Shown piece after piece: positions 1 to 64,000 of a stretch of 64,000 nucleotides of DNA. The notes under the pieces are model-generated. The model searched no databases, was not told the origin of the DNA, and saw only the letters and a list, made by a program, of their open reading frames with translations. A program made the translations under genes and the position numbers. Source of the stretch: Pezicula radicicola (Eukaryota > Ascomycota > Leotiomycetes > Helotiales > Dermateaceae); the NCBI GenBank assembly GCA_003008705.1, contig PDUO01000016.1, positions 807,975-871,974 on the forward strand, read 5' to 3'. Position 1 is the stretch's first letter; each line of letters opens with the position of its first letter.

Positions 1-395
1 ATAGTCAGGTCGGTGATCTCTCTTTCACACCGGATGGCATTGCGAAGAAAGGGCTGCTGGTAAGACACTTGGTGATGCCCGGGAAAGAAGAAGAAGGCCA
101 GGAGATTATGCGGTGGATGGCTGGCAACATTTCCCGCGATGTTTTTGTGAATATCATGGAACAGTATCATCCAGATGCTCACGTTGGGAAATTGAATCGG
201 CCTTCGAGAGCCTCGACAACGCCTACCGACGCCGGTGGATCTCCCATAGAACCGGAGAAAGGCGGAAAGGTGAGATACGAAGACATAAATCGACATGTTA
301 CCAAAGACGAGGTGTCAATGGTTCGGAAGACTGCAGAAGAAGCAGGACTGTGGAGATTTTGTGATCCACCAAGACATGATGGCTTCAATATCTGA
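1..395 (+). CDS. Radical SAM protein, PflA/PflX-like, C-terminal part (5' end outside window)
   Basis: The frame is open from the window edge (reading from base 3) to a TGA at 393-395. The peptide opens with a segment of the form DGIAKKGLLVRHLVMPG. It continues with NIMEQYHPDAH and later YEDINRHVTKDEV, and ends with a segment of the form EEAGLWRF. These match the C-terminal half of PflX-type radical SAM proteins, the pyruvate-formate-lyase-activating-enzyme relatives also found in fungi. The CxxxCxxC cluster motif would lie upstream and is not visible. No intron is needed here. The substrate is unknown; the family call is fairly secure. Confidence 0.75.
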   Translation, partial: SQVGDLSFTPDGIAKKGLLVRHLVMPGKEEEGQEIMRWMAGNISRDVFVNIMEQYHPDAHVGKLNRPSRASTTPTDAGGSPIEPEKGGKVRYEDINRHVTKDEVSMVRKTAEEAGLWRFCDPPRHDGFNI

Positions 396-1383
396 TCCCG
401 TTGAAACTATACATGCTTATGCAATTTCAGCATGGGTTCTGTCAACCAACTTAATGATTGACAAAGTTAATTGATGGTATCGCTTAGCAGGCACTCGGTT
501 TAAGGATGCTTTCCTGGCCATCATCAACTTGGTGTGAAAAAGATGAAGGTATATGTGTCGAGTAACAGCCACAATAATCCAGGATCGAATAACTTCAGTA
601 CACCTAGCAGCTGATGTAATAAGATCATTGGGCTATTTGCTGTGCTATGTTGGTGGCTTTGATTTGGCATAATCACTCTCAGTCTTCTGGAATCCGTGAA
701 GTCCTTCGAGACCACACATGCCACCAGTGCGCAAGTGCAGAGCATATCACATGATGGGCGGGTTCATGCATTGCAGGACTCGGGGAGATGAGATCTCTCG
801 TCTTCCAACGTTCGCAAGTGCGCAAATGTGCATGAGACCTGATGTAATTACCCTTAAAATAAACCCATCCAGGTAGTGCATGTGAGGTCAGCACCGCAAG
901 GGATATCTCAGTGCGTTAAAGTGCAACTCTATTTTGCTCGACATAGGAGGAAACTACGGTTGTCTCTGAATGTGATAAGGAATAGGTTGCAGGCGGCCTA
1001 TATCTGTGCATCGGGTCTAAATGACCGCCGTGTTGTGGATCGTATTATTGGACAGCATGGAATAAACTCGTTATTCCATTGCTAAGTTGCTTAAGCAACT
1101 ATAGTCATCTAGCCACTTTAGTACCTACAGTTGGATAAGGAGCGTAGGAAGAAGGTACAACTCTGCTTTACAGACTTCTGGGCAGTGTAACTATCTAGAA
1201 GGGAGGAAGGAGTATTGATGCTAGTGCGTCCTAGTTAGTAGACTTCATATAAAACAGCTTCAGTGACCCACGTCAATGCCAAACTCCTCTCGTTCGAATT
1301 CTGCTGCCTTTCACGAAAGACCCTCATTTGAAGTTCTCAAGCTCTAATTTTTGGAACACCACAAGGCACCGCCAATTTTGAAT
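396..1383. other. Intergenic region upstream of the GMC gene
   Basis: Short ORFs only, none with coherent protein character. A TATA-like TTCATATAAAA lies about 140 bp upstream of the GMC start codon. I see no repeat or RNA gene. Confidence 0.5.
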
Positions 1384-4300
1384 ATGAACCTTTTGTTGGC
1401 TCTCAACCTTGTTGCCTACTTCAACACATTCGTTTATGCTACACATCTTGATTCCAGCGATCCTATAGCATCGTTATATGAATGTTACGATTATATTATT
1501 GTGGGAGGAGGCATTGCTGGCCTCGTTGTTGCCAACCGCCTTACGGAAGATCCGAATGGTGACTAGGTACTCCAATCACCAGCTATGACATTACTGACTT
1601 CTAGGTAGTGACTGTTCTTGTTCTTGAAGCCGGAAAACTGTGGGAGTTCACTTGTCGAGCCCATCGAAGACACTGACGAATTGTTGCAGGGATCACTATG
1701 AAGACTTTATCCAGCTACCTTTTGAGGATGGCGATGGGCTCGGTTCGATATATGATTGGAACCTCTGGACAGTCAACCAGATATACCTGGACGGCAAACC
1801 ACGACCTTATGACATGGGGAAAGGTGTAGGCGGAGGCAGTCTCATAAACGGAATGTGCTGGACTCGCGGCGGCAGTGCAGACTTCGATGCCTGGGAGATG
1901 CTTGGGAATCCTGGTTGGAGCTGGGGCAATTTGCTCCCTTATTTCAAAAAGGTGCTGTACAGCTTCTGACTTTATCAACACCGGCTAACCGACTATTCTT
2001 TTTGCAGGCAGAAAACTATACCGACGATGTTGATGCGGACTTCAGCCAGGAGCTATATATTGATCCTGATCATGCAACTCATGGAACGGACGGTTATGTA
2101 CACGTTAGTTACCCGAAATACTTTTACAACCAGTCCCGTACGTTGTACCGATCTCGTTAAATACAGAAACTTACTTTTACGCAGAAAACTTCTTGGACGG
2201 CTTACACGAGCTCGGTATTCCCATCTTAACAGATCCGAATAATGGCACGGCAGCTGGAGGCATGCTCATACCTAACAGTATTAATCCTGAAAATCAGACG
2301 CGCTCAGATGCGAGAACAAGCTATTACGATGGCTTCATTGATACTCGCAGCAACTTGCACGTTTTGTCTGGCCAGTTTGTTACTCGTGTGCTGGTGGAGT
2401 CCCCTGCAAATATCATCAAGAGAGACTATCCTGCTGGACTTTTTGCGTATGGAGTTGAGGTAGGTGTGGTTCCTAGGCTGCATTGTCTCTTACTTATCTC
2501 CCCTAGTTTGCAACCAATTCAACCGCAGTAAAAAGTAGGATAACATGTTCACGAGAGATCATACTCGCGGCTGGGGCCGTACATACACCTCAGATACTTG
2601 AGTTCTCCGGGATTGGACAAGCAGAACTCATTGACAAATTTGACATTCCTGTCCTGATAGACCTGCCAGGTGTTGGGAACAATCTTCAAGATCATCCTTA
2701 CGTGGGAGTCTACTACTACTGTAAGTCTAGCGTCTCGGGAGTGCTTTCTGATGCTTACAAACTCCCAGATATGAATTCCAGTTATCCTACCATTAATACA
2801 ATATTAAATAGTACAGCGCTCTTGAATAAAACAGTCCAGGAATACTTTAGGAACAAAACAGGTGAGACTACGCCTTGAGACCGGAGGGTTTGTACTAAAC
2901 CTTCAGGGCCTTATACTGCGGGTGCTATCAACACTGTTGCATTTCCCTCTTTGCCTTCAACATCGAACAACTGGACTGCCATGATGGCGGATGCTTCTAG
3001 CCAGGACCCTTCAGAGCATCTCCTGCCAGGACTTGATCCTACAGTCTTAGCAGGTTATGCTGCTCAGAAGTCACTTCTTATCACTCTGCTCAGCAACGAG
3101 ACGGTTGGGGCGTACGAAATCTTGACCAACAATATTGGGCTCTTGGCTGTTGCAGCAATGCATCCCCTTTCGAGAGGTTCAATTCATATTTCCTCATCTA
3201 ACCCTTTTAGTCAACCACTTATTGACCCTCGATATTGTTCTAATCCTCTAGACTGTCAAATTCTAGTTGAGGCACTCTTATTTAACAATCGACTCATCAA
3301 TACCACGGCGATGCGTCTCCTAGAGCCAGCGGCATACAGTCCTTTTCTTCAGGAAGCTTCACCAGAATCATTGCTGCCAGCAATATTTTCAGGCCTCAGA
3401 ACAGAGTTTCATGGCACAGGTACGACGGCAATGATGCCACGAGACCTTGGTGGAGTAGTAGATACTCACTTGCGAGTCTGGGGCACCAAGAATCTTAGAA
3501 TTGTTGATGCAGGCATCTTTCCACTCATACCAGCTGCACATCTTCAAGCATCTGTATATGCTGTCGCAGAGAAGGCAAGTCCTATAGCATCACTTACTAA
3601 CTTTGGCTGACGATAGGCACTAGGCTGCTGATCTTATTAAGCTTGACAACTATGCTTTGACACCGGGAGGATGTGGTGTGCATTCTTCATTTGCCCAAGA
3701 AGGACCTGTCCTTTCGCACACTTCATACAATCCGAATCAAGAATCAGCAACATCGAGCGCCACATCTACCACGCCGAATGGCGATTCTACACAAGGTAGC
3801 GAAGAGGAAGTGAGTTCACTTTCAGTTGCTCAAACATGTTGATTCAGAGCTAACTATTTTACGTAGACCCTCCAAGGTATAGAAGAAGAATTCTCCGGCA
3901 ACCCAACATACGATGCCCTTCAGGATTCAAACTATCCATATTCGCCGCTGCCCTGTAGCATTAAGTTTGTGGCATCAGAAAGTTCAACTGGCGTTCAATC
4001 TACCACCACTTTTGATGCTGACCATTTCAAAATCAGCATTCCAGAAGCTGCAATGACCGCAGTCGCAACATCAACTGCGTCAATAACTAATTCACTCAGT
4101 AACTTTCTTATGACTGAGACTACAACAGTACGACAATCTCGAGCTAGCTCTGCTTCTGCCTCTTCTGCTACAAATTCTGCTGATTCTGGGCTGAATTCGA
4201 CGATTGCAATGGGTGAAGTTTCAAGCTCTCTTTCGATCAGTCTTGTTTCGGTACCAAGCCTTGCTGCCCTTTTGCCGTCGACCACGTCTCCCATTTCCAG

Positions 4301-5561
4301 TGGAGGGTCAGGAGAAACCCTGATACCACCCAGCAACTTTATGACTTCTAATGAGCTCACGACCACCTTTGTTAGTACCATTCTCCTGACTGAGACTACG
4401 ACCATCACACCCGTATTGGTCCCATCAACGTCTTCTATTATAACAGCTACATGGGCTATTGGTGAGCCGATTCGAAATACGGCACCCCCAGCTGGAGTCA
4501 CCAGCTCCTTTTTGCTTTCCTCGACCTCCCGGCCCAGCTCGCTGGCATCTTCCGCCTTTACTTTGTCAAGTGCCAGTGCAGAAATTACGATAGACTCTTC
4601 GACTGCTTCAAATACTTCAGTCGAGCCCACGACAACGCTGATTAGCACTATTCTGCTCACCAAAACGACTACACTAATATCGCAACACTCAACCTCTTTG
4701 AACCTAGCGCCGGTGGTTACATGGGCTCTTGGAATGCCACTGCGACACACAGATCCGGCAACGGAACCAACTTCGACCTCAGTATCTGCGTCTTTGACTC
4801 CGCCAATTTTCTTCACCCTGAATACCGTGGCTACTTCGGTGGTAAATACTTCCTAACTCCTTTATCTTGATAAGTTCAGCTTACTTCATTCTCAGGATCC
4901 TACTTTAACTATCACGGCCAATCATTCAGTTACTCCCACGACTTCAGATGACCTTACCACAGCCATAATTAGTCACATCACATTGACTGAGACTACGACG
5001 ATATCACGGCATCCCTTGACCGTATCTTCAAGCCCATCTGTACAACCAACCATGACGGTGACAGGGAATATTCTATCGTCTGCTCAGGTCACTAGCTTCA
5101 TCACGTTGCCTCGAGTTTCTGCTGCAAGTACGCAGAATCCTTTGTCGTTGGCCGCATCCTGGCTTGATCGAACCAACGGAACTTGGAAATACAATTCACT
5201 GCCTGGTAGCACTCTATCGTCTATAAGCACCCAAGTTAGTGCAGTCGAGGTCTCTAAATCCACTCAATATTCACCAAATCTGGGATATCTTGGATACCTT
5301 GACATTTCGACATCAGGCTCGACGCTGTCAGTATCTTCTGTAGGGATACGTGGTGTGTCTTCGACAACAGCAATAAGTCAAGATGACCCCACTTACACTT
5401 CACGTCATCCTACGCCGCCTGTTAATCCCGGATATTATGGCTATTATGGCTTCTCGAGAAAAATCATTCTTGATCCCACGGACTCAGCAGTCACATCAAA
5501 TGGACCTGTGACTGCCACTATAACAGCAACTATTTTTTCCAGTGGACCAACAGGTACATAG
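1384..5561 (+). CDS. Secreted GMC oxidoreductase fused to a long Ser/Thr-rich tail
   Basis: Eleven exons: 1384-1558, 1609-1639, 1690-1951, 2008-2137, 2185-2459, 2507-2720, 2769-2861, 2907-3574, 3624-3809, 3867-4841, 4896-5561; 1224 aa in one frame. A signal peptide (about residues 1-20) is followed by the FAD motif VGGGIAGLVVANRL, then GVGGGSLINGMCW and the GMC motif REIILAAGAVHTPQILEFSGIG. Catalytic His candidates are in FHGTGTTAMM (codon 3410) and PAAHLQAS (codon 3539). A normal GMC enzyme would end near residue 640. Here exon 8 splices through a GC-AG intron (GCAAGT donor, TTACTAAC branch site) into about 580 further residues rich in Ser and Thr. These carry repeated L(T/M)(T/K)ETTT-type blocks near 4105, 4380, 4650 and 4980. 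The tail looks like an O-glycosylated stalk; no GPI signal is evident at the C-terminus. Likely a secreted or wall-associated FAD alcohol/sugar oxidase; substrate unknown. Confidence 0.8.
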
Positions 5562-6968
5562 TTGCCTTGATATTGCTGGATGGGAAGTAGCTTTAAAGTC
5601 CGTTTGTATAGTAGTTTATTCGACCTTGAATGGTCTATTTCTGTCTTGACTGTGCTTTAATACAATCCATCCATCCAACATTTCAACAAAGTGAACATTG
5701 CCAACGTGTTACGTAAGCAGATAGTGAGGATGGTGGTTTATCATTGTTCCTGAGATTATTCATATAGTAGGATGAATGGTTTTGGTGGCGGGATGTTTGA
5801 GTGCTGGAGGAAAGGAGGGTCCTAGTGTAAAGGGAGAGGGGGGAGGAATAAGCGACGGCGGACTTCGTAATGCAAACGTGAACTACTCTGCTCTGTACTC
5901 CTCGTATCGTAGCACGTAACACGAAGAAAACGTGGCTAGAAAGTAGGTACACGCCGCATACATTATTCATCATAGAGAATAAAAATGGCGTTAGATGATT
6001 GTTAAAAAAATTTGTTTAAAAAAACCCCCCGATACGGTGAAGGTTGTGTATCATGTTTTATCTCCTAGTCTTAAGTGATCGTCGTCGTCTCCGATTGGTG
6101 GTTGCTATTTTAGTGATCGTTTAGTGCTCGTTTACGGAGGATGAGGATCATGAGGTTGGTGAATTAGCCTAAAGGCGTAGTTGGGGGCCGAAATGGACCG
6201 AAATGTTGCAGTAGCTTCAAGTCGTTTAAGTAAGTCGGGGGTAGGTATTGAGCTACTGTAGGAACTACTGTAGGGGATAGGGGGGAAATGTAAGGTAAGG
6301 TAAGATCCTCCGTCGGTACTTCCTACGGTGGTAAGGTACTTTTTTTATAGTTTGCATGACTACGTGCTGACAGTACTGTATGGAAGGTACTTGTACATTA
6401 GACTCCGATCGGTGGGCTTGCCGGTTTTGGTACAGTATTGTTTATGTGGTGGAGTTTAGGTATGGAGTAGGGATGTACGAAAGTACTTGTACACGTAGTC
6501 TACTCCGTTGTTGTGTACGGACGGACGAACGGACGGACGGAGGTTAGGATTGGGACTGGGACCAGGAGGTTGGGATACGGTGGGTTGTTTTGTTGCGGTT
6601 GATGGGATGGGATGGGGTTTTGTTAATTGGAGCCTTTTGAGCTGATTTCTCGGGATTTGGTGCGTAGTGTGGTAAAAGAATTCTTCGTTCATTCGGCGAG
6701 ATGAGTGCCCGTTCGTCGAGAGCAAAAGCGCTCAAATAATCAAAGATGCAACGACTCTCATCTTAACCCTAGCCATGATGGTCCAGGTGTTCATCCTATG
6801 TATGGGGGGATAAAAGGACAAAAAAGGAAAAAAAGGACAAAAAAAAAAAGAAAAAAGTAAGTTCGCCCACCAGGTCCTAGGCAAAAGCTTAAAGGTGGTT
6901 GTTGCCAAGACGTGGGGTCTGAAAGGGACAGGAACTGTAACTTTGCGAAAACTATCAACTGATCGGCT
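5562..6968. other. Intergenic region between convergent genes
   Basis: No supportable gene. It holds homopolymer runs (poly-A near 6840), a short GGAC-rich tandem stretch around 6517-6541 and scattered GTACTGTA-like motifs. Confidence 0.5.
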
Positions 6969-7767
6969 TCAGGGCATAATACATTCAGAATCCCACTGTA
7001 AATTTACTACCAGTCGGCGGACAGGTACAGGTACAGGTACATCCAGCCTAGTGAACATGCCAACGCAATCCATTCCAGCCTCCTTCCAAGTCCCCATCTT
7101 GTCATCAATGACAAACCCATTCTTCTCCCACGTCCTAACAGCATCCATATGAACATGGACACAAACAAAGGCCTTTCCACTCGGGTACACCCTGAACACC
7201 CGAAATCATGCACTCCGGATTCGATTTCGCAAAATCCAGTGCAGCTTGGATTAATACATTCGCATACTGCTTCCCACGGAATTCCTTGAGCACGCATAGA
7301 CGTCCTAATTTGATATATGGCTCGATTCTATCGTGCAAAGAAGTAGCTTTCTTTATCACATATTGGGGTAGTGGTGCTGCGAAGAAGGTTGCTGAATCCG
7401 CGAATGGTGTATCTTCTGATGGTAAGTCGTATGAGGCCCCTGGAACTGGATAGATATGTGCATGATGGTGGGGGAATGGTATCAACCGGACAGTACCTGC
7501 CGGTTGGGGAGAATTCTCTTGTTCTTTAGATGATTGGACGTATAGCACCCAGTGGTAAGCTCTTGCATCGTCGGAGTCTGTGTGGTGTTTAATAGGGACG
7601 GCCTTTTTCTCGTGGCTGAAGACAGCTTCACGGGCGGTCATGGAGTCACAGAAGGTTCTGGGAATGACCTCTGACTGCTCGTAAGCCGGGATGAGACGGT
7701 TGTAGGAGCATAATACATCACCAACGGGCGGTTGTAACTCGATGAAGGGTGTGAATGGTGGTGACAT
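6969..7767 (-). CDS. GNAT-family N-acetyltransferase with an apparent 1-nt frameshift
   Basis: The start at 7767 (MSPPFTPFIELQPP) fits a fungal GNAT family. TFCDSMTAREAVF, DDARAYHWVLYV, GTVRLIPFP and KLGRLCVLKEFRGKQYANVLIQAAL cover the acetyl-CoA fold, with RGKQYA as the R/Q-x-x-G-x-A loop. The match continues to PEWKGL. The next segment, VCVHVHMDAVRTWEKNGF and VIDDKMGTWKEAG, lies one frame over. Skipping one base in the AAA run at 7167-7169 joins them. No GT-AG intron fits, so this is a recent lesion or a sequencing error. The family normally stops soon after GMFTRLD; here a GTACCT repeat encodes VPVPVP and reading continues to the stop at 6969. Confidence 0.65.
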
Positions 7768-8955
7768 GGCTTAATATTTTACCGCTTTGGTGACAAAATG
7801 AAGGTGGTGAAACCTTTGGGCTGCCGCCTCCTCTATGTGTGTACATACAGTATTCTGAAAGCACAATCCCAGCTTTTTATTTTATTTACACTCCTGCGGC
7901 CCAACAGATGTCATTGAGATGTCAAGACTAGGGCGTCGTAATGCACGAAGGTGGACATTGAGAGCAAGTTGAGCATTGCGATTAAGCGACGAAGAGCTAC
8001 CTACCTTACCTAGCAAGAGGTTGGTACTGTAGAGGAAGAACATCACTTTGGACACTCGAGAGTCACTTAGTTTGACCTATTTAGGTACTCCGTACCGTAC
8101 TCGAAAGCACAGAACAGTACAAGTACCGCATAGGTAACGGAGAAGGGCCCTTCAAGGACAAGGGACGGGCAAACCGGCGGCTCAAAGTCAGTGCACTCCG
8201 GCACATCAGGGTGTCAGGGTACTCTATCAGGCGCCATTGCTTTACAGTAGAGTTAACGGAGTAGCTACCGTCACCACTCGACTCCGTGTCACGTGCGTGC
8301 GTCGGAGGTCGGAGGACAGTGCTGTGGTGCATTATTCGTGCGGTCGTACCTTTTTTCTAACATAGCTGCTTACCTCCAAGTGGAACGTCCACTCAATTGG
8401 TGGTGCTCGTACTGCTCTCCTCATGTCTCTGGCGTTACATACCACCCATACTATAGTAACAGCAGCAGTCATGGAAAGTTCTGCACTGCACGTCCGCACG
8501 GCTGCAAGTCTGCTCCCTGCCAATCGGGAAGTTTCTACCAATTTGGCGTGTCCCGGGACTTGTGTGCATCGATACGCCATCGTCACGGCCCTATTGCTCC
8601 TTCAAAGCACTACCCCGATAACTTAGATGGCAAAAAGTGGAGTCGGAGGGTCGTAGAGCTGATAAAGGTCCATGACCGATAAAAGATTCTCGACCGTCTC
8701 AACAGCTGCCAAAAGTGTTTCCAATTCTCTCTCTCCCTTTTCTCTTGTCTCTGCCCCAAATCTCACTTATCTTCTCTTCTCTTCTCTTCTTCCTGTCTTC
8801 ATGTAACCAATCCACCCCATTACCACTATTTCCTCACTCCCCTTCCCTCTCCGTCGTCCCCAGCAGATAGATACATCACATTGTCTCCTCCGTCTAGCCT
8901 CTCCATCTTCCCTCAGCCTTGTCAGCCTCGCTCCAGCCACGAACTCCAGATCATT
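7768..8955. other. Intergenic region, likely divergent promoters
   Basis: Lies between the GNAT start (minus strand) and the acyltransferase start (plus strand). Contains CT-rich tracts at about 8720-8800, common upstream of fungal genes. No further gene seen. Confidence 0.5.
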
Positions 8956-9990
8956 ATGATCGAAGTCTATTGTTCCGGCAATGCACACGAAATCGGCCTT
9001 CATCATGGCGCTCAGGCAAAGAAACAAATCCTTAAAAGCATGCGCTTTTATCGAGATCTCTTTCAGACGAAGTGCGGCATGGACTGGCAAGAAGTGAAGA
9101 AGTTTGCCCTGGGATATCAGCCATACTTGACCGCAAACTGGCCTCAGTATGTTTCCGAGATGGAAGGCGTTGCCGATGGCGCTGATGTAGCCTACCTCGA
9201 TATATTGGCGCTCAACGTACGGACCGAGATTGCATTTGGTGCATTCAATGACGGCTGCACAGCTTTGTCCTGGTTGGGGTCAGCCTCTTCCATCCTGGCT
9301 CAGAACTGGGATTGGTACACGCAACAGGCCGACAACCTGATTGTCTTGAACATTCGCCAGGAGAGGCGTTTCCGGATACAGATGGTCACCGAGGCCGGCA
9401 TTATCGGGAAAATTGGAGTATCGGCGAGGGGTGTAGGCGTGACACTGAACGCCATAAAAGCGAAAGGAGTGTCCTTCACGAGGTTACCATGCCACTTAGC
9501 CTTGAGGACGGTCTTAGAAAGTGACACGCGGGCAGACGCTATAGCCACCTTGGAGAAGGCGGGTGTAGCTAGTTCCTGCCATATATTGGTCGCAGACAAA
9601 ACTGGAGGCACAGGACTGGAATGTAGCTCTATTGATACGATCAAGCTCGAAATGAATGCGCTGGGCATAGTAACGCATACAAACCACTACATCGCAGAGC
9701 ATGATCCAAGTGTCGTCGAAGAACAGAACTGGCTTCCAGACAGCGGCTTTCGCTTGGACAGGATAAAAGAGTTATTGGACGAAGCAAAGGAAGTGCAGCC
9801 AAGTATGGACGTTGTGGAGACCATGTTGAGGGATGAAAAAGAAAAGGATGGGGCAGCCATATGCAGGTCGACTGGGAAAGAGAGTATCGCTACACTCTTT
9901 TGTATTGTGATGGATCTCAAGAGCAAGAAAGCGCGAGTGGTTGCAGGCAAACCCACAGCGCCGTCAGCAAAGTTCACCTTGAACTTATGA
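8956..9990 (+). CDS. Isopenicillin N acyltransferase-like (acyl-CoA:6-APA acyltransferase family) protein
   Basis: Single exon, 344 aa from the ATG at 8956; the open frame extends upstream to 8881 but has no earlier ATG. The family makes a pro-enzyme that cleaves itself at a Gly-Cys bond to expose an N-terminal nucleophile Cys. The matching bond is in FNDGCTALSW (Gly100-Cys101), close to residues 102/103 in Penicillium PenDE. HEIGLHHGAQ, ILAQNWDW, GIIGKIGVSARGVGVTLNAI and GIVTHTNHYI are family hallmarks. The C-terminus (TLNL) is not a clear peroxisomal PTS1, unlike PenDE. No pcbAB or pcbC homologue lies near, so a penicillin role is unlikely. Such homologues are widespread in fungi; the natural substrate is unknown. 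It is convergent with the Cuz1-like gene. Confidence 0.82.
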   Translation: MIEVYCSGNAHEIGLHHGAQAKKQILKSMRFYRDLFQTKCGMDWQEVKKFALGYQPYLTANWPQYVSEMEGVADGADVAYLDILALNVRTEIAFGAFNDGCTALSWLGSASSILAQNWDWYTQQADNLIVLNIRQERRFRIQMVTEAGIIGKIGVSARGVGVTLNAIKAKGVSFTRLPCHLALRTVLESDTRADAIATLEKAGVASSCHILVADKTGGTGLECSSIDTIKLEMNALGIVTHTNHYIAEHDPSVVEEQNWLPDSGFRLDRIKELLDEAKEVQPSMDVVETMLRDEKEKDGAAICRSTGKESIATLFCIVMDLKSKKARVVAGKPTAPSAKFTLNL

Positions 9991-10235
9991 ATAATGAAAT
10001 GATGATGTAATGACTCTGCAAATTCCTTGCTGCCATGATTTGATACATGATTTCCTAGATGTCCTGCCACTGAGCATCGTGAATGCTACCTCAAGTACAC
10101 TTAACTCCGACTCCCGACGCCATTATTCCACCAGTAGCGAAGTCAACCTCGCTTGAGACCGAACTCAGCTCTTGAGACCGTTCCCGAGTTCAATGGCAGC
10201 CGATCGAAAATAGATCCGTAGCAAGTGAATCACAA

Positions 10236-11162
10236 CTATAATTGGATGAGATCGGGTACTGCGGGACCGATTCCTCTGAGCAAAACAATCTTATTGCCAC
10301 TGACGAGAGCATCTCCAACCTTCTCGTTGAACTCCAATAAGCGCCCACCTTCGACATGAAATACTCTTAGCTTTGACTTCTCATCAGTGCTTTGATTGTT
10401 GACATTCTGTACTTGCAAGCTTTTAGCAGCCATATCGAGGACTCTTCCAATAACCCAATCTCTACTATAAAAAAAAGAACCCGTAGGGAACTTGGCAGAT
10501 GTTGTTGCAGCCTCCGCCTCCACAAACAGGTATACCCTCTTATCCGCTGGTAGTTTCTCGTCACCCTTTGCCGTCTTTTTGAGCGTGTTCACCGCAACCA
10601 ATCTGGCAGCTGTTGACGTCGGTTTGGGCTTCGGCAGTACGCGATCTGCAACACTCGCTCTCTGCGCAGTGCCCCAGGCCTTCAATTTCCCCAAAGCATT
10701 CTTAGCAAAGTCGTTCTTCCCATCAAACCTCCTGATCCGTGCGCCGATAGGTTCGAGGTTCTTGCAGTCATGATCTTCCTTAAAGCGGTGTTTGAGGCAG
10801 TAATCTCTGTTGCACGTCGAACAGTGTACACTAGTGGAAAGACCTGTTCCTATCGTTGTCTTGCATGCCGGTAATGCGCATGGCTTTTGAATATCGGCCC
10901 TCATTTTGCCAGCACCCAGTGACGGTGTTGATAGATTCGCTATACGCCGCCGCTCTGCCCAAGCTCCAGCATTTGCGCATTTGTGCCCGGTTTCTGATCT
11001 GTGATCTAGGCAGAACGTCCCGCGACATGATTCGCATCGGAAGGGGAGGAAGTCTAGCTGGTTACAATACGTGTATTGGCAGTGAGTGCCGATGAGGGTG
11101 GGATCCTTCTCGTCCATTGTTGTGAAAGTCTCTTCCGAGTCTGAGTGATGTGAGGACGCCAT
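10236..11162 (-). CDS. CUZ1: AN1-type zinc-finger protein, Cuz1/ZFAND1-like
   Basis: Intronless, 308 aa. Two AN1 fingers are visible: CQYTYCNQLDFLPFRCESC with FCLDHRSETGHKC (about residues 28-61), and CALPACKTTIGTG with CSTCNRDYCLKHRFKEDHDC (about residues 94-132). After a basic linker, the C-terminal 100 residues (RVYLFVEA, FFYSRDWVIGRVLDMAAKSL, FNEKVGDALVSGNKIVLLRG) match the ubiquitin-like domain of Cuz1/ZFAND1. In yeast and human this family links Cdc48/p97 to the proteasome during arsenite and proteotoxic stress. The architecture and length fit well; function is inferred from the family. Confidence 0.85.
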   Translation of the reverse strand: MASSHHSDSEETFTTMDEKDPTLIGTHCQYTYCNQLDFLPFRCESCRGTFCLDHRSETGHKCANAGAWAERRRIANLSTPSLGAGKMRADIQKPCALPACKTTIGTGLSTSVHCSTCNRDYCLKHRFKEDHDCKNLEPIGARIRRFDGKNDFAKNALGKLKAWGTAQRASVADRVLPKPKPTSTAARLVAVNTLKKTAKGDEKLPADKRVYLFVEAEAATTSAKFPTGSFFYSRDWVIGRVLDMAAKSLQVQNVNNQSTDEKSKLRVFHVEGGRLLEFNEKVGDALVSGNKIVLLRGIGPAVPDLIQL

Positions 11163-11523
11163 GATGAATTGATGGGTGATTATATAGCGTGACGTGGAAG
11201 TACGAAAGTACCTTAAATTCTGTATTTCAACGATGTTGGATGGCGAGGCTGAGGATTGCTAATAGATCGCCGAATGCTGGCCGCTTCTGGAAGGTGCTGT
11301 GCCACTAGCGCGTCAAAATCTCGTGACCGGCTATTGAACTTGAAGATTGCGATGCCTCACCATGCTCACCAGCCTGGTGTGAAGACTTTATTCAAATTAT
11401 AATTGTTTTCAAACTTAAGATTCATAAAATGAATAGTTGTATACCCAGCCAAAGTAAGCTGGAGCAAAGGCAGTAAGTTCCATAAAGACAGTCCAATAGA
11501 ACTTACACCAACCCTCATGAACA
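11163..11523. other. Intergenic region
   Basis: Promoter side of the Cuz1-like gene and 3' side of the permease. Nothing else seen. Confidence 0.5.
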
Positions 11524-13635
11524 TCATGCCGTCTCACTGGGAGCTTGTCGCCAACTTGCCTCATCGATCATAGCCTTTGGCCCAACATAGGTCTTTCCTC
11601 CTACGAGCCACCATATTCCAGCAAAGATGGTGATCGCACCTGTGATAAGGCTCGAATAATTCATATTCACAGCCGTAACAGGCATTGAGTATGGGAAACC
11701 TATTCGCGACTCGCGTGTTAATATTCCCTCCTGCTTCGTGACTTAGAAGTAGTGGAGCCTGTCTCAAGAGTAGAGACATGCCGTAACGCCTAAAGGATTC
11801 TGTGGGTGTCACTTACAATAAATAACAACAAATACAATAATGTACAGAGAACTGATGATGTTGACGGTATAGCCCACGGCGTTTCCCATTCGATATGATC
11901 CGGGCCTCATGCTGTTGTTGTACGGTCCAGGAGGTAGACAAGAGCGTGAAAAGCGGCGAGTGAAAATAAATGGTGCAATTGCAGCCAAATATGAGAGCGT
12001 AGAAAGGATGACGAAGGATCCAATGAAGGCGTTGAATGCCGTGGAAGAGCCAACGTAAATACAGCCAAGGATCGTAGAAAATACTGCACAAGCAAAGGTC
12101 GAATTGAAGGGCATATGAAATTTTGGCGAGACGACACCAAGTGTGGTCGAAAAAGGCACTGCGCGGTCTCGAGCTAAAGTCCAGAGAGTTCGCCCACAAG
12201 TGATATAAGTCCCAATCAGAGTACAGAATATCGGCACCAGAATAATGAAGAGAAGGCCGATAGTTCCAGCGTTAGATGAGGTCGCCTGAGCATAGATCTG
12301 TGTGAGGGGAAAGTATGCAGCACCCAGTACATCATCCAGATTCCTGATCGCGTAGAAGATCGCTATCATATAAAATAAAGCAGTGAAAAATCCTATGACC
12401 ATTTGAGCTAGCAAATTTTCAGTTAGCGGTCTCAATATCTACTTGTTGGAAAGAAATGACCAACCTGCGATTGCTAGCGGTATGTTGCGTCTCGGGTTTG
12501 GGATCTCTTCTGCTAAATGCGAGACGCAGTCTGGAGTTCCGACTGCATATGCTCCATTCAACATGCCGGCTAGAAATACGAAGCCATTCGAGGTATAGCC
12601 TGTCTGATTTGACCAGTCGGCCCATACAAAGGACGAAGGGGCATATCCCGACCCTTTTGAATGAGGCATAACAGCACACACAGTAATCGTAATGAAGACA
12701 CCTCCTAGAATGAAGAATAGGCCTATGTTGCTATGATAAAGTCATCGATACAATACAGTATTTTCATATAATCTTTGCGAACTTACTTAATCATGGGGAT
12801 AAGCCTATTGCCTAGCAACTATAAGTACAAGTCCAGTAATGAAATCAAGATGTAGGCATACCAAAAAGCACAATACCGCAGGATATCCAAGTTGATATCA
12901 GGTACGCGATAAAAACATGCCATCGCTGTTGAACAAAGTCTGGGTGAGTGACAACATACATTGCAACGCATATATTTCCGGTAATGCTCGCCATAGTTGC
13001 TATATACTGTTAGCCACAGCTTAGTTATATTGATACAATGCTCACCTGAAGCGCACATCCAAGCGAATGTGTTCCAATAACCAGCAAACCAACCACATAT
13101 ACGTCCGTATTTTGGCCCGGGAGTGATTGAGGCCCAGTGGTAGACACTAAGGATGTAAGCAGTTGTCTTGAGTTTTGAGTTTCGGAGGGCTATACCCAGA
13201 GGACGAAGGCATTGAGCTTGCTGTGACTGTTAGTTTTTGGTGCTAACTAAGGAAGTAAAGGAAATCGCCCTACCAAGCTCTGCTAATGAAGCAGCAACTA
13301 GCCAGTAGAAGAAGCTCACGACAATAAACTCGTAAATGACGCCAGGCAGTCCTCCATTACTGTAGCGATATGTCAGAATAGCACCTTGCTACTTTCAAAT
13401 AGTCCTACTAAATTGCAACTGCAATTGATCCGCCCAAAGCTGCCCAAGTGTTACCAGTTACTATGCCTACTGAGCATATGGATAGCAACGAATGGAGGCG
13501 CTCTAGTTCCTGTACATGGCCGGTTTCGTTGAGCTCGTGTAGATTTGCTTCGTGGTCTGCGTTGATTACTTTGTTCTTCTCGGTGTCTGCCGAGGGCTGC
13601 GAGGGTTCAGTGCGTTGTTGGGTGGATTGAGCCAT
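11524..13635 (-). CDS. APC-superfamily amino acid/choline/GABA-type permease
   Basis: Nine exons (minus order): 13635-13409, 13359-13274, 13220-13196, 13146-13046, 12999-12862, 12811-12787, 12730-12465, 12407-11817, 11699-11524; 544 aa, all phases agree. Two exons are only 25 nt long. Family signatures include GNTWAALGGSIAVAIYNGG, YEFIVVSFFYWL, AELASSMPSSSGVYHWASIT, FAGYWNTFAWM, EEIPNPRRNIPLAI, TCGRTLWTLARDRAVPFS and SYRMGNAVGYTVNIISSLY. About twelve hydrophobic segments are expected, so it is a plasma-membrane or vacuolar permease. The fungal clade contains GABA (Uga4), choline (Hnm1) and polyamine carriers; the substrate cannot be settled from sequence. The last intron (11700-11816, 117 bp) is longer than the others (46-57 bp). 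Confidence 0.85.
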
Positions 13636-15094
13636 TGTAAAGAAGCATCCAAGGCGGCGAATTGACAACGGATGACTTCCAATTTCGACCAGCTGTTAAC
13701 CTGGGTAGGATCAAGTAGAATTCTTCCTAGGAGTGATGGGATAGAAAGGAAGAGGCCAAGGAAGAGACGGAGGAAGATCAAATAAGCGAAGTACTGGTAT
13801 AAATAACCAGGACTTGAAGGAAGCCCTGACCAATTTAAACTGTACAACTACAGTAACACTCGGCATCGATCATCGAGGCCATGCGGGATGCTAGGATCTC
13901 CACGAGTGAATCGAGATAGCGTGCTACAGGGATATCAGGGACGTAGTAGGTGGTAGACTTTCTCGATAAAAGTCACCAATCGCAAACCGACCTCCAAATA
14001 CCTAGATTCTGCAAGCAAATAGCGAGAGAGATACAGAGATCATGCATAATTTCATAGATAAGGAACACAAGATGGCGGGAGCTAAGCATCTCTAGATTAG
14101 GACTTCGTAAGAGACACCCATGTACAAGCGCAGAGAAGTCATTGGTCTAGAAGACTGCAACGGAATTCCGGAATACTAGCGCTGCTAGATGATGATAAGG
14201 CTCGAATTCAAAGTCTGTTATAATGTGTACGGTATCCCCTGCAAGTAATGAAGGCAGTAACAGACGACAAGAAGTAATTGACATCGTTAATGGTACTTGC
14301 CTAAGTACAGATTTCTGGAATGAGATCCTAGTGGTCAAAACCTGAATGATCCCTCACACCAACAAGCAAAATGACAGGATGCCATTTCTCAAGTCCAAAC
14401 CATGGCCCCTTTACAACCTCCGGACTACAACTTTTTACACGTTTCCGTGGCAGAGAAGGTCATTCCTTTGTGAAAGTGACTAGGCTCACTTGAGGTTGCT
14501 GTGAAATTCAGTAAGATCTGAGTCCTGACATCAAAGGCCTTGTCAAAAGCTGACACCCGCTGGATATGCATGGGACCACAAGACGTCAAAACGATCAGGT
14601 TGCACAGCAGGTTTGGTCCATGGTAATAGCGAAATTGCTGAGATACGGTGTTACAGGCGTGGTGCGGAGATGTTGTTGGCCAGCATTCCTTGGTCCGATA
14701 ATTCTACGATATACAACTGGTGCTTCGGGGTGTCTGCGCTCTCCCTCGTCATACTTTAATATGGGTAGGTTATCCAATGTAGCCAGCTTGCTCATAGGCC
14801 AGTTCCTAGATCCCCTCAGGTGAAATATTTTCTCTTCTTGCTGCTAGCTATAGTCAGGTCGATTGTCATTTTACTCAAAGCGACGATGGAAAAGTAGAGT
14901 ATCTCCTTGACTCCCGTTCTACCTAACATACGATAACGGATATAGCCAGGCCTGTACAGGATGCCTTGAAATCTGAACATAGCTGCAATTTGGCGACAAC
15001 AGCTTACACCTCTCTTCAACAAGTAGAGTCGATACCAAATTGAGGTAAACGAGGTCTTGAGATATGAAAGTACTTAGGTTTTTCTGTCAAGTCA
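13636..15094. other. Intergenic region
   Basis: Promoter region of the permease and 3' side of the GNAT gene. Only short ORFs; no RNA gene or repeat recognised. Confidence 0.5.
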
Positions 15095-15682
15095 TCAAAT
15101 AATTTTTCTCATCACACAACGGCGACGCATGTCATGGCCATGCTGGCTCTCCTGTGCAACAACTGCCATGTGTGCGCTTCCGATGTCCTGGGCGTCAACC
15201 TCAACGAATCCTTGCCTCAAATACCATGGTCCGTTCCAGGGAATGTCTCTGTATGTTGTTAGAGTCACTGACGAAAATGAGCCCTCCCGCTTGAGGTGAT
15301 CGATCATGTTGCGGATCAGCGACTTCCCGATCCCCTTGCCCTGGCTTTCTATCTCCACCGAGAGTTCAGCAATATGAAATGAACTGTCCAGGCCACATCC
15401 AGCTAGAAACCCAATAGGATGATCGTCATCATCAACAGCAACCCACTGGAAGCAAATACTGGGTTAGTCAACTTGAATGGCTCAGGAGTGTTTATCGCTC
15501 ACGAGGTGTCCTGCCTCACCCATAGTTGAGATTAGTGATGGTTCCATTGTAGGTCCGTCGGCCAGGAAATCAAGACCAGCTGTTCGAAATAGAGAAGCTG
15601 CAGATCTCTCGACCGCTCCCAGTAATGGGTAGTCTGCAGGATCAGATTTGCGAATGCTGAAGTGTTTGGCGGGTTGGTTCAT
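15095..15682 (-). CDS. GNAT-family N-acetyltransferase
   Basis: Two exons, 15682-15503 and 15445-15095, split by a 57-bp GTGAGC...CAG intron; 176 aa. The start at 15682 (MNQPAKHFSIRKSDPADY) places the beta-1 strand where GNATs have it. WVAVDDDDHPIGFLAG is beta 2-4, and HIAELSVEIESQGKGIGKSLI contains the acetyl-CoA pyrophosphate loop (Q-G-K-G-I-G). WYLRQGFVEVDAQ is the C-terminal GNAT helix and strand. The substrate is unknown (amine or polyamine antibiotic-type GNAT subfamily). It lies in tandem with the MDP-1 gene, 223 bp downstream of it. Confidence 0.8.
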
Positions 15683-15905
15683 TGCTGCTCTACGACTCGG
15701 TGGAAATTTTATAGTGAAGTGTTGGAATTTAATACCTGATCTATCATCACCACACATGCTGGAGCATGGTGCATGTCAGCTTACATAACATCATAACTCT
15801 CATCCCAGGGCGCCTTGCAATGCCATGGCTACACAACTCCGTAGTCTTCCAAAATCTGTCTATCGTAAGAAAAGACCAAGGACCTGCAGTCAAACCTAAG
15901 TACTC

Positions 15906-16547
15906 TCAAGAGCTTCCAGCCTTCGCGGTATCATGGCCATGTCTTTTTCTCCACTGCTTGACTCCATTGTTGATCTCGGCCTTGCTCACTCCGTCTCGCA
16001 CCAAATACATTGTCACCCCAAGAGTTTCCACATTTCGATTTCGTGATTCATCGTCGAAAAACAACATATCCTCAAATTTCAAGCCAGTGGATTTTTGTAG
16101 TTTGTTAAAATGCGTGATCTTGCTTCCCGGATATATTTCTAGGTGGTCAAAGTACTCGATTGACTTTTTCTTCTTGCCATCGACATCGACAATGTGCAGC
16201 AACCGAAGCATCTCTCTGCCCAGATCTGGCGCGGAGGTTCGACTTGCGGCACCAACCTTGATATCCTTTTCACGTAAAGATGCTAGAATGCTAGGGACTT
16301 CTGTATAGAAGGCGTAACTCTCTCCGAATTTGTCTTTGCAGGCATCGTTCTGGGGCGTAGCCTTTATTGGGGGTGTAACATGTGTATCAACCCAGAAAGG
16401 CCAGAGTGTATAATCGAGATCAAAGACTATGAGCTTCGGAAGTGGCAAGCCATCATAGAAAGTTGCAGGAGCATTCGTAGTATTGTGGGCAGAGGTGGAG
16501 GCAGTTGAGGCTGTCGTTGGAGCCTTGGTGAGCTTCTTCCCCACCAT
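15906..16547 (-). CDS. Magnesium-dependent phosphatase-1 (MDP-1), HAD superfamily
   Basis: Intronless, 213 aa. HAD motif I is LIVFDLDYTLWPFWVD (nucleophile and acid Asp about residues 43-45). VGAASRTSAPDLGREMLRLL is motif II (Ser/Thr in ASRTS). FNKLQKSTGLKFEDMLFFDDESRN carries motifs III and IV (Lys and DDE). The order and the missing cap domain match MDP-1, a cytosolic phosphatase implicated in removing phosphate from protein tyrosines or glycated sugars. The N-terminal 35 residues are low-complexity Thr/Ser/Ala. It is divergent from RAD4 across 429 bp. Confidence 0.85.
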   Translation of the reverse strand: MVGKKLTKAPTTASTASTSAHNTTNAPATFYDGLPLPKLIVFDLDYTLWPFWVDTHVTPPIKATPQNDACKDKFGESYAFYTEVPSILASLREKDIKVGAASRTSAPDLGREMLRLLHIVDVDGKKKKSIEYFDHLEIYPGSKITHFNKLQKSTGLKFEDMLFFDDESRNRNVETLGVTMYLVRDGVSKAEINNGVKQWRKRHGHDTAKAGSS

Positions 16548-16976
16548 GGCGATAAGAAGCAGGGCAACAAGGAGACAGGTCTAGGATAGTACTGCTGTCT
16601 CAAATTATTCTCAGGAAGAGGGAATATGGGCAATGAAACTCGTTTGCTCACACTGGAATGCTCTTGATTTTAGGAGGCAAAAGCAGGAAGCCAAATCCGC
16701 AAGGCAAGGCTGTGCTTTTCAGAGACCCCGGTCGCCCTGTGTGTTTAAACAAACAGGACCAATCACAGCTAAAGCGTGCCTTGAGATTCGCCAATCCCCT
16801 ACCTTATGGTGACCTCATCGAGGCTGGCTTATTTCTAATCAATACTTTGTACTGTACATTCTACACAATCCTCATTTTCAACGCGTTTAGTGCTTGGATT
16901 TTCGCGTTACTACGTGATGTTGCAGAGATTCAATCAACCCCAAGGGCCGTGACAGGAAATAAGGTAGAACGGTGGA
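16548..16976. promoter_or_regulatory. Shared divergent promoter region of the MDP-1 and RAD4 genes
   Basis: The two start codons face away from each other over 429 bp, so both 5' regions must lie here. No specific binding site is claimed. Confidence 0.45.
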
Positions 16977-19900
16977 ATGCCTCCATTTCTTCCGCGCAAA
17001 CGCCTGGCCTCGCCTTCCCCTCAGCCTGAATCGTCTAAGTCTGGGGAGAAAAGAGGAAGAGGAAGAGGAAAGGCAGCTTCTTCGACTCCCAGGAAAAGCA
17101 CTCTCTTCGACGATCTTGACGCCGGCACTTCATCAAAAGGCTCCAAGCACTCGGCGGCGCGCACAAGGGCAGTCTTAGAGAGGCTTGCTGCTACGGATGA
17201 AGATGAGAGTTCTCTATCGTCCCTTTCCGACAATGATTTCGAAGATGTCCCCAATGCGAATCGACAAAAGATTGCACCCGAAACTGATAGCGAGGACGAA
17301 GATGTTGAGTTTGAAGATGTACAGACAAATTTTGCGCCTGCGCCTTCTGGGCCCGTTCCATCCAGCGACCTCGAGTTAACGTTGACAAAAGATACTAGAG
17401 TATCCCTTACGAATCCTCTTGGCGCGAAGAAGGGGCCCAGCAAGATTGAGAGGCAGATCCGGATGGCCACGCATCAGGCTCATGTACAGACGTTGATGTG
17501 GCATAATGCGATCAGGAATTCGTGGTTATGTGATAAGGAGGTACAACAAATATTGATGAAGCACTTGACCTCCGGAGCACAGAAAGAAATCATCAAGTGG
17601 AGACAGAGAAGCGGTTTGGAAGTTAAAGATGACGAGGCTCCCAAGGGAAATGGAAAGGGAAAGGGCAAGGCGAAGAATGCTGAAGGCATAAAGGCGGGTG
17701 TCAGAAGTTCCAGGGACTGGGCAGAGCCTGCTCAGAGACTTGATGCTGGGAAAGAAGATATGAGTCATGGCGATCCTTTATGCAAACTGTTGGATTTTAT
17801 TTCCAAATTCTGGAAGCAAATTTTTACAGTAACTACTCCAGGGCTAAGGAAGCGGGGTTACATGTCACTTGAAAGATTGGATGAGGAAACCAAGAGCTTT
17901 AACAATGATGCTCACGATGCCGAGCGTCATGGTGAGCGTGTTAGAAGCATCAAGGAATTCAGAGAGTGTGCCCGAACTTTGGAAGGTAGCCGAGATGTAG
18001 GTGCACAACTTTTCACTGCCCTATTGAGAGCTATTGGCATTGAAACAAGAATGGTCGCCTCGTTACAACCTGTAGGATTCGGTTGGAATAAAAACGAGGA
18101 AGCTGCAGCTAAGAAGGAGAAGAAAGTCAGGGATACATTAATAGAGGATAACGATAAGTCTGAGGATGAACAAGATGCCAGCGAAATGGATGATGCTGAG
18201 CCTCCAGCAAAATCTTCCAAAGGTGGGAAAGGGAAGGCCAGGATTGTACGAACGCCAGTACCGAAATCGGGCACGCGGACCTCACGCGGCAATGGCCTTA
18301 AGGATACCCCTATTGACTTGTCCGAATCCGAGGCAGAGGAAGAGGTTATAGCAAGTGACCAAGAGGATGATGACTCAGTGATCGATGTCACACCCGCGAG
18401 AAAGCGTTCCAAGCTCTCGAAGTCATATGATAAGGACCTTCTGCTTCCGCACTACTGGTCTGAAGTGCTGTCGCCTTTGACAAAAATCTATACTCCAGTA
18501 GATGCTCTGGTTATCAAAACCGTTGCTACCAACGATAGCCTTGTAGGAAAGTTTGAACCCCGAGGTGCGAAAGCTGAAAAGGCAAAACAAGTGATCGCTT
18601 ACGTTGTTGGTTATTCATCAGACGGTACAGCCAAAGATGTCACCACAAGATACCTTAAACGTCATATGTGGCCTGGCAGAACCAAAGGAAACCGATTTCC
18701 GGTCGAGAAGGTCCCAGTTTACAACCATAAAGGCAAGGTTAAGCGTTATGAAGAGTACGATTGGTTCAAGACAGTTATGAGCGGTTATGTTCGAGGTAGT
18801 CGCAACTTTCCAAGGACTGAAGTCGATGATCATGAAGACATCACGGATCTTAAAGTAGTAAAACCCGAGAAAAAAGAAGTTAAAGAAGGGGAGGAAACTC
18901 TTCAATCATACAAATCGTCTGCTGAGTATGTACTAGAAAGATTTCTGAGGAGAGAAGAGGCAATATTGCCAACTGCGAAGCACGTAAAGATGTTTACGGT
19001 CAAAGGCAAGGGCAACAATACCACTGAGGAGAAAGTCTTCTTACGAAAGGATGTCGTTTCCTGTAAAAGCATCGAAACCTGGCACAAGGAAGGCCGTGCT
19101 CCTCTTCCGGAAGAGGAACCTATGAAGCGTGTGCCATATCGAGCAGCTACGACGAATCGTAAGCGTGAGCTTGCTGAAGCAGAGCATGCAAGTGGGGAGA
19201 AGATGCTTCAAGGTTTGTATAGTCGAGATCAAACCGACTGGATTATTCCGCCTCCAATCGAGAATGGTGTCATTCCTAAGAACAGCTACGGGAATATGGA
19301 CGTATATGTTCAGAGTATGGTTCCCGATGGTGCTGTACACATACCCCGGAGGGGAACTATGAAAATATGTAAGCGCTTGGGAATCGACTATGCTGAAGCA
19401 GTAACTGGGTTTGAATTTGGAGCTAGGATGGCGATACCGATCATTACAGGTGTCGTCGTTGCAGTGGAAAATTTGGAACTTGTTATGGAGGAGTGGGAGA
19501 AGGATGAGAGGGAGAGAGAAAGAAAGGAAGATGAGAAGAGAACAAAAGCTGCAATCGGGATGTGGCGGAAAATGCTAATGGGTATGAGGATTGTTGAGAG
19601 AGTAAGAGAGGAGTATGGTGATGTAGTGGGAAACGAGATCGACACGATTAACCCGTGGACCAATAGGAACGGAAAATCCAAGGAAGCTTCTAAAGATGAA
19701 GAAGCACAAAGGAGGATTATGGAACAAAGGGAGGAGGATATGGCTGGCGGGTTTCTGCCCGAAGGTCATGACGAGGAAGAGGCAAGGCATGCCTCTAGTT
19801 TCTTTCCAGTAGCTCACGATGATGATGAGGACACCCAAGGTGGTGGCTTCATTGTCGAAGGACACGAGGAGCCTGCCAAACAAGCGTCAACCTATTCTAC

Positions 19901-20477
19901 ACCACAATCTTTACTATCAAATGGGAAGACGCGACTTAATGGCGGGCCGGACGAAGATAGTGAGAAAGAAAAGGACCCTAATGAAGGCGACAATCCTGCC
20001 GAAGAAGTGGCATCAAGCCCAGAGCCAGAGATCAAGATTGCACCAGCCAAAAGGCGCGGCCGGCCTCCAAAAAAGGTTGATGCAGAGCGGAAGCCAAAAA
20101 GTAGTAACAGCGAAGATGAAGATATTGACCAAGGGGAGGATGAGGAATTGGAGATTGAAGAAGCGAAAAAGAAAGCCGCGCGAGCTCGAGTAAATTCAAG
20201 GACAACCAAGAAAGCCCCCACCCCTAAACCCACCCGGAAACGGAAACGTAAAATAGCTGACACAGAGGACGAAGAGGACAATGAAGAATCTGACGAGGGA
20301 TCAGAGGTCGAGGTATTGAAGAAAAAGACCCCAGCAGCAAAGCGAAGAATCACGATGCCGGCACGTGCTGCCGAAAGTACGAGGAAGACTCCGCGACGCA
20401 ACGCCGCTCGTCGGAGTGAGACGGCTCTGAAGAGTCACTATTTTAAACAGTCTGATGATGACAATGACGAAGACTGA
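16977..20477 (+). CDS. RAD4: RAD4/XPC-family DNA damage recognition protein
   Basis: Intronless, 1166 aa. The transglutaminase-like fold is visible around residues 150-530 (QTLMWHNAIRNSWLCD, DVGAQLFTALLRAIGIETRMV, HYWSEVLSPLTKIYTPVDAL). Beta-hairpin domains follow: BHD1 at SAEYVLERFLRREEAILPTA, BHD2 at RKDVVSCKSIETWHKEGR, and BHD3 at NSYGNMDVYVQSMVPDGAVH with KICKRLGIDYAEAVTGFEF. The protein binds helix-distorting lesions with Rad23 and starts global nucleotide excision repair in the nucleus. Unusually long acidic and basic tails flank the core; an AT-hook-like KRRGRPPKK lies near residue 1023 with several Lys/Arg clusters typical of nuclear signals. Lack of introns contrasts with most neighbours. 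Confidence 0.92.
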   Translation: MPPFLPRKRLASPSPQPESSKSGEKRGRGRGKAASSTPRKSTLFDDLDAGTSSKGSKHSAARTRAVLERLAATDEDESSLSSLSDNDFEDVPNANRQKIAPETDSEDEDVEFEDVQTNFAPAPSGPVPSSDLELTLTKDTRVSLTNPLGAKKGPSKIERQIRMATHQAHVQTLMWHNAIRNSWLCDKEVQQILMKHLTSGAQKEIIKWRQRSGLEVKDDEAPKGNGKGKGKAKNAEGIKAGVRSSRDWAEPAQRLDAGKEDMSHGDPLCKLLDFISKFWKQIFTVTTPGLRKRGYMSLERLDEETKSFNNDAHDAERHGERVRSIKEFRECARTLEGSRDVGAQLFTALLRAIGIETRMVASLQPVGFGWNKNEEAAAKKEKKVRDTLIEDNDKSEDEQDASEMDDAEPPAKSSKGGKGKARIVRTPVPKSGTRTSRGNGLKDTPIDLSESEAEEEVIASDQEDDDSVIDVTPARKRSKLSKSYDKDLLLPHYWSEVLSPLTKIYTPVDALVIKTVATNDSLVGKFEPRGAKAEKAKQVIAYVVGYSSDGTAKDVTTRYLKRHMWPGRTKGNRFPVEKVPVYNHKGKVKRYEEYDWFKTVMSGYVRGSRNFPRTEVDDHEDITDLKVVKPEKKEVKEGEETLQSYKSSAEYVLERFLRREEAILPTAKHVKMFTVKGKGNNTTEEKVFLRKDVVSCKSIETWHKEGRAPLPEEEPMKRVPYRAATTNRKRELAEAEHASGEKMLQGLYSRDQTDWIIPPPIENGVIPKNSYGNMDVYVQSMVPDGAVHIPRRGTMKICKRLGIDYAEAVTGFEFGARMAIPIITGVVVAVENLELVMEEWEKDERERERKEDEKRTKAAIGMWRKMLMGMRIVERVREEYGDVVGNEIDTINPWTNRNGKSKEASKDEEAQRRIMEQREEDMAGGFLPEGHDEEEARHASSFFPVAHDDDEDTQGGGFIVEGHEEPAKQASTYSTPQSLLSNGKTRLNGGPDEDSEKEKDPNEGDNPAEEVASSPEPEIKIAPAKRRGRPPKKVDAERKPKSSNSEDEDIDQGEDEELEIEEAKKKAARARVNSRTTKKAPTPKPTRKRKRKIADTEDEEDNEESDEGSEVEVLKKKTPAAKRRITMPARAAESTRKTPRRNAARRSETALKSHYFKQSDDDNDED

Positions 20478-20704
20478 GAGTTGGCATGGCCAAAGGCCAC
20501 TTGGCTGCTTATTATTGTAAAGATCGAGGCATCGTGTATATCAATTGCCATGTGCATCACCTAGTTACGTAGATTATTAGAGATACTGCAAGTCCATGCG
20601 TAGGCTCTATAAATATTTTGTTCGGAGATCGAGGCACATTGGTTAGACAGACTTAAATAAGCCTTAGCTATGTACAAAGTACAGTCTCTTAGGATGGTCT
20701 ACTT

Positions 20705-20825
20705 AGATTAAGTGACTACCCAGATCTAAGTCAACTTTGAACAGCATGTAATCACGTTTAAATAGGTTACTCGGCAAATAAGTTACTAAGTTTATGTTAC
20801 TGTACTCAAATCGAGTGACTTTCTA
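20705..20825. repeat. Degenerate 18-bp minisatellite array (locus A)
   Basis: Diverged copies of an AAGTNAGTTACTCAAAT-like unit, for example ATTAAGTGACTACCC, ATAGGTTACTCGGC, ATAAGTTACTAAG and TACTCAAATCGAGTGAC. Related to the cleaner arrays at 51406-51509 and 53048-53160. Confidence 0.5.
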
Positions 20826-21158
20826 AGGCATGCACTTACCTACATGACTATTTTAGACTCTTCAATATAACCATGTATCACTATCTACTATATATTTAAA
20901 CAACGGCCATCGTTATAAATTAACAGCAACAAAATTAAGCGAGAAGAAAGGGGGGCAACTACCTTACAACCCGTACAGAATCCATCTCCGTCTTCTATCT
21001 ACTAGGCCCTTAACTATCCCCTCTAAATGACAAAACATCCATTACCTATTACCCATCACCTAAAACAACTCCACCAATCTAAAACTAATCATACCGTACG
21101 AATTGGTTTATAATAAATCAGACCACTTTGTATAGCTATCTATTTAGGCATAAGAGAT

Positions 21159-21236
21159 GGAGTTGAGTAACTACCTTGATTTGGGTAACTCATATGATTT
21201 AAGTAACTTAGTTGACTTACTGTAGGTAACTCAATT
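21159..21236. repeat. 18-bp minisatellite array, reverse orientation (locus B)
   Basis: About four units in reverse complement: GAGTTGAGTAACTACCTT, GATTTGGGTAACTCATAT, a GATTTAAGTAACTTAG unit and a final TAGGTAACTCAA. Confidence 0.6.
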
Positions 21237-21829
21237 ACCCTACTTCACAATCAAAATAATCTCATATAGACCAATTGCTACGGTACATCTTAACTATCAC
21301 CGCTACCTAACCTTAGAATACCGTATCATAAGGGAATCAAAAAAGAAATTTTCTAAATCTAGAAGTTTTAGGTTCTACACAAATGAAAAGTGAGGAGTAA
21401 GTATTAAGGTTTTAGAAGACAGAATATTTTCTTTTCTCTGTTGCAACGATAGTTGGAGTTTGTGTATTGATTCCATGGGAATTAAGACATCTGGGTATGA
21501 TAGGCATTCCGGATGACGCCAAGCATTATTCTGTACCGTACCACGAAGAACAGTAGTTATTTCCTACTGGCTACCATATTGGTCTTTCTCTCTTTTGTCC
21601 ACCTCTTATTATGCACTGAAGTGACCATAAGCGAAGATGAAGCTTTGGGGCTTTCTACTTTTGTAGGGTAGGTTCCGAGTACCATACCTACCTGACCCAT
21701 ATCCCACATTCGGTTAGATACAATGGAGGGGTAGACCTCGCTTGATGTTCACCTCTTGAGCACCAAGGCGGGGGAGGGAGTAAGGCTGTAGAGCGTCGGT
21801 CGCAAAAGCACTCAACTCGCCCCAGCATC

Positions 21830-22454
21830 ATGGTATCTCCTCCCCCACCCCAGACCTATCCTGACAGCTGCTAACACACACATACATAGTCTTCAGAGTC
21901 GCGCCTCTACACCTTCTCTCAGGAGAGCAAGGACCACCTTCGCAAGTTCCGTCTTGGGACGTCGCGGTCAAACGATCCACAAGCAGTCATCTGTATGTTC
22001 AGGTCACTATCAGACCGCTCGAACATCATATAGAGAATAAGGATCATATCTGACCGTCTATGCAGACATGATCGATAAACATACTTTGGAAATCAAGCAG
22101 GACGAGGAGAAAATTGTGTACAAGGACCTGCAGGAAATTGCAGATGAATTGCCAGATCACTCGCCCAGATTTATCTTGCTAAGCTATCCTTTGACACTGG
22201 TTCGTCGGAAATTCACCAGATCTACACATTTGAAAATGTTCCAAAGCTGACGCATTTCAAATTAGCCGTCTGGACGAATGTCTGTGCCCTACGTGCTGCT
22301 GTACTATCTTCCTGTGACATGCAATGCCGAGCTGAGAATGCTATACGCCGGCGCAAAAGAATTGATGAGGAATACAGCTGAGGTCGGCAAGGTACTTGAG
22401 ATCGATTCTGCGGATGACATGGAGGAGATTCCAACCAAGTTGGGTGCAGCATAA
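21830..22454 (+). CDS. GMF1: Glia maturation factor (GMF)-family ADF-homology protein
   Basis: Four exons: 21830-21832, 21890-21992, 22066-22199, 22266-22454; 142 aa, the usual GMF length. The first exon is the ATG alone. Protein landmarks are KDHLRKFRLGTSR, MIDKHTLEIKQDEEKI, ELPDHSPRFILLSYPL, GRMSVPYVLLYYLPVTC and LRMLYAGAKELMRNTAEVGK; they align along the whole ADF-H fold of GMF. GMF binds Arp2/3 rather than actin, removes branches and limits new branching at cortical actin patches (S. pombe gmf1, S. cerevisiae AIM7). Introns of 57, 73 and 66 bp have GT-AG ends. Confidence 0.88.
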
Positions 22455-22887
22455 CTGCAACATTCAAATTGACCCGTAGCAAGCTTCTTCGCGCCTTTGA
22501 AAATTGGCACATAGTATCAACGTGCACCATCAAGACGGTTTTGGGCAAGTAGAACTCAACCCGTATCAGAGTACACAAGACAAGGGTGATGATTAAGGAA
22601 AAGAACACGGTCGAGCAGACAATGATCTATTTCTACAAGAATCGAATCAAAGCAACCTCGCAATTCTCTCTGCCCTTATCTCTGATTGGCTAAATACCAC
22701 GTCCCTAGCCTCGTTGCAATGTTGCAAACCTCGCTGCAGCCTACATAAGGCTGGCTCCCACAGTTCCATCTTTTCTCTAGCCGCGGCGTAATTGTTCCAG
22801 CTTTCTCCTCCAGCAAGTATAGCCTCTTCTGGAAGCAGTACTATCAAGCTCTAGACTTGTTCCAACTGCCACCGAAATCATATTTCC
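22455..22887. other. Intergenic region
   Basis: 3' side of the GMF gene and 5' side of the peptidase-TPR gene. An upstream exon of the latter could be hidden here, but none is supportable. Confidence 0.4.
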
Positions 22888-25317
22888 ATGACCGCGGGGG
22901 GCGATTGCCCAATCTATGGACACTCGAGATGTTTTGACTGCGACGTCAAAAGTCGTGTCGCAACAGAAGCCGAGCTCGACGAAGCCACTAAGGTCGCAAA
23001 TGCTACTGCGCTGAGCCAGTCCCAAGTTCAGAGTTATACACATTCATGGAGCTCTATTCAAGGCGGACGGAGAACCCCAACTGCACAGACTTTAAGGACG
23101 ACAAATCCCCGTGTGGGTAGCCAACGAGCAACCACAGGTTCTCGAGGATCTTCACAACGGAGTGCTTCAACCTCAAGTTCATCGTTGAAGTTGGTATATA
23201 GTTTTAGTAAACATGACCACCAAACAAGATCTTTATTCATTCCAGTAGCAACTACGAGCAGTTTAGTAGTTAAGCTAATTTTATCAGGGACGTTCAAGGT
23301 GGTGGAGGTGCACTTCCAAGGCTTGTCCAAGAGTCAGAACTTGAATCCCATTCAGTATATGTATTATTCAAGGATTCGGACTGTTTCCTTCTGGAAGCAT
23401 GGCAAAATGCACTACCAGAATTGGACAAATTACATACGGAAGAAAGTCCATGGCCATCGGGCTTCCTGAAATCGGTCCATCTATTCCCTATGGGTCTTAC
23501 TGAAGCAACTTCGATACCAACGATCATAGTTTACTCCATCAATACACAGGACTCAGCAGATTTCCAGTTAATGCTGTTCAATGCAATCCAAAATGTGATA
23601 CAAAATAAGGACTGGCAGCTTGTATTCAAACAATCCTCTCTACGTAAGACGGTTGGCTCTTCCTTCCTGCCACCAATATGTCAGCCAAGAAATCGTGAAT
23701 TCTCGGAGTTACCAGCTTCTGGAGCTTCCATTGGAATGCAGGGCAGCCTAGAAGATATAGCTACCTTAGGCTGTTATCTAGATATAGACGGGAAAATGAC
23801 AGCTCTAACTGTCGACCACTTATTTCCCAAGGATGCTAGCCGTTACACGCATTACACATTTGTCAGAACAAGACCGACGAGACAGGATATGTGAGAAGTT
23901 AGTTACTAAACTTAACGGCCATTTCGCCAATTTTAGTGGCATCGGGGACTTTTGCAATGAGTGTTCGTGGTGTAGAATAATGAAATTACAAGAGTTGATT
24001 CCCTTCACACACGAGAAACTTGCATGGAGAGTCATCGAGACTTTGGTATTGCAGGACGTGCACCCTGAGGACAGCTGCAGTTTTGGTGATATTTTCACGC
24101 AGAGTGTCTCCAATTTATCTGCGCTTTATCATGTCAAGTTTCTTGGATACAGACTTCGAGGATCTGGACAGCGAGCTTACTCCATAGACGCGAATACGTC
24201 CAGAGAAATGGACTGGGCGATCTCTGAAGTTGGTTTACCTACCATGCCAATTTTACTAGGCTCAACTCTCAAATTGAGCTCACAGATCAAGGGAACAGAG
24301 TATATACGGTCCTTCGGACGAAGCAGTGGGCTTCAAACTGGACAGATAAGTAATACGACCAGTCTGATATTCCATGAAATATATGTCACTGAAGAATGTT
24401 GTGTTATTAAATGCCCAGAGGCACTAGCAGAACAATGGGAAGAGGGTGGCATCGGTGTTGAAGGTGATAGTGGAGCTTTGATAGTAGACGAAAGTAATGA
24501 TCTTGTTTACGGGATGCTCTGGGGGCGACAAGGCCATGGCGGGTCAACAAATACACTATTCACCCCAATGTCAGATATATTTGATGATATTTGCCGGCGA
24601 ACTAGTGTCCGAGAGATCGCTCTAATGCCAGGGCAGACCATGGCAAGAATATCAGAAAGTAGACACCTGTACGACACTGAGACTATTGACACAATGACTG
24701 CCATGCTCAAGGAAGAGCAGATACGTTTAGTCAGCAATATACAGTGTAATGCCCTAGATACTTACAGCGACCTGGCAACTGAACTGGCAACTGAACTGGC
24801 AGCTAGACTAGCAACTGTATTGGCTCAAAATAGGAAATTCGCGGAAGCCGAGCAATTATATTTGCAAACTTCTGAGTCATGGGATAAGTTGTTGGGAAGT
24901 ACGGCTTTCAAGACCTTGCAGCGCAAACATGGTCTCGCAGAAGTTTTATGGAAAGTTGGAAAATACATGGAAGCTTTTCAATTGGCACAGCAGGGTTTGA
25001 AATTAACTTCCAATGCCTGTAATGAATTTGGGAGTGAGAGATTCAAGCTCTTGCGGCTCAGCTATCGAAGCCTTATGACCAATATTAGTCTGAGTACGAT
25101 TCTAGGTATGCTTATTGGACAGGGTGTGGAGTTGATGGTCCCTAGTATATTGGAATTGGTGGAGGGGAGGTTGGAAATCCTGGGTCCATATCACCCTCAT
25201 ACACTGCATAGCGCGCGGCATGTGGTAAAGATAGGCAAGAGGAGGCTCAAAAAGTGCTCGAATCTTTATTTAAGAAGTACGCACGCAGATAAGGAGTCCT
25301 TTGGGATGGAAGATTGA
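22888..25317 (+). CDS. Trypsin-like peptidase joined to a TPR-like region; reading frame broken once
   Basis: Exon 1 is 22888-23189; after an intron at 23190-23287 (GTTGGT...CAG) the frame runs to a stop at 23894. The remainder is open one frame over from 23833 to 25317. Joined, the protein has a Cys/His stretch (GGDCPIYGHSRCFDC) that resembles a zinc knuckle missing one Cys, a Ser/Thr-rich linker, and a chymotrypsin-fold peptidase. The triad is visible: His in LTVDHLF (codon 23817), Asp in REMDWAI (codon 24211) and Ser in GVEGDSGALIV (codon 24469). The C-terminal 200 residues contain TPR-like helices (FAEAEQLYLQTSESWDKLLG, LAEVLWKVGKYMEAFQLAQQ). No intron of workable length bridges the break near 23833-23894, so it is a frameshift or a sequence error. 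The partner and function are unknown; similar peptidase-plus-repeat proteins are a feature of fungal NLR-like repertoires. Confidence 0.6.
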
Positions 25318-27191
25318 TTATGTTTCAACTAACTCTTTCTCAAACTTAAAGGAAATAAATATCCATATTTTATTAATGTCCCAATGCGAGAAGAAGTACT
25401 TCATTCTTTGAATATTGTATACACGAATGAATAATCCAGTTGAATCACCTAGAGGTATATGGTTAGACACTGGTTTCACTACTCTACTACCTCTACTACA
25501 GCCCACTATTTCCAAGTATCTCTCACAAGCCACACTCAGAACCACAGACCAAGTTTGCATTGTCAAGAGTCATTCTGAACTGTATACCTCACCTATCCTA
25601 CTATTTATAACTAAGTCATATACCTTACCTAACTTCTCGCTAAATCATCTCAGACTAAAATACCTCCCTTCAAATCATCAAACAATAATAACATCAGGAT
25701 GGTCAAGTGGTACGTACACTTGAGTATCAACCCAACACTTCAATTATAACCTACCTAACAAGTTAAGTATCCAATGCTTAGAAGTATTATTGCTGTTTAC
25801 AAAATCATTCACCAAAGTGAGTGGTTTCTTTAAAGAAATGTGTTAGATACATTCTCTAACCACTTTGAAGGTTTTGCTGTTTTAGATGTAGTTTCTCATG
25901 TATTTTTTTTACTTTTGCTTTGTCTTTTTGGGGAAGGAGGTTAGGTTGTCGTAGTTAACATATTTTTCTTTTGAATTTTTAGAGCAATAAGTACCTAATA
26001 AGAGGGAGGCTAGGGGTTGGTTCTTACAATGTCGTGTCGCTTCGCTTAGCCCCTTTTCTCTTCTACAGCAAGGACAAAGTAACACTTCGCCATAACAACA
26101 CCCCCAAAGCCTCAAAAGAGCATTGGTTCAATCTCTCAAACTATTAAACAATAAAGCTGTTGAAAAAGAATCTTCGGTCAAGAATTTATTTACAACACTA
26201 CGAACATTTGCTTCCAAAGGTAGCAAAATCCACAGGACCTATTTTTTGACAATAACATCTGTTATTGGATAGAGGCATCCCAGATATACTTTCTTCTATA
26301 GCATATGTGCTAGACTAGAAAAGGAACAGTCAGTGGTAAAGTTATTGTAGAACTGAAATATTGAATAGGATATAAGATTAGGTTTCTAATTAGCTTTGTG
26401 TTAAGATTGTTGATTAAGTGAGTAGATATCAGACCTAACTACATTGAAGTCTTTGTCACTAGAGTTAAATACCTTACAAATAAGAGGGAACTAACAGCAA
26501 CACAAGACTTCTTGCCAGTGTAAGGTATGCTGTTTAATTATATACTAGCTCTTTCCTGCCCTACCTAATCACAAGGATTATGAAACACTTGCTTTATACA
26601 TGGACTAGAGCTCTTAAAAGATGGTCTTTACGCACTATATACTCTCCATTATTAAATTTACAAGATGGATTCTGCACGGGGGGTTAGAGGGCTACTATGT
26701 AGAGGGAGGTATAACAGGAAGGAAAATAACACTTCCGAAATTGTTAATCTAGAGATGGAACGACTCTTAATAACAGTATCCAACCTTCAATACCTCTGTC
26801 CAAGTTCTCAAAAGACTGATAGAGAGGAAATTGTTTTTACTACATTAGGTTTTCATAGTGTTTGCACATCTGAACATTTGATATTCGCTCTGGAACTGGT
26901 TCGAACCTAGGGATTTGAAAGGAGGCAGTCGTCGCTTGCCAACTCGGCCAGGCTGATGCACAAAACAATCACTACTTGCTTGATGGAAGATCTTGAAAAT
27001 ACTTGTTTCACTATGTCATCACTATCTGTATTGGCCTTGCAGGTAAAATAAGTGTGGTGATTGTTCTACCCTGTAAGCAGTCCTCAATCTACCTTTCCCC
27101 TATCTCACGACTGCTAGAAGATGGTTATTGGTCTAAAAGAGAGATTGGCATTTCAAACATTCTTGATAATTATGTTTGCAAATGGTAATTC
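25318..27191. other. AT-rich intergenic region
   Basis: Nearly 1.9 kb without a supportable gene. A tRNA-like stretch near 26890-26960 was examined and rejected. Confidence 0.5.
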
Positions 27192-29230
27192 TTAAATCAT
27201 TGTAGTCGCGATACCTGAGGTCGGCAGGCCCAAAGAAGGAGCTTCTTCCTTTACAATCCAATTCTCCCAGTACTTCAGCCCTTCTATACTTTCCTCTCTG
27301 CACAAAGCTCCCTTATCCTCAGCCATCTCCAACTCCTCCTCTGCCACGCCAAGACTCCATCCAAAGCGTTCTGCGGCGTCTTGAGCTGTGACACCCCGTC
27401 CAAAAAGTTGCCAATCCCAAGATAGATCCTTGTCTTGTGGGAATGAATGCAAATCATTCAACCACGCAAGCAGGGCTTTAATGGTCTTTTCATCTGTCCT
27501 GTCGCTTCCTTGGACCACCAGTACACCACTCTTAAATTGTCTCAGTCTGACAGGGAGCTTCAGCTTTTCCCATAGTTTTGCGGCTTTCTCGAAATCAAGA
27601 GGGCTGACAAGTTCAACTCCCCCTCGAGCACGATTAAACACAGCCCAAAGGTCGACGAGGCTGATGATCCCTCCAGATTTACGCAGAACGCCTCGGGCAT
27701 CGTCTGTCAAGAATTCGGCTAAATTCCTTGACAACTCAGAGAGATACAAGGACTCAGAATTGCTTCCGCCACCCAGCATATCTTTTGTTGTAACTAACCC
27801 AAGAGCACTTGCAGACTGTGCTAGAAGAGCACTAGCTTCTGAGTTCCCACTTGATCCCGCGCTACTAGCAAAGGATTCTGCAAGCGCAACTATTTCTTTT
27901 GCCGAGGCCATTAAAGCTTCAAGGTCTTCGAAAGCATTTCCTATGACAAGCTCATTATTCTTCCGCAATTCTAGACGTCGCTGCTCAAGTCCTGCAATAC
28001 CAGCAGATTTTATCCGTTCGCCAGTCGAATTTGAGCCTGGCCCAGCACCGCTATCCGGTCTGTTAGGTTTAGGAATGGGCGGAGCACCTTGCAGCAGCCA
28101 TTTTCGCTGTGTCATGCTTCCCTTGAGTCGCTCATGGAAGATTTTCTCACCGCCGCCTCTGAAGGATAGCTTAATGCTCTCATTGTTTTCCATCCCTGGC
28201 GGGGGAAGATGATTCAAGGTCGGCCCTGGAGATTCTGATCGTTGTGCTGACTTATCCAAACCAGTCGGGACATCTTGAGAGAGTAATGGAGCCCCGCAAA
28301 GCTCGCAAGACAACAGGGACGGATGATTTAAAAATGTGCACCTAGGACATTGAAATGATGCTCCAGAACCCGAAGGTTGTTTAGAAGCCTGCCCTGGACT
28401 ACCATAGGAGCTTGATGTTGTATCTGCCAAAAAATCAGACAGTGGTCGAGGGCTACTGTCTGCACGTCCACGTATTGGTATGGGGGTCTTCAAGGTAGAC
28501 ATAGACGCTGACTGTGCGGGACGGTTTGCTACATTTGCTATTGCCGCCTTCAGAACGTGGGACAATGGTGGTTTTATTCCGCATGCTAAACATGGCGCCA
28601 GTGGGGTGCGTGCAGTTGCAGTAGCAGGATCAAAGTTTGATGGGACGGGATTCGAAAATGAACAAATTGGACATATCCAAGTCGCACTGGTAGTAGGAGA
28701 CGGCTCGGCCGTCGGTAGATGGAAAGGACTATCTGCTCGGGATAGCGGAGACGGCGATGTTGTTGCACTTCTAGAAGGTGTGTTTAGGCTGGAGATATTC
28801 CGGTTCTGGATGGACGATCGTTTTTGAGGCTTGGGAACGAGGGTGATTTTAGCAGAGGACTTCAAGAAGCCTGCCTATCAAGGAGTAAGAATAATGTAAG
28901 TTCACTATTAGCTAGCAGAACGTACATAGAACTCAAATCGATCAATTTCCTTCAAGTCGATGGCCGTGGAGTTCTTCCGAGGGTCCGCATTGTCGACATA
29001 GCAAATTCGATGTGATGTTAAGTAGACCTGTCCATTTTGGTGGTCTGGGATTTTGTATTTCCTGGTGTAGGAATCAATGGGTGAGTAAAGGTTCTATGCA
29101 TGCTGAGGGATGGTGCTTATTCAACTTACCCCTCATAGAGGCCCACATTGTCCTGAACGAACAGCAAGACCTCATCTGGGAGATAGGCCGGCCTCAACGC
29201 AGTTGTGAGGTCTATATGTTTTAGAAACAT
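27192..29230 (-). CDS. VPS36: ESCRT-II subunit VPS36
   Basis: Three exons: 29230-29130, 29061-28926, 28874-27192; 639 aa. Exons 1-2 encode the first half of the GLUE (PH-like) domain (MFLKHIDLTTALRPAYL, QVYLTSHRICYVDN). It is interrupted, as in yeast, by two NZF-type fingers: WICPICSFSNPVP with CLACG, and FQCPRCTFLNHPSLLSCELC. GLUE resumes at ESIKLSFRGGGEKIFHERLKG. The C-terminal winged-helix region (YLSELSRNLAEFL, GGIISLVDLWAVFNRARG, FGRGVTAQDAAERFGW) is the EAP45/VPS36 core. It binds PI3P and ubiquitin and sorts cargo into multivesicular bodies with VPS22 and VPS25. Divergent from the THP3-like gene. Confidence 0.92.
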
Positions 29231-29692
29231 TCGCCCAGGCCATGTAATGTGGTGGAGTGGCTAAAGAGAGGGTTGGCGAAGGTTCGGCAGACATCTGCAT
29301 GGAACAAAGTCAAGAGGAAGAAGAAGAGGAGGAGGAGGAGGAGGAAGAGGAAGAAGAGGAAGAAGCAGAAGAAGATATAATAATAGAAAAATGCTCGATG
29401 CTGTAGCGGAGCCGCACGACTCTTGACGATAGCGCTCTTATCGCTCGCTGCCTGTAACCGGCCTTCTTCATTTTCACTGTGACCAGAAATACGCCTATCT
29501 GCCCACACGCCCTGACAAACCTGGTTACGCTTATGACTAAGCCGCACAACTGTAAGAAAACACATCGAGGCCAGCGCCATCTCCCTTTCATACCCGCCAT
29601 CTTTCAGGCTACTTCTTCAAGCTCACTTTCTACCACCGTCCCAGCCGTATCTCATCGCACCACTAACACGTAAAACCAAGGAATCTATCTGA
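29231..29692. promoter_or_regulatory. Shared divergent promoter of VPS36 and the THP3-like gene, with a purine microsatellite
   Basis: 462 bp separate the two start codons. A GAA/GAG/GGA tract of about 65 bp at 29310-29376 lies on the VPS36 side and is almost pure purine on the plus strand. Confidence 0.5.
29310..29376 (+). repeat. Purine (GAG/GAA) microsatellite
   Basis: Continuous AAGAGGAAGAAGAAGAGGA-like sequence of imperfect GAG/GAA triplets. It accounts for the Ser- and Leu-run ORFs on the other strand, which I reject. Confidence 0.85.
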
Positions 29693-31370
29693 ATGTATTC
29701 GGCCATGACTTCACCATGGGGAATGCAACAGCCACCGCCTCCTGGCACGGCAGCCTCATATAATCCCTATCCAGGTACGATAACCCCCAAGACGTCGCAA
29801 ATATTATACATCTCCAGAGCTGACACTGTCGCAGCTCCTCCAGCGTACCACCCCGTCCAAGTCCGACAGTCCTTCGTCCAACAACCGTACAGTGTGGTCC
29901 AGCAGCCACTACCTCCACCCCCAACCCCCGTGCAAGCCCCCAAGAAAAAGATCGAGTGGCCAGAACCTGTACGCGACTACGTGCGAAGATCTTTTGATCC
30001 CACCAAAATGACACCTGATGTCACCAAGGGCGAGATGGAAATTAAGCTTAAAGAAACAATATCTGCGGCTACTGACAATAACACACTCTATACTCTGGAC
30101 TGGGCTAACTTGCCACTTCCCCAACAAATGATCCGTGCAGAGAAAGCCCAAGCAAGCCTCTCGTGGCAGCAAGAATCCATAAACCTACGAATGAACACTG
30201 TGGCCAATGGATACAATCATGATAATGACCTGTCAAGAAAGAGGAAATCTACAGATATTGGTGGTAGAGATGATGAGGATTCCAGTTCAACTTCAACCCC
30301 ACCCTGGCGTACAACTAACAATCGAAATGGTCTCGAAGACCGAGTTACATTCCAGTCGCCTGCTAAAGAGCAGTTCGACAAGCGACAGCAACCCTTCCAA
30401 GAGGAGAAGACAAGTAAGTTCCAGAAAAACCTGGAAAAGCGGCAGCGACGATTCGACGGCGGATATAAATCTACCTACAAACAATCCCCCCCTCCAGAAC
30501 CATCCTCTGGCCCAGTCGTTGGCACGTGTCAAGATCTCGAAAAGCGATATTTCCGTCTGACAGCTCCACCCGTTCCTTCTAATGTCCGCCCAGAAGCTGT
30601 ATTGCGGAAGACGCTAGATTTCTTAAAAAAGAAGTGGAAGAAGGAACAGAACTATTCTTATATCTGCGATCAATTCAAATCCATGCGACAGGATCTCACA
30701 GTGCAACGTATCAAGAATGACCTGACTGTCACGGTTTATGAGATTCACGCCCGGATTGCTCTGGAGAAGGGGGATCTTGGTGAGTATAATCAATGCCAAA
30801 CTCAGCTTCGTGCTCTTTATGCACAGAACCTGGGTGGATCCCAAGTGGAATTCAAGGCTTATCGTATCTTGTATTTCATTCATACATCTAACCGCACAGC
30901 GTTGAATGACGTTTTGGCGGATCTAACCCCAGCAGATAAGGAGGAGGAGGCTATCAAGCATGCTTTGGATGTTCGTTCCGCTTTGGCTCTGGGCAACTAC
31001 CACAGATTTTTCAGACTTTACCTTAACACCCCTAATATGGGCGCCTACCTGATGGACATGTTCGTCGTCCGAGAACGTCTGGCAGGCCTGTCAAATATTT
31101 GCAAAGCGTACGTGATCCTGTCTCCACTTCTTGAGTATTAGCTAACTCGCAAACAGATATAAGCCAGATGTCAAGCTAAGATTCGTCACCGAGGAGCTTG
31201 GATTCGAGTCAGATGCCGACACTGCACAGTTCATTTTCGACTACAACGGCGAAAAGCTGCTAGAGGAGCGTGATGATGGAATTCGAGTACTTACCGGCAA
31301 GGCTGGCAACACTTTCGAAGCGTTCAAGGAAGCCGCCTTCCGGAAGGTCGACATCAAAGGGCAAATCTAA
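29693..31370 (+). CDS. THP3: SAC3/GANP-family protein, THP3/LENG8-like
   Basis: Two exons, 29693-31107 and 31157-31370, split by a 49-bp intron with a GCTAACT branch site; 542 aa. The N-terminus is Pro/Gln-rich and ends in PKKKIEWPEPVRDYVRRSF, followed by a Lys/Arg-rich stretch. The SAC3/GANP/PCI core starts at LEKRYFRLTAPPVPSNVRPE and includes YICDQFKSMRQDLTVQRI, VYEIHARIALEKGDLGEYNQCQ, YRILYFIHTSNR and NYHRFFRLYLNTPNMG. Yeast Thp3 works with Csn12 in transcription elongation and splicing; LENG8 is the human counterpart. The identification rests on the core plus the length of the disordered N-terminus. Confidence 0.87.
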
Positions 31371-34300
31371 CTTCACTTCGTCGTTCGTCGTCTATTTCTC
31401 TGTTGCTTGCCATATTAGTCAGCCTCGCGTTCGGATCTCCTTCGTCCTATTTTCTTGTCAACTTCAGCGACTCTTGCCCTTGCAGTACATCTGTTGTGGC
31501 TTTGGTTATGGGCGCCCTTCTCAGTTAAATGAGCCACCATTGCTTTCAAGCAGTGCTGCGGACGGACTGCCGTTCTCGATTCTGCGTCTTGACGTTTATA
31601 TTTCTATCGGCGAGCTTGAAAACGACTCGACCTAGTGACGAGCATTGCATTCTCTCATCAGCCATCTTGGCTGGTCGAGCCTAATCCTATCCCCCCCTCT
31701 CGACGACTCAACCTAACTTATTTCCCTTTTCTCTTCTGCATATTTGGCGCGTTTTGTGGCTTCCGGCGTTTTCGGTAACGACATACATGACTGTGATATG
31801 GACATGTTGAGCATTTACGGGATTTTGCATGGACGGGTTGATTTCGCTCAACGGAGTGGTCTGGCAATTGCATCTATGGTATACCTCTTGGCGTAGTCTT
31901 GACGGGGGAGTTTTACATAGAGCAGTGGGGAGTATATGATAATGAGTAGTGGTCACAAATAAAACTTGCATACTTCTGGACTTGGTTACCATGGTGTATT
32001 GGTCAACTTCTGGGGAACAGGTCGATTTCAACGTGATAACTTGATCCTATCGCAGCCTTGTAGGTATCTCCCCCGGCATACTCTCGATCAAAATGCTGGG
32101 TGCTCACAAGCAATCTGGAACGTTTCACTCGCACTCCCCACCTGACGTAGTCCCCCGCCATATTGCATTGCATGAACTGCAAGCCTCCCACGCAGGCCGG
32201 ATTGACAGCCAGACCTGGTTTATTCTTTCTTTGTAGCAAGGCCACCAAACGGTCCTGTACGAAGTATGCGCAGTTGCATCAAGAACGACTAGTCGTGATT
32301 GGATGAGAACTGGTAGGTTCCGGCATGGTGAACGCGTAGGTTCGGGACTTTGGTGATCCGCATGATTTTGTTACAAAAGTTGGCCGTCGTCGCCGTCCTC
32401 ATGGGCTAGTGGAAAGGACGAAACCTTCTGGAAATATGTCTGTCAGTCGATCCGGCCGCTTTGGAAAGACCTTCAGGGCTCAAAATAGGGAAAGGTGCAT
32501 GTGGCTTAAGTGCCGCGGCTTGGCAGGGTTCTTTTCTTTCTTTGCATAGGTAGCGTACGTTTAGGGACAAAAAGGTGTGAGTGGAACTTGAGGGGCTTTC
32601 AATGAAGGAAGGCAGAAAGGCAGAAAGCGCACCAGAAGAAAAATAATAATGGAGTTGTTACTACTTTGTTGTACTTCGTAAGGACTTGCTTGGATTGTCC
32701 GTAATTTACTTTTTCTTTGTTGCTCATCGGCAACAGGGCTGATGACGAGGTCTAGAACCTTAATGGATTTTGACGTGTCCACTTTGAGCATTTGGCAGCT
32801 TGGGATAGATGAATTGATGACGGTGATGGAACTTTAGACACCAAATTTCATGGGGTTATGGGAGAAGGTACGGAGCAAGAAAATTTGTCACCCCATCATT
32901 ATTATGGGTTGAGGGGTGGTTTATCGAGTGCCAACTTATACCGTTTCATGATTCATGGGAGCGCACACGATTTCGGGTTTGAGAGTAGGTAGGTATTCAG
33001 CATTATTGTAGGTACTGTAAGTACGGACTATCATGCCTCGGGGAAGTACCTTTCTATCGTACTAGAGGTATGAAGAGATTCGGGTTCTGCGTTTGGGGAC
33101 TTGGGGACTCTTCAGTAGGGGTGGTCTCTACGGCTCTACGGAAGGGCGGCTTCCCAGATGCCTGTTGCTGCACCGCTGCGGCTTTATCCATTAGGTAGGT
33201 TATGCTGTAACGCGACAAGCTTTTGTGGATTGCTTCATTTTTAAAGAATTTCAATCTATCTGCTTGGTTGACTGGAAAGTTTAATTTTGCAGATGAAAAT
33301 CGTTCATCATCATCAAGTCCTTTTTTGGAGACTGTGTGTTCCTCACTTGGGTCGTAATGGGGCTGGCGGTTACTCGTAAGGTGGCAATGTAAAGATGGTA
33401 AGTTCTTAGACCTACCTAGGTAAGTGCTGTAGCCGCAGGCCTGTAAACACCTATCTCGAGGCTAATGCTTCTTTTTTGGTACAGTACTGGCGCCCGTTGA
33501 GGTTCATGGCGGTTGCATTCTTGCACGAGGGGGGGTGGCTATTGGGTGAGGATGACTGCTTGAGGAAAGGTTCTTGCGTAGGACCTGCAGTGGGGGATGC
33601 AGATGCATCTTGGAATAATGTAGTTCTAGCCACACACGGGACTGTGACACCACACCTCAGCTGCTGTACTGCGTACTGTACCTGTGATCCTGCTGTACAT
33701 ACGGTACAACAGGAGTAAAATTATTCAACTTCAGACGATTTGATGCGCGAAGCTGTTGACCTTGCTTCCCCGCGCTAAAGTATATCTTCCCTGTGTTAAG
33801 GGTGTATTCTAATTCGAATATTATTGCGAAGTGTGTCATCTCACATCTGGCAAGGTATTTTATCTGGTGTCACATCTGCTGAGCAAAGGGTTGTTATACT
33901 TTCCCAACGACATCATTGACGGTATCATACCCCTCTGCTCCTCCCCGTCCTCCTCCCCCTCCTCTCCCCTCCCGTGCGTGCCTTCCCCCTCATGTATCAA
34001 AACGGACGCTCTTATCGATAAGTTGTTTTCTCTAGACGGGATTCATAGATTGGGGTCCGCTTTGGGAAAGCTCCATGAGATTACTAGTAGAAGTACCGTA
34101 CGATGATGACCATTACCAACTACACATAGGCTTGTTTGCGTCTGTGGGTTGAGTCTGTGTGTTGTGGGTGAGACCCGTGAAATTGACTGTCTGTTCTCCG
34201 GTCTGTCCTCAGCAGGTAAGTCCTGTTAGTAGCGGCAGGACAGTACCTCCGTACGAAAGAACAAGCACGACAAGTACCGGAGAGCGGCCAGCGCCATGAT

Positions 34301-35395
34301 GGTAGTTTATGCTTTTGGCAGGACGGAGAGGATTCCACGATAATGCGCTGTGAGCTGCTGTGCTGCGAGTGCTGCGCTTTCCCGAGGATGGTGGAGGGAT
34401 GTGGACTCTGGAGGGATGGGAGGGTTTGAGAGTCTGGCATTGAAGAGTCTTCCCCGTTACCAGCACCAGCTTTCCTCGCAGCACGGCCTCTGAGCCAGTC
34501 AAGTTGGGCGTGGTGGATCTCTCTTCCTAGTCCCCAGTATTGTTCCGATCGTGGTTGTGGCCTGCAAGAGGAAGAGCGCGCAAGGATATGCTCCATTGAA
34601 AGGGCAAAGTATTATTCCAACAACACAGCCTGATGAGCTCTGCGCGCTCGCCCAATATCTGACCCCAATACACCACCCCTATTATACTTCGTACGCACCT
34701 AATCCACCGGGCTGTGATTACGAAAGTACTCGTATAGTAGTGGGAGTAGTAGGAGGAGTAGGAGTAGCCGTCGTTATCCACATCGCGTATATCAATCACA
34801 TATATGAGTCCTTCACCAAACATCGTGAACCAGCCTGACGCTTCTGGAGACTAAAGTCTCTATATTTTTTCGGTCGATAGCCACTACCATTCCTCATTCT
34901 CATTAACGCGTTCTTATTCGACGTGCCATTATCGCGTCTAGCCCATCAGCGTGCTCGAGGAAGTGTTTCAACCGCCAGCCATTAAGGCAACCGGGGGCCG
35001 ATCGCACTAGCCTGCCTTTGTTCTTTTATTGTCTCCCCCTCCTCAATCTCCTTAACTCAAGGATATCCATCCTCGAGCCCGACTTTCACGGCACGGCAAA
35101 GCCAATCTGCAAGGGATTTCTTGAAGGGACGAGACTGATTATTCTGCATCTCATCGACTCGGCGCACTACAGTTTTAAAAAGCCAACAAATTCCACCTGC
35201 CGACAACTTTTGGTGCTGCTTCTGCTTATCGACAATCATCGCCACCTGCGCCCGCTACCATCGGACAAACGAAGCGACTCATAATTTCCCGGCTTTGCGA
35301 CAGCTTCACATCTCGACCGCAGAACAAGAATCGCGAGGAATCGCTTCCTCCCTTTCTTTGCGAGGTATCCGAGTGTATAGGGCGAAGCAGACAAC
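31371..35395. other. 4-kb intergenic region
   Basis: No supportable coding region on either strand; ORFs are short and compositionally odd. The last 500 bp are pyrimidine-rich, as expected of the BEM1 5' region. Confidence 0.5.
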
Positions 35396-37441
35396 ATGAA
35401 GGTGGGCTTCTTCCGAGGTTCGAGGGGCAGTGGCTGTGATTTACGACGGCAATGAGGCTAACAGAGGCTGTGTTTCTATCAGGCTCTTCGCAGGTCGATC
35501 AAGGGCGACAAAGACAACAAGGTTCAACATATATCCATAACGCCAAAGTCTGCCATTGCGATCGTACCACCGAAGAAGGTATGTGCTGTAAAGGGGTTTG
35601 GATTTTTGAGAGGCGAATCCTTCGCACAGATGCTAATATGATCAACAAGGTAATTCGCGCATTATACGATTATGAGGCGCAATCGAGTCAAGAATTGGGT
35701 TTCTCACGAGGAGACTTCTTCCATGTGATAGGGCGAGAAAATGATACTGACTGGTACGAGGCATGTAACCCGGCGCTACCAGATGCTCGTGGATTAGTAC
35801 CTGTTCAATTCTTCCAAGCGTTAGGAAAGACGGAAAGAGATAGTGGGCAGATGTCAGACAAGTCACCCGGCAGCAAAATACCAGACCACGACTCTGGATA
35901 TTCTGATACTGGTTCGACAATGGTAAGCCCTGATTCTGCACGCTTTTCGAAGTCGGCGAGCAAAGGAACGGGAGCGATGGTCTACGGAATTGTGATGTAT
36001 GATTTTGCGGCGGAACGACCTGACGAGCTCGAGGCCAAGGCTGGTGAAGCAATTATTGTTATTGCACAATCAAATCCAGAATGGTTCGTTGCGAAACCCA
36101 TTGGACGGTTAGGAGGCCCAGGATTGATTCCAGTATCATTTATCGAGATCAGAGATATGAGCTCTGGACAAGCGGTTCCCGATGCGCAGGAGGCAGTTCA
36201 GAGAGCGGGAGTGCCAAAGGTGGAGGAGTGGAAGAAGATGGCGGCGGACTACAAGAACAGTAGCATTACTCTCGGAAAATTCGAGGTGCCAAACGGAAGT
36301 CCACAGCAGACAGGCTTGGAACAGGGTATGGACCGTATGAGCTTACAGCAAGGTGGCCGACAAAGTCAGCAGAGTGGCCAGGGCTATGTAAGTCAAGGAC
36401 TTTGAACTTGGATGACCGATGCTGATATTATGATAATAGCAAGACAGACAATCACAGCAAGCCAGAGGCGTCAGCCAGCAACCTCAGCCAAATCAGCAAA
36501 ATCCTTACGGCCCAGACAAGTCTACGTCCCAACTCTACGCTCCCATCTCCGCACAAATACCAAGGTACTGTTTTGCGGAGGATAAGTACTGGTTTGTTAT
36601 CGAAGCAGCTTTGGAAGATGGGCGACATTGGGAGCTGTCGCGGTACTACGAAGACTTTTATGATTTCCAGATTGCACTTTTAACAGAGTTCCCGGCCGAG
36701 GCTGGTAATACTGGCACCCAGAAAAGAACTCTACCATACATGCCAGGTCCAGTCAACTACGTGACCGATGCGATCACAGAAGGGAGACAGCACAACCTCG
36801 ACGCTTATGTCAAGAATCTTTTAACTCAGCCCCCTTATATCTCGAGATGTACACTGGTAAAGCAATTTTTCGCACCGCGAGAAGGAGATTACGAAATGGA
36901 CCCCAACGCAATGGATGAGGAGTACAGATTATCTCAAGGCTCGGGGCAGTCCTCTAATGATTCTCCAACAAATGCAGCTTCACGACAAGGTTCGCAAGGA
37001 AATCTGAACGGCGCTGGATATGGTGGTCTTTCTGCCGCTCCCGCTCGGCAGTCTCCAGGTATGCACCAGAGAGGACAACCTTCATTGTCCGCGAATGGCG
37101 GTCCTCAAGGACCTACGCGGCAGACTTCCTCTTTATCTCAACCCTCTAACCAATCTTTATCTTCAGGTCTGAACAGCCAGCAACAACAGGCGTCTGCGAT
37201 GAAAGTGAAGATCTACTTTGGTGATGATCTCATTGCCATCCGCGTTCCTACCGATGTTCAGTACCAGCAGCTGTACGAAAAAATTCAAGATCGTCTCAAG
37301 ATCCCCCCCGGTGAAGAGCTAGCCTTGTACTACAAGGATGAGCCAAGCGGGGATAGAGGAAATCTAATGAGCGATAATGATCTGGACACTGCTTTGAGGA
37401 GAAATGACAAGCTGATCATTTACGTCGAATACATGCCATGA
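35396..37441 (+). CDS. BEM1: Polarity scaffold protein BEM1/Scd2
   Basis: Four exons: 35396-35401 (only ATGAAG), 35483-35578, 35650-36387, 36440-37441; 613 aa. The start MKALRRSIKGDK matches fungal Bem1. SH3-1 is VIRALYDYEAQSSQELGFS...WYEACNP; SH3-2 is YGIVMYDFAAERPDELEAKA...WFVAKPIGRLGGPGLIP. The PX domain begins IPRYCFAEDKYWFVIEAALE (Arg/Tyr phosphoinositide pocket, RYYEDFYDFQIAL). The C-terminal PB1 domain runs from MKVKIYFGDDLIAIRVP to KLIIYVEYMP. Bem1 holds Cdc24, Cdc42-GTP and PAK at the growing tip. A Gln/Ser-rich linker separates PX and PB1. Confidence 0.95.
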
Positions 37442-38635
37442 TGATCAATTTTGGCGAGATTCTATTCGGGCCCAGAGCCCAAAACCTGCTGGCAGCGGTT
37501 TCATTCCGCTGGGCGAAGTTCCTTCAATATGAGCTGGACCGGTCAATGTCCAGACTTACTTCTATCAAACTATCACTACGGTGACAACACACTTACCCTT
37601 CTTAATCTGGCTCAGATGTACAGACTTTTCTGTGCGGTGTGGTAATAGCTGGTGCACGCATTCGCACAGCCCAACCCACACTCATTTGGCTCCGGGTTCC
37701 TTCGTTGAAAACAACTTTTGGTCCTTTGAGGAATATAGGGGGAAGAATCGGCGTTGCAAGGGAAAGCTTTTATTATCTTGGGTGTTGCTTTTGCAATCGG
37801 CTAAGGTCGCTGGGTGCATATTACTTGGAACTGGACAATACCATGGTTTCTTATGTTGTTGTGACAGAATCTTTTAGCCATCATCAACCTTCTGCCTTTA
37901 TGCTTAGCGGATTAGGGGGACTAGACGATAGGACAGAGCAATGGCTGTACGGATGGACGAATGTGTTATGGAGTGATGAAATTAGGAAGCTGGGCAATGG
38001 AAAAGCACTCATCTTCTTGTCAGGGGTGGTGACCGCATCCGCAAATCGTCTGGTCAAGAACCGATACCGTGATTGTGTATATGCTAACTCTCTAACTCTT
38101 GGCATCCCAAGTACCAGTTTATTATTTTCTAGTCCTCCAATCGATTCTCTACATGCAGTCCTAGTCTGGGATGGAAGGTTTTCCATGCACGAACCATGCT
38201 TGGGATTCCTCGCTTCTGCCAGGTACCACATGGCATAGGAATCTTGGAATGGAGCCCCCATCTTTCATCTCCAACGCTTTCTCCTCATCTTTCGCTCTTC
38301 TTCTAGAAGACTTGTACAAATCCTCACTCATTCTTCTCCCACTTTTGAAACGCATATGCCTAAGTGGAATTTGGCCTGAGCCTTCTAGATCGCCGGTCGG
38401 AGGAAGATGACCGGTGTGGACATGAACTCTATCAAAATTGGAGTCGCGGGGTCCGGCATGGTAGCCCCTCGCAATCCATACCATTTCAATCTCGTCTATC
38501 TAACCGTTTGTCCAAGTATGGCTATCTGCAAGTATATAAGATTCTAGAGGGTGCAAATTGTTAATGATTTTCCCCCGTCGTCTGTTGACTCTCCTCCCAA
38601 TAGTCACCAAGCCCCCCTCCTGACTTTAGGGGACA
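37442..38635. other. Intergenic region
   Basis: A 199-codon ORF at 37639-38238 is open but shows no family signal and is not called. Confidence 0.45.
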
Positions 38636-41600
38636 ATGCGTCTTCTTGATGGGAAGTTTTTTGGTGCGATCGTCCTGACTGCTGCTGTTGGATTCAAAGT
38701 TGTTTGTGCGGGTACGATCGTTGCTGATCGTCCGTGGCTTGATCAGTCAAGGCCAGCAGAAGAGAGGCTGCAGTTGTTTATGTTGCAATTGAATGATACA
38801 CAGAAGTATGCCATGGTTCAGGGAGATACTGTGGTATGTTGACTTTTCTCTCACCCCGTTTTACTATAATTTGTTTGAAGGTAGCCGAGATCACCAGAGT
38901 TGTGAAAAGTTATGTTGAGGCATTAAAAGGTCTTTAGTAACCATAGTCAACTATACAAATGTTGCTAGTAGCTACCTTTTCCAAGTTCTGGTTCAAGATA
39001 TATTGACAAGTTTCTAGCTTGAAGATAATGGAACTGGTGTATCCGCTTGCATTGGCCACATCAGTGGAAACACAACCCTAGGCATACCAGCAGTCTGCAT
39101 GGGTGACGGTCCAGCTGGTGTTGGTAATTCACTCGATAATGTAACAACCTTCCCATCGCCCGTCGTAGGTGCAGCATCATGGAATACATCCCTCCAATAC
39201 TTCTACGGTCAAGCTCTAGCCCAAGAACACAAATCGAAAGCCCGCAATGTTGTCCTGGCTCCCACAATCAACATCCTCCGTACTCCTTTATGGGCACGTG
39301 CCGCCGAAACTCTTTCCGAGGATCCTTTTCTGACTTCCCGTATGGCGGTTGCTAACGTTTTGGGCATTCAAAGCCAGGATATGTTGGCTTGCCCAAAGCA
39401 TTTTGCTGCTTATAACCAGGATACCGATCGGTTTGGACTGGATCCTGAGTGGGTTGCTTGGGACTCGATTGTTTCCAAGAGGGTTCTACATGAGCTTTAC
39501 TTGCCGGCTTTCAAGGCGAGTGTACAGGACGGCAAGGCGGCGAGTATTATGTGTTCATATAATAGGTTGAATGGTTATTACGCTTGTGAGAATGACTGGT
39601 TGCTTAATACGGTATTGAAGGAGGATTGGGGATTGTTAGTGACATTTTTCTCAGAACGCTTACAGGATGCTAACCCCATAATAGCACTGGATTCGTCGTG
39701 GCTGACTGGTATTTCTCAACACGAAGTACCGTTGCTGCAGCTAATAACGGTCTCGATATTTCCATGCCAGGTGGGTCGTTCGAGGACAGCTACGGTTTTC
39801 CAGCGTTCTATGGTGAGCTTCTGGTCGAAGCAGTAGATAATGGCTAAGTACCATTCTCGCGCATTGACGACATGGTAGCACGCATGTACAGACCTATGTT
39901 TGAATTTGGGGTTATTGATGCTCCAGTCACGGGAGCCTCCGATGCTGTGGCAAGAACACAGGCTCATCTTGACCTTGCACAAGCGATTGTCGAAGATGGA
40001 GCTGTTCTACTCAAGAATGAGAAATCCACCCTGCCTGTTGCTGCCTCCAAGTATAAGAACATTGCTATCTTTGGGGCGGGTGCCACCAATCTGTCACAGA
40101 TCTCCGAAAACCATGGTGGTTTTGTGATTGACTCAACGACGGTTGTGCAATCTCCACTCGACTGTATAACTGCTAGAGCAGCCCTTGAAAACATCACAGT
40201 TAACTACAGCGAAGGATATCCAGGGACTGGTATCTTTCCTACAATCCCATCATCTATGTTTGGAGATGGGTTAAATGTCACTTATTGGACCAACACGAAT
40301 TGGACTGGGACACCGAACCAGACCATAGTCATGCCTAACATTACAGCTGCACTTTACCCAGCTGAGTTATGGGTAGCTTATCCCCAAGTTTTCTCAAGTC
40401 GCTACGAGGGAATTCTCACACCTAATACCACTGGCCTACACCATTTCTCAATGACCGGCCAGGGTGATGCTATTCTTTATATTGATGAGATCGCTGTTGG
40501 GACTATGACCAAGGCAAACTTTGGAGTCACCATGCGTAAGTCTCAAGTTCTCTGGGCATATTTCCCCCTGTCAGGTTCAATTACTCACTGTACATGAATC
40601 ATGCTTGATTTGCTCCCGATCATATCCAGAACAAGTAGGCTAACTCTGAATTTCTGACAATAGAAGGTATGGCCAATCTTACCGCCGGTGTCCCAGTCGC
40701 ACTTCGACTCGACTACAATATGGGCTACTCTCTCTCCACTGGTGCGTATGGCATTACCCTCGGAGTTTCCCTTGGCGACGAGTCAAGATATCCAAATGCA
40801 ATCGCCCTCGCCTCCTCATCCGACCTTAGCATTATCTTCGTCTCAGACCGCTGGACCGAAGGCAATGACAACAATTTAGGCCTGGCTCTCCCAGGTGACC
40901 AAGACGCACTAATCTCTGCCGTAGCAGGAGTCTCCAAGAACACACTCGTAGTCCTACAGACCAACTCAGCAATTTTGATGCCATGGATCAACGACGTCGA
41001 CGCCATCATGGAAGCCTGGTACGGAGGACAACAGATCGGATTAGCGTTATCTGGATTACTATTCGGAGATGTGAATCCCTCTGGCAAGCTACCTTTTACA
41101 ATGCCAAAAGCTGTAAATGAGACACCTATTGCGTCTCCTGGACGGTTTCCGGGTGTGAATCTGGAGGCTCATTATAACGAGGGACTTTATGTGGGATATA
41201 AATGGTATGATGAGTTTAATGTTGAGCCACTCTTCCCTTTCGGGTTCGGTCTCTCTTATACCAACTTTTCTCTCTCGTCTCTTTCGCTATCTATTTCCAA
41301 CACAACAGCCATCAATACAACAGCCACGTCCATAATTACCACAGTCATCCTCTCCAATACAGGGTCTCTAGCTGGAAAAGAGGTAGTACAGCTCTACGTC
41401 TCTTATCCAGAGGTAGCAGATGAACCTCCGAAGTTACTGAAAGGCTTTGAAAAGGTTTACTTAGAGGTGGGCGATGAGACTGAAGTTACATTTGTAGTGA
41501 AAAAAGACGATCTAATGGTTTGGAATGAGGATATTGATGGCTGGATGTTCGTAGATGGGAAATATGGTTTCTTGGTTGGCTTTTCAGCTGCCGATATTGT

Positions 41601-41643
41601 GCTGACTGAGAGTTTGGTTATTGGTGGTAATTCGACTGCTTAG
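38636..41643 (+). CDS. Secreted GH3 beta-glucosidase with PA14 domain; one in-frame stop
   Basis: Four exons: 38636-38833, 39018-39634, 39685-40535, 40664-41643 (882 codons counting the stop codons). A signal peptide (about residues 1-25) precedes the GH3 N-domain: ACIGHISGNTTLGIPAVCMGDGPAGV, ETLSEDPFLTSRMA, CPKHFAAYNQD and the nucleophile motif GFVVADWYFS. A PA14 insert follows (YWTNTNWTG, SRYEGILTPNTTGLHHFSMTG, ILYIDEIAVG). Then come the GH3 C-domain (FVSDRWTEGNDNNLGLALPG, EAWYGGQQIG) and a fibronectin-III-like tail (PLFPFGFGLSYTNFS). Frame and splice sites agree throughout, but a TAA at 39845-39847 interrupts EAVDNG/VPFSRIDDMV, where the family has Thr or Ser. One C-to-A change from TCA would create it. 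Possibly a recent pseudogene or a sequence error. Confidence 0.8.
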
Positions 41644-42828
41644 TTATAACTATGATAGTCTTTAAGTTTTAATATATAAATTCTTATGAACCTTTATCAG
41701 CTTTAACGCCTCGTCCTTAAAAGTTAGTGCTAATGGTCTTGCAGAATATTGACTTGACTTTTAGGGTTTAAATGTCCCTAAATAACAGTACTGGCAGCTC
41801 TTCAATCTCTCAGCCAGACTGCTGCAACCTTTGCACGAGGACGAGCCTTGCATCTTTCAGTGTCTTCAGATATCTTTACACGACAGTAGTAAGGCCACCA
41901 GTTTCTACAGAAAGGGACGAATTTCAACTGTTAAGTCGTTGGGTGGAAGATTCGGGTCGGAATTCCTCCTGAATGCCCATTCCGACCACCGCAATCGCCA
42001 GAACCTCAAGCCGTGAGCCGTACGGAGACGGAGGGGAACAATGGGGAGACGTTCAATATTCCGAAATAGTGATAATAAGTTTCCATCCAACAAATACCCC
42101 TGTGGATTAAGATGGTGTTATACTGGAGTTGAAATTTGCAGTGTTTAAAGAGATTGGAATGGACTGGAACAGCTCTAAGGCAAATATATTGTCTTATTGC
42201 AGTTTAAGCTCATTGAGTACATTTAAAGCAGGGCCTTCTTTTTCTTCTAACGCATTCTAGGTTAGAAATTCGAGATTTTAAGGACTTGAAAACATGTATC
42301 ATACGTGATGTGTGAAAGGAGAAACTAAACGATTGCGGACACTGCAGAACAGTTGTCCGGCAAGCATGCAAGCACACTACTCTCTTAAGCCACCGATAGA
42401 CCTTTAGACTCTGCAATAGGACGGGAGTAATTTAGACGTGGCAAGACTTTCATGCAAGGTACTGCACACGAGAGAAATAGAAAATCGACAAAGCAACAAT
42501 ATAACTACTTGGTCACAAAATACGGTTAAAAGAAGCGAGGAAATTACCTAGTACCCTGTTGGAAAGGGGCTCAGCTATACGCGTTCCAGAAAGTATCTTG
42601 TGTCTCTATTTGTAGGCAGTTGAGAATGTACTACATGAAGAGGAACTTATTAGCCACACTAGGTCCGTGTCACAGGTTAGGTGGAAGTTCGAGGTGTTAG
42701 GCGACTTAAGCGAGGGGAGTTCGGGAGAAAAAAAAGGGGGTACAGGGGACACAACTTTTCACGTGCGACTTAAAAACTAAAAGGAAAATTAGTCTCTGCT
42801 AACAGTTTATTATTGAAAGAGCAAAAAG

Positions 42829-42883
42829 GAAGCTAAGCTAGGGCCTAATCCGGGATCGAACCGGAGACCTCGAAGCTAAGCTA
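42829..42883. repeat. 12-bp direct repeats flanking a 31-nt tRNA-Pro 3' half
   Basis: GAAGCTAAGCTA occurs at 42829-42840 and again at 42872-42883. Between them, minus strand, are 31 nt identical to tRNA-Pro from base 43 through the discriminator base, without the 54-nt T-loop insert and without CCA. This looks like a target-site duplication around an inserted tRNA fragment. Confidence 0.7.
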
Positions 42884-42911
42884 AGCACTGGTTCACTAGA
42901 TGGTTGAGAAT

Positions 42912-42940
42912 CCTCGGCTCGGTAATATTTAATGCCGAGG
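42912..42940. other. 7-bp hairpin next to the tRNA fragment
   Basis: CCTCGGC at 42912-42918 pairs perfectly with GCCGAGG at 42934-42940 across a 15-nt loop. The preceding TCACTAGATGGTTGAGAATC on the plus strand recalls a tRNA D arm, but no T arm or acceptor stem follows, so it is not called a tRNA. Confidence 0.35.
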
Positions 42941-43099
42941 CCGTAAAGTGGGGGCGCGCTCTACGTCGAAGAATAAAACAATTAAATAACTAAACAACTA
43001 TTAAATATAAATAGTTAAAATTTAGTAAATTCAGTCAGAGACATTTCAAAGCAAAGAGATACAAAAACAAAACAAAAAAAATATTGGGCCTAATCCGGG

Positions 43100-43153
43100 C
43101 TAAGAGTTTAGTTAGAGTGACAATCATTTTAATATAGTAATATGTCAACTTAC
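43100..43153 (-). other. Spliceosomal-type intron inside tRNA-Pro T loop
   Basis: 54 nt on the minus strand, beginning GTAAGTTGAC, with TCTAACTAAAC as branch site 12 nt from the end, and ending CTCTTAG. Length and all three signals equal those of the mRNA introns in this window (46-57 nt is commonest). Removing it gives a perfect 5-bp T stem and 7-nt loop. The same junction, without insert, is present in the tRNA fragment at 42841-42871. Confidence 0.75.
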
Positions 43154-43175
43154 ATCGAACCGGAGACCTCTTACA

Positions 43176-43188
43176 GTTTGAATCTAGA
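43176..43188 (-). other. Canonical tRNA intron next to the anticodon of tRNA-Pro
   Basis: 13 nt (TCTAGATTCAAAC) placed between bases 37 and 38, the standard site for the tRNA splicing endonuclease. TCAAA can pair with the anticodon-loop TTTGG, the usual anticodon-intron helix. tRNA-Pro(UGG) also carries an intron in yeast. Confidence 0.75.
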
Positions 43189-43224
43189 CCCAAAGCAAGA
43201 ATTCTACCACTGAACTATCAGGCC

Positions 43225-44201
43225 TGTTTGTTATATTTGTTGAGGTAGGAATCTTTATTTGAATACTTGTTGATAACTTCGGCTAGGATATGAATTGAGC
43301 ACTTTGGTGGGTGACTAGGATATTTTCGCTTAGTTATACTCTTCCCTTCGTACCTTACCCCTTCGTACGTATGTTCCTCGTCGTTTCTGGGGAATATCAA
43401 GCTAATAGATATGTAGTAATAGTAAACTGGTTTGATCTGAGTAATTTACTGGATTTGAACACCTGAATTATCTTCCACTTAGGAGAACGCACTTTACGCC
43501 TAAATAGTACTTGTCTGTTTAGCCATGAAGTAAGCGAGATGATACTAGGTGGTTGCAATCTAGGAAACTGGCATCTAAGATACTATGCTGACAGCTTTAT
43601 TTGTAGACACATGGAGTATTAAACTTTTGAATTTTCCCACTCAGACATATCGGCAAGCGTCAGCAGTTAGCAGTTAGCAGTTGCTATTTAATGGGCCAAG
43701 TACTTCGTAAACATATTTACTTTAGTACCTTTATCTCGCTTCCTACTGGGTCATATCTTCCGCTGCACTCCATCAAGATTTCTAGTAGCTTCTCTGCTGA
43801 AATTTTTGGTAGTTCGGTACAAATTTAATACAGATTTAGAGATTTGGATAGTTTTGCTGTCTTTAGTTTGATTTGTCTAAGTAATCTAAATATTGGCAAT
43901 ACCTAATACTTTGAGAGCACTTGTTCTATGTATTTAATGTTCATTTCAAGTCTGGATGATACTTCTACGGAGAGGAAGCTAACTTTGATATAAAGTGACC
44001 TCTTGCTACAACCTCAGCTCGCCTAGGTATAAATCCGGGGGCTAAGGACTCGCTTACAGGCCCAACCAGGTACTAGCGAAAACAAGCATTTTCCTCACTG
44101 ACCCATCGTGCCTTTTCCATCGCCACCTACCCCACACCGGGCATCTACAATATCCATCTCCGCATCGATCAATAATTGGCCTCGGTCGAGGCTGAAGAAC
44201 A
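43225..44201. other. AT-rich intergenic region
   Basis: No gene. A 7-bp tandem AGTTAGC (three copies) lies near 43662-43682. Confidence 0.5.
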
Positions 44202-45230
44202 ATGCCCCCTCTGTATCTTCGACAAGAATTCCCGACGTTGAAAGCCTTCAAAGAAGCCCTCCATGCCTGGGCCATAGAGGCCCATTTCGAGCCGCGCATC
44301 CTCAAATCCGACACGGGTCGCGTCCGAGTTGGCTGCAAACGCGATCCGGATTGCCCCTTCGTGATAAGATGTAATTGGGAGCGCAGAGGCCAGCGCGAGC
44401 CATTGGCGAGGATCACCGTGTTGAGGGAGAGGCATACCTGTTTGAATGGCGAGGTGGATGGTTGGGTTGGTACTGCTGCCGCCGTCGGGATGGGTATGAT
44501 GCCCAGCCAGCATGGACATATGCAGCAACCTGGAGATGGAATGAATGATGGCGGAAATATCGTTGGCGGCGCGCGGCTTATTGGGCAGGCTCCTGGGCCT
44601 GGTCAAGCTGTCGTACCAATGCTGCCAAAGGTTCAGAGGAATAGCGCATCCCGATTGCCATTCTTGATGGACATCCTACCACGAATAATGAATATCACGA
44701 AAGAGACGACACCGGTGGAGATTAGGGAGTGTATGTTGAGGGAATATGGCGCTGAGGTACATCTTCAACAGTGTAGGAGGGCCAAGACTGAGATATTGAA
44801 GAAGATGGCTGGGGAGAGAGGAGAGGATCAAAATATGAGCGATCAGCAGGCTCAACAACAACATCAACAACAGCAACAGCAGCAGCAACAACAGCAACAA
44901 CAGCAGCAACAACAGCAACAGCAGCAACAGCAACAACAACAACAACAACAACCACCTCAGGACTTGAGCATGGATGGCATGGGTGGTGACCCTGATGCAA
45001 ACAATCTGTTTGCCAATGTCAATATGGGCACTCCACATCAAAGCCCGAATCCTTTTACGCTACACAGTGCACAAGGGCACAATGTGACCCCAGTACCTCA
45101 GAAGCCAGCTGCCACCGCATTGAATGCTGTTGGCGAGACACCAGTAAGGTGTCCATACTGCGTCAATCACCGTTGGCTTAGGAGTATCAAGGATGCTGTT
45201 GATCATATGTCTATGCATGTGGTCGTCTAG
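44202..45230 (+). CDS. FAR1/MULE-type DNA-binding domain protein with long polyglutamine tract
   Basis: Intronless, 342 aa. Residues 8-75 (FPTLKAFKEALHAWAIEAHF, VRVGCKRDPDCPFVIRCNW, ITVLRERHTC) form a FAR1/WRKY-GCM1-like zinc fold with Cys...Cys...His-x-Cys ligands, related to the DNA-binding part of Mutator-like transposases. A polyQ tract of about 35 residues (CAA/CAG runs at about 44856-44953) is followed by a C-terminal CPYC...H-M-S-M-H finger-like motif. The transposase catalytic core is absent, so it is more likely a domesticated regulator than an active element. Target genes unknown. Confidence 0.72.
   Translation: MPPLYLRQEFPTLKAFKEALHAWAIEAHFEPRILKSDTGRVRVGCKRDPDCPFVIRCNWERRGQREPLARITVLRERHTCLNGEVDGWVGTAAAVGMGMMPSQHGHMQQPGDGMNDGGNIVGGARLIGQAPGPGQAVVPMLPKVQRNSASRLPFLMDILPRIMNITKETTPVEIRECMLREYGAEVHLQQCRRAKTEILKKMAGERGEDQNMSDQQAQQQHQQQQQQQQQQQQQQQQQQQQQQQQQQQQQPPQDLSMDGMGGDPDANNLFANVNMGTPHQSPNPFTLHSAQGHNVTPVPQKPAATALNAVGETPVRCPYCVNHRWLRSIKDAVDHMSMHVVV
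44856..44953 (+). repeat. CAA/CAG microsatellite encoding polyglutamine
   Basis: Mixed CAA and CAG codons in frame with the FAR1-like gene; the reverse strand gives spurious poly-Leu and poly-Val ORFs. Confidence 0.9.
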
Positions 45231-46380
45231 TATCACTATGATTGGATTGCAAACCCGGAAGAATCAGGGCAAAAAGGATGTGATATACTGCACATATCTT
45301 CAAGCAAATCTTCGTACCTACTCGCACCGACACTAGTACTGTCGACACTCTATGGATACGCATGCTCCCAGGAATTTGAGGAATTCGAAGCGGATGAGTA
45401 AATGTAAGCCTGATGCCCCTTGCATTGTACAATAGTACCTAACCTGTTTGGATAGAAGGCGACTGCTGTCAGCCTAGCTGATATTTTTCCTGAGTGATAG
45501 GGTAAAAAGGCTTGGGCCTCCCATATTAGATGTTGATGTATAAGCCGGCTTATGGAGCACAGTATACTTGGTATACATTAGGTATATTCGGAGAATAGAA
45601 AGCATAGTTGCCTGTCAATAATTATACGATATTGAATTAAAGCCCTATCAATATACCATCATGTTCTGTATCTTCAGGACTATGTAACTGAGCTAAGAAT
45701 CTCTAGTGTGGACTCAGACTTGGCTTTCCCTTTATTCGACATCATGTGGAGCTGTGCATCCCCTCCATTTTCAGCTGCATTCAATTCTATTAGGCCGGCG
45801 TAATTTTATATGTGAGATCTTTTCAGATGTGCATAGTCTCCAGTAAATAGGAATATTGGTCAACGCTCAAAGAACAATCAAGCTAGGGTTACTCAAGACA
45901 AAATAGTTAAGAAATAGGCAGCTGGAGCTTCCCTGTCTAACACTTTTGCTTTCAGAGTATCAAGTTGGATTTATTATCCAAAGCTAAGTATCCCCACCGC
46001 GAGAATTTGTAAACGGCAGTATTCTCCATTGCGAAGCCTGTATGTGGCACAGTGGCCATACAAGTAAACTTGTTGGGAGCCATAGTTTTGTGAACAAGGG
46101 TTGGTGAAGTGTTTGGACCGCGCTGCTGTGAAGCACACCACGCATGACCCAGGTCCTTCCCACTCCAGTTACTATTATGCAGTGCTGACAAAGTGGGGCA
46201 TGAGAACAAGTTAAAAGGCTGCTGAAATCCCATCTCCCACATCACTTTTCTTTCCATTTCATCAGAATTTCCTCCTGAGATCGAAGCACATCACTGAACA
46301 ATCCCTTGAGAGTTACGTCGTACCCACAGCCACAAAGACATGCCAATTTAATCTTCTTAGCATTATATCCCTCTAAGAAT
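45231..46380. other. Intergenic region
   Basis: No supportable gene; a 101-codon minus ORF at 45952-46257 shows no family signal. Confidence 0.45.
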
Positions 46381-47490
46381 ATGTCGTCAAATGCCGTGTA
46401 CCTGATCACAGGTGTAAATCGAGGTGATTACCCCTAACCCCTATTTTAACCGACTCGCTAAACGAGGCCTCACCTCCAAGGAATCGGATACGGGCTCATG
46501 AAAGCCCTCCTCGCACGTCCGAAGACCACAGTCATCGGCACAATCCGCGACAAGACCACCTCGATCTCTACTAAAGATCTCGTACTTGGTACAGACAGTA
46601 AATTTATCATTGAACCACTCTCCAGCACCAGTGACACCACTCACTTCATCAACAAAATTGACATCATCATTGCCAACGCCGGAGGCGCCGCATCTTTTAA
46701 CACGGCCCTCGAAACACCACTCTCTGAACTGCGCGCCGACTTCGAGGTCAACGCGCTTGGTCCCATCAAACTCTTTCAAGCTGCCTGGCCTCTACTGGAG
46801 AAATCAGAAGTTCCGAAGTTCGTGTACATCAGTTCAAGTCTGGGAAGTATTGCGGTTATGGAAAGGGTCCCAGATTTAGCGTATGGTGTTAGTAAGGCTG
46901 CGGCGAATTTCTTTGTTCGAAAGTTGCATTTTGAGTGCCCGGAGTTGGTGGCGATTGCCGTACATCCTGGGTAAGTTTTTCTGCTTTTCTTTCTAAGAGC
47001 TGATTCTAGTATCCTCGTTAGACTTGGCGTAAGTTACCCTGGTCAATTCGGTTTATGAGAGGGCGGGTTTCCCTTGGGAATATCACTCTTAACTGGCAAG
47101 TTAGGTGTGTCTGGTTTAAGTGAAGTAGCTTGCCAGTATTCCCTCATGAATAAAGTCGAGCCATCCAGCCGTTTTGAATAGATCAGCATAGAGTGTGTCG
47201 AAATAGTAGCAGCGTATTTTGATACTATGGTTACTAACAAAAGATTGCGTAGATGGGTGAAAACTGGCAATGGCCAGTCTTTTGCAGACTCGGTTGGCGT
47301 GGCTAAGCCACCGATGACCGTAGAGGAAAGCGTTACAGGTGTACTTACTCAGGTTTGTCTCTCATCACTATCAGTCATTAAATTCTCGAAGGGTCTAGTA
47401 GATTCTGACATCTTCAAGATTGACGCTGCAACGAAACCTACGACTTCTGGCTGTTTCGTTTCGTATGATGGAACTATCATTCCGTGGTAG
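46381..47490 (+). CDS. Short-chain dehydrogenase/reductase, ketoreductase-like
   Basis: Four exons: 46381-46423, 46481-46970, 47253-47352, 47419-47490; 234 aa. NAD(P)-binding motif TGVNRGIGYGLM (about residues 10-21); DIIIANAGGAAS is the NNAG-equivalent; YISSSLGSIAVM holds the catalytic Ser; YGVSKAA holds the Tyr-x-x-x-Lys pair. The C-terminus VHPG-WVKT...MTVEESVTGVL and FVSYDGTIIPW resembles norsolorinic-acid-ketoreductase-type SDRs. Two introns end in AAG rather than CAG/TAG, and intron 2 (282 bp) is much longer than average. No polyketide cluster is near, so a general carbonyl reductase role is likely. Confidence 0.78.
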
Positions 47491-48611
47491 TTGAGTGTGG
47501 ATAACCGCAGAACGATTGCGGAAGCATTTGTTTTTGCCGAGCTTCTTTTTTGCTAAGGTTCATTCGCTTGTTTTTTTATTACCTATGTAGCTGCTCAAAT
47601 CCAAGTTTTTTTTTTCATGATAGGTCACTACGTTTCGTATGATTTCTTAATGGTGGCTTACATGATGGTAACCATAAGTCGTTTTGGTAACGATGACTGG
47701 TGGTATACTATGAGTTGCTCGGCAACAGGGTCGTGGGATAAGTGCTAGCTGGATACTTAATAGTCACTACTTTGCAGCTAATCCAAACTATCCTGTCTTT
47801 ACATCAACAACCCGCAAATTAATATAGAGGTTTAAGGAAAATAAGTCAAGGTACGTGCTTCGGAGATAGACCAACAATATCCACATGTTTATTACACATG
47901 ATACCTCTGTCAGTGTACGTAATTATCAGTAATTCCCAACTGTAGCAAGCACTTCTTTGGAGAGATTGTTCTTAGCAACCTAGGTACCTGTGAGTTTTAT
48001 TTGGCTCAAAAATAATATCAAGCCAGCCCCTGACAAAACACTGTCAAAAGCAGATGTGTAACATAACAGTTAGTAAGTAGATTCAGACCGCTAGAAACGT
48101 ATTATTATGTGATTGCGATACAGATGTGCAACAAAAGAAGTAGTAATCTTAGTATAAGTAGGTCGGGAGCTACAAGAATCTAGTCGGAATACAGCTGCGC
48201 TATATAACCCTGCTGGTAAGGTACCTCCTACCTTGTCACTTAATCTGGCTCCTGCCAAGTATACATAACTGATATCATGCTGCTTTACCTACTTGAGACC
48301 TTTCCTTTGCGTATTGTACGATATTTTGTAAGGAACAAGTGTCCAAGAAGCCAGCAAGCAGTACTAGGATTGAGAGTACCTTGAGGGGAAAGCTATGATT
48401 TTCACTATGCCAAGGAAGTGCTTCTGAAGAGGTTGAGGTCATTCGGATGTTTTAGGTGGATGAAAGATAGGAAATCCTGCGAAGGAAAAACTTTTATAGA
48501 AACAGGTTAGATATGAATTTCATACTATTCTATTAAACCTTTAAAATCCTGAACACCGACATTATCATGGTACCATAAATCAAGGCAATCTAACCTCCAC
48601 GCTTATGCTTC
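47491..48611. other. Intergenic region between convergent genes
   Basis: AT-rich, no gene or RNA recognised. Confidence 0.5.
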
Positions 48612-49679
48612 TTAAACCGACATCTTCATAGCAATGCCTTTATGTGGCTCATAACCTTTGACCACAAAGTCCTCGACCTTCCAATCATCAATACTCCCTC
48701 CCTTTTCTCGCGAGATCTCGAGTTCTGGAAACGCTCTCGGCTCTCTTGTTAATTGTACCTTTAGTGCTTCCACATGGTCCAGGTAAACGTGAGCATCTCC
48801 CATCGTATGTGTGAAAGTGCCCGGTACTAATTCGCAGACGTTTGCTAAAATATGGGTCAAAAGCCCGTAACTAGCAATATTGAATGGTACACCAAGTCCC
48901 ATATCACAAGATCGCTGGTACAGCTGGCAGTGCAAGTGTCCTTTTGGTTTCTCCCCATCTGCGGCGGCCTTTGGGAACGAAACATAGAATTGCGCAAACA
49001 TATGGCATGGCGGCAGTGCCATAAGCTTAAGATCCTTCGGGTTCCATGCACTGAGGATAATCCTGCGATCGTAAGGGTTGTGCTTCAGCTTGTAGATAAC
49101 CTCAGCCAACTGATCAACGCCCTGTCCCGTATAATCCGTCTTCGCATCCACATACTCGGCGCCGAAATGCCGCCATTGAAACCCATAGACAGGTCCTAAA
49201 TCTCCTACTGCTCGGTGTGACAAACCAACGCTGTCGAGGTATTCGCGTGATCCATTACCATCCCATATTTTTATGCCAGCCTCCGAGAGAGGGAGCGACG
49301 AGGTAGAACCTGAAATGAACCATAGGAGTTCGGCAATGACAGCTCGGAGAAAAACGCGCTTGGTGGTAAGGAGGGGGAGAATGGGGGTTCCTTCAGAGGT
49401 AGAGAGGGAGAATTTGAGGGGTTTGGGTGCAAAAATTGAGGTGGTTCCAGTACCTGTTCTTTGGGGGCGGTCAGAAGCAGAATTCGCGGTAGGTACTCGG
49501 CGAGAATCTCATTACCTGTCTGGTCGATGTTCACCAGTTTCGAGAATTTGGCGGATAAGGTCAAGATATTGGAATTCTTCGTGAACCGGTGCTGATTTTG
49601 GACGAACTGCGGTTTCGGGTCTTTTGAGCGTGGCGTCGACTACCGGAGTGGATTCTGGCTCTGTAATTGAAGGAGTCAT
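48612..49679 (-). CDS. CDC21: Thymidylate synthase
   Basis: Two exons, 49679-49517 and 49459-48612, split by a 57-bp intron (GTAATG...AAAG) within [13 protein letters not shown]; 336 aa. [14 protein letters not shown] starts the conserved fold. [20 protein letters not shown] is replaced here by [47 protein letters not shown] (nucleophile Cys), [20 protein letters not shown] and [17 protein letters not shown] complete the site. It makes dTMP from dUMP using methylene-tetrahydrofolate. A longer in-frame start exists at 49862, but [10 protein letters not shown] is preferred because fungal enzymes have a short N-terminal tail. Confidence 0.95.
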
Positions 49680-50213
49680 TGTGCTTTTTGTGTTCAGGGT
49701 GATCTTGCAAGAATTCGAAGAATTGAAAGAATTGAAAATATTGGGGGGGGGCAGACGCGTTGATGATGAAGTAACGAGTAAGTGGACGACGCGACAAGAA
49801 TTTAGATTGCCCCTGTTGGCGCGTGTCCCCCCCTGCCTGCTTGGTTTGGTGGTGGCTGACACTTCCTTCTTTCTTCAATCTCCAACATCTTCATATCGTC
49901 CATCTTCACATTCAATCTTTGGGATCGATCATAGGACCTCGAGATGCGCACTTTACCCTTTCTCTCTGCCAAGGTAAGACGTCTGTTTGTATTTCTCAGC
50001 ATCATTCCATTATATTCTCACGAGTCCCCAAAATGCCTCGGTGCCTCTCTCTAAACTCCCCGAGCGGAAGAATGCCTCTCCGCGTCGAAACAGACCCCTT
50101 CCTTTAGGTCAAGTCGTAAGTCTCCGAGGTCGTTGTATAAGATCTCAATACTTTCCTAATGTCAATTCGCTCCCATTTTCTCAATATATACCGAGTACAA
50201 TACTTCATTCAAA
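49680..50213. promoter_or_regulatory. Shared divergent promoter of thymidylate synthase and the AYR1-like SDR
   Basis: 534 bp between start codons. No MluI-box (ACGCGT) cluster typical of S-phase genes stands out beyond a single ACGCGT near 49755. Confidence 0.4.
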
Positions 50214-51195
50214 ATGCCTCAAAAATCGGTTCTGATCACCGGCTGCAGTGAAGGTGGAATTGGAGATGCTTTGGCCAAATGCTTCCATCGCAAGGGTCTG
50301 AGAGTCTTTGCAACAGCTCGCAATCTTGCCAAGGTTGAACATTTCAAAACAATGGGGGTCGAGGTTCTTGCTCTAGATGTTGTTGACGCAAGTTCCATCA
50401 AGCAAGCCGTCGAGAGCGTCAACAAAGCTACAGGACGCACCTTGGACATTCTGGTCAATAATTCAGGTGCCGGTGCGTGTTTCAAAGTCTTCATCATACA
50501 AATTTTTTTTTTATCGAACTAATGATGATACAGGCTACTCGGTGCCGCTGCTGGATACCAAAGTTGAGAAAGCCCAGAAAATGTTCAATGTTAATGTCTT
50601 TGCACCTGTAGCGGTAACCCAAGCATTCACACCCCTCCTTATGGCGTCTAAAGGCACCGTCATCAATATCGGATCCGTAGCCGGGAACTTCCCACTGTAC
50701 TGGAATGGATATTACAATGCGTCCAAAGCAGCAGTTAACCTTTTGACAGACCAACTCAGATTAGAGTTGGCTCCATTCCAGATCAAAGTCATCTTGGTTG
50801 TCACGGGGGGCGTAAAGTCCAAATTCTTCGAGAATCAGCCATCTGTCACGCTACCAGAGAACTCATATTATTTACCAGCAAAAGAAGACATTGAGTTTGC
50901 AGCTGAAGGAGGCATGGTTAAGGCGCACCAGATGGATGTGGATGTATATGCTGAGAAAGTAGTTAAGAATGCCCTGAGAAGCAATCCTACTACTCGTCAG
51001 AACGCTGGCGGTGGTTCGACGGGGATGTGGCTGTTGATGGTGTTTGTCATAAGGTCACTTTGGGTAAGTAATGCCACTTACTTATGTGATTGACCTTCTA
51101 ATACTTAATAGGAGTTCGGCATTGGACAAATGTGGCGTATGCCCAAGATTACGAAGAAGCTTCAACTGGCAGCAAATTCGAAAACGGCTACATAG
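50214..51195 (+). CDS. Short-chain dehydrogenase, AYR1-like (1-acyl-DHAP reductase type)
   Basis: Three exons: 50214-50472, 50534-51063, 51112-51195; 290 aa. SVLITGCSEGGIGDALAK is the TGxxxGxG nucleotide site, FATARNLAKV the NADP-preferring Arg region, DILVNNSGAGY the NNAG motif, INIGSVAGNFP the Ser, and YYNASKAAVNLL the Tyr/Lys pair. A hydrophobic stretch near the C-terminus (MWLLMVFVIRSLW) may anchor it in the membrane of the ER or lipid droplet, as in yeast Ayr1, which makes lysophosphatidic acid. The substrate is inferred only from the subfamily resemblance. Confidence 0.82.
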
Positions 51196-51998
51196 ATGTA
51201 AAAGATTATCTGTAGGTTTAGTTTAGAAGTTAATAAGCAATCTGGATAAAGCGAGACCTTGCCAGTACACCTTTAATACAAGTTTTGCAACTGTTTTACA
51301 TTTTCCATTTCGTCTACTTATGGGGGGTGACGTGGTGGTGGTGGTAGTCGTCAATTACTTTGAGTCTCACTGAGGAAATTAAAATTGGGATACTAAACAA
51401 GCGACAAGTCAGTTAATTCAAGTGACTTGCTCGAATTAAGTGAGTTACTCAAGTCAAGTGAGTTACTCGAATAAAGTGGGTTACTCAAACTAAGTGAGGT
51501 ACCCAAGGTATTCTGGTATTTTGTTCCAGCTTCAATTTCTACGGCGAGCCAGCAAGTACTTCTTATCAGGAGGCTGTGGCATGGCTCCTTCCTTTCGTCT
51601 TTTCTTCCCTGAGCTCAAAAGAGTGTGGAACGTGATCAGGCAAAACTGAACACAGATATCACAATCCCAACATTCCATACGATTCAATTCATATTACGGT
51701 CTATTTATATTATATCACCCGAGAGCGTCTCATTTTCACGATGGTTCCAGGGTAGAAGACGCCAACAAAGCATCACACTCCAAGTTGTGACTTCGGAATC
51801 AGTTCGAGTCCAAGATCAGCAGGTATCACCATTTGCGCAGAGGGTGTTAGGTTGCGAATCAAGCCGTATGCATTTCCTTGAGCAAGATCGATAAGTTGTA
51901 AGTACCAATCCAATGCCTTTGAGTAATCAACTTGACTTGAGAAACTGAGAAACTCAAGCTAACGTTGAGCCATACAGCACCCACATAAGCTCGACCAA
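51196..51998. other. Intergenic region with minisatellite array
   Basis: Contains the cleanest 18-bp repeat array (51406-51509) and the 5' region of the Zn2Cys6-like gene. Confidence 0.5.
51406..51509. repeat. 18-bp minisatellite array (locus C)
   Basis: Five consecutive 18-nt units from 51420, plus a partial one before: AAGTGACTTGCTCGAATT, AAGTGAGTTACTCAAGTC, AAGTGAGTTACTCGAATA, AAGTGGGTTACTCAAACT, AAGTGAGGTACCCAAGGT. The period is exact with about 20-30% divergence. Confidence 0.9.
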
Positions 51999-52921
51999 AT
52001 GGATCATCCTCGATTGCCTTATCATCCGAGTGTTTCACCAGACCCAACACCATTCGGATCACCCAGACGCAAATGCATCCCATGTGATGATGTGGGGAGT
52101 GATTGTCTTGGCCCGGTCCCAAAATGCGACCGTTGTACCCAAATGAACATACATGACAGCTGGTGTATCTATGACGAGCCTGAAGATTGTCTTCTACCAC
52201 ATGATTTTCAGCGTTTCCTTTGTTCTTCTCAACTTCCATCATTGCATGATCGGCCTCCAAGTCCGGTTAGTAATCAGCGAAGAAGAATATACGGCCCTTA
52301 TCCCTCGCTAGCTTTNNNNNNNNNNNNNNNNNNNNNNNNNNNNNNNNNNNNNNNNNNNNNNNNNNNNNNNNNNNNNNNNNNNNNNNNNNNNNNNNNNNNN
52401 NNNNNNNNNNNNNNNNNNNNCAGCGAAGAAGAATATACGGCCCTTATCCCTCGCTAGCTTTGCCGTCTTCTAGTCGATCGGATAATCAGTTGGATATCTC
52501 ACGTCCCTCATTCCCGGGTGCTAGACTCCGTATTCCTCCTACTTCTTTACGCGACCGACCCGGTAATCATTCAAGAAACAGATCTCCCCCTCTGAAACTC
52601 CCCGATAGTGAGGGCTCTACGCTTTCCGCTTCTCATAGAGATTCCAATGATCAGTCACCAAGCTCAGTTCACTCACCTCTGAGTAGCATGGACCTTGATG
52701 CTCCAGCATCTGATAACCAAATCGACGATCAGCCAGAAAGTGCAGCACCTGACGAGCAACCTGTACCATCTGAGGCTGCATCACCTATACCAGAATCTCA
52801 AACTTCGTCACCTCTATCATCTCCACCACCCTCCCCACAACGTCTACAGTCTCTACCTCCTGTACCGTCACGGAGATCTACTCGCCTTGCAAATCGCAAC
52901 TCTTCAACAGCCGACTCATAG
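51999..52921 (+). CDS. Small Zn(II)2Cys6-like protein interrupted by an N gap
   Basis: The frame opens MDHPRLPYHPSVSPDPTPFG, then has C-x2-C-x6-C-x6-C-x2-C-x9-C (RKCIPCDDVGSDC to IHDSWC), close to fungal Zn2Cys6 spacing. The rest is disordered, rich in Ser and Pro, ending STRLANRNSSTADS. 105 Ns lie at 52316-52420. The 41 bases before the gap (52275-52315) are repeated exactly after it (52421-52461). Removing one copy and the Ns joins the two halves in frame, giving about 258 aa. No fungal transcription-factor middle domain is present; a DNA-binding role is only possible. Confidence 0.6.
52316..52420. other. Assembly gap (105 N), probably false
   Basis: Both flanks carry the same 41-bp sequence beginning CAGCGAAGAAGAATATACGG, as expected when two overlapping contig ends were not merged. 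Confidence 0.85.
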
Positions 52922-53620
52922 TTTGTTGCAGGTTGTTTTGTGCTGGACCCGGAGCTGGAAGCGAAATGTTTTATGGAATGTGGCTAGATAATGGTGTTGT
53001 TAAAGGTTTGGTTGTTTGTAGATACTGAGAATGATAATATTGCGGTCAAGTGAGTGTCCTAGATTAAGTGAGTTATCAACATTAACTAAGTTATCCAAAT
53101 TAAGCGATTTACTCAAACAAGTCAGTTACTTAATCAAGTCAGTTACTCAAATCAAACTAACTACTCAGTACGTCTGTTTTAGTTTCTAGAAACATAGAAA
53201 GTATTATTATATCATTTTATTAATACCCTATTAAAATTCTAGTAGAACTCACATAGCTTCATTCAAGTATCAAATTTTAGCATTGTCCTGTACATGTATC
53301 AAGACATTGTTAAACCAGGGTTGTACAAGTAAAAGCTCGAAAGGGAGTAGTATGTATGCTTAAGATAAAAGGTCTAATAAATTAGCTACTTTTGAAAATT
53401 GATATTTTTGTGTAGTGATACCCTATATATTTTACTATAGAAATCTAGAAAATGGTTTTGTATAATGCAGATACTGTTATGTTGCTAGCGTATAGTACTT
53501 TTATACCGTAGAGTTTGAAATTAGATACGTAGGGGTATAAGGTCTTTTACTTAAGTAATCTGCTTAATTTAAGTAACCGACTTATTTACATTTAATTTAA
53601 AGCATTTGAATAACACCTCA
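52922..53620. other. Intergenic region with minisatellite arrays
   Basis: No gene. Holds locus D (53048-53160) and a weak locus E near 53545-53600 (TTACTTAAGTAATCTGC, TTTAAGTAACCGACTT). Confidence 0.5.
53048..53160. repeat. 18-bp minisatellite array (locus D)
   Basis: About six units: AAGTGAGTGTCCTAGATT, AAGTGAGTTATCAACATT, AACTAAGTTATCCAAATT, AAGCGATTTACTCAAAC, AAGTCAGTTACTTAATC, AAGTCAGTTACTCAAATC. Same orientation as locus C on the other side of the Zn2Cys6-like gene. Confidence 0.88.
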
Positions 53621-55239
53621 TCATCCTGCATAAGTAATCTCCTCACCAGCATCTAAACGTCGTAAAGCTTCCTGAATACCCGGATACTCCCAGTAGAAGG
53701 GGCCATGTTTATAAACCGTAGCCGTATCATTTGAGGATAGAATACCGGCTGAGAGATTTTGTACTATCGATGCTCTAGGTCGACGGACTCGTTCCTGGTT
53801 AGAAATGTGTGTTAGTTGGGAGGTTTTATTCTTGAGATTTTGATAGTTGTGTTTGATTCTGGTGGTTTTAAGAACCCAGAAGATGGCGAGAAAGGGGTTT
53901 TGTGGGGAAGGGTTGAGAGTTTAGAGAGTTTATATACCCATTGTTTTAAAATGTCGTGCACATCTTCACGGCTTACTGAACCAGTATTTAAAAGGGTTAA
54001 TCCTTCGGCGTCCTCGATTGCTTGGTTGGCTCCTTGGGCTTGCTGTGGTACCATTGCGTGTGCTGCGTCGCCTAGTAGAAGTGTGCGACCTCGGACATAT
54101 GTTGGGAGGGGATCTTGGTGCCGGATTTGCCAGAGGCGGATGTTAGGTGCGGTTCTATGTATTATATTAACAAACATACTCGCTTACATGAAAACACAAA
54201 AGAATATGAAGGAAGAGAGATATGAGAAAATGTGGTCGGACAAATAGCTCTTTTAAGTTTGCAGGCGATATTTAATAAGTCAGCTTACCTTATTAGACCC
54301 TTGATACCCTCAGGAAAGTCTTGGAAATGTTCAAGCACCTCGTCTGCGGTCCTGGGCTCGTTTCTGGTCGCTGGCGTTTTAAGCGAGCTGTCGGGAACTA
54401 ATACGACAAAGTTGTACAGCGAGAAATCACGGTACGGATAAATAGCCATGGATCGGTGAGAGCCATCGACGGCGGCCATTAGTCCCAGGAAAGGTCGTTG
54501 AGTGTCAAAAAACTTGGGGTAAAGGCGTACTGCATCCTCGGTAGGAATTGAGAAGCGGAAGGCTGATGATCCTGATGCTTTTGGTGGACTTATGGTCTGC
54601 TCGTCTATGACGAAGGATCGCACGATAGAATTGATGCCATCGGCACCTGGGATGCAGATTAGCAATGAGATAGATTTCAGAGCGGGACGGCACACCTATC
54701 ACCAAATCGGACTCGTAGGTAGACCCGTCTTTCAACGTGACTACCCCCATATCAGGATCAACATGGACGACTTCTGCTTCAAACACAACTTTTGCAGGCT
54801 CTCCATTAATACCTAACTCCGCGCTTGGAGCCGTTGCAAGCCTCAAGAATTCCTTTTGTAACTCAGCACGACTGTTCGATGTCCAAGAGTCACCATACTC
54901 TTCTTTCCAATTCAGAGCGTGCTCATGGAAAAGTATCTCTGCTTTAGTCCACATGCTCACAAGGTCTATTCCACAACAGCCGACGTTTTTGCGGTTCAGG
55001 CCTAGCTTGTCGAGGAATAACATGTTGCTGGGTCCGAGAAGGAGAGCAGCGCCAAATTCAACGGTTTGTGGTGTGCGCTCTAGGATCGTCACGGTATGAT
55101 GGGTGCGCAGAACACGCGCTGCTAGAGCTCCTCCTAGACCCCCGCCAACGATGGTGACACGAAGACCTTTTGGAGTTGTGGTAGTAGAAGTAGATACTTC
55201 GACCTTCGAAGTCATAGGTTCTACCGATGTTTGAGCCAT
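53621..55239 (-). CDS. FAD-dependent monooxygenase, salicylate-hydroxylase-like
   Basis: Four exons: 55239-54696, 54646-54289, 54154-53938, 53794-53621; 430 aa. RVTIVGGGLGGALAARVL is the dinucleotide GxGxxG; DLVIGADGINSIVR the DG motif; RTLLLGDAAHAMVPQQAQGA the GD motif with NQAIEDAEGL. These mark class A flavoprotein aromatic hydroxylases. The introns at 53795-53937 and 54155-54288 are long for this genome (143 and 134 bp). Likely a cytosolic, NADPH-dependent hydroxylase of an aromatic substrate; the substrate is not evident and there is no neighbouring ring-cleavage gene. Confidence 0.85.
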
Positions 55240-56192
55240 CTTGTCTTTCGGCGCTTTCTTCCACTCCAGATAGTTGAGTATCTAGATTTCTCAAGTACCC
55301 AGGTAAGTAGTTTTAATTGATAGTAAAATATAGACTGGAAAGTGTTAGTATTTTGGTAGAGTCAAGATCGAAGTTTGGGTTGCCTACTGACTATCTTGAT
55401 ATAGATATAGATATAGTATGCAATCAATCTGGTCTGTCTCTCAGAAGCTTCAGATTTCCTTTCTTCTGCGGGCTGTTGAGTTAGATAAGAGCAACTACTA
55501 GTAAGGTCTGCTGACGCACTCGACACCCAATTGTCATTGCTATTGTTCAGGGCTATGTCATCCACATTTTTATCTGTATGTCGTACCGCTCTGAACGATG
55601 ACATTTGCTCTCCTAGGTTGTACAGCAGACAGCAAATAGGCATAACATCGGTCACAAATCTAAAAAGTTAGTTATACTCTTCACCGCTGTAAGAAAACTC
55701 CACCGCGTTGATAAGTATTAGATGAACTGAATTCCCTTGAGATAAGCCCGATTCGCAGTTACAATGAGAGGCCGGCAGAAAGTTTTCTCGTTATCTTCGC
55801 GACTTGACCACTCCTACCCTCTTTTGATGCCGGCGTGAATCCGGCTTCTCCTCGCTAAAGTATATCGCAGTACAGATGAGCTCACCAAGCGGAGACCCCG
55901 TACGTAAACGGAACGTATCTTGCAATCTACCCCAATTAAACCGGATAACGAGTGAAATTTAAGGTTTGCAAAGGCCCTTGACTGCATATGATACTGGTAT
56001 CAGCTGTCGGTACAGCAAAGTATGATATATTGAATACAGGTACCACCCCACATACTTACCTGCAGTATAGAAGAATTCTTGTGTGCATCTTCCGTTTTTC
56101 CTCTCACTCAACAGTCGGACTAAATCCAAAACTTTATCTTCATTACTCAATTGGTTTTCTCCAGCTTAGAACTCGACCAAAATCAAGCAATC
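55240..56192. promoter_or_regulatory. Divergent promoter region of the monooxygenase and sulfotransferase-like genes
   Basis: 953 bp without a gene; a short GATATA tandem lies at about 55399-55415. Confidence 0.4.
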
Positions 56193-57230
56193 ATGGCATC
56201 GACAGAAGAAAACAAGCGCTTTCTTCTAGTCACTTACCCTCGCACCGCATCGAATCTTCTGCTGAAAATGCTAGCACTGCAAACGCAACCCAATGTTTTG
56301 TGCAATTCGCAAGACCCGCAAGGAGGAAATGGATATTTCTTCCTTCGTAATCAGTTTCTGAAAAGCAAACTGGGAACCCACGGGAATGATATGAAGGGAT
56401 GGACGGAAATGCAGAAAACCGAGTTGATGGAGAGCACCCAAAGCTGCTTCAACGAGCTCGAAGAATATGTGAAAGAGGCAGGAGCCCAAGGAAAAATAGC
56501 TTTTGTTAAGGAGCACATCCATTTCCTTACCGAGCCGAGTGCCCAGAATCGATTCCTTTTCGGCGACAGCAGTGACCAAGAACCCTGGACTGTTCAGCTT
56601 CCAAGAAGTTATGGTGGAGGCAGCCGTAGTCTTGGGAACGATACCATATTTCCTGACGAGTTCTTGCAAACCTGGCGCCCAACATTTCTCATTCGACATC
56701 CAGCCTTAGTTTTTCCTTCGTACTATCGAGCATGTCTGGATATGCCTCACTTCAAGTCGACCGACAACCAATTCAATCTTTTTATGACTTTTACTTGGCA
56801 ACGGAGGTTATATGACTGGTACCATCAGCGCTCCAGTGGGAATGCAGACGACAGTAACGTTTGGCCGCTTGTCCTTGATGCGGATGATGTGATTGCTGAA
56901 CCGACTGTTGTTACTCAATACTGCGATATTCTCGGGATCGACCCTTCGAAGTTGAAATTCGAATGGGCACCTATGACTGGTGAGGAGAGAGCTAAGATAA
57001 AGAACCCGGCTGTAGAACGGCTTCTTTCGACTATACTGGCTTCATCTGGAATTCAAAAGGACAAAGTAGCAGCGAATATCGACATTGGCACCGAAGCTGC
57101 GAAGTGGAGGACAGAATTTGGGGAGACCGCCGGCGCGAAGATGGAAAACTGGGTTCGTAATGCTATGCCAGACTATGAGTATATGAAAGAAAGGAGATTG
57201 AGAGCTAAGCAAACATCACTAAAAGGCTGA
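56193..57230 (+). CDS. P-loop sulfotransferase-like protein
   Basis: Intronless, 345 aa from the ATG at 56193. RFLLVTYPRTASNLLLKML fits the 5'-phosphosulfate-binding P-loop, and RPTFLIRHPALVFPSYYRAC the 3'-phosphate-binding strand-helix (Arg-His-Pro and Ser). WPLVLDADDVIAEPTVVTQY and YCDILGIDPSKLKFEWAP are typical of the fungal branch. Many fungal members have no assigned substrate; PAPS-dependent sulfation of a small molecule is the family inference. Confidence 0.75.
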   Translation: MASTEENKRFLLVTYPRTASNLLLKMLALQTQPNVLCNSQDPQGGNGYFFLRNQFLKSKLGTHGNDMKGWTEMQKTELMESTQSCFNELEEYVKEAGAQGKIAFVKEHIHFLTEPSAQNRFLFGDSSDQEPWTVQLPRSYGGGSRSLGNDTIFPDEFLQTWRPTFLIRHPALVFPSYYRACLDMPHFKSTDNQFNLFMTFTWQRRLYDWYHQRSSGNADDSNVWPLVLDADDVIAEPTVVTQYCDILGIDPSKLKFEWAPMTGEERAKIKNPAVERLLSTILASSGIQKDKVAANIDIGTEAAKWRTEFGETAGAKMENWVRNAMPDYEYMKERRLRAKQTSLKG

Positions 57231-57665
57231 GAGTAGGAGAGAAGGGAAGAGATATGGATTGACTCTGCTAGTTGGCCACGTACTTTTGGATTTACCCATC
57301 GGTTTTTGTAGTGGAAGTGTCACATAGGTAGACTATTTGATATGAATTAATGAACCTTGGATATTTCATTTGCCTTAACGGTTACTGAGCCGACAAACTG
57401 TGGTACCGAAAGCACATGGAGTATCAGCGCCATGGACGCCAATGCGGGATAAAATGTGGCGATGAGGAAGGAGGCCCTAGTCTGGGTGTTCAGAAACTGC
57501 ATGTTCCTTCCCTATATGACTCGAACGGCAAGGCAAGACAAGCGAGGGAACAATTTCAGGAAGACGTTGTGCTTCCAAAAAGAAGAAGCCAATCTCAAAT
57601 CCCTATATAAGAAAGATTCAAGATAGGATAATTGAAATAGAAAGACAGAGTAGAAAAAGAAAGGA
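57231..57665. other. Intergenic region
   Basis: 3' side of the sulfotransferase-like gene. Its end holds the A-rich tract that is the T5 terminator of the minus-strand tRNA-Ser (57658-57654). Confidence 0.5.
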
Positions 57666-57802
57666 CGTCACCGGAGAGATTCTATGATATGAGGGATTAG
57701 TATGATGTCCGAGGACTTGCTTGGTAAGAAACTCACCGAACTCCCGCTTCCGAAGAAAACACCTTAGCAAAGTGTCGCATTAGACCGCTCTGCCACAGTG
57801 AC
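57666..57802 (-). tRNA. tRNA-Ser(GCT) with a spliceosomal-type insert in the T loop
   Basis: Read on the minus strand from 57802: acceptor GTCACTG; D arm beginning GCAGAGCGGTCTAATGC; anticodon arm ACACT-TTGCTAA-GGTGT (anticodon GCT); long variable arm with CTTCGGAAG; T stem GGGAG; loop TTCG/AAT; T stem CTCTC; acceptor CGGTGAC; discriminator G. The acceptor pairs over all 7 bp only when 57682-57736 (55 nt) is removed; the exons then total 82 nt, normal for tRNA-Ser. CTTTCTTTTTC follows as a Pol III terminator. There is no anticodon-side intron. Confidence 0.87.
57682..57736 (-). other. Spliceosomal-type intron inside tRNA-Ser T loop
   Basis: 55 nt on the minus strand: starts GTGAGTTTCT, contains the near-ideal branch site ATACTAATCC 15 nt from the end, and finishes ATATCATAG. 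It sits between T-loop bases 57 and 58, two bases from the site used in tRNA-Pro, and shares no obvious sequence with that insert beyond the splice signals. Confidence 0.75.
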
Positions 57803-59350
57803 TTGTCTTGTTTGTTGTATAGGGAATGCCTTATTGTTGTACATGACGAAGCAAAGTCGTGGTTGAGATGTTTGCCTGGCCTTGTCAGGGTTAAGGTTGT
57901 ACTAATCATCTAGCTCCCGCGTCCGGCCATAGTTCAAGGAAAGAACACCTCGTGGGACTCAAGCAAAGAGCATAGGGATCAGAATTATGAGCAGCTGCAG
58001 CAGTATTGCATCTGAAGAAGGCTCTTGGACCGTCTCTCTAATGAAGCCTTTTAACAGCATCTATATTCGTGAATTGGAGTCATCTCAGATGCTTCGAAAG
58101 CTCAAATTAATTCTAGCGTGTGTAGTAAATACACGCTGTCTAGTGAAGGATCGCCCTGAAGTCTAAGTCTAAGTCTAAGCTTGACTTAAGAAAAGTAGGT
58201 TTGTGCTGGGGGAAATGGCAGGGGTATAACGATGTGCAACAAAGCAGAGGCATTCTTCTGAAAGTGCTGTGTGTGCTACCACAGCCTGGGGTCTGCCTTA
58301 ATGGTCTAGCCTCGTCATCTTCTACTCGACAGTTTACTGACAGCGCTGTCGAATCAAAGTTTTGTGCTAGGAAAGTGACAGGGGTGTATAGACATGCGAC
58401 AAAAATTGGAATCATTCGAATATGACGAGGTACCGCCTGCTTTACACACATCATAGGTCTACTTCAATAGTAACATCCCCACCTCAGTAGAGTTCAGCGA
58501 CAAACTAGACAGAGAAGCCTTGGTCTAATGCAGGTTGTGCTAGGCTACAGACATGCAACAATCAGAAAGTGTTCGCTTTAAAGTATAGCGCCTTGTGTAA
58601 CCCCATCTCGCCTGCTCCACTTCAAAGTTTGGTTTGCCCTAAGATACATCTAACAATGCCCTCATCTAAGGTTCTCTTTACACTAGACAGGGGAGGTGCG
58701 ATGTGCGTCAAAAATGATATTCTTAGTGTGATAGGAGCAAACTCCCTTGCATTGTTCCTAGTTTGATAGGTATACAAGGCGGACTAGCTCCTTCATCTAG
58801 GTATCCACATGGACTTCCCATCTTTTGACCAGTATGGCGACACGCATCAAAAGCCTTTTAAGAAACTTAAGTCAACGTCCTTGACGTCTTCCAGGTTCGG
58901 CAGGAGTCGCTCATATAGCGCTCTAGACCAAGATTTGCGAGGCTGCCCATGCTGTCGCCAAACCTCAGTAGGACCATAGAAACACCTCCGACTTTCTCGA
59001 AGTTACAAGCACAAGTAAATATTCGGTTGTCAATCCACCGGATATTCAGCAATCCCTTGCGCTTTCAAGGCCGACTGCCGCTCATTTCGAATATAAACTA
59101 CATCGATGCCGATGCTTCAAAAGGCAACCCGCATTGGCGACTTATGTTAGGATTATCCTGTCCTGGATATTCTCTCTGTCAACCCTTTCCCGGTTCATCA
59201 TTGCCTGCGTTATTTTATTCGGGTATTGCTAACATCGATCGTAGTCTATATATCCCTCGCAGACAGGAACCTATCGGCATCATCACCATAGTTTATTGTG
59301 GCTAGCTTGGAAATGCTACACTTACTCTATCGCTTCATCAAGTGGCCAAG
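57803..59350. other. Intergenic region with imperfect repeats
   Basis: No gene. Diverged repeats around TTGTGCTAGG...ACATGCGACAAA occur near 58199, 58359 and 58531, and four AAGTCT hexamers near 58156-58180. Confidence 0.4.
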
Positions 59351-60172
59351 TTACTCGGAAATCTGAAAATTCAAACACTTCCATCGCGTACCTAAATAAT
59401 ATGAAAAACAACAAGGTCCAACAGGGTGCCACTTGGCGATAGAGGTCTCTCTTGCTGCAGTCCAAGTTGAGCCTTGCAAAGTACTAGAAAGACGTGCCTG
59501 TTGTTTGGTTTTTGCCTCTTGAATATCGACGTTATGAATATGAGCCTGTAAATACAAAAGACTGAATAAGCTGGCAAAAGGAGGCCAGAAGTTAAGTGCC
59601 ATAGACATGTAGGGCTGGCAGACGGGTTCTGCGATGGTGATATAGATTGATAGGGTATCGCCCCTGCTGAAGCCGCAGATATGGTATGGGAACCATTTGC
59701 TTGAAGCATTATCCCAATACAAAGTTGTGTGTTTTACAGAAGATAATCCCGACCAATTCCACGGTTGATATGCCCATCGTGCTGATAATGCAAGGAGCTC
59801 TCCAAGCAGTTTGATATTTGAGAAGTAGCATACATATTGAGCCCCTAATATGACCACTGGGTTGATAGATATATGTGATACCGGTAGTTGCATTGAGGAG
59901 TCCTGGAGGCTGGAGTAAGGATTGAGAGAAAGTCCACTGTTGCCATAGCATATCGTAATAGCATAGACACACACGAATACGAAGCGGCCGGCCATCAGGG
60001 CGATAAGGGCGTAGCGAAAGTCGATATTTTCCGTTATCGAATTCCGCCTAGAAATTTTGTGACTCGGAGGTGGAGCGAAAGAGCGAAGTCGGCCACTGAG
60101 GGGTGACACAAGTGTCAGCTTGGAACTAGAGAAAAAAGGAAAGCAAACTTTACACAGAAAGCGCCAGCTCAT
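59351..60172 (-). CDS. Hypothetical membrane protein
   Basis: An open frame of 273 codons, long for chance in this composition. Several hydrophobic segments (YALIALMAGRFVFVCVYAIT, NPVVILGAQYVCYFSN, YMSMALNFWPPFASLFSLLY) alternate with polar loops such as SVKHTTLYWDNASSKWFPY and FSRGDTLSIYI. I do not recognise a named family. The last 40 residues are compositionally different and may be 3' UTR or intron. It is divergent from the next gene, with only 105 bp between starts. Confidence 0.45.
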   Translation of the reverse strand: MSWRFLCKVCFPFFSSSKLTLVSPLSGRLRSFAPPPSHKISRRNSITENIDFRYALIALMAGRFVFVCVYAITICYGNSGLSLNPYSSLQDSSMQLPVSHISINPVVILGAQYVCYFSNIKLLGELLALSARWAYQPWNWSGLSSVKHTTLYWDNASSKWFPYHICGFSRGDTLSIYITIAEPVCQPYMSMALNFWPPFASLFSLLYLQAHIHNVDIQEAKTKQQARLSSTLQGSTWTAARETSIAKWHPVGPCCFSYYLGTRWKCLNFQISE

Positions 60173-60277
60173 TAAACCAATTGACCTTGGGCTTCCTTCG
60201 AGATCCCTTCACTCTCTCGTTCATGTCCTCGACCCAAAAACAACGCTGGTGCGCCGCTCGCAGTCAACGCTGACGCC

Positions 60278-61176
60278 ATGAAGCAACAAGAGTCCAAGAT
60301 GAGCATGGATGAGAGAGGAAGCCCCACCACGAATACCAAGAACCTGGGTTTGCGATTGCTTACAGATGTGGCTTCTGGAGCTTCAGCTGCTGTTATGGTT
60401 GCTCCTGTAATTGCTATGATTGACAAGTAAGTCTATCTTGTTGAGGACCTCGCGTCGCAGGAGGTTGACTGTCCTACAGAGCCATCATGCAAAATGCCTC
60501 TGGTCAAGCTACCCTCAAAGCCTCTCTCAAGTCCTCAATTACCTCCTTCATTACCCGACCACACAATTTAATCTTGTCGAAGCCATTCGGTCTCATTTTC
60601 ATGTTGTATGGAGGCACTTACCTCACCGCCAATGGCCTCGACACCATCACTTCGTCCCTGCAAAACAAGCCCGCTACACATGTTACAGCCGGTACATTAA
60701 AGTTCGCAGCTTCTTCTACCGCCAATATCAGTCTCTGTATGTTCAAGGACCAAGCTTTCGCACGCATGTTTGGTCCTAGCGGCCCAGCTCGACCCGTCAC
60801 CCTACCTTCCTACGCGCTCTTCACCATACGTGACTGCCTCACCATCTTCGCTTCCTTCAACGTTCCCCCTCTCCTAGGTCCAATTATAAACCGTAGCATG
60901 GGTGCCGAGCTCCAGAAGAGTCTGAATGGGCAGACAATTGCTCAATTCGTCGCCCCTGCTACCATACAGCTCTTCTCTACTCCGCTTCACTTATTGGGTT
61001 TGGACATCTACAACCGCAACTCTAAGAGCATTACCATGCATGATCGCTTGCAGATGGTCAAGAAAAACTGGGCTGTTAGTGCTGTGGCTCGAATCTGCAG
61101 AATCGTCCCTGCGTTTGGCGTTGGTGGTGTTGTTAATGGCAAGGTTAGAAAGAGCTTGATGGAGAAGTTGGAGTAA
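60278..61176 (+). CDS. Conserved fungal protein, probable mitochondrial membrane protein
   Basis: Two exons, 60278-60426 and 60480-61176 (53-bp intron); 281 aa. The N-terminal region NLGLRLLTDVASGASAAVMV is followed by PVIAMIDKAIMQNASG, RPHNLILSKPFGLIFMLYGGTYLTANGLD and YALFTIRDCLTIFASFNVPPLLG, with hydrophobic helices and an internally repeated carrier-like feel. I know such sequences as conserved across ascomycetes without an assigned role; mitochondrial placement is inferred from composition. An earlier in-frame ATG is not available because of an upstream stop. Confidence 0.72.
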
Positions 61177-61586
61177 AGGATGAATTCGGACACATGCGAA
61201 AGAAACCTCGATACCCAAGGACACGGAATTGAAACATTAGCGATTGGCGTCTGGCTCGGAAAATGCATACATGGCTGGAGATCAAAACATAGACGGTGCA
61301 TACGGATGGATCGATAGGCGTTGTTGGTACATGATAGCAGAGTTATTGCTAAATAGCTCAGCGTAATTTTAGTTACACTCAGATACGATTGCGTATTCAC
61401 AGCCAAAATATCTGTGCACAGTTCGGAGATCAAATCGTTAGCGCCCAGCTCTGAGAAGACCTAGTCAAGAACGATATATAAAGTGGTATTTCTGATGCCC
61501 AAACCCGATGAAAGCCGAGAGTTCCCTTAACGCCAATGCCGATGCTAATGCCATGACTATGTAATATTTCCATCCTATTTATTGCA
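61177..61586. other. Intergenic region between convergent genes
   Basis: 410 bp, no feature recognised. Confidence 0.5.
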
Positions 61587-62539
61587 TCATAGCTCCTTCT
61601 CTTTCTTAATCTTCTGCAGCTCAGCCTCCCGACCAGTCTTGGGCGCGTCACCAACGGCACTTTTGCCTCCAAAGGTCTTAAATCCCGTGTGGAAGATATA
61701 TTCGACTGCCTCCTCAACAGGCTTGTCGAAAAGAAAAGGTAGAGCTGGAACAGCTGCAAGACCTAGGCCAATGGGCCCATACGTCCTGATCCTAGTGTTT
61801 TTGACATTCTTCATTGCCTGGCCTGAGTAGCGTACAATAGAGCTACCTATGTTAACAATTGCTCTAATGGTAAACTTTAGAAAAATGGTAGACTCACTGT
61901 ATAGTAAAAGCAGGCAGTCCCATAGAAGCGATCCCCTGGAAAATAGCTCTCTGTGCCATGACCGTCCTGTAATCCTCTAACGGCGGAACAACTCCTGGCT
62001 TCACGTCCTTTACAGCTTCATCTATTGCAAATTCCTGTGCATTGTTGTACCGTTCATGCGAAGCTTCCCGCGGGAGTTCAGGATGTAATACCCGTTGGTT
62101 TTGACAGTATGCTTTATAGCCTTCGTGAGTAACGTCTCCTACAAGATATGTCCAGGAGACCCCATATGCGGCGCGAACCCAATTCGGGTGTGCGACCGGC
62201 CGAAAAGATTCTCCTATATCTGAGGTATATGCGACGTATCTTTGGGCTGAGAGGAGAGCTGTTCGTATACGAGACGCGTAGGCAGCATATCGAATATTAC
62301 TGTCGGTTGTAGCGGGAGCTCTGGGGAAATCTTGTTAGTTATATTTTGGAAGAAATTCCCTAGATGGAATTTCAAAGGATAACTTACGTTCCATCGTAGA
62401 TTTCGTCGTAGAGGTTATCATCTGCGTCGGCTTTATCTATAATCTTTCGTAACCCAGGGGGAAGCTTCTCTGGCGTTGGGAGACCACTTGGTGGAGGGCC
62501 GCGGTTGCTGTTCGGTTTGTCTGAATCATTTCCTGTCAT
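61587..62539 (-). CDS. Mitochondrial fission process protein 1-like (MTFP1/MTP18)
   Basis: Three exons: 62539-62388, 62320-61898, 61842-61587; 276 aa. After a polar N-terminus, SNIRYAAYASRIRTALLSAQ, RYVAYTSDIGESFRPV, WVRAAYGVSWTYLVGDVTHEGYKAY and MAQRAIFQGIASMGLPAFTI follow the MTP18 family in order; GPIGLGLAAVPALPFLFDKP is its C-terminal hydrophobic hairpin. Human MTFP1 is an inner-membrane protein acting in fission and coupling. The last intron has two possible TAG ends; the second (GGTAG) keeps the frame. Divergent from the ATP synthase subunit K gene. Confidence 0.85.
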
Positions 62540-62884
62540 TTTGAGGCAAGTTGACGTTGTGTAGAGTATGAGATGACAAGAAGCAGTAGAGCAATGGCTG
62601 ATTTTTTAAAATTGATCAGTGTTTGCTAGTTGAATGTCCACTATTCACTTGGAACTTGAGGCACAAGACCTCGGATGACGACAAGCGGGAAATGCGGAGT
62701 AATCCGGAGCTTCATTCAAATCAACCCCCTGTGAAGCCGGCGCTTATTTAGACGCGCTAGCGCTAATTATGAGCCGGAACTTCAAGGTTGAACAAGACGA
62801 CCTCGACACCTCTACGAAAGCTCAATTCAACCGCATCCCCATACCTACACCTTTCAAACCCTTCGCACCCTCAACACCGTCAAG
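62540..62884. promoter_or_regulatory. Shared divergent promoter of the MTFP1-like gene and ATP synthase subunit K
   Basis: 345 bp between start codons of two mitochondrial-protein genes, a layout that would allow joint control. A small palindromic GCGCTAGCGC occurs near 62754-62765. Confidence 0.4.
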
Positions 62885-63323
62885 ATGGTTGTTATGTACA
62901 AGCTCCTCGGCCGTGAGATCGGATCTCACTACGTACGTTCCCTCCTTTCCCGACCCTGCGCAAAGCTCTTTCTTCAGATTTCAATCCAAACAGCTTGCTC
63001 CAATTGAGCTGGCTATGTTGTGTTTTGTGCTTGCGAGATGGCATGTGCTAATTGATTATGGATGAATAGCTCGCTATTGGAGTCCTCGCTACTTTGGCTG
63101 GAGGTATCTCATTATCTACGGGCGGATCGAAAGTAAAGAAGGCCGAAGGACCACCCATCAACGCATCGAGTCCTGACGAAGAGAAGTTCATCAAGTATGT
63201 GTACATCATTGCAGGAGCTTCGTATGCAATGATTTGCCTGAATAATTGGCTAATGTTGTTTGCTGCAGCGACTTTCTGAAGCAAATGGATGGAGACCAGA
63301 AGAAGGAACCTGCGAAACATTAA
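62885..63323 (+). CDS. ATP19: Mitochondrial ATP synthase subunit K
   Basis: Three exons: 62885-62932, 63070-63194, 63269-63323; 75 aa. MVVMYKLLGREIGSHYLAIG is the diagnostic N-terminus, then a single membrane span (VLATLAGGISLSTGG) and PPINASSPDEEKFINDF with a charged tail ending EPAKH. Length and motif match fungal subunit k of the F1Fo synthase dimer. The gene is only found by joining exons; each is too short to stand out. Introns of 137 and 74 bp. Confidence 0.92.
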
Positions 63324-64000
63324 TGGCGTACTGGATTAGATGGCTGAGGCAGAACCTGTTCAGGTGGCTGCATTGTTGAATGAGCTACTGGATGTGTAAA
63401 TATACGGAGAGTCTATGAAATGCATCCATTGGAGCATGGTATTACTGCTGCAATTTAATGCATCTCTCAAATCGAACCATCTCAGTACGTCGGGCTACTT
63501 GGGAACGGGTCGAGTGAACTTCCGAATGTCACTCATGATAAGATGTCAATCAAGTGGTTCGATTCATCGGTGTCAACGAGGAAAGTGACAACTGTGAGGT
63601 GGTACTGCGTATCTGGTATGTACAACAAATAGACCAGTGTGACCAAGTAGACAAACCACTTCGCTTCCGATACTGGCCGAGCTAGTGTGGACAGTATCTC
63701 GCCCAATTATAGGGGGATTGTTCTCATTCAATACCCTTCTCATACTTGCGAGACTCCCCGAGCCGAACTCGGAGCTGGTCAAAGACCCTAGAACTTCTGT
63801 TTTCTACGGCATATTTGCTCTTTTTTGCTTCGGTTTCTACTTTCAATGCTTTTTCTGAGGCTGCAAATACTTCTACTCTGTTTTCTAGGAGCTACCTTAC
63901 ACGATTGTATGCTGTTGGTTAGCTGTGGTTCGATTTCACTTTACTAAAATATAGGCGGGAGGCGGAAGAAGGTAAAAATGATACTCAGGTATGGTACAGA
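63324..64000. other. Window end, no gene seen
   Basis: Short ORFs only; nothing coherent up to the window edge. Confidence 0.5.

Follow-up and report, generated by a model that had tools for sequence, protein, structure and literature searches.

The tRNA-Ser(GCT) gene described here (57802-57666) lies on the minus strand of the window, by which we mean the whole analysed stretch of 64,000 nt (positions 807975-871974 of its contig, in an assembly of 61.0 Mb and 152 contigs). The gene is interrupted in the T loop by 55 nt resembling an mRNA intron, and a tRNA-Pro(TGG) gene of the same window is interrupted likewise (Table 1). The window content is fungal by domain architecture: the domain search revealed SH3 domains at 35440-36402 and then PX-PB1 at 36440-37438, an order which we take to be Bem1-like, and also Rad4, Vps36, SAC3 and thymidylate synthase. 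Two other features of the window were observed: a run of undetermined bases at about 52314-52419, translated as X, inside a stretch that looks coding, and an open frame at 44196-45227, about 1 kb from tRNA-Pro, bearing a MuDR-type transposase domain and a long glutamine run.

Table 1. Features of the two interrupted tRNA genes of the window, and insert sites of the interrupted tRNA genes found in the genome
Feature	Position in window	Strand	Insert site or remark
tRNA-Ser(GCT) exon 1, nt 1-57	57737-57802	-	66 nt including the long variable arm; single genome match
mRNA-type intron of tRNA-Ser(GCT), 55 nt	57682-57736	-	T-loop site 57/58
Predicted 5′ splice site of the Ser intron, GTGAGT	57736-57731	-	
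Predicted branch site of the Ser intron, TACTAAT	57702-57696	-	
Predicted 3′ splice site of the Ser intron, TAG	57684-57682	-	
tRNA-Ser(GCT) exon 2	57666-57681	-	remaining T-loop and T-stem nucleotides, 3′ strand of the acceptor stem, discriminator G
Upstream element CAACAAACA	57809-57817	-	common to other tRNA genes of the genome
T-rich run TTTCTTTTT	57654-57662	-	just downstream of the Ser gene; Pol III terminator-like
tRNA-Pro(TGG) exon 1	43154-43224	-	includes a 13-nt ordinary anticodon-loop intron (about 43187-43175, ARAGORN)
mRNA-type intron of tRNA-Pro(TGG), 54 nt	43100-43153	-	T-loop site 59/60; GTAAGT...CTAAC...TAG
tRNA-Pro(TGG) exon 2	43086-43099	-	
Intronless copy of the tRNA-Pro 3′ part	42842-42871	-	T arm uninterrupted; 214 bp downstream of the gene
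Ser-GCT			57/58; one gene
Pro-TGG			59/60, three copies; 60/61, one copy
Pro-AGG			9/10; two genes
Leu-AAG			9/10; five copies
Leu-CAA			11/12; one gene
Leu-CAG			6/7; anticodon read by eye, ARAGORN label SeC
Leu-TAG			7/8; one gene
Arg-TCT			10/11; one gene
Arg-ACG			52/53; one gene
Arg-TCG			52/53; one gene
Thr-TGT			4/5; one gene
Lys-TTT			9/10; one gene
Lys-CTT			61/62; one gene
Val-TAC			47/48; two genes
Trp			10/11; two genes

The preliminary description had proposed a tRNA-Ser(GCT) with a 55-nt T-loop insert, and this was confirmed with exact coordinates: when 57736-57682 was removed, ARAGORN called a complete tRNA-Ser(gct) with a score of 115.7. The spliced gene reads GTCACTG TG GCAGAGCGGTCTAATGC G ACACT TTGCTAA GGTGT (variable arm) GGGAG TTCGAAT CTCTC CGGTGAC G. 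In the unspliced window no tRNA was called by ARAGORN, and with anticodon-loop introns allowed the score was 0 both at the place of the Ser gene and for the window's tRNA-Pro. Among 4060 removals of 35-90 nt in the Ser gene, the top score was reached only by the product given above, and none was better; this product can be obtained from two boundary pairs, one of which is GT-AG. The statement that the acceptor and T stems pair perfectly only after removal stood for the T stem alone, because the halves of the acceptor stem are the ends of the gene and pair with or without the insert. The word “perfectly” was also loose: the stems pair throughout, with one U-G in the acceptor stem and one G-U in the T stem.

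No intact GCT serine tRNA, whose presence elsewhere, together with a lack of spliced reads here, would have marked this gene as a pseudogene according to the preliminary description, was found by BLAST or by a pattern search. The 66-nt exon 1 had no match in the genome besides itself at E up to 1, and a pattern of the D arm and the anticodon of Ser(GCT), searched with up to 3 mismatches, matched only the gene at 57802-57666, with no mismatch (the reversed control gave two chance matches). In standard decoding, AGC and AGU are read only by the GCT anticodon, and therefore we infer that the gene should be essential, if the assembly is complete. Since no second Ser(GCT) gene was found, the decoding of AGC and AGU should need removal of the insert. 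Of the interrupted genes found in the genome, the Ser gene loses most to its insert: 5 of the 9 B-box letters remain vs. 7 when spliced.

The tRNA-Pro case likewise proved to be real, and the T-loop sites of both genes, numbered by eye, are those given before. Beside the intronless copy downstream of this gene (Table 1), a second intronless tRNA-Pro 3′ half was observed at C67:463734-463764, about 140 bp downstream of an intron-bearing tRNA-Pro. The occurrence of such a 3′ half downstream of an intron-bearing tRNA-Pro at two loci points to a duplication of gene and 3′ half together.

The genome was searched with RF00005 (62 rows), and 63 of 2516 first-look candidates were scored, so that the tRNA counts are lower bounds; these loci were read, and further ones were obtained by using the genome's own tRNAs as DNA queries. 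In the scan, every GT-AG segment was removed and ARAGORN was asked for a new tRNA across the joint. In total, at least 25 tRNA genes of the 61-Mb genome bear a GT-AG insert of 50-61 nt outside the anticodon loop; they represent 15 isoacceptors and 12 sites, in 16 isoacceptor-site combinations (Table 1; site numbers read by eye). Thus, the repeated gain of mRNA-type introns suggested by the two cases of the window is supported, and the phenomenon is larger than first seen. A genome-wide T-loop pattern gave 35 matches (23 for the reversed control), of which 6 are tRNA genes of this set and the other 29 gave no tRNA, so most of the interrupted genes carry their insert elsewhere than in the T loop. 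The fetched loci comprised 70 distinct intact and 25 interrupted tRNA genes (95 in total), a non-random sample which does not include full-length DNA matches that were not fetched, nor six Phe and two further Trp genes set aside for want of upstream sequence, all eight being without such inserts.

Typed queries for Phe, Asp, Glu, His, Tyr, Cys, Val and elongator Met had no matches in the genome; six Phe copies were recovered by a pattern search, and all lack a GT-AG insert outside the anticodon loop. The five full-length matches of initiator Met are intact, and none of the 47 best-candidate 5S genes scored had an insert.

After removal of the insert, ARAGORN called a tRNA in 25/25 cases, in 20 of them together with an anticodon-loop intron. 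The 12 sites span 4/5 to 61/62 and all differ from the canonical 37/38, with inserts at 4-11 or 47-61 and none at 12-46; mid-gene inserts may escape the RF00005 search, but at least a few would then be expected among the matches of the DNA queries. The scan missed the second Val gene (L055), which was recognised by its likeness to the first (L058), from which its boundaries were set by eye, and the L058 boundary is itself a choice, as one scan gave a GTAAGT start and later ones a start 4 nt further in with equal score. Two other loci, L054 (C77) and L059 (C109), were left out of the 25 because their splice ends are atypical and they can also be read as having an anticodon-loop intron; the inserts, of about 60-82 nt and close to the anticodon, fit neither the GT-AG type cleanly nor the ordinary type clearly. 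An unusual arrangement was observed in the tRNA-Trp gene L115 (C71:711320-711540), where the region of the anticodon-loop intron contains tandem copies of the gene's own anticodon and variable-loop sequence.

The inserts share the signals of mRNA introns. All 25 are GT-AG, with a length of 50-61 nt (median 54). The 5′ splice site is GTAAGT in 15, GTAAGC in 8, GTGAGT in 1 and GTTAGT in 1 (GTAAGY in 23/25), and the 3′ end is TAG in 11, CAG in 7 and AAG in 7, five of the seven AAG ends being at site 9/10, the edge of the A box. The putative branch motif is CTAAC (14), CTAAT (7), TTAAC (2), TTAAT (1) or TTGAC (1), with the branch A 10-17 nt before the end. A CTAAY at 10-17 nt from the end was present in 21/25 inserts vs. 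83 of the 6014 GT-AG stretches of 50-61 nt on both strands of the window, and its combination with GTAAGY in 19/25 vs. 4/6014, one of these four being the tRNA-Pro insert itself. The bare YTRAY motif at the same distance (25/25 vs. 382/6014) is weak evidence for a branch site. None of the 29 ordinary anticodon-loop introns of the same loci is GT-AG; one of these 29, of 66 nt, is the ARAGORN reading of the Val gene on C3 and not a plain intron of this kind. A likely mRNA intron of the window itself (36388-36439, one example) has 52 nt and begins with GTAAGT; a wider collection of window mRNA introns by open-frame joining gave 104 clusters, mostly noise, and was dropped.

The GT-AG ends in 25/25 inserts arise partly by construction, because most inserts came from a scan demanding GT-AG. 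For this reason we added an unbiased test in which removals of 35-90 nt were made at every boundary of each gene. The GT-AG removal was among the top-scoring ones in 20/25 genes, with 1-5 ties; another removal scored higher in the remaining five (Leu-CAA, Arg-ACG, both Val and one Trp). In the window and 62 loci, the GT-AG removal scan gave 16 places with a score of at least 105, including one gene twice (L012, L056) and the two dubious loci L054 and L059, whereas the control pairs gave 1 (CT-AC), 0 (GA-TG), 3 (TG-GA) and 7 (AG-GT) places. Ten of the control places coincide with loci already obtained by GT-AG removal, and the remaining one is L055, so that no new gene emerged from them. One more tRNA call of the GT-AG scan, at 13107-13259 on the plus strand of the window (score 100), was taken as chance.

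Taken together, these data lead us to conclude, with a probability of about 0.88, that the insert in the tRNA-Ser(GCT) gene is a U2-type spliceosomal intron, that its host is a nuclear tRNA gene of the Pol III type, and that the genome has at least 25 introns of this kind. Two other classes were rejected. A group I intron, whose catalytic core comprises a few hundred nucleotides, is ruled out by the length of 50-61 nt, and no Rfam family was found at the gathering score in the window; a canonical tRNA intron is ruled out by position, given 12 sites other than 37/38.

If the introns are spliceosomal, the genes might be transcribed by RNA polymerase II, to which spliceosomal removal is normally coupled; some of the inserts, moreover, damage the internal boxes. 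Indeed, one or two consensus letters of a box are lost to the insert in 18/25 genes (12 in the A box, 6 in the B box, 7 in neither), and transcription must therefore tolerate such loss. The idea that the introns spare the boxes was discarded, as 18/25 lower one slightly and only about 8-14% (A) or 0-13% (B) of sites would do so. However, the flanks of the interrupted genes argue against Pol II. The motif AACAAA was found within 60 nt upstream of 21/25 interrupted and 45/70 intact genes vs. 41/2000 random stretches, the upstream sequence of two of the 25 being only 54 and 40 nt long. A TTTT run begins within 40 nt downstream of all 25 interrupted genes, and TTTT is present in the first 40 nt downstream of 66/70 intact genes vs. 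265/2000 random stretches. In both the upstream element and the T run, the interrupted genes resemble the intact ones. TATA-driven tRNA transcription from upstream is known in some plants and fungi (PMC3978253, in part). Within the introns, T4 runs occur in 2/25 vs. 374/2000 random stretches and T5 runs in 0/25 vs. 89/2000, numbers too few to claim avoidance. Furthermore, the U6 RNA of fission yeast is spliced although made by Pol III (PMC10484740, in part), which speaks against the need for Pol II; on this evidence, Pol II transcription of the genes appears unlikely.

The U6 genes of the genome under study are also interrupted by mRNA-type introns: there are two in L101 (C3:394362-394585) and three in L102 (C109:377193-377402), the last of which is GC-AG (boundaries set by eye). 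The first introns of both genes contain the exact A-box consensus (TGGTCTAGTGG and TGGCTGAGTGG), which was found in 47/5000 random 58-mers and in 0/25 tRNA introns; it looks as if a Pol III element had moved into the first intron of both U6 genes. U6 introns being of a known type, their presence suggests that the fungus can cope with introns of this sort in genes transcribed by Pol III. A further U6-like gene, L100 (C146:17702-17803), has no intron and is diverged from the other two; it may be an old copy, a pseudogene or a contaminant.

The inserts could also be ectopic tRNA introns, cut out by the tRNA-splicing endonuclease at BHB-like structures, with the GT-AG ends incidental. Ectopic introns in the D and T arms are indeed known in eukaryotes, namely in nucleomorphs and in the red alga C. 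merolae (PMC4090602, in part), and a crude test of the BHB central helix did not separate the classes: all 4 pairs were formed in 1/25 inserts and 4/29 anticodon-loop introns, and 3 pairs in 8/25 and 8/29, respectively. However, an endonuclease that reads RNA structure needs neither a length of 50-61 nt, nor GTAAGY, CTAAY at 10-17 nt from the end and a final AG in mostly unrelated sequences, and GT-AG ends are absent from the anticodon-loop introns compared (0/29). The U6 genes of this genome bear similar introns, and the inserts of the Guillardia nucleomorph are much shorter, 3-24 nt (PMC4090602, in part). These differences make endonuclease cleavage of the inserts highly unlikely.

It may further be supposed that the interrupted genes are pseudogenes and that the functional tRNAs derive from intact copies. 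Such copies are present for 13/15 isoacceptors, including Pro-TGG (two), Leu-AAG (one) and Trp, and short arm insertions in eukaryotic tRNA genes are mostly ascribed to pseudogenes in the review PMC4090602 (in part). Against this stand the Ser(GCT) gene, which has paired stems and no second copy found, and Val-TAC, for which no intact gene was found in the genome. Where exons were compared with intact paralogues they were nearly or fully identical (97% for Pro-TGG on C95, 100% for Leu-AAG on C114), and the acceptor stems are fully paired in 20/25 genes by script and in the remaining five (Ser, Pro) by eye. In two families, paired changes were found across the insert: T6-A67 in the Thr-TGT gene L052 vs. 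A6-T67 in the intact L015, and G7-C66 in the Leu-AAG gene L069 vs. A7-T66 in the four other copies. Combined with the shared splice signals of the inserts and with flanks like those of intact genes, this renders the pseudogene explanation even less probable. Least probable of all is an assembly error or a contaminating organism, for which the 152 contigs and the divergent U6-like gene on C146 might speak, since the cases are spread over many large contigs and several gene families, their intron sequences differ, and exon sequences are common to intact and interrupted genes.

The spliceosomal introns would act in the Ser gene as follows. Transcription would proceed from the upstream CAACAAACA-type element and the internal boxes up to the T run; the spliceosome would then recognise the 5′ splice site, the branch site and the AG, the insert would be removed, and TTCG would be joined to AAT to restore the T loop. 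The anticodon-loop introns of other tRNAs would presumably still be cut by the tRNA endonuclease.

As to the origin of the introns, those of the Leu-AAG genes at site 9/10 (L009/L066, L067, L068, L069 and L082) are unrelated to each other (z -2.3 to 2.0), whereas the exons are nearly identical; a sixth copy, L065 on C114, has no intron at this site. The three Pro-TGG introns at 59/60 are clearly related (z 7.3-9.2) and form the only such group. With Pro-TGG left out, the 197 between-gene intron pairs gave a median z of 0.2 and a maximum of 3.2; lacking shared sequence between genes, the introns therefore do not form an introner family. Old gains with fast divergence and repeated gain at favoured sites both fit these data. 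The introns were probably acquired on many occasions; the simplest route would be reverse splicing of an mRNA intron into a tRNA and return to DNA, as proposed for U6. On balance, we favour the wider view that spliceosomal introns have entered Pol III genes of this fungal lineage many times over (16 tRNA isoacceptor-site combinations, five introns in two U6 genes), that AGC/AGU decoding is probably obligately spliceosome-dependent, and that a precursor would often need both the spliceosome and the tRNA endonuclease; this we hold with less assurance than the nature of the Ser insert itself.

Several known systems resemble the one described here. Fission yeast makes U6 with Pol III and splices out of it an mRNA-type intron for which a reverse-splicing origin was proposed (PMC10484740, in part). 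Like the tRNA inserts, the fungal U6 introns are of the mRNA type and interrupt a small structured RNA made by Pol III, but the hosts here are tRNA genes, and many families at once. Reverse splicing into U6 is explained by U6 being part of the spliceosome, which tRNA is not. Spliceosomal introns of fungal U3 snoRNA genes have canonical splice sites and RCTRAY at 6-36 nt from the acceptor, and copies with and without an intron coexist in one genome (PMC5832005, in part). The tRNA inserts show the same canonical splice sites, a fitting branch distance and copies of both kinds, while the fungal U3 introns are confined to U3. As of 2017, frequent interruption by an intron was known among small structured RNAs for U3 and U6 alone (PMC5832005, in part). 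Spliceosomal introns are also named in titles on ascomycete rDNA and on a Rhodotorula U2 snRNA gene (reference list of PMC2586383, in part). These too are mRNA-type introns in fungal noncoding RNA genes, but their hosts are not tRNAs. Ascomycete rDNA is transcribed by Pol I.

Among tRNA genes, introns in the D and T arms, several per gene, are known in cryptophyte and chlorarachniophyte nucleomorphs, C. merolae and Crenarchaeota; their removal is attributed to splicing endonucleases, BHB-type motifs being described for archaea and C. merolae, and for the 3-24 nt inserts of Guillardia the review calls the splicing mode unknown (PMC4090602, in part). No splice-site or branch consensus is described for ectopic tRNA introns in the available part of this review, whereas the inserts here share such signals, and its main text, to the extent available, has no word starting with “spliceosom”. 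The canonical eukaryotic intron at 37/38, removed by the Sen complex (PMC4090602, in part), is a second intron in 20/25 of our genes and differs from the inserts in position and in its ends (GT-AG in 0/29). In the literature searched, which took in few subscription journals and no preprints and was accessible in part, nuclear tRNA genes with spliceosomal introns were nowhere reported, and priority is uncertain.

These findings bear on how tRNA genes are detected and understood. Finders that allow only anticodon introns miss such genes, as ARAGORN missed both the Ser and the Pro gene of the window. To our knowledge, the splicing of nuclear tRNA, by proteins acting at 37/38, and that of mRNA, by the spliceosome, are held to be separate; spliceosomal-type introns in 25 of the 95 counted tRNA genes (a non-random sample) would join the two pathways. 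Translation would then be directly sensitive to the spliceosome, and an action of the spliceosome on Pol III transcripts beyond U6 is suggested. The many gains in short genes of known structure also bear directly on how introns are gained, as the insertion sites can be compared with intact paralogues base by base. If the wider view is true, the tRNA genes of this fungus would preserve a history of intron gain through reverse splicing in which no reading frame limits the insertions.
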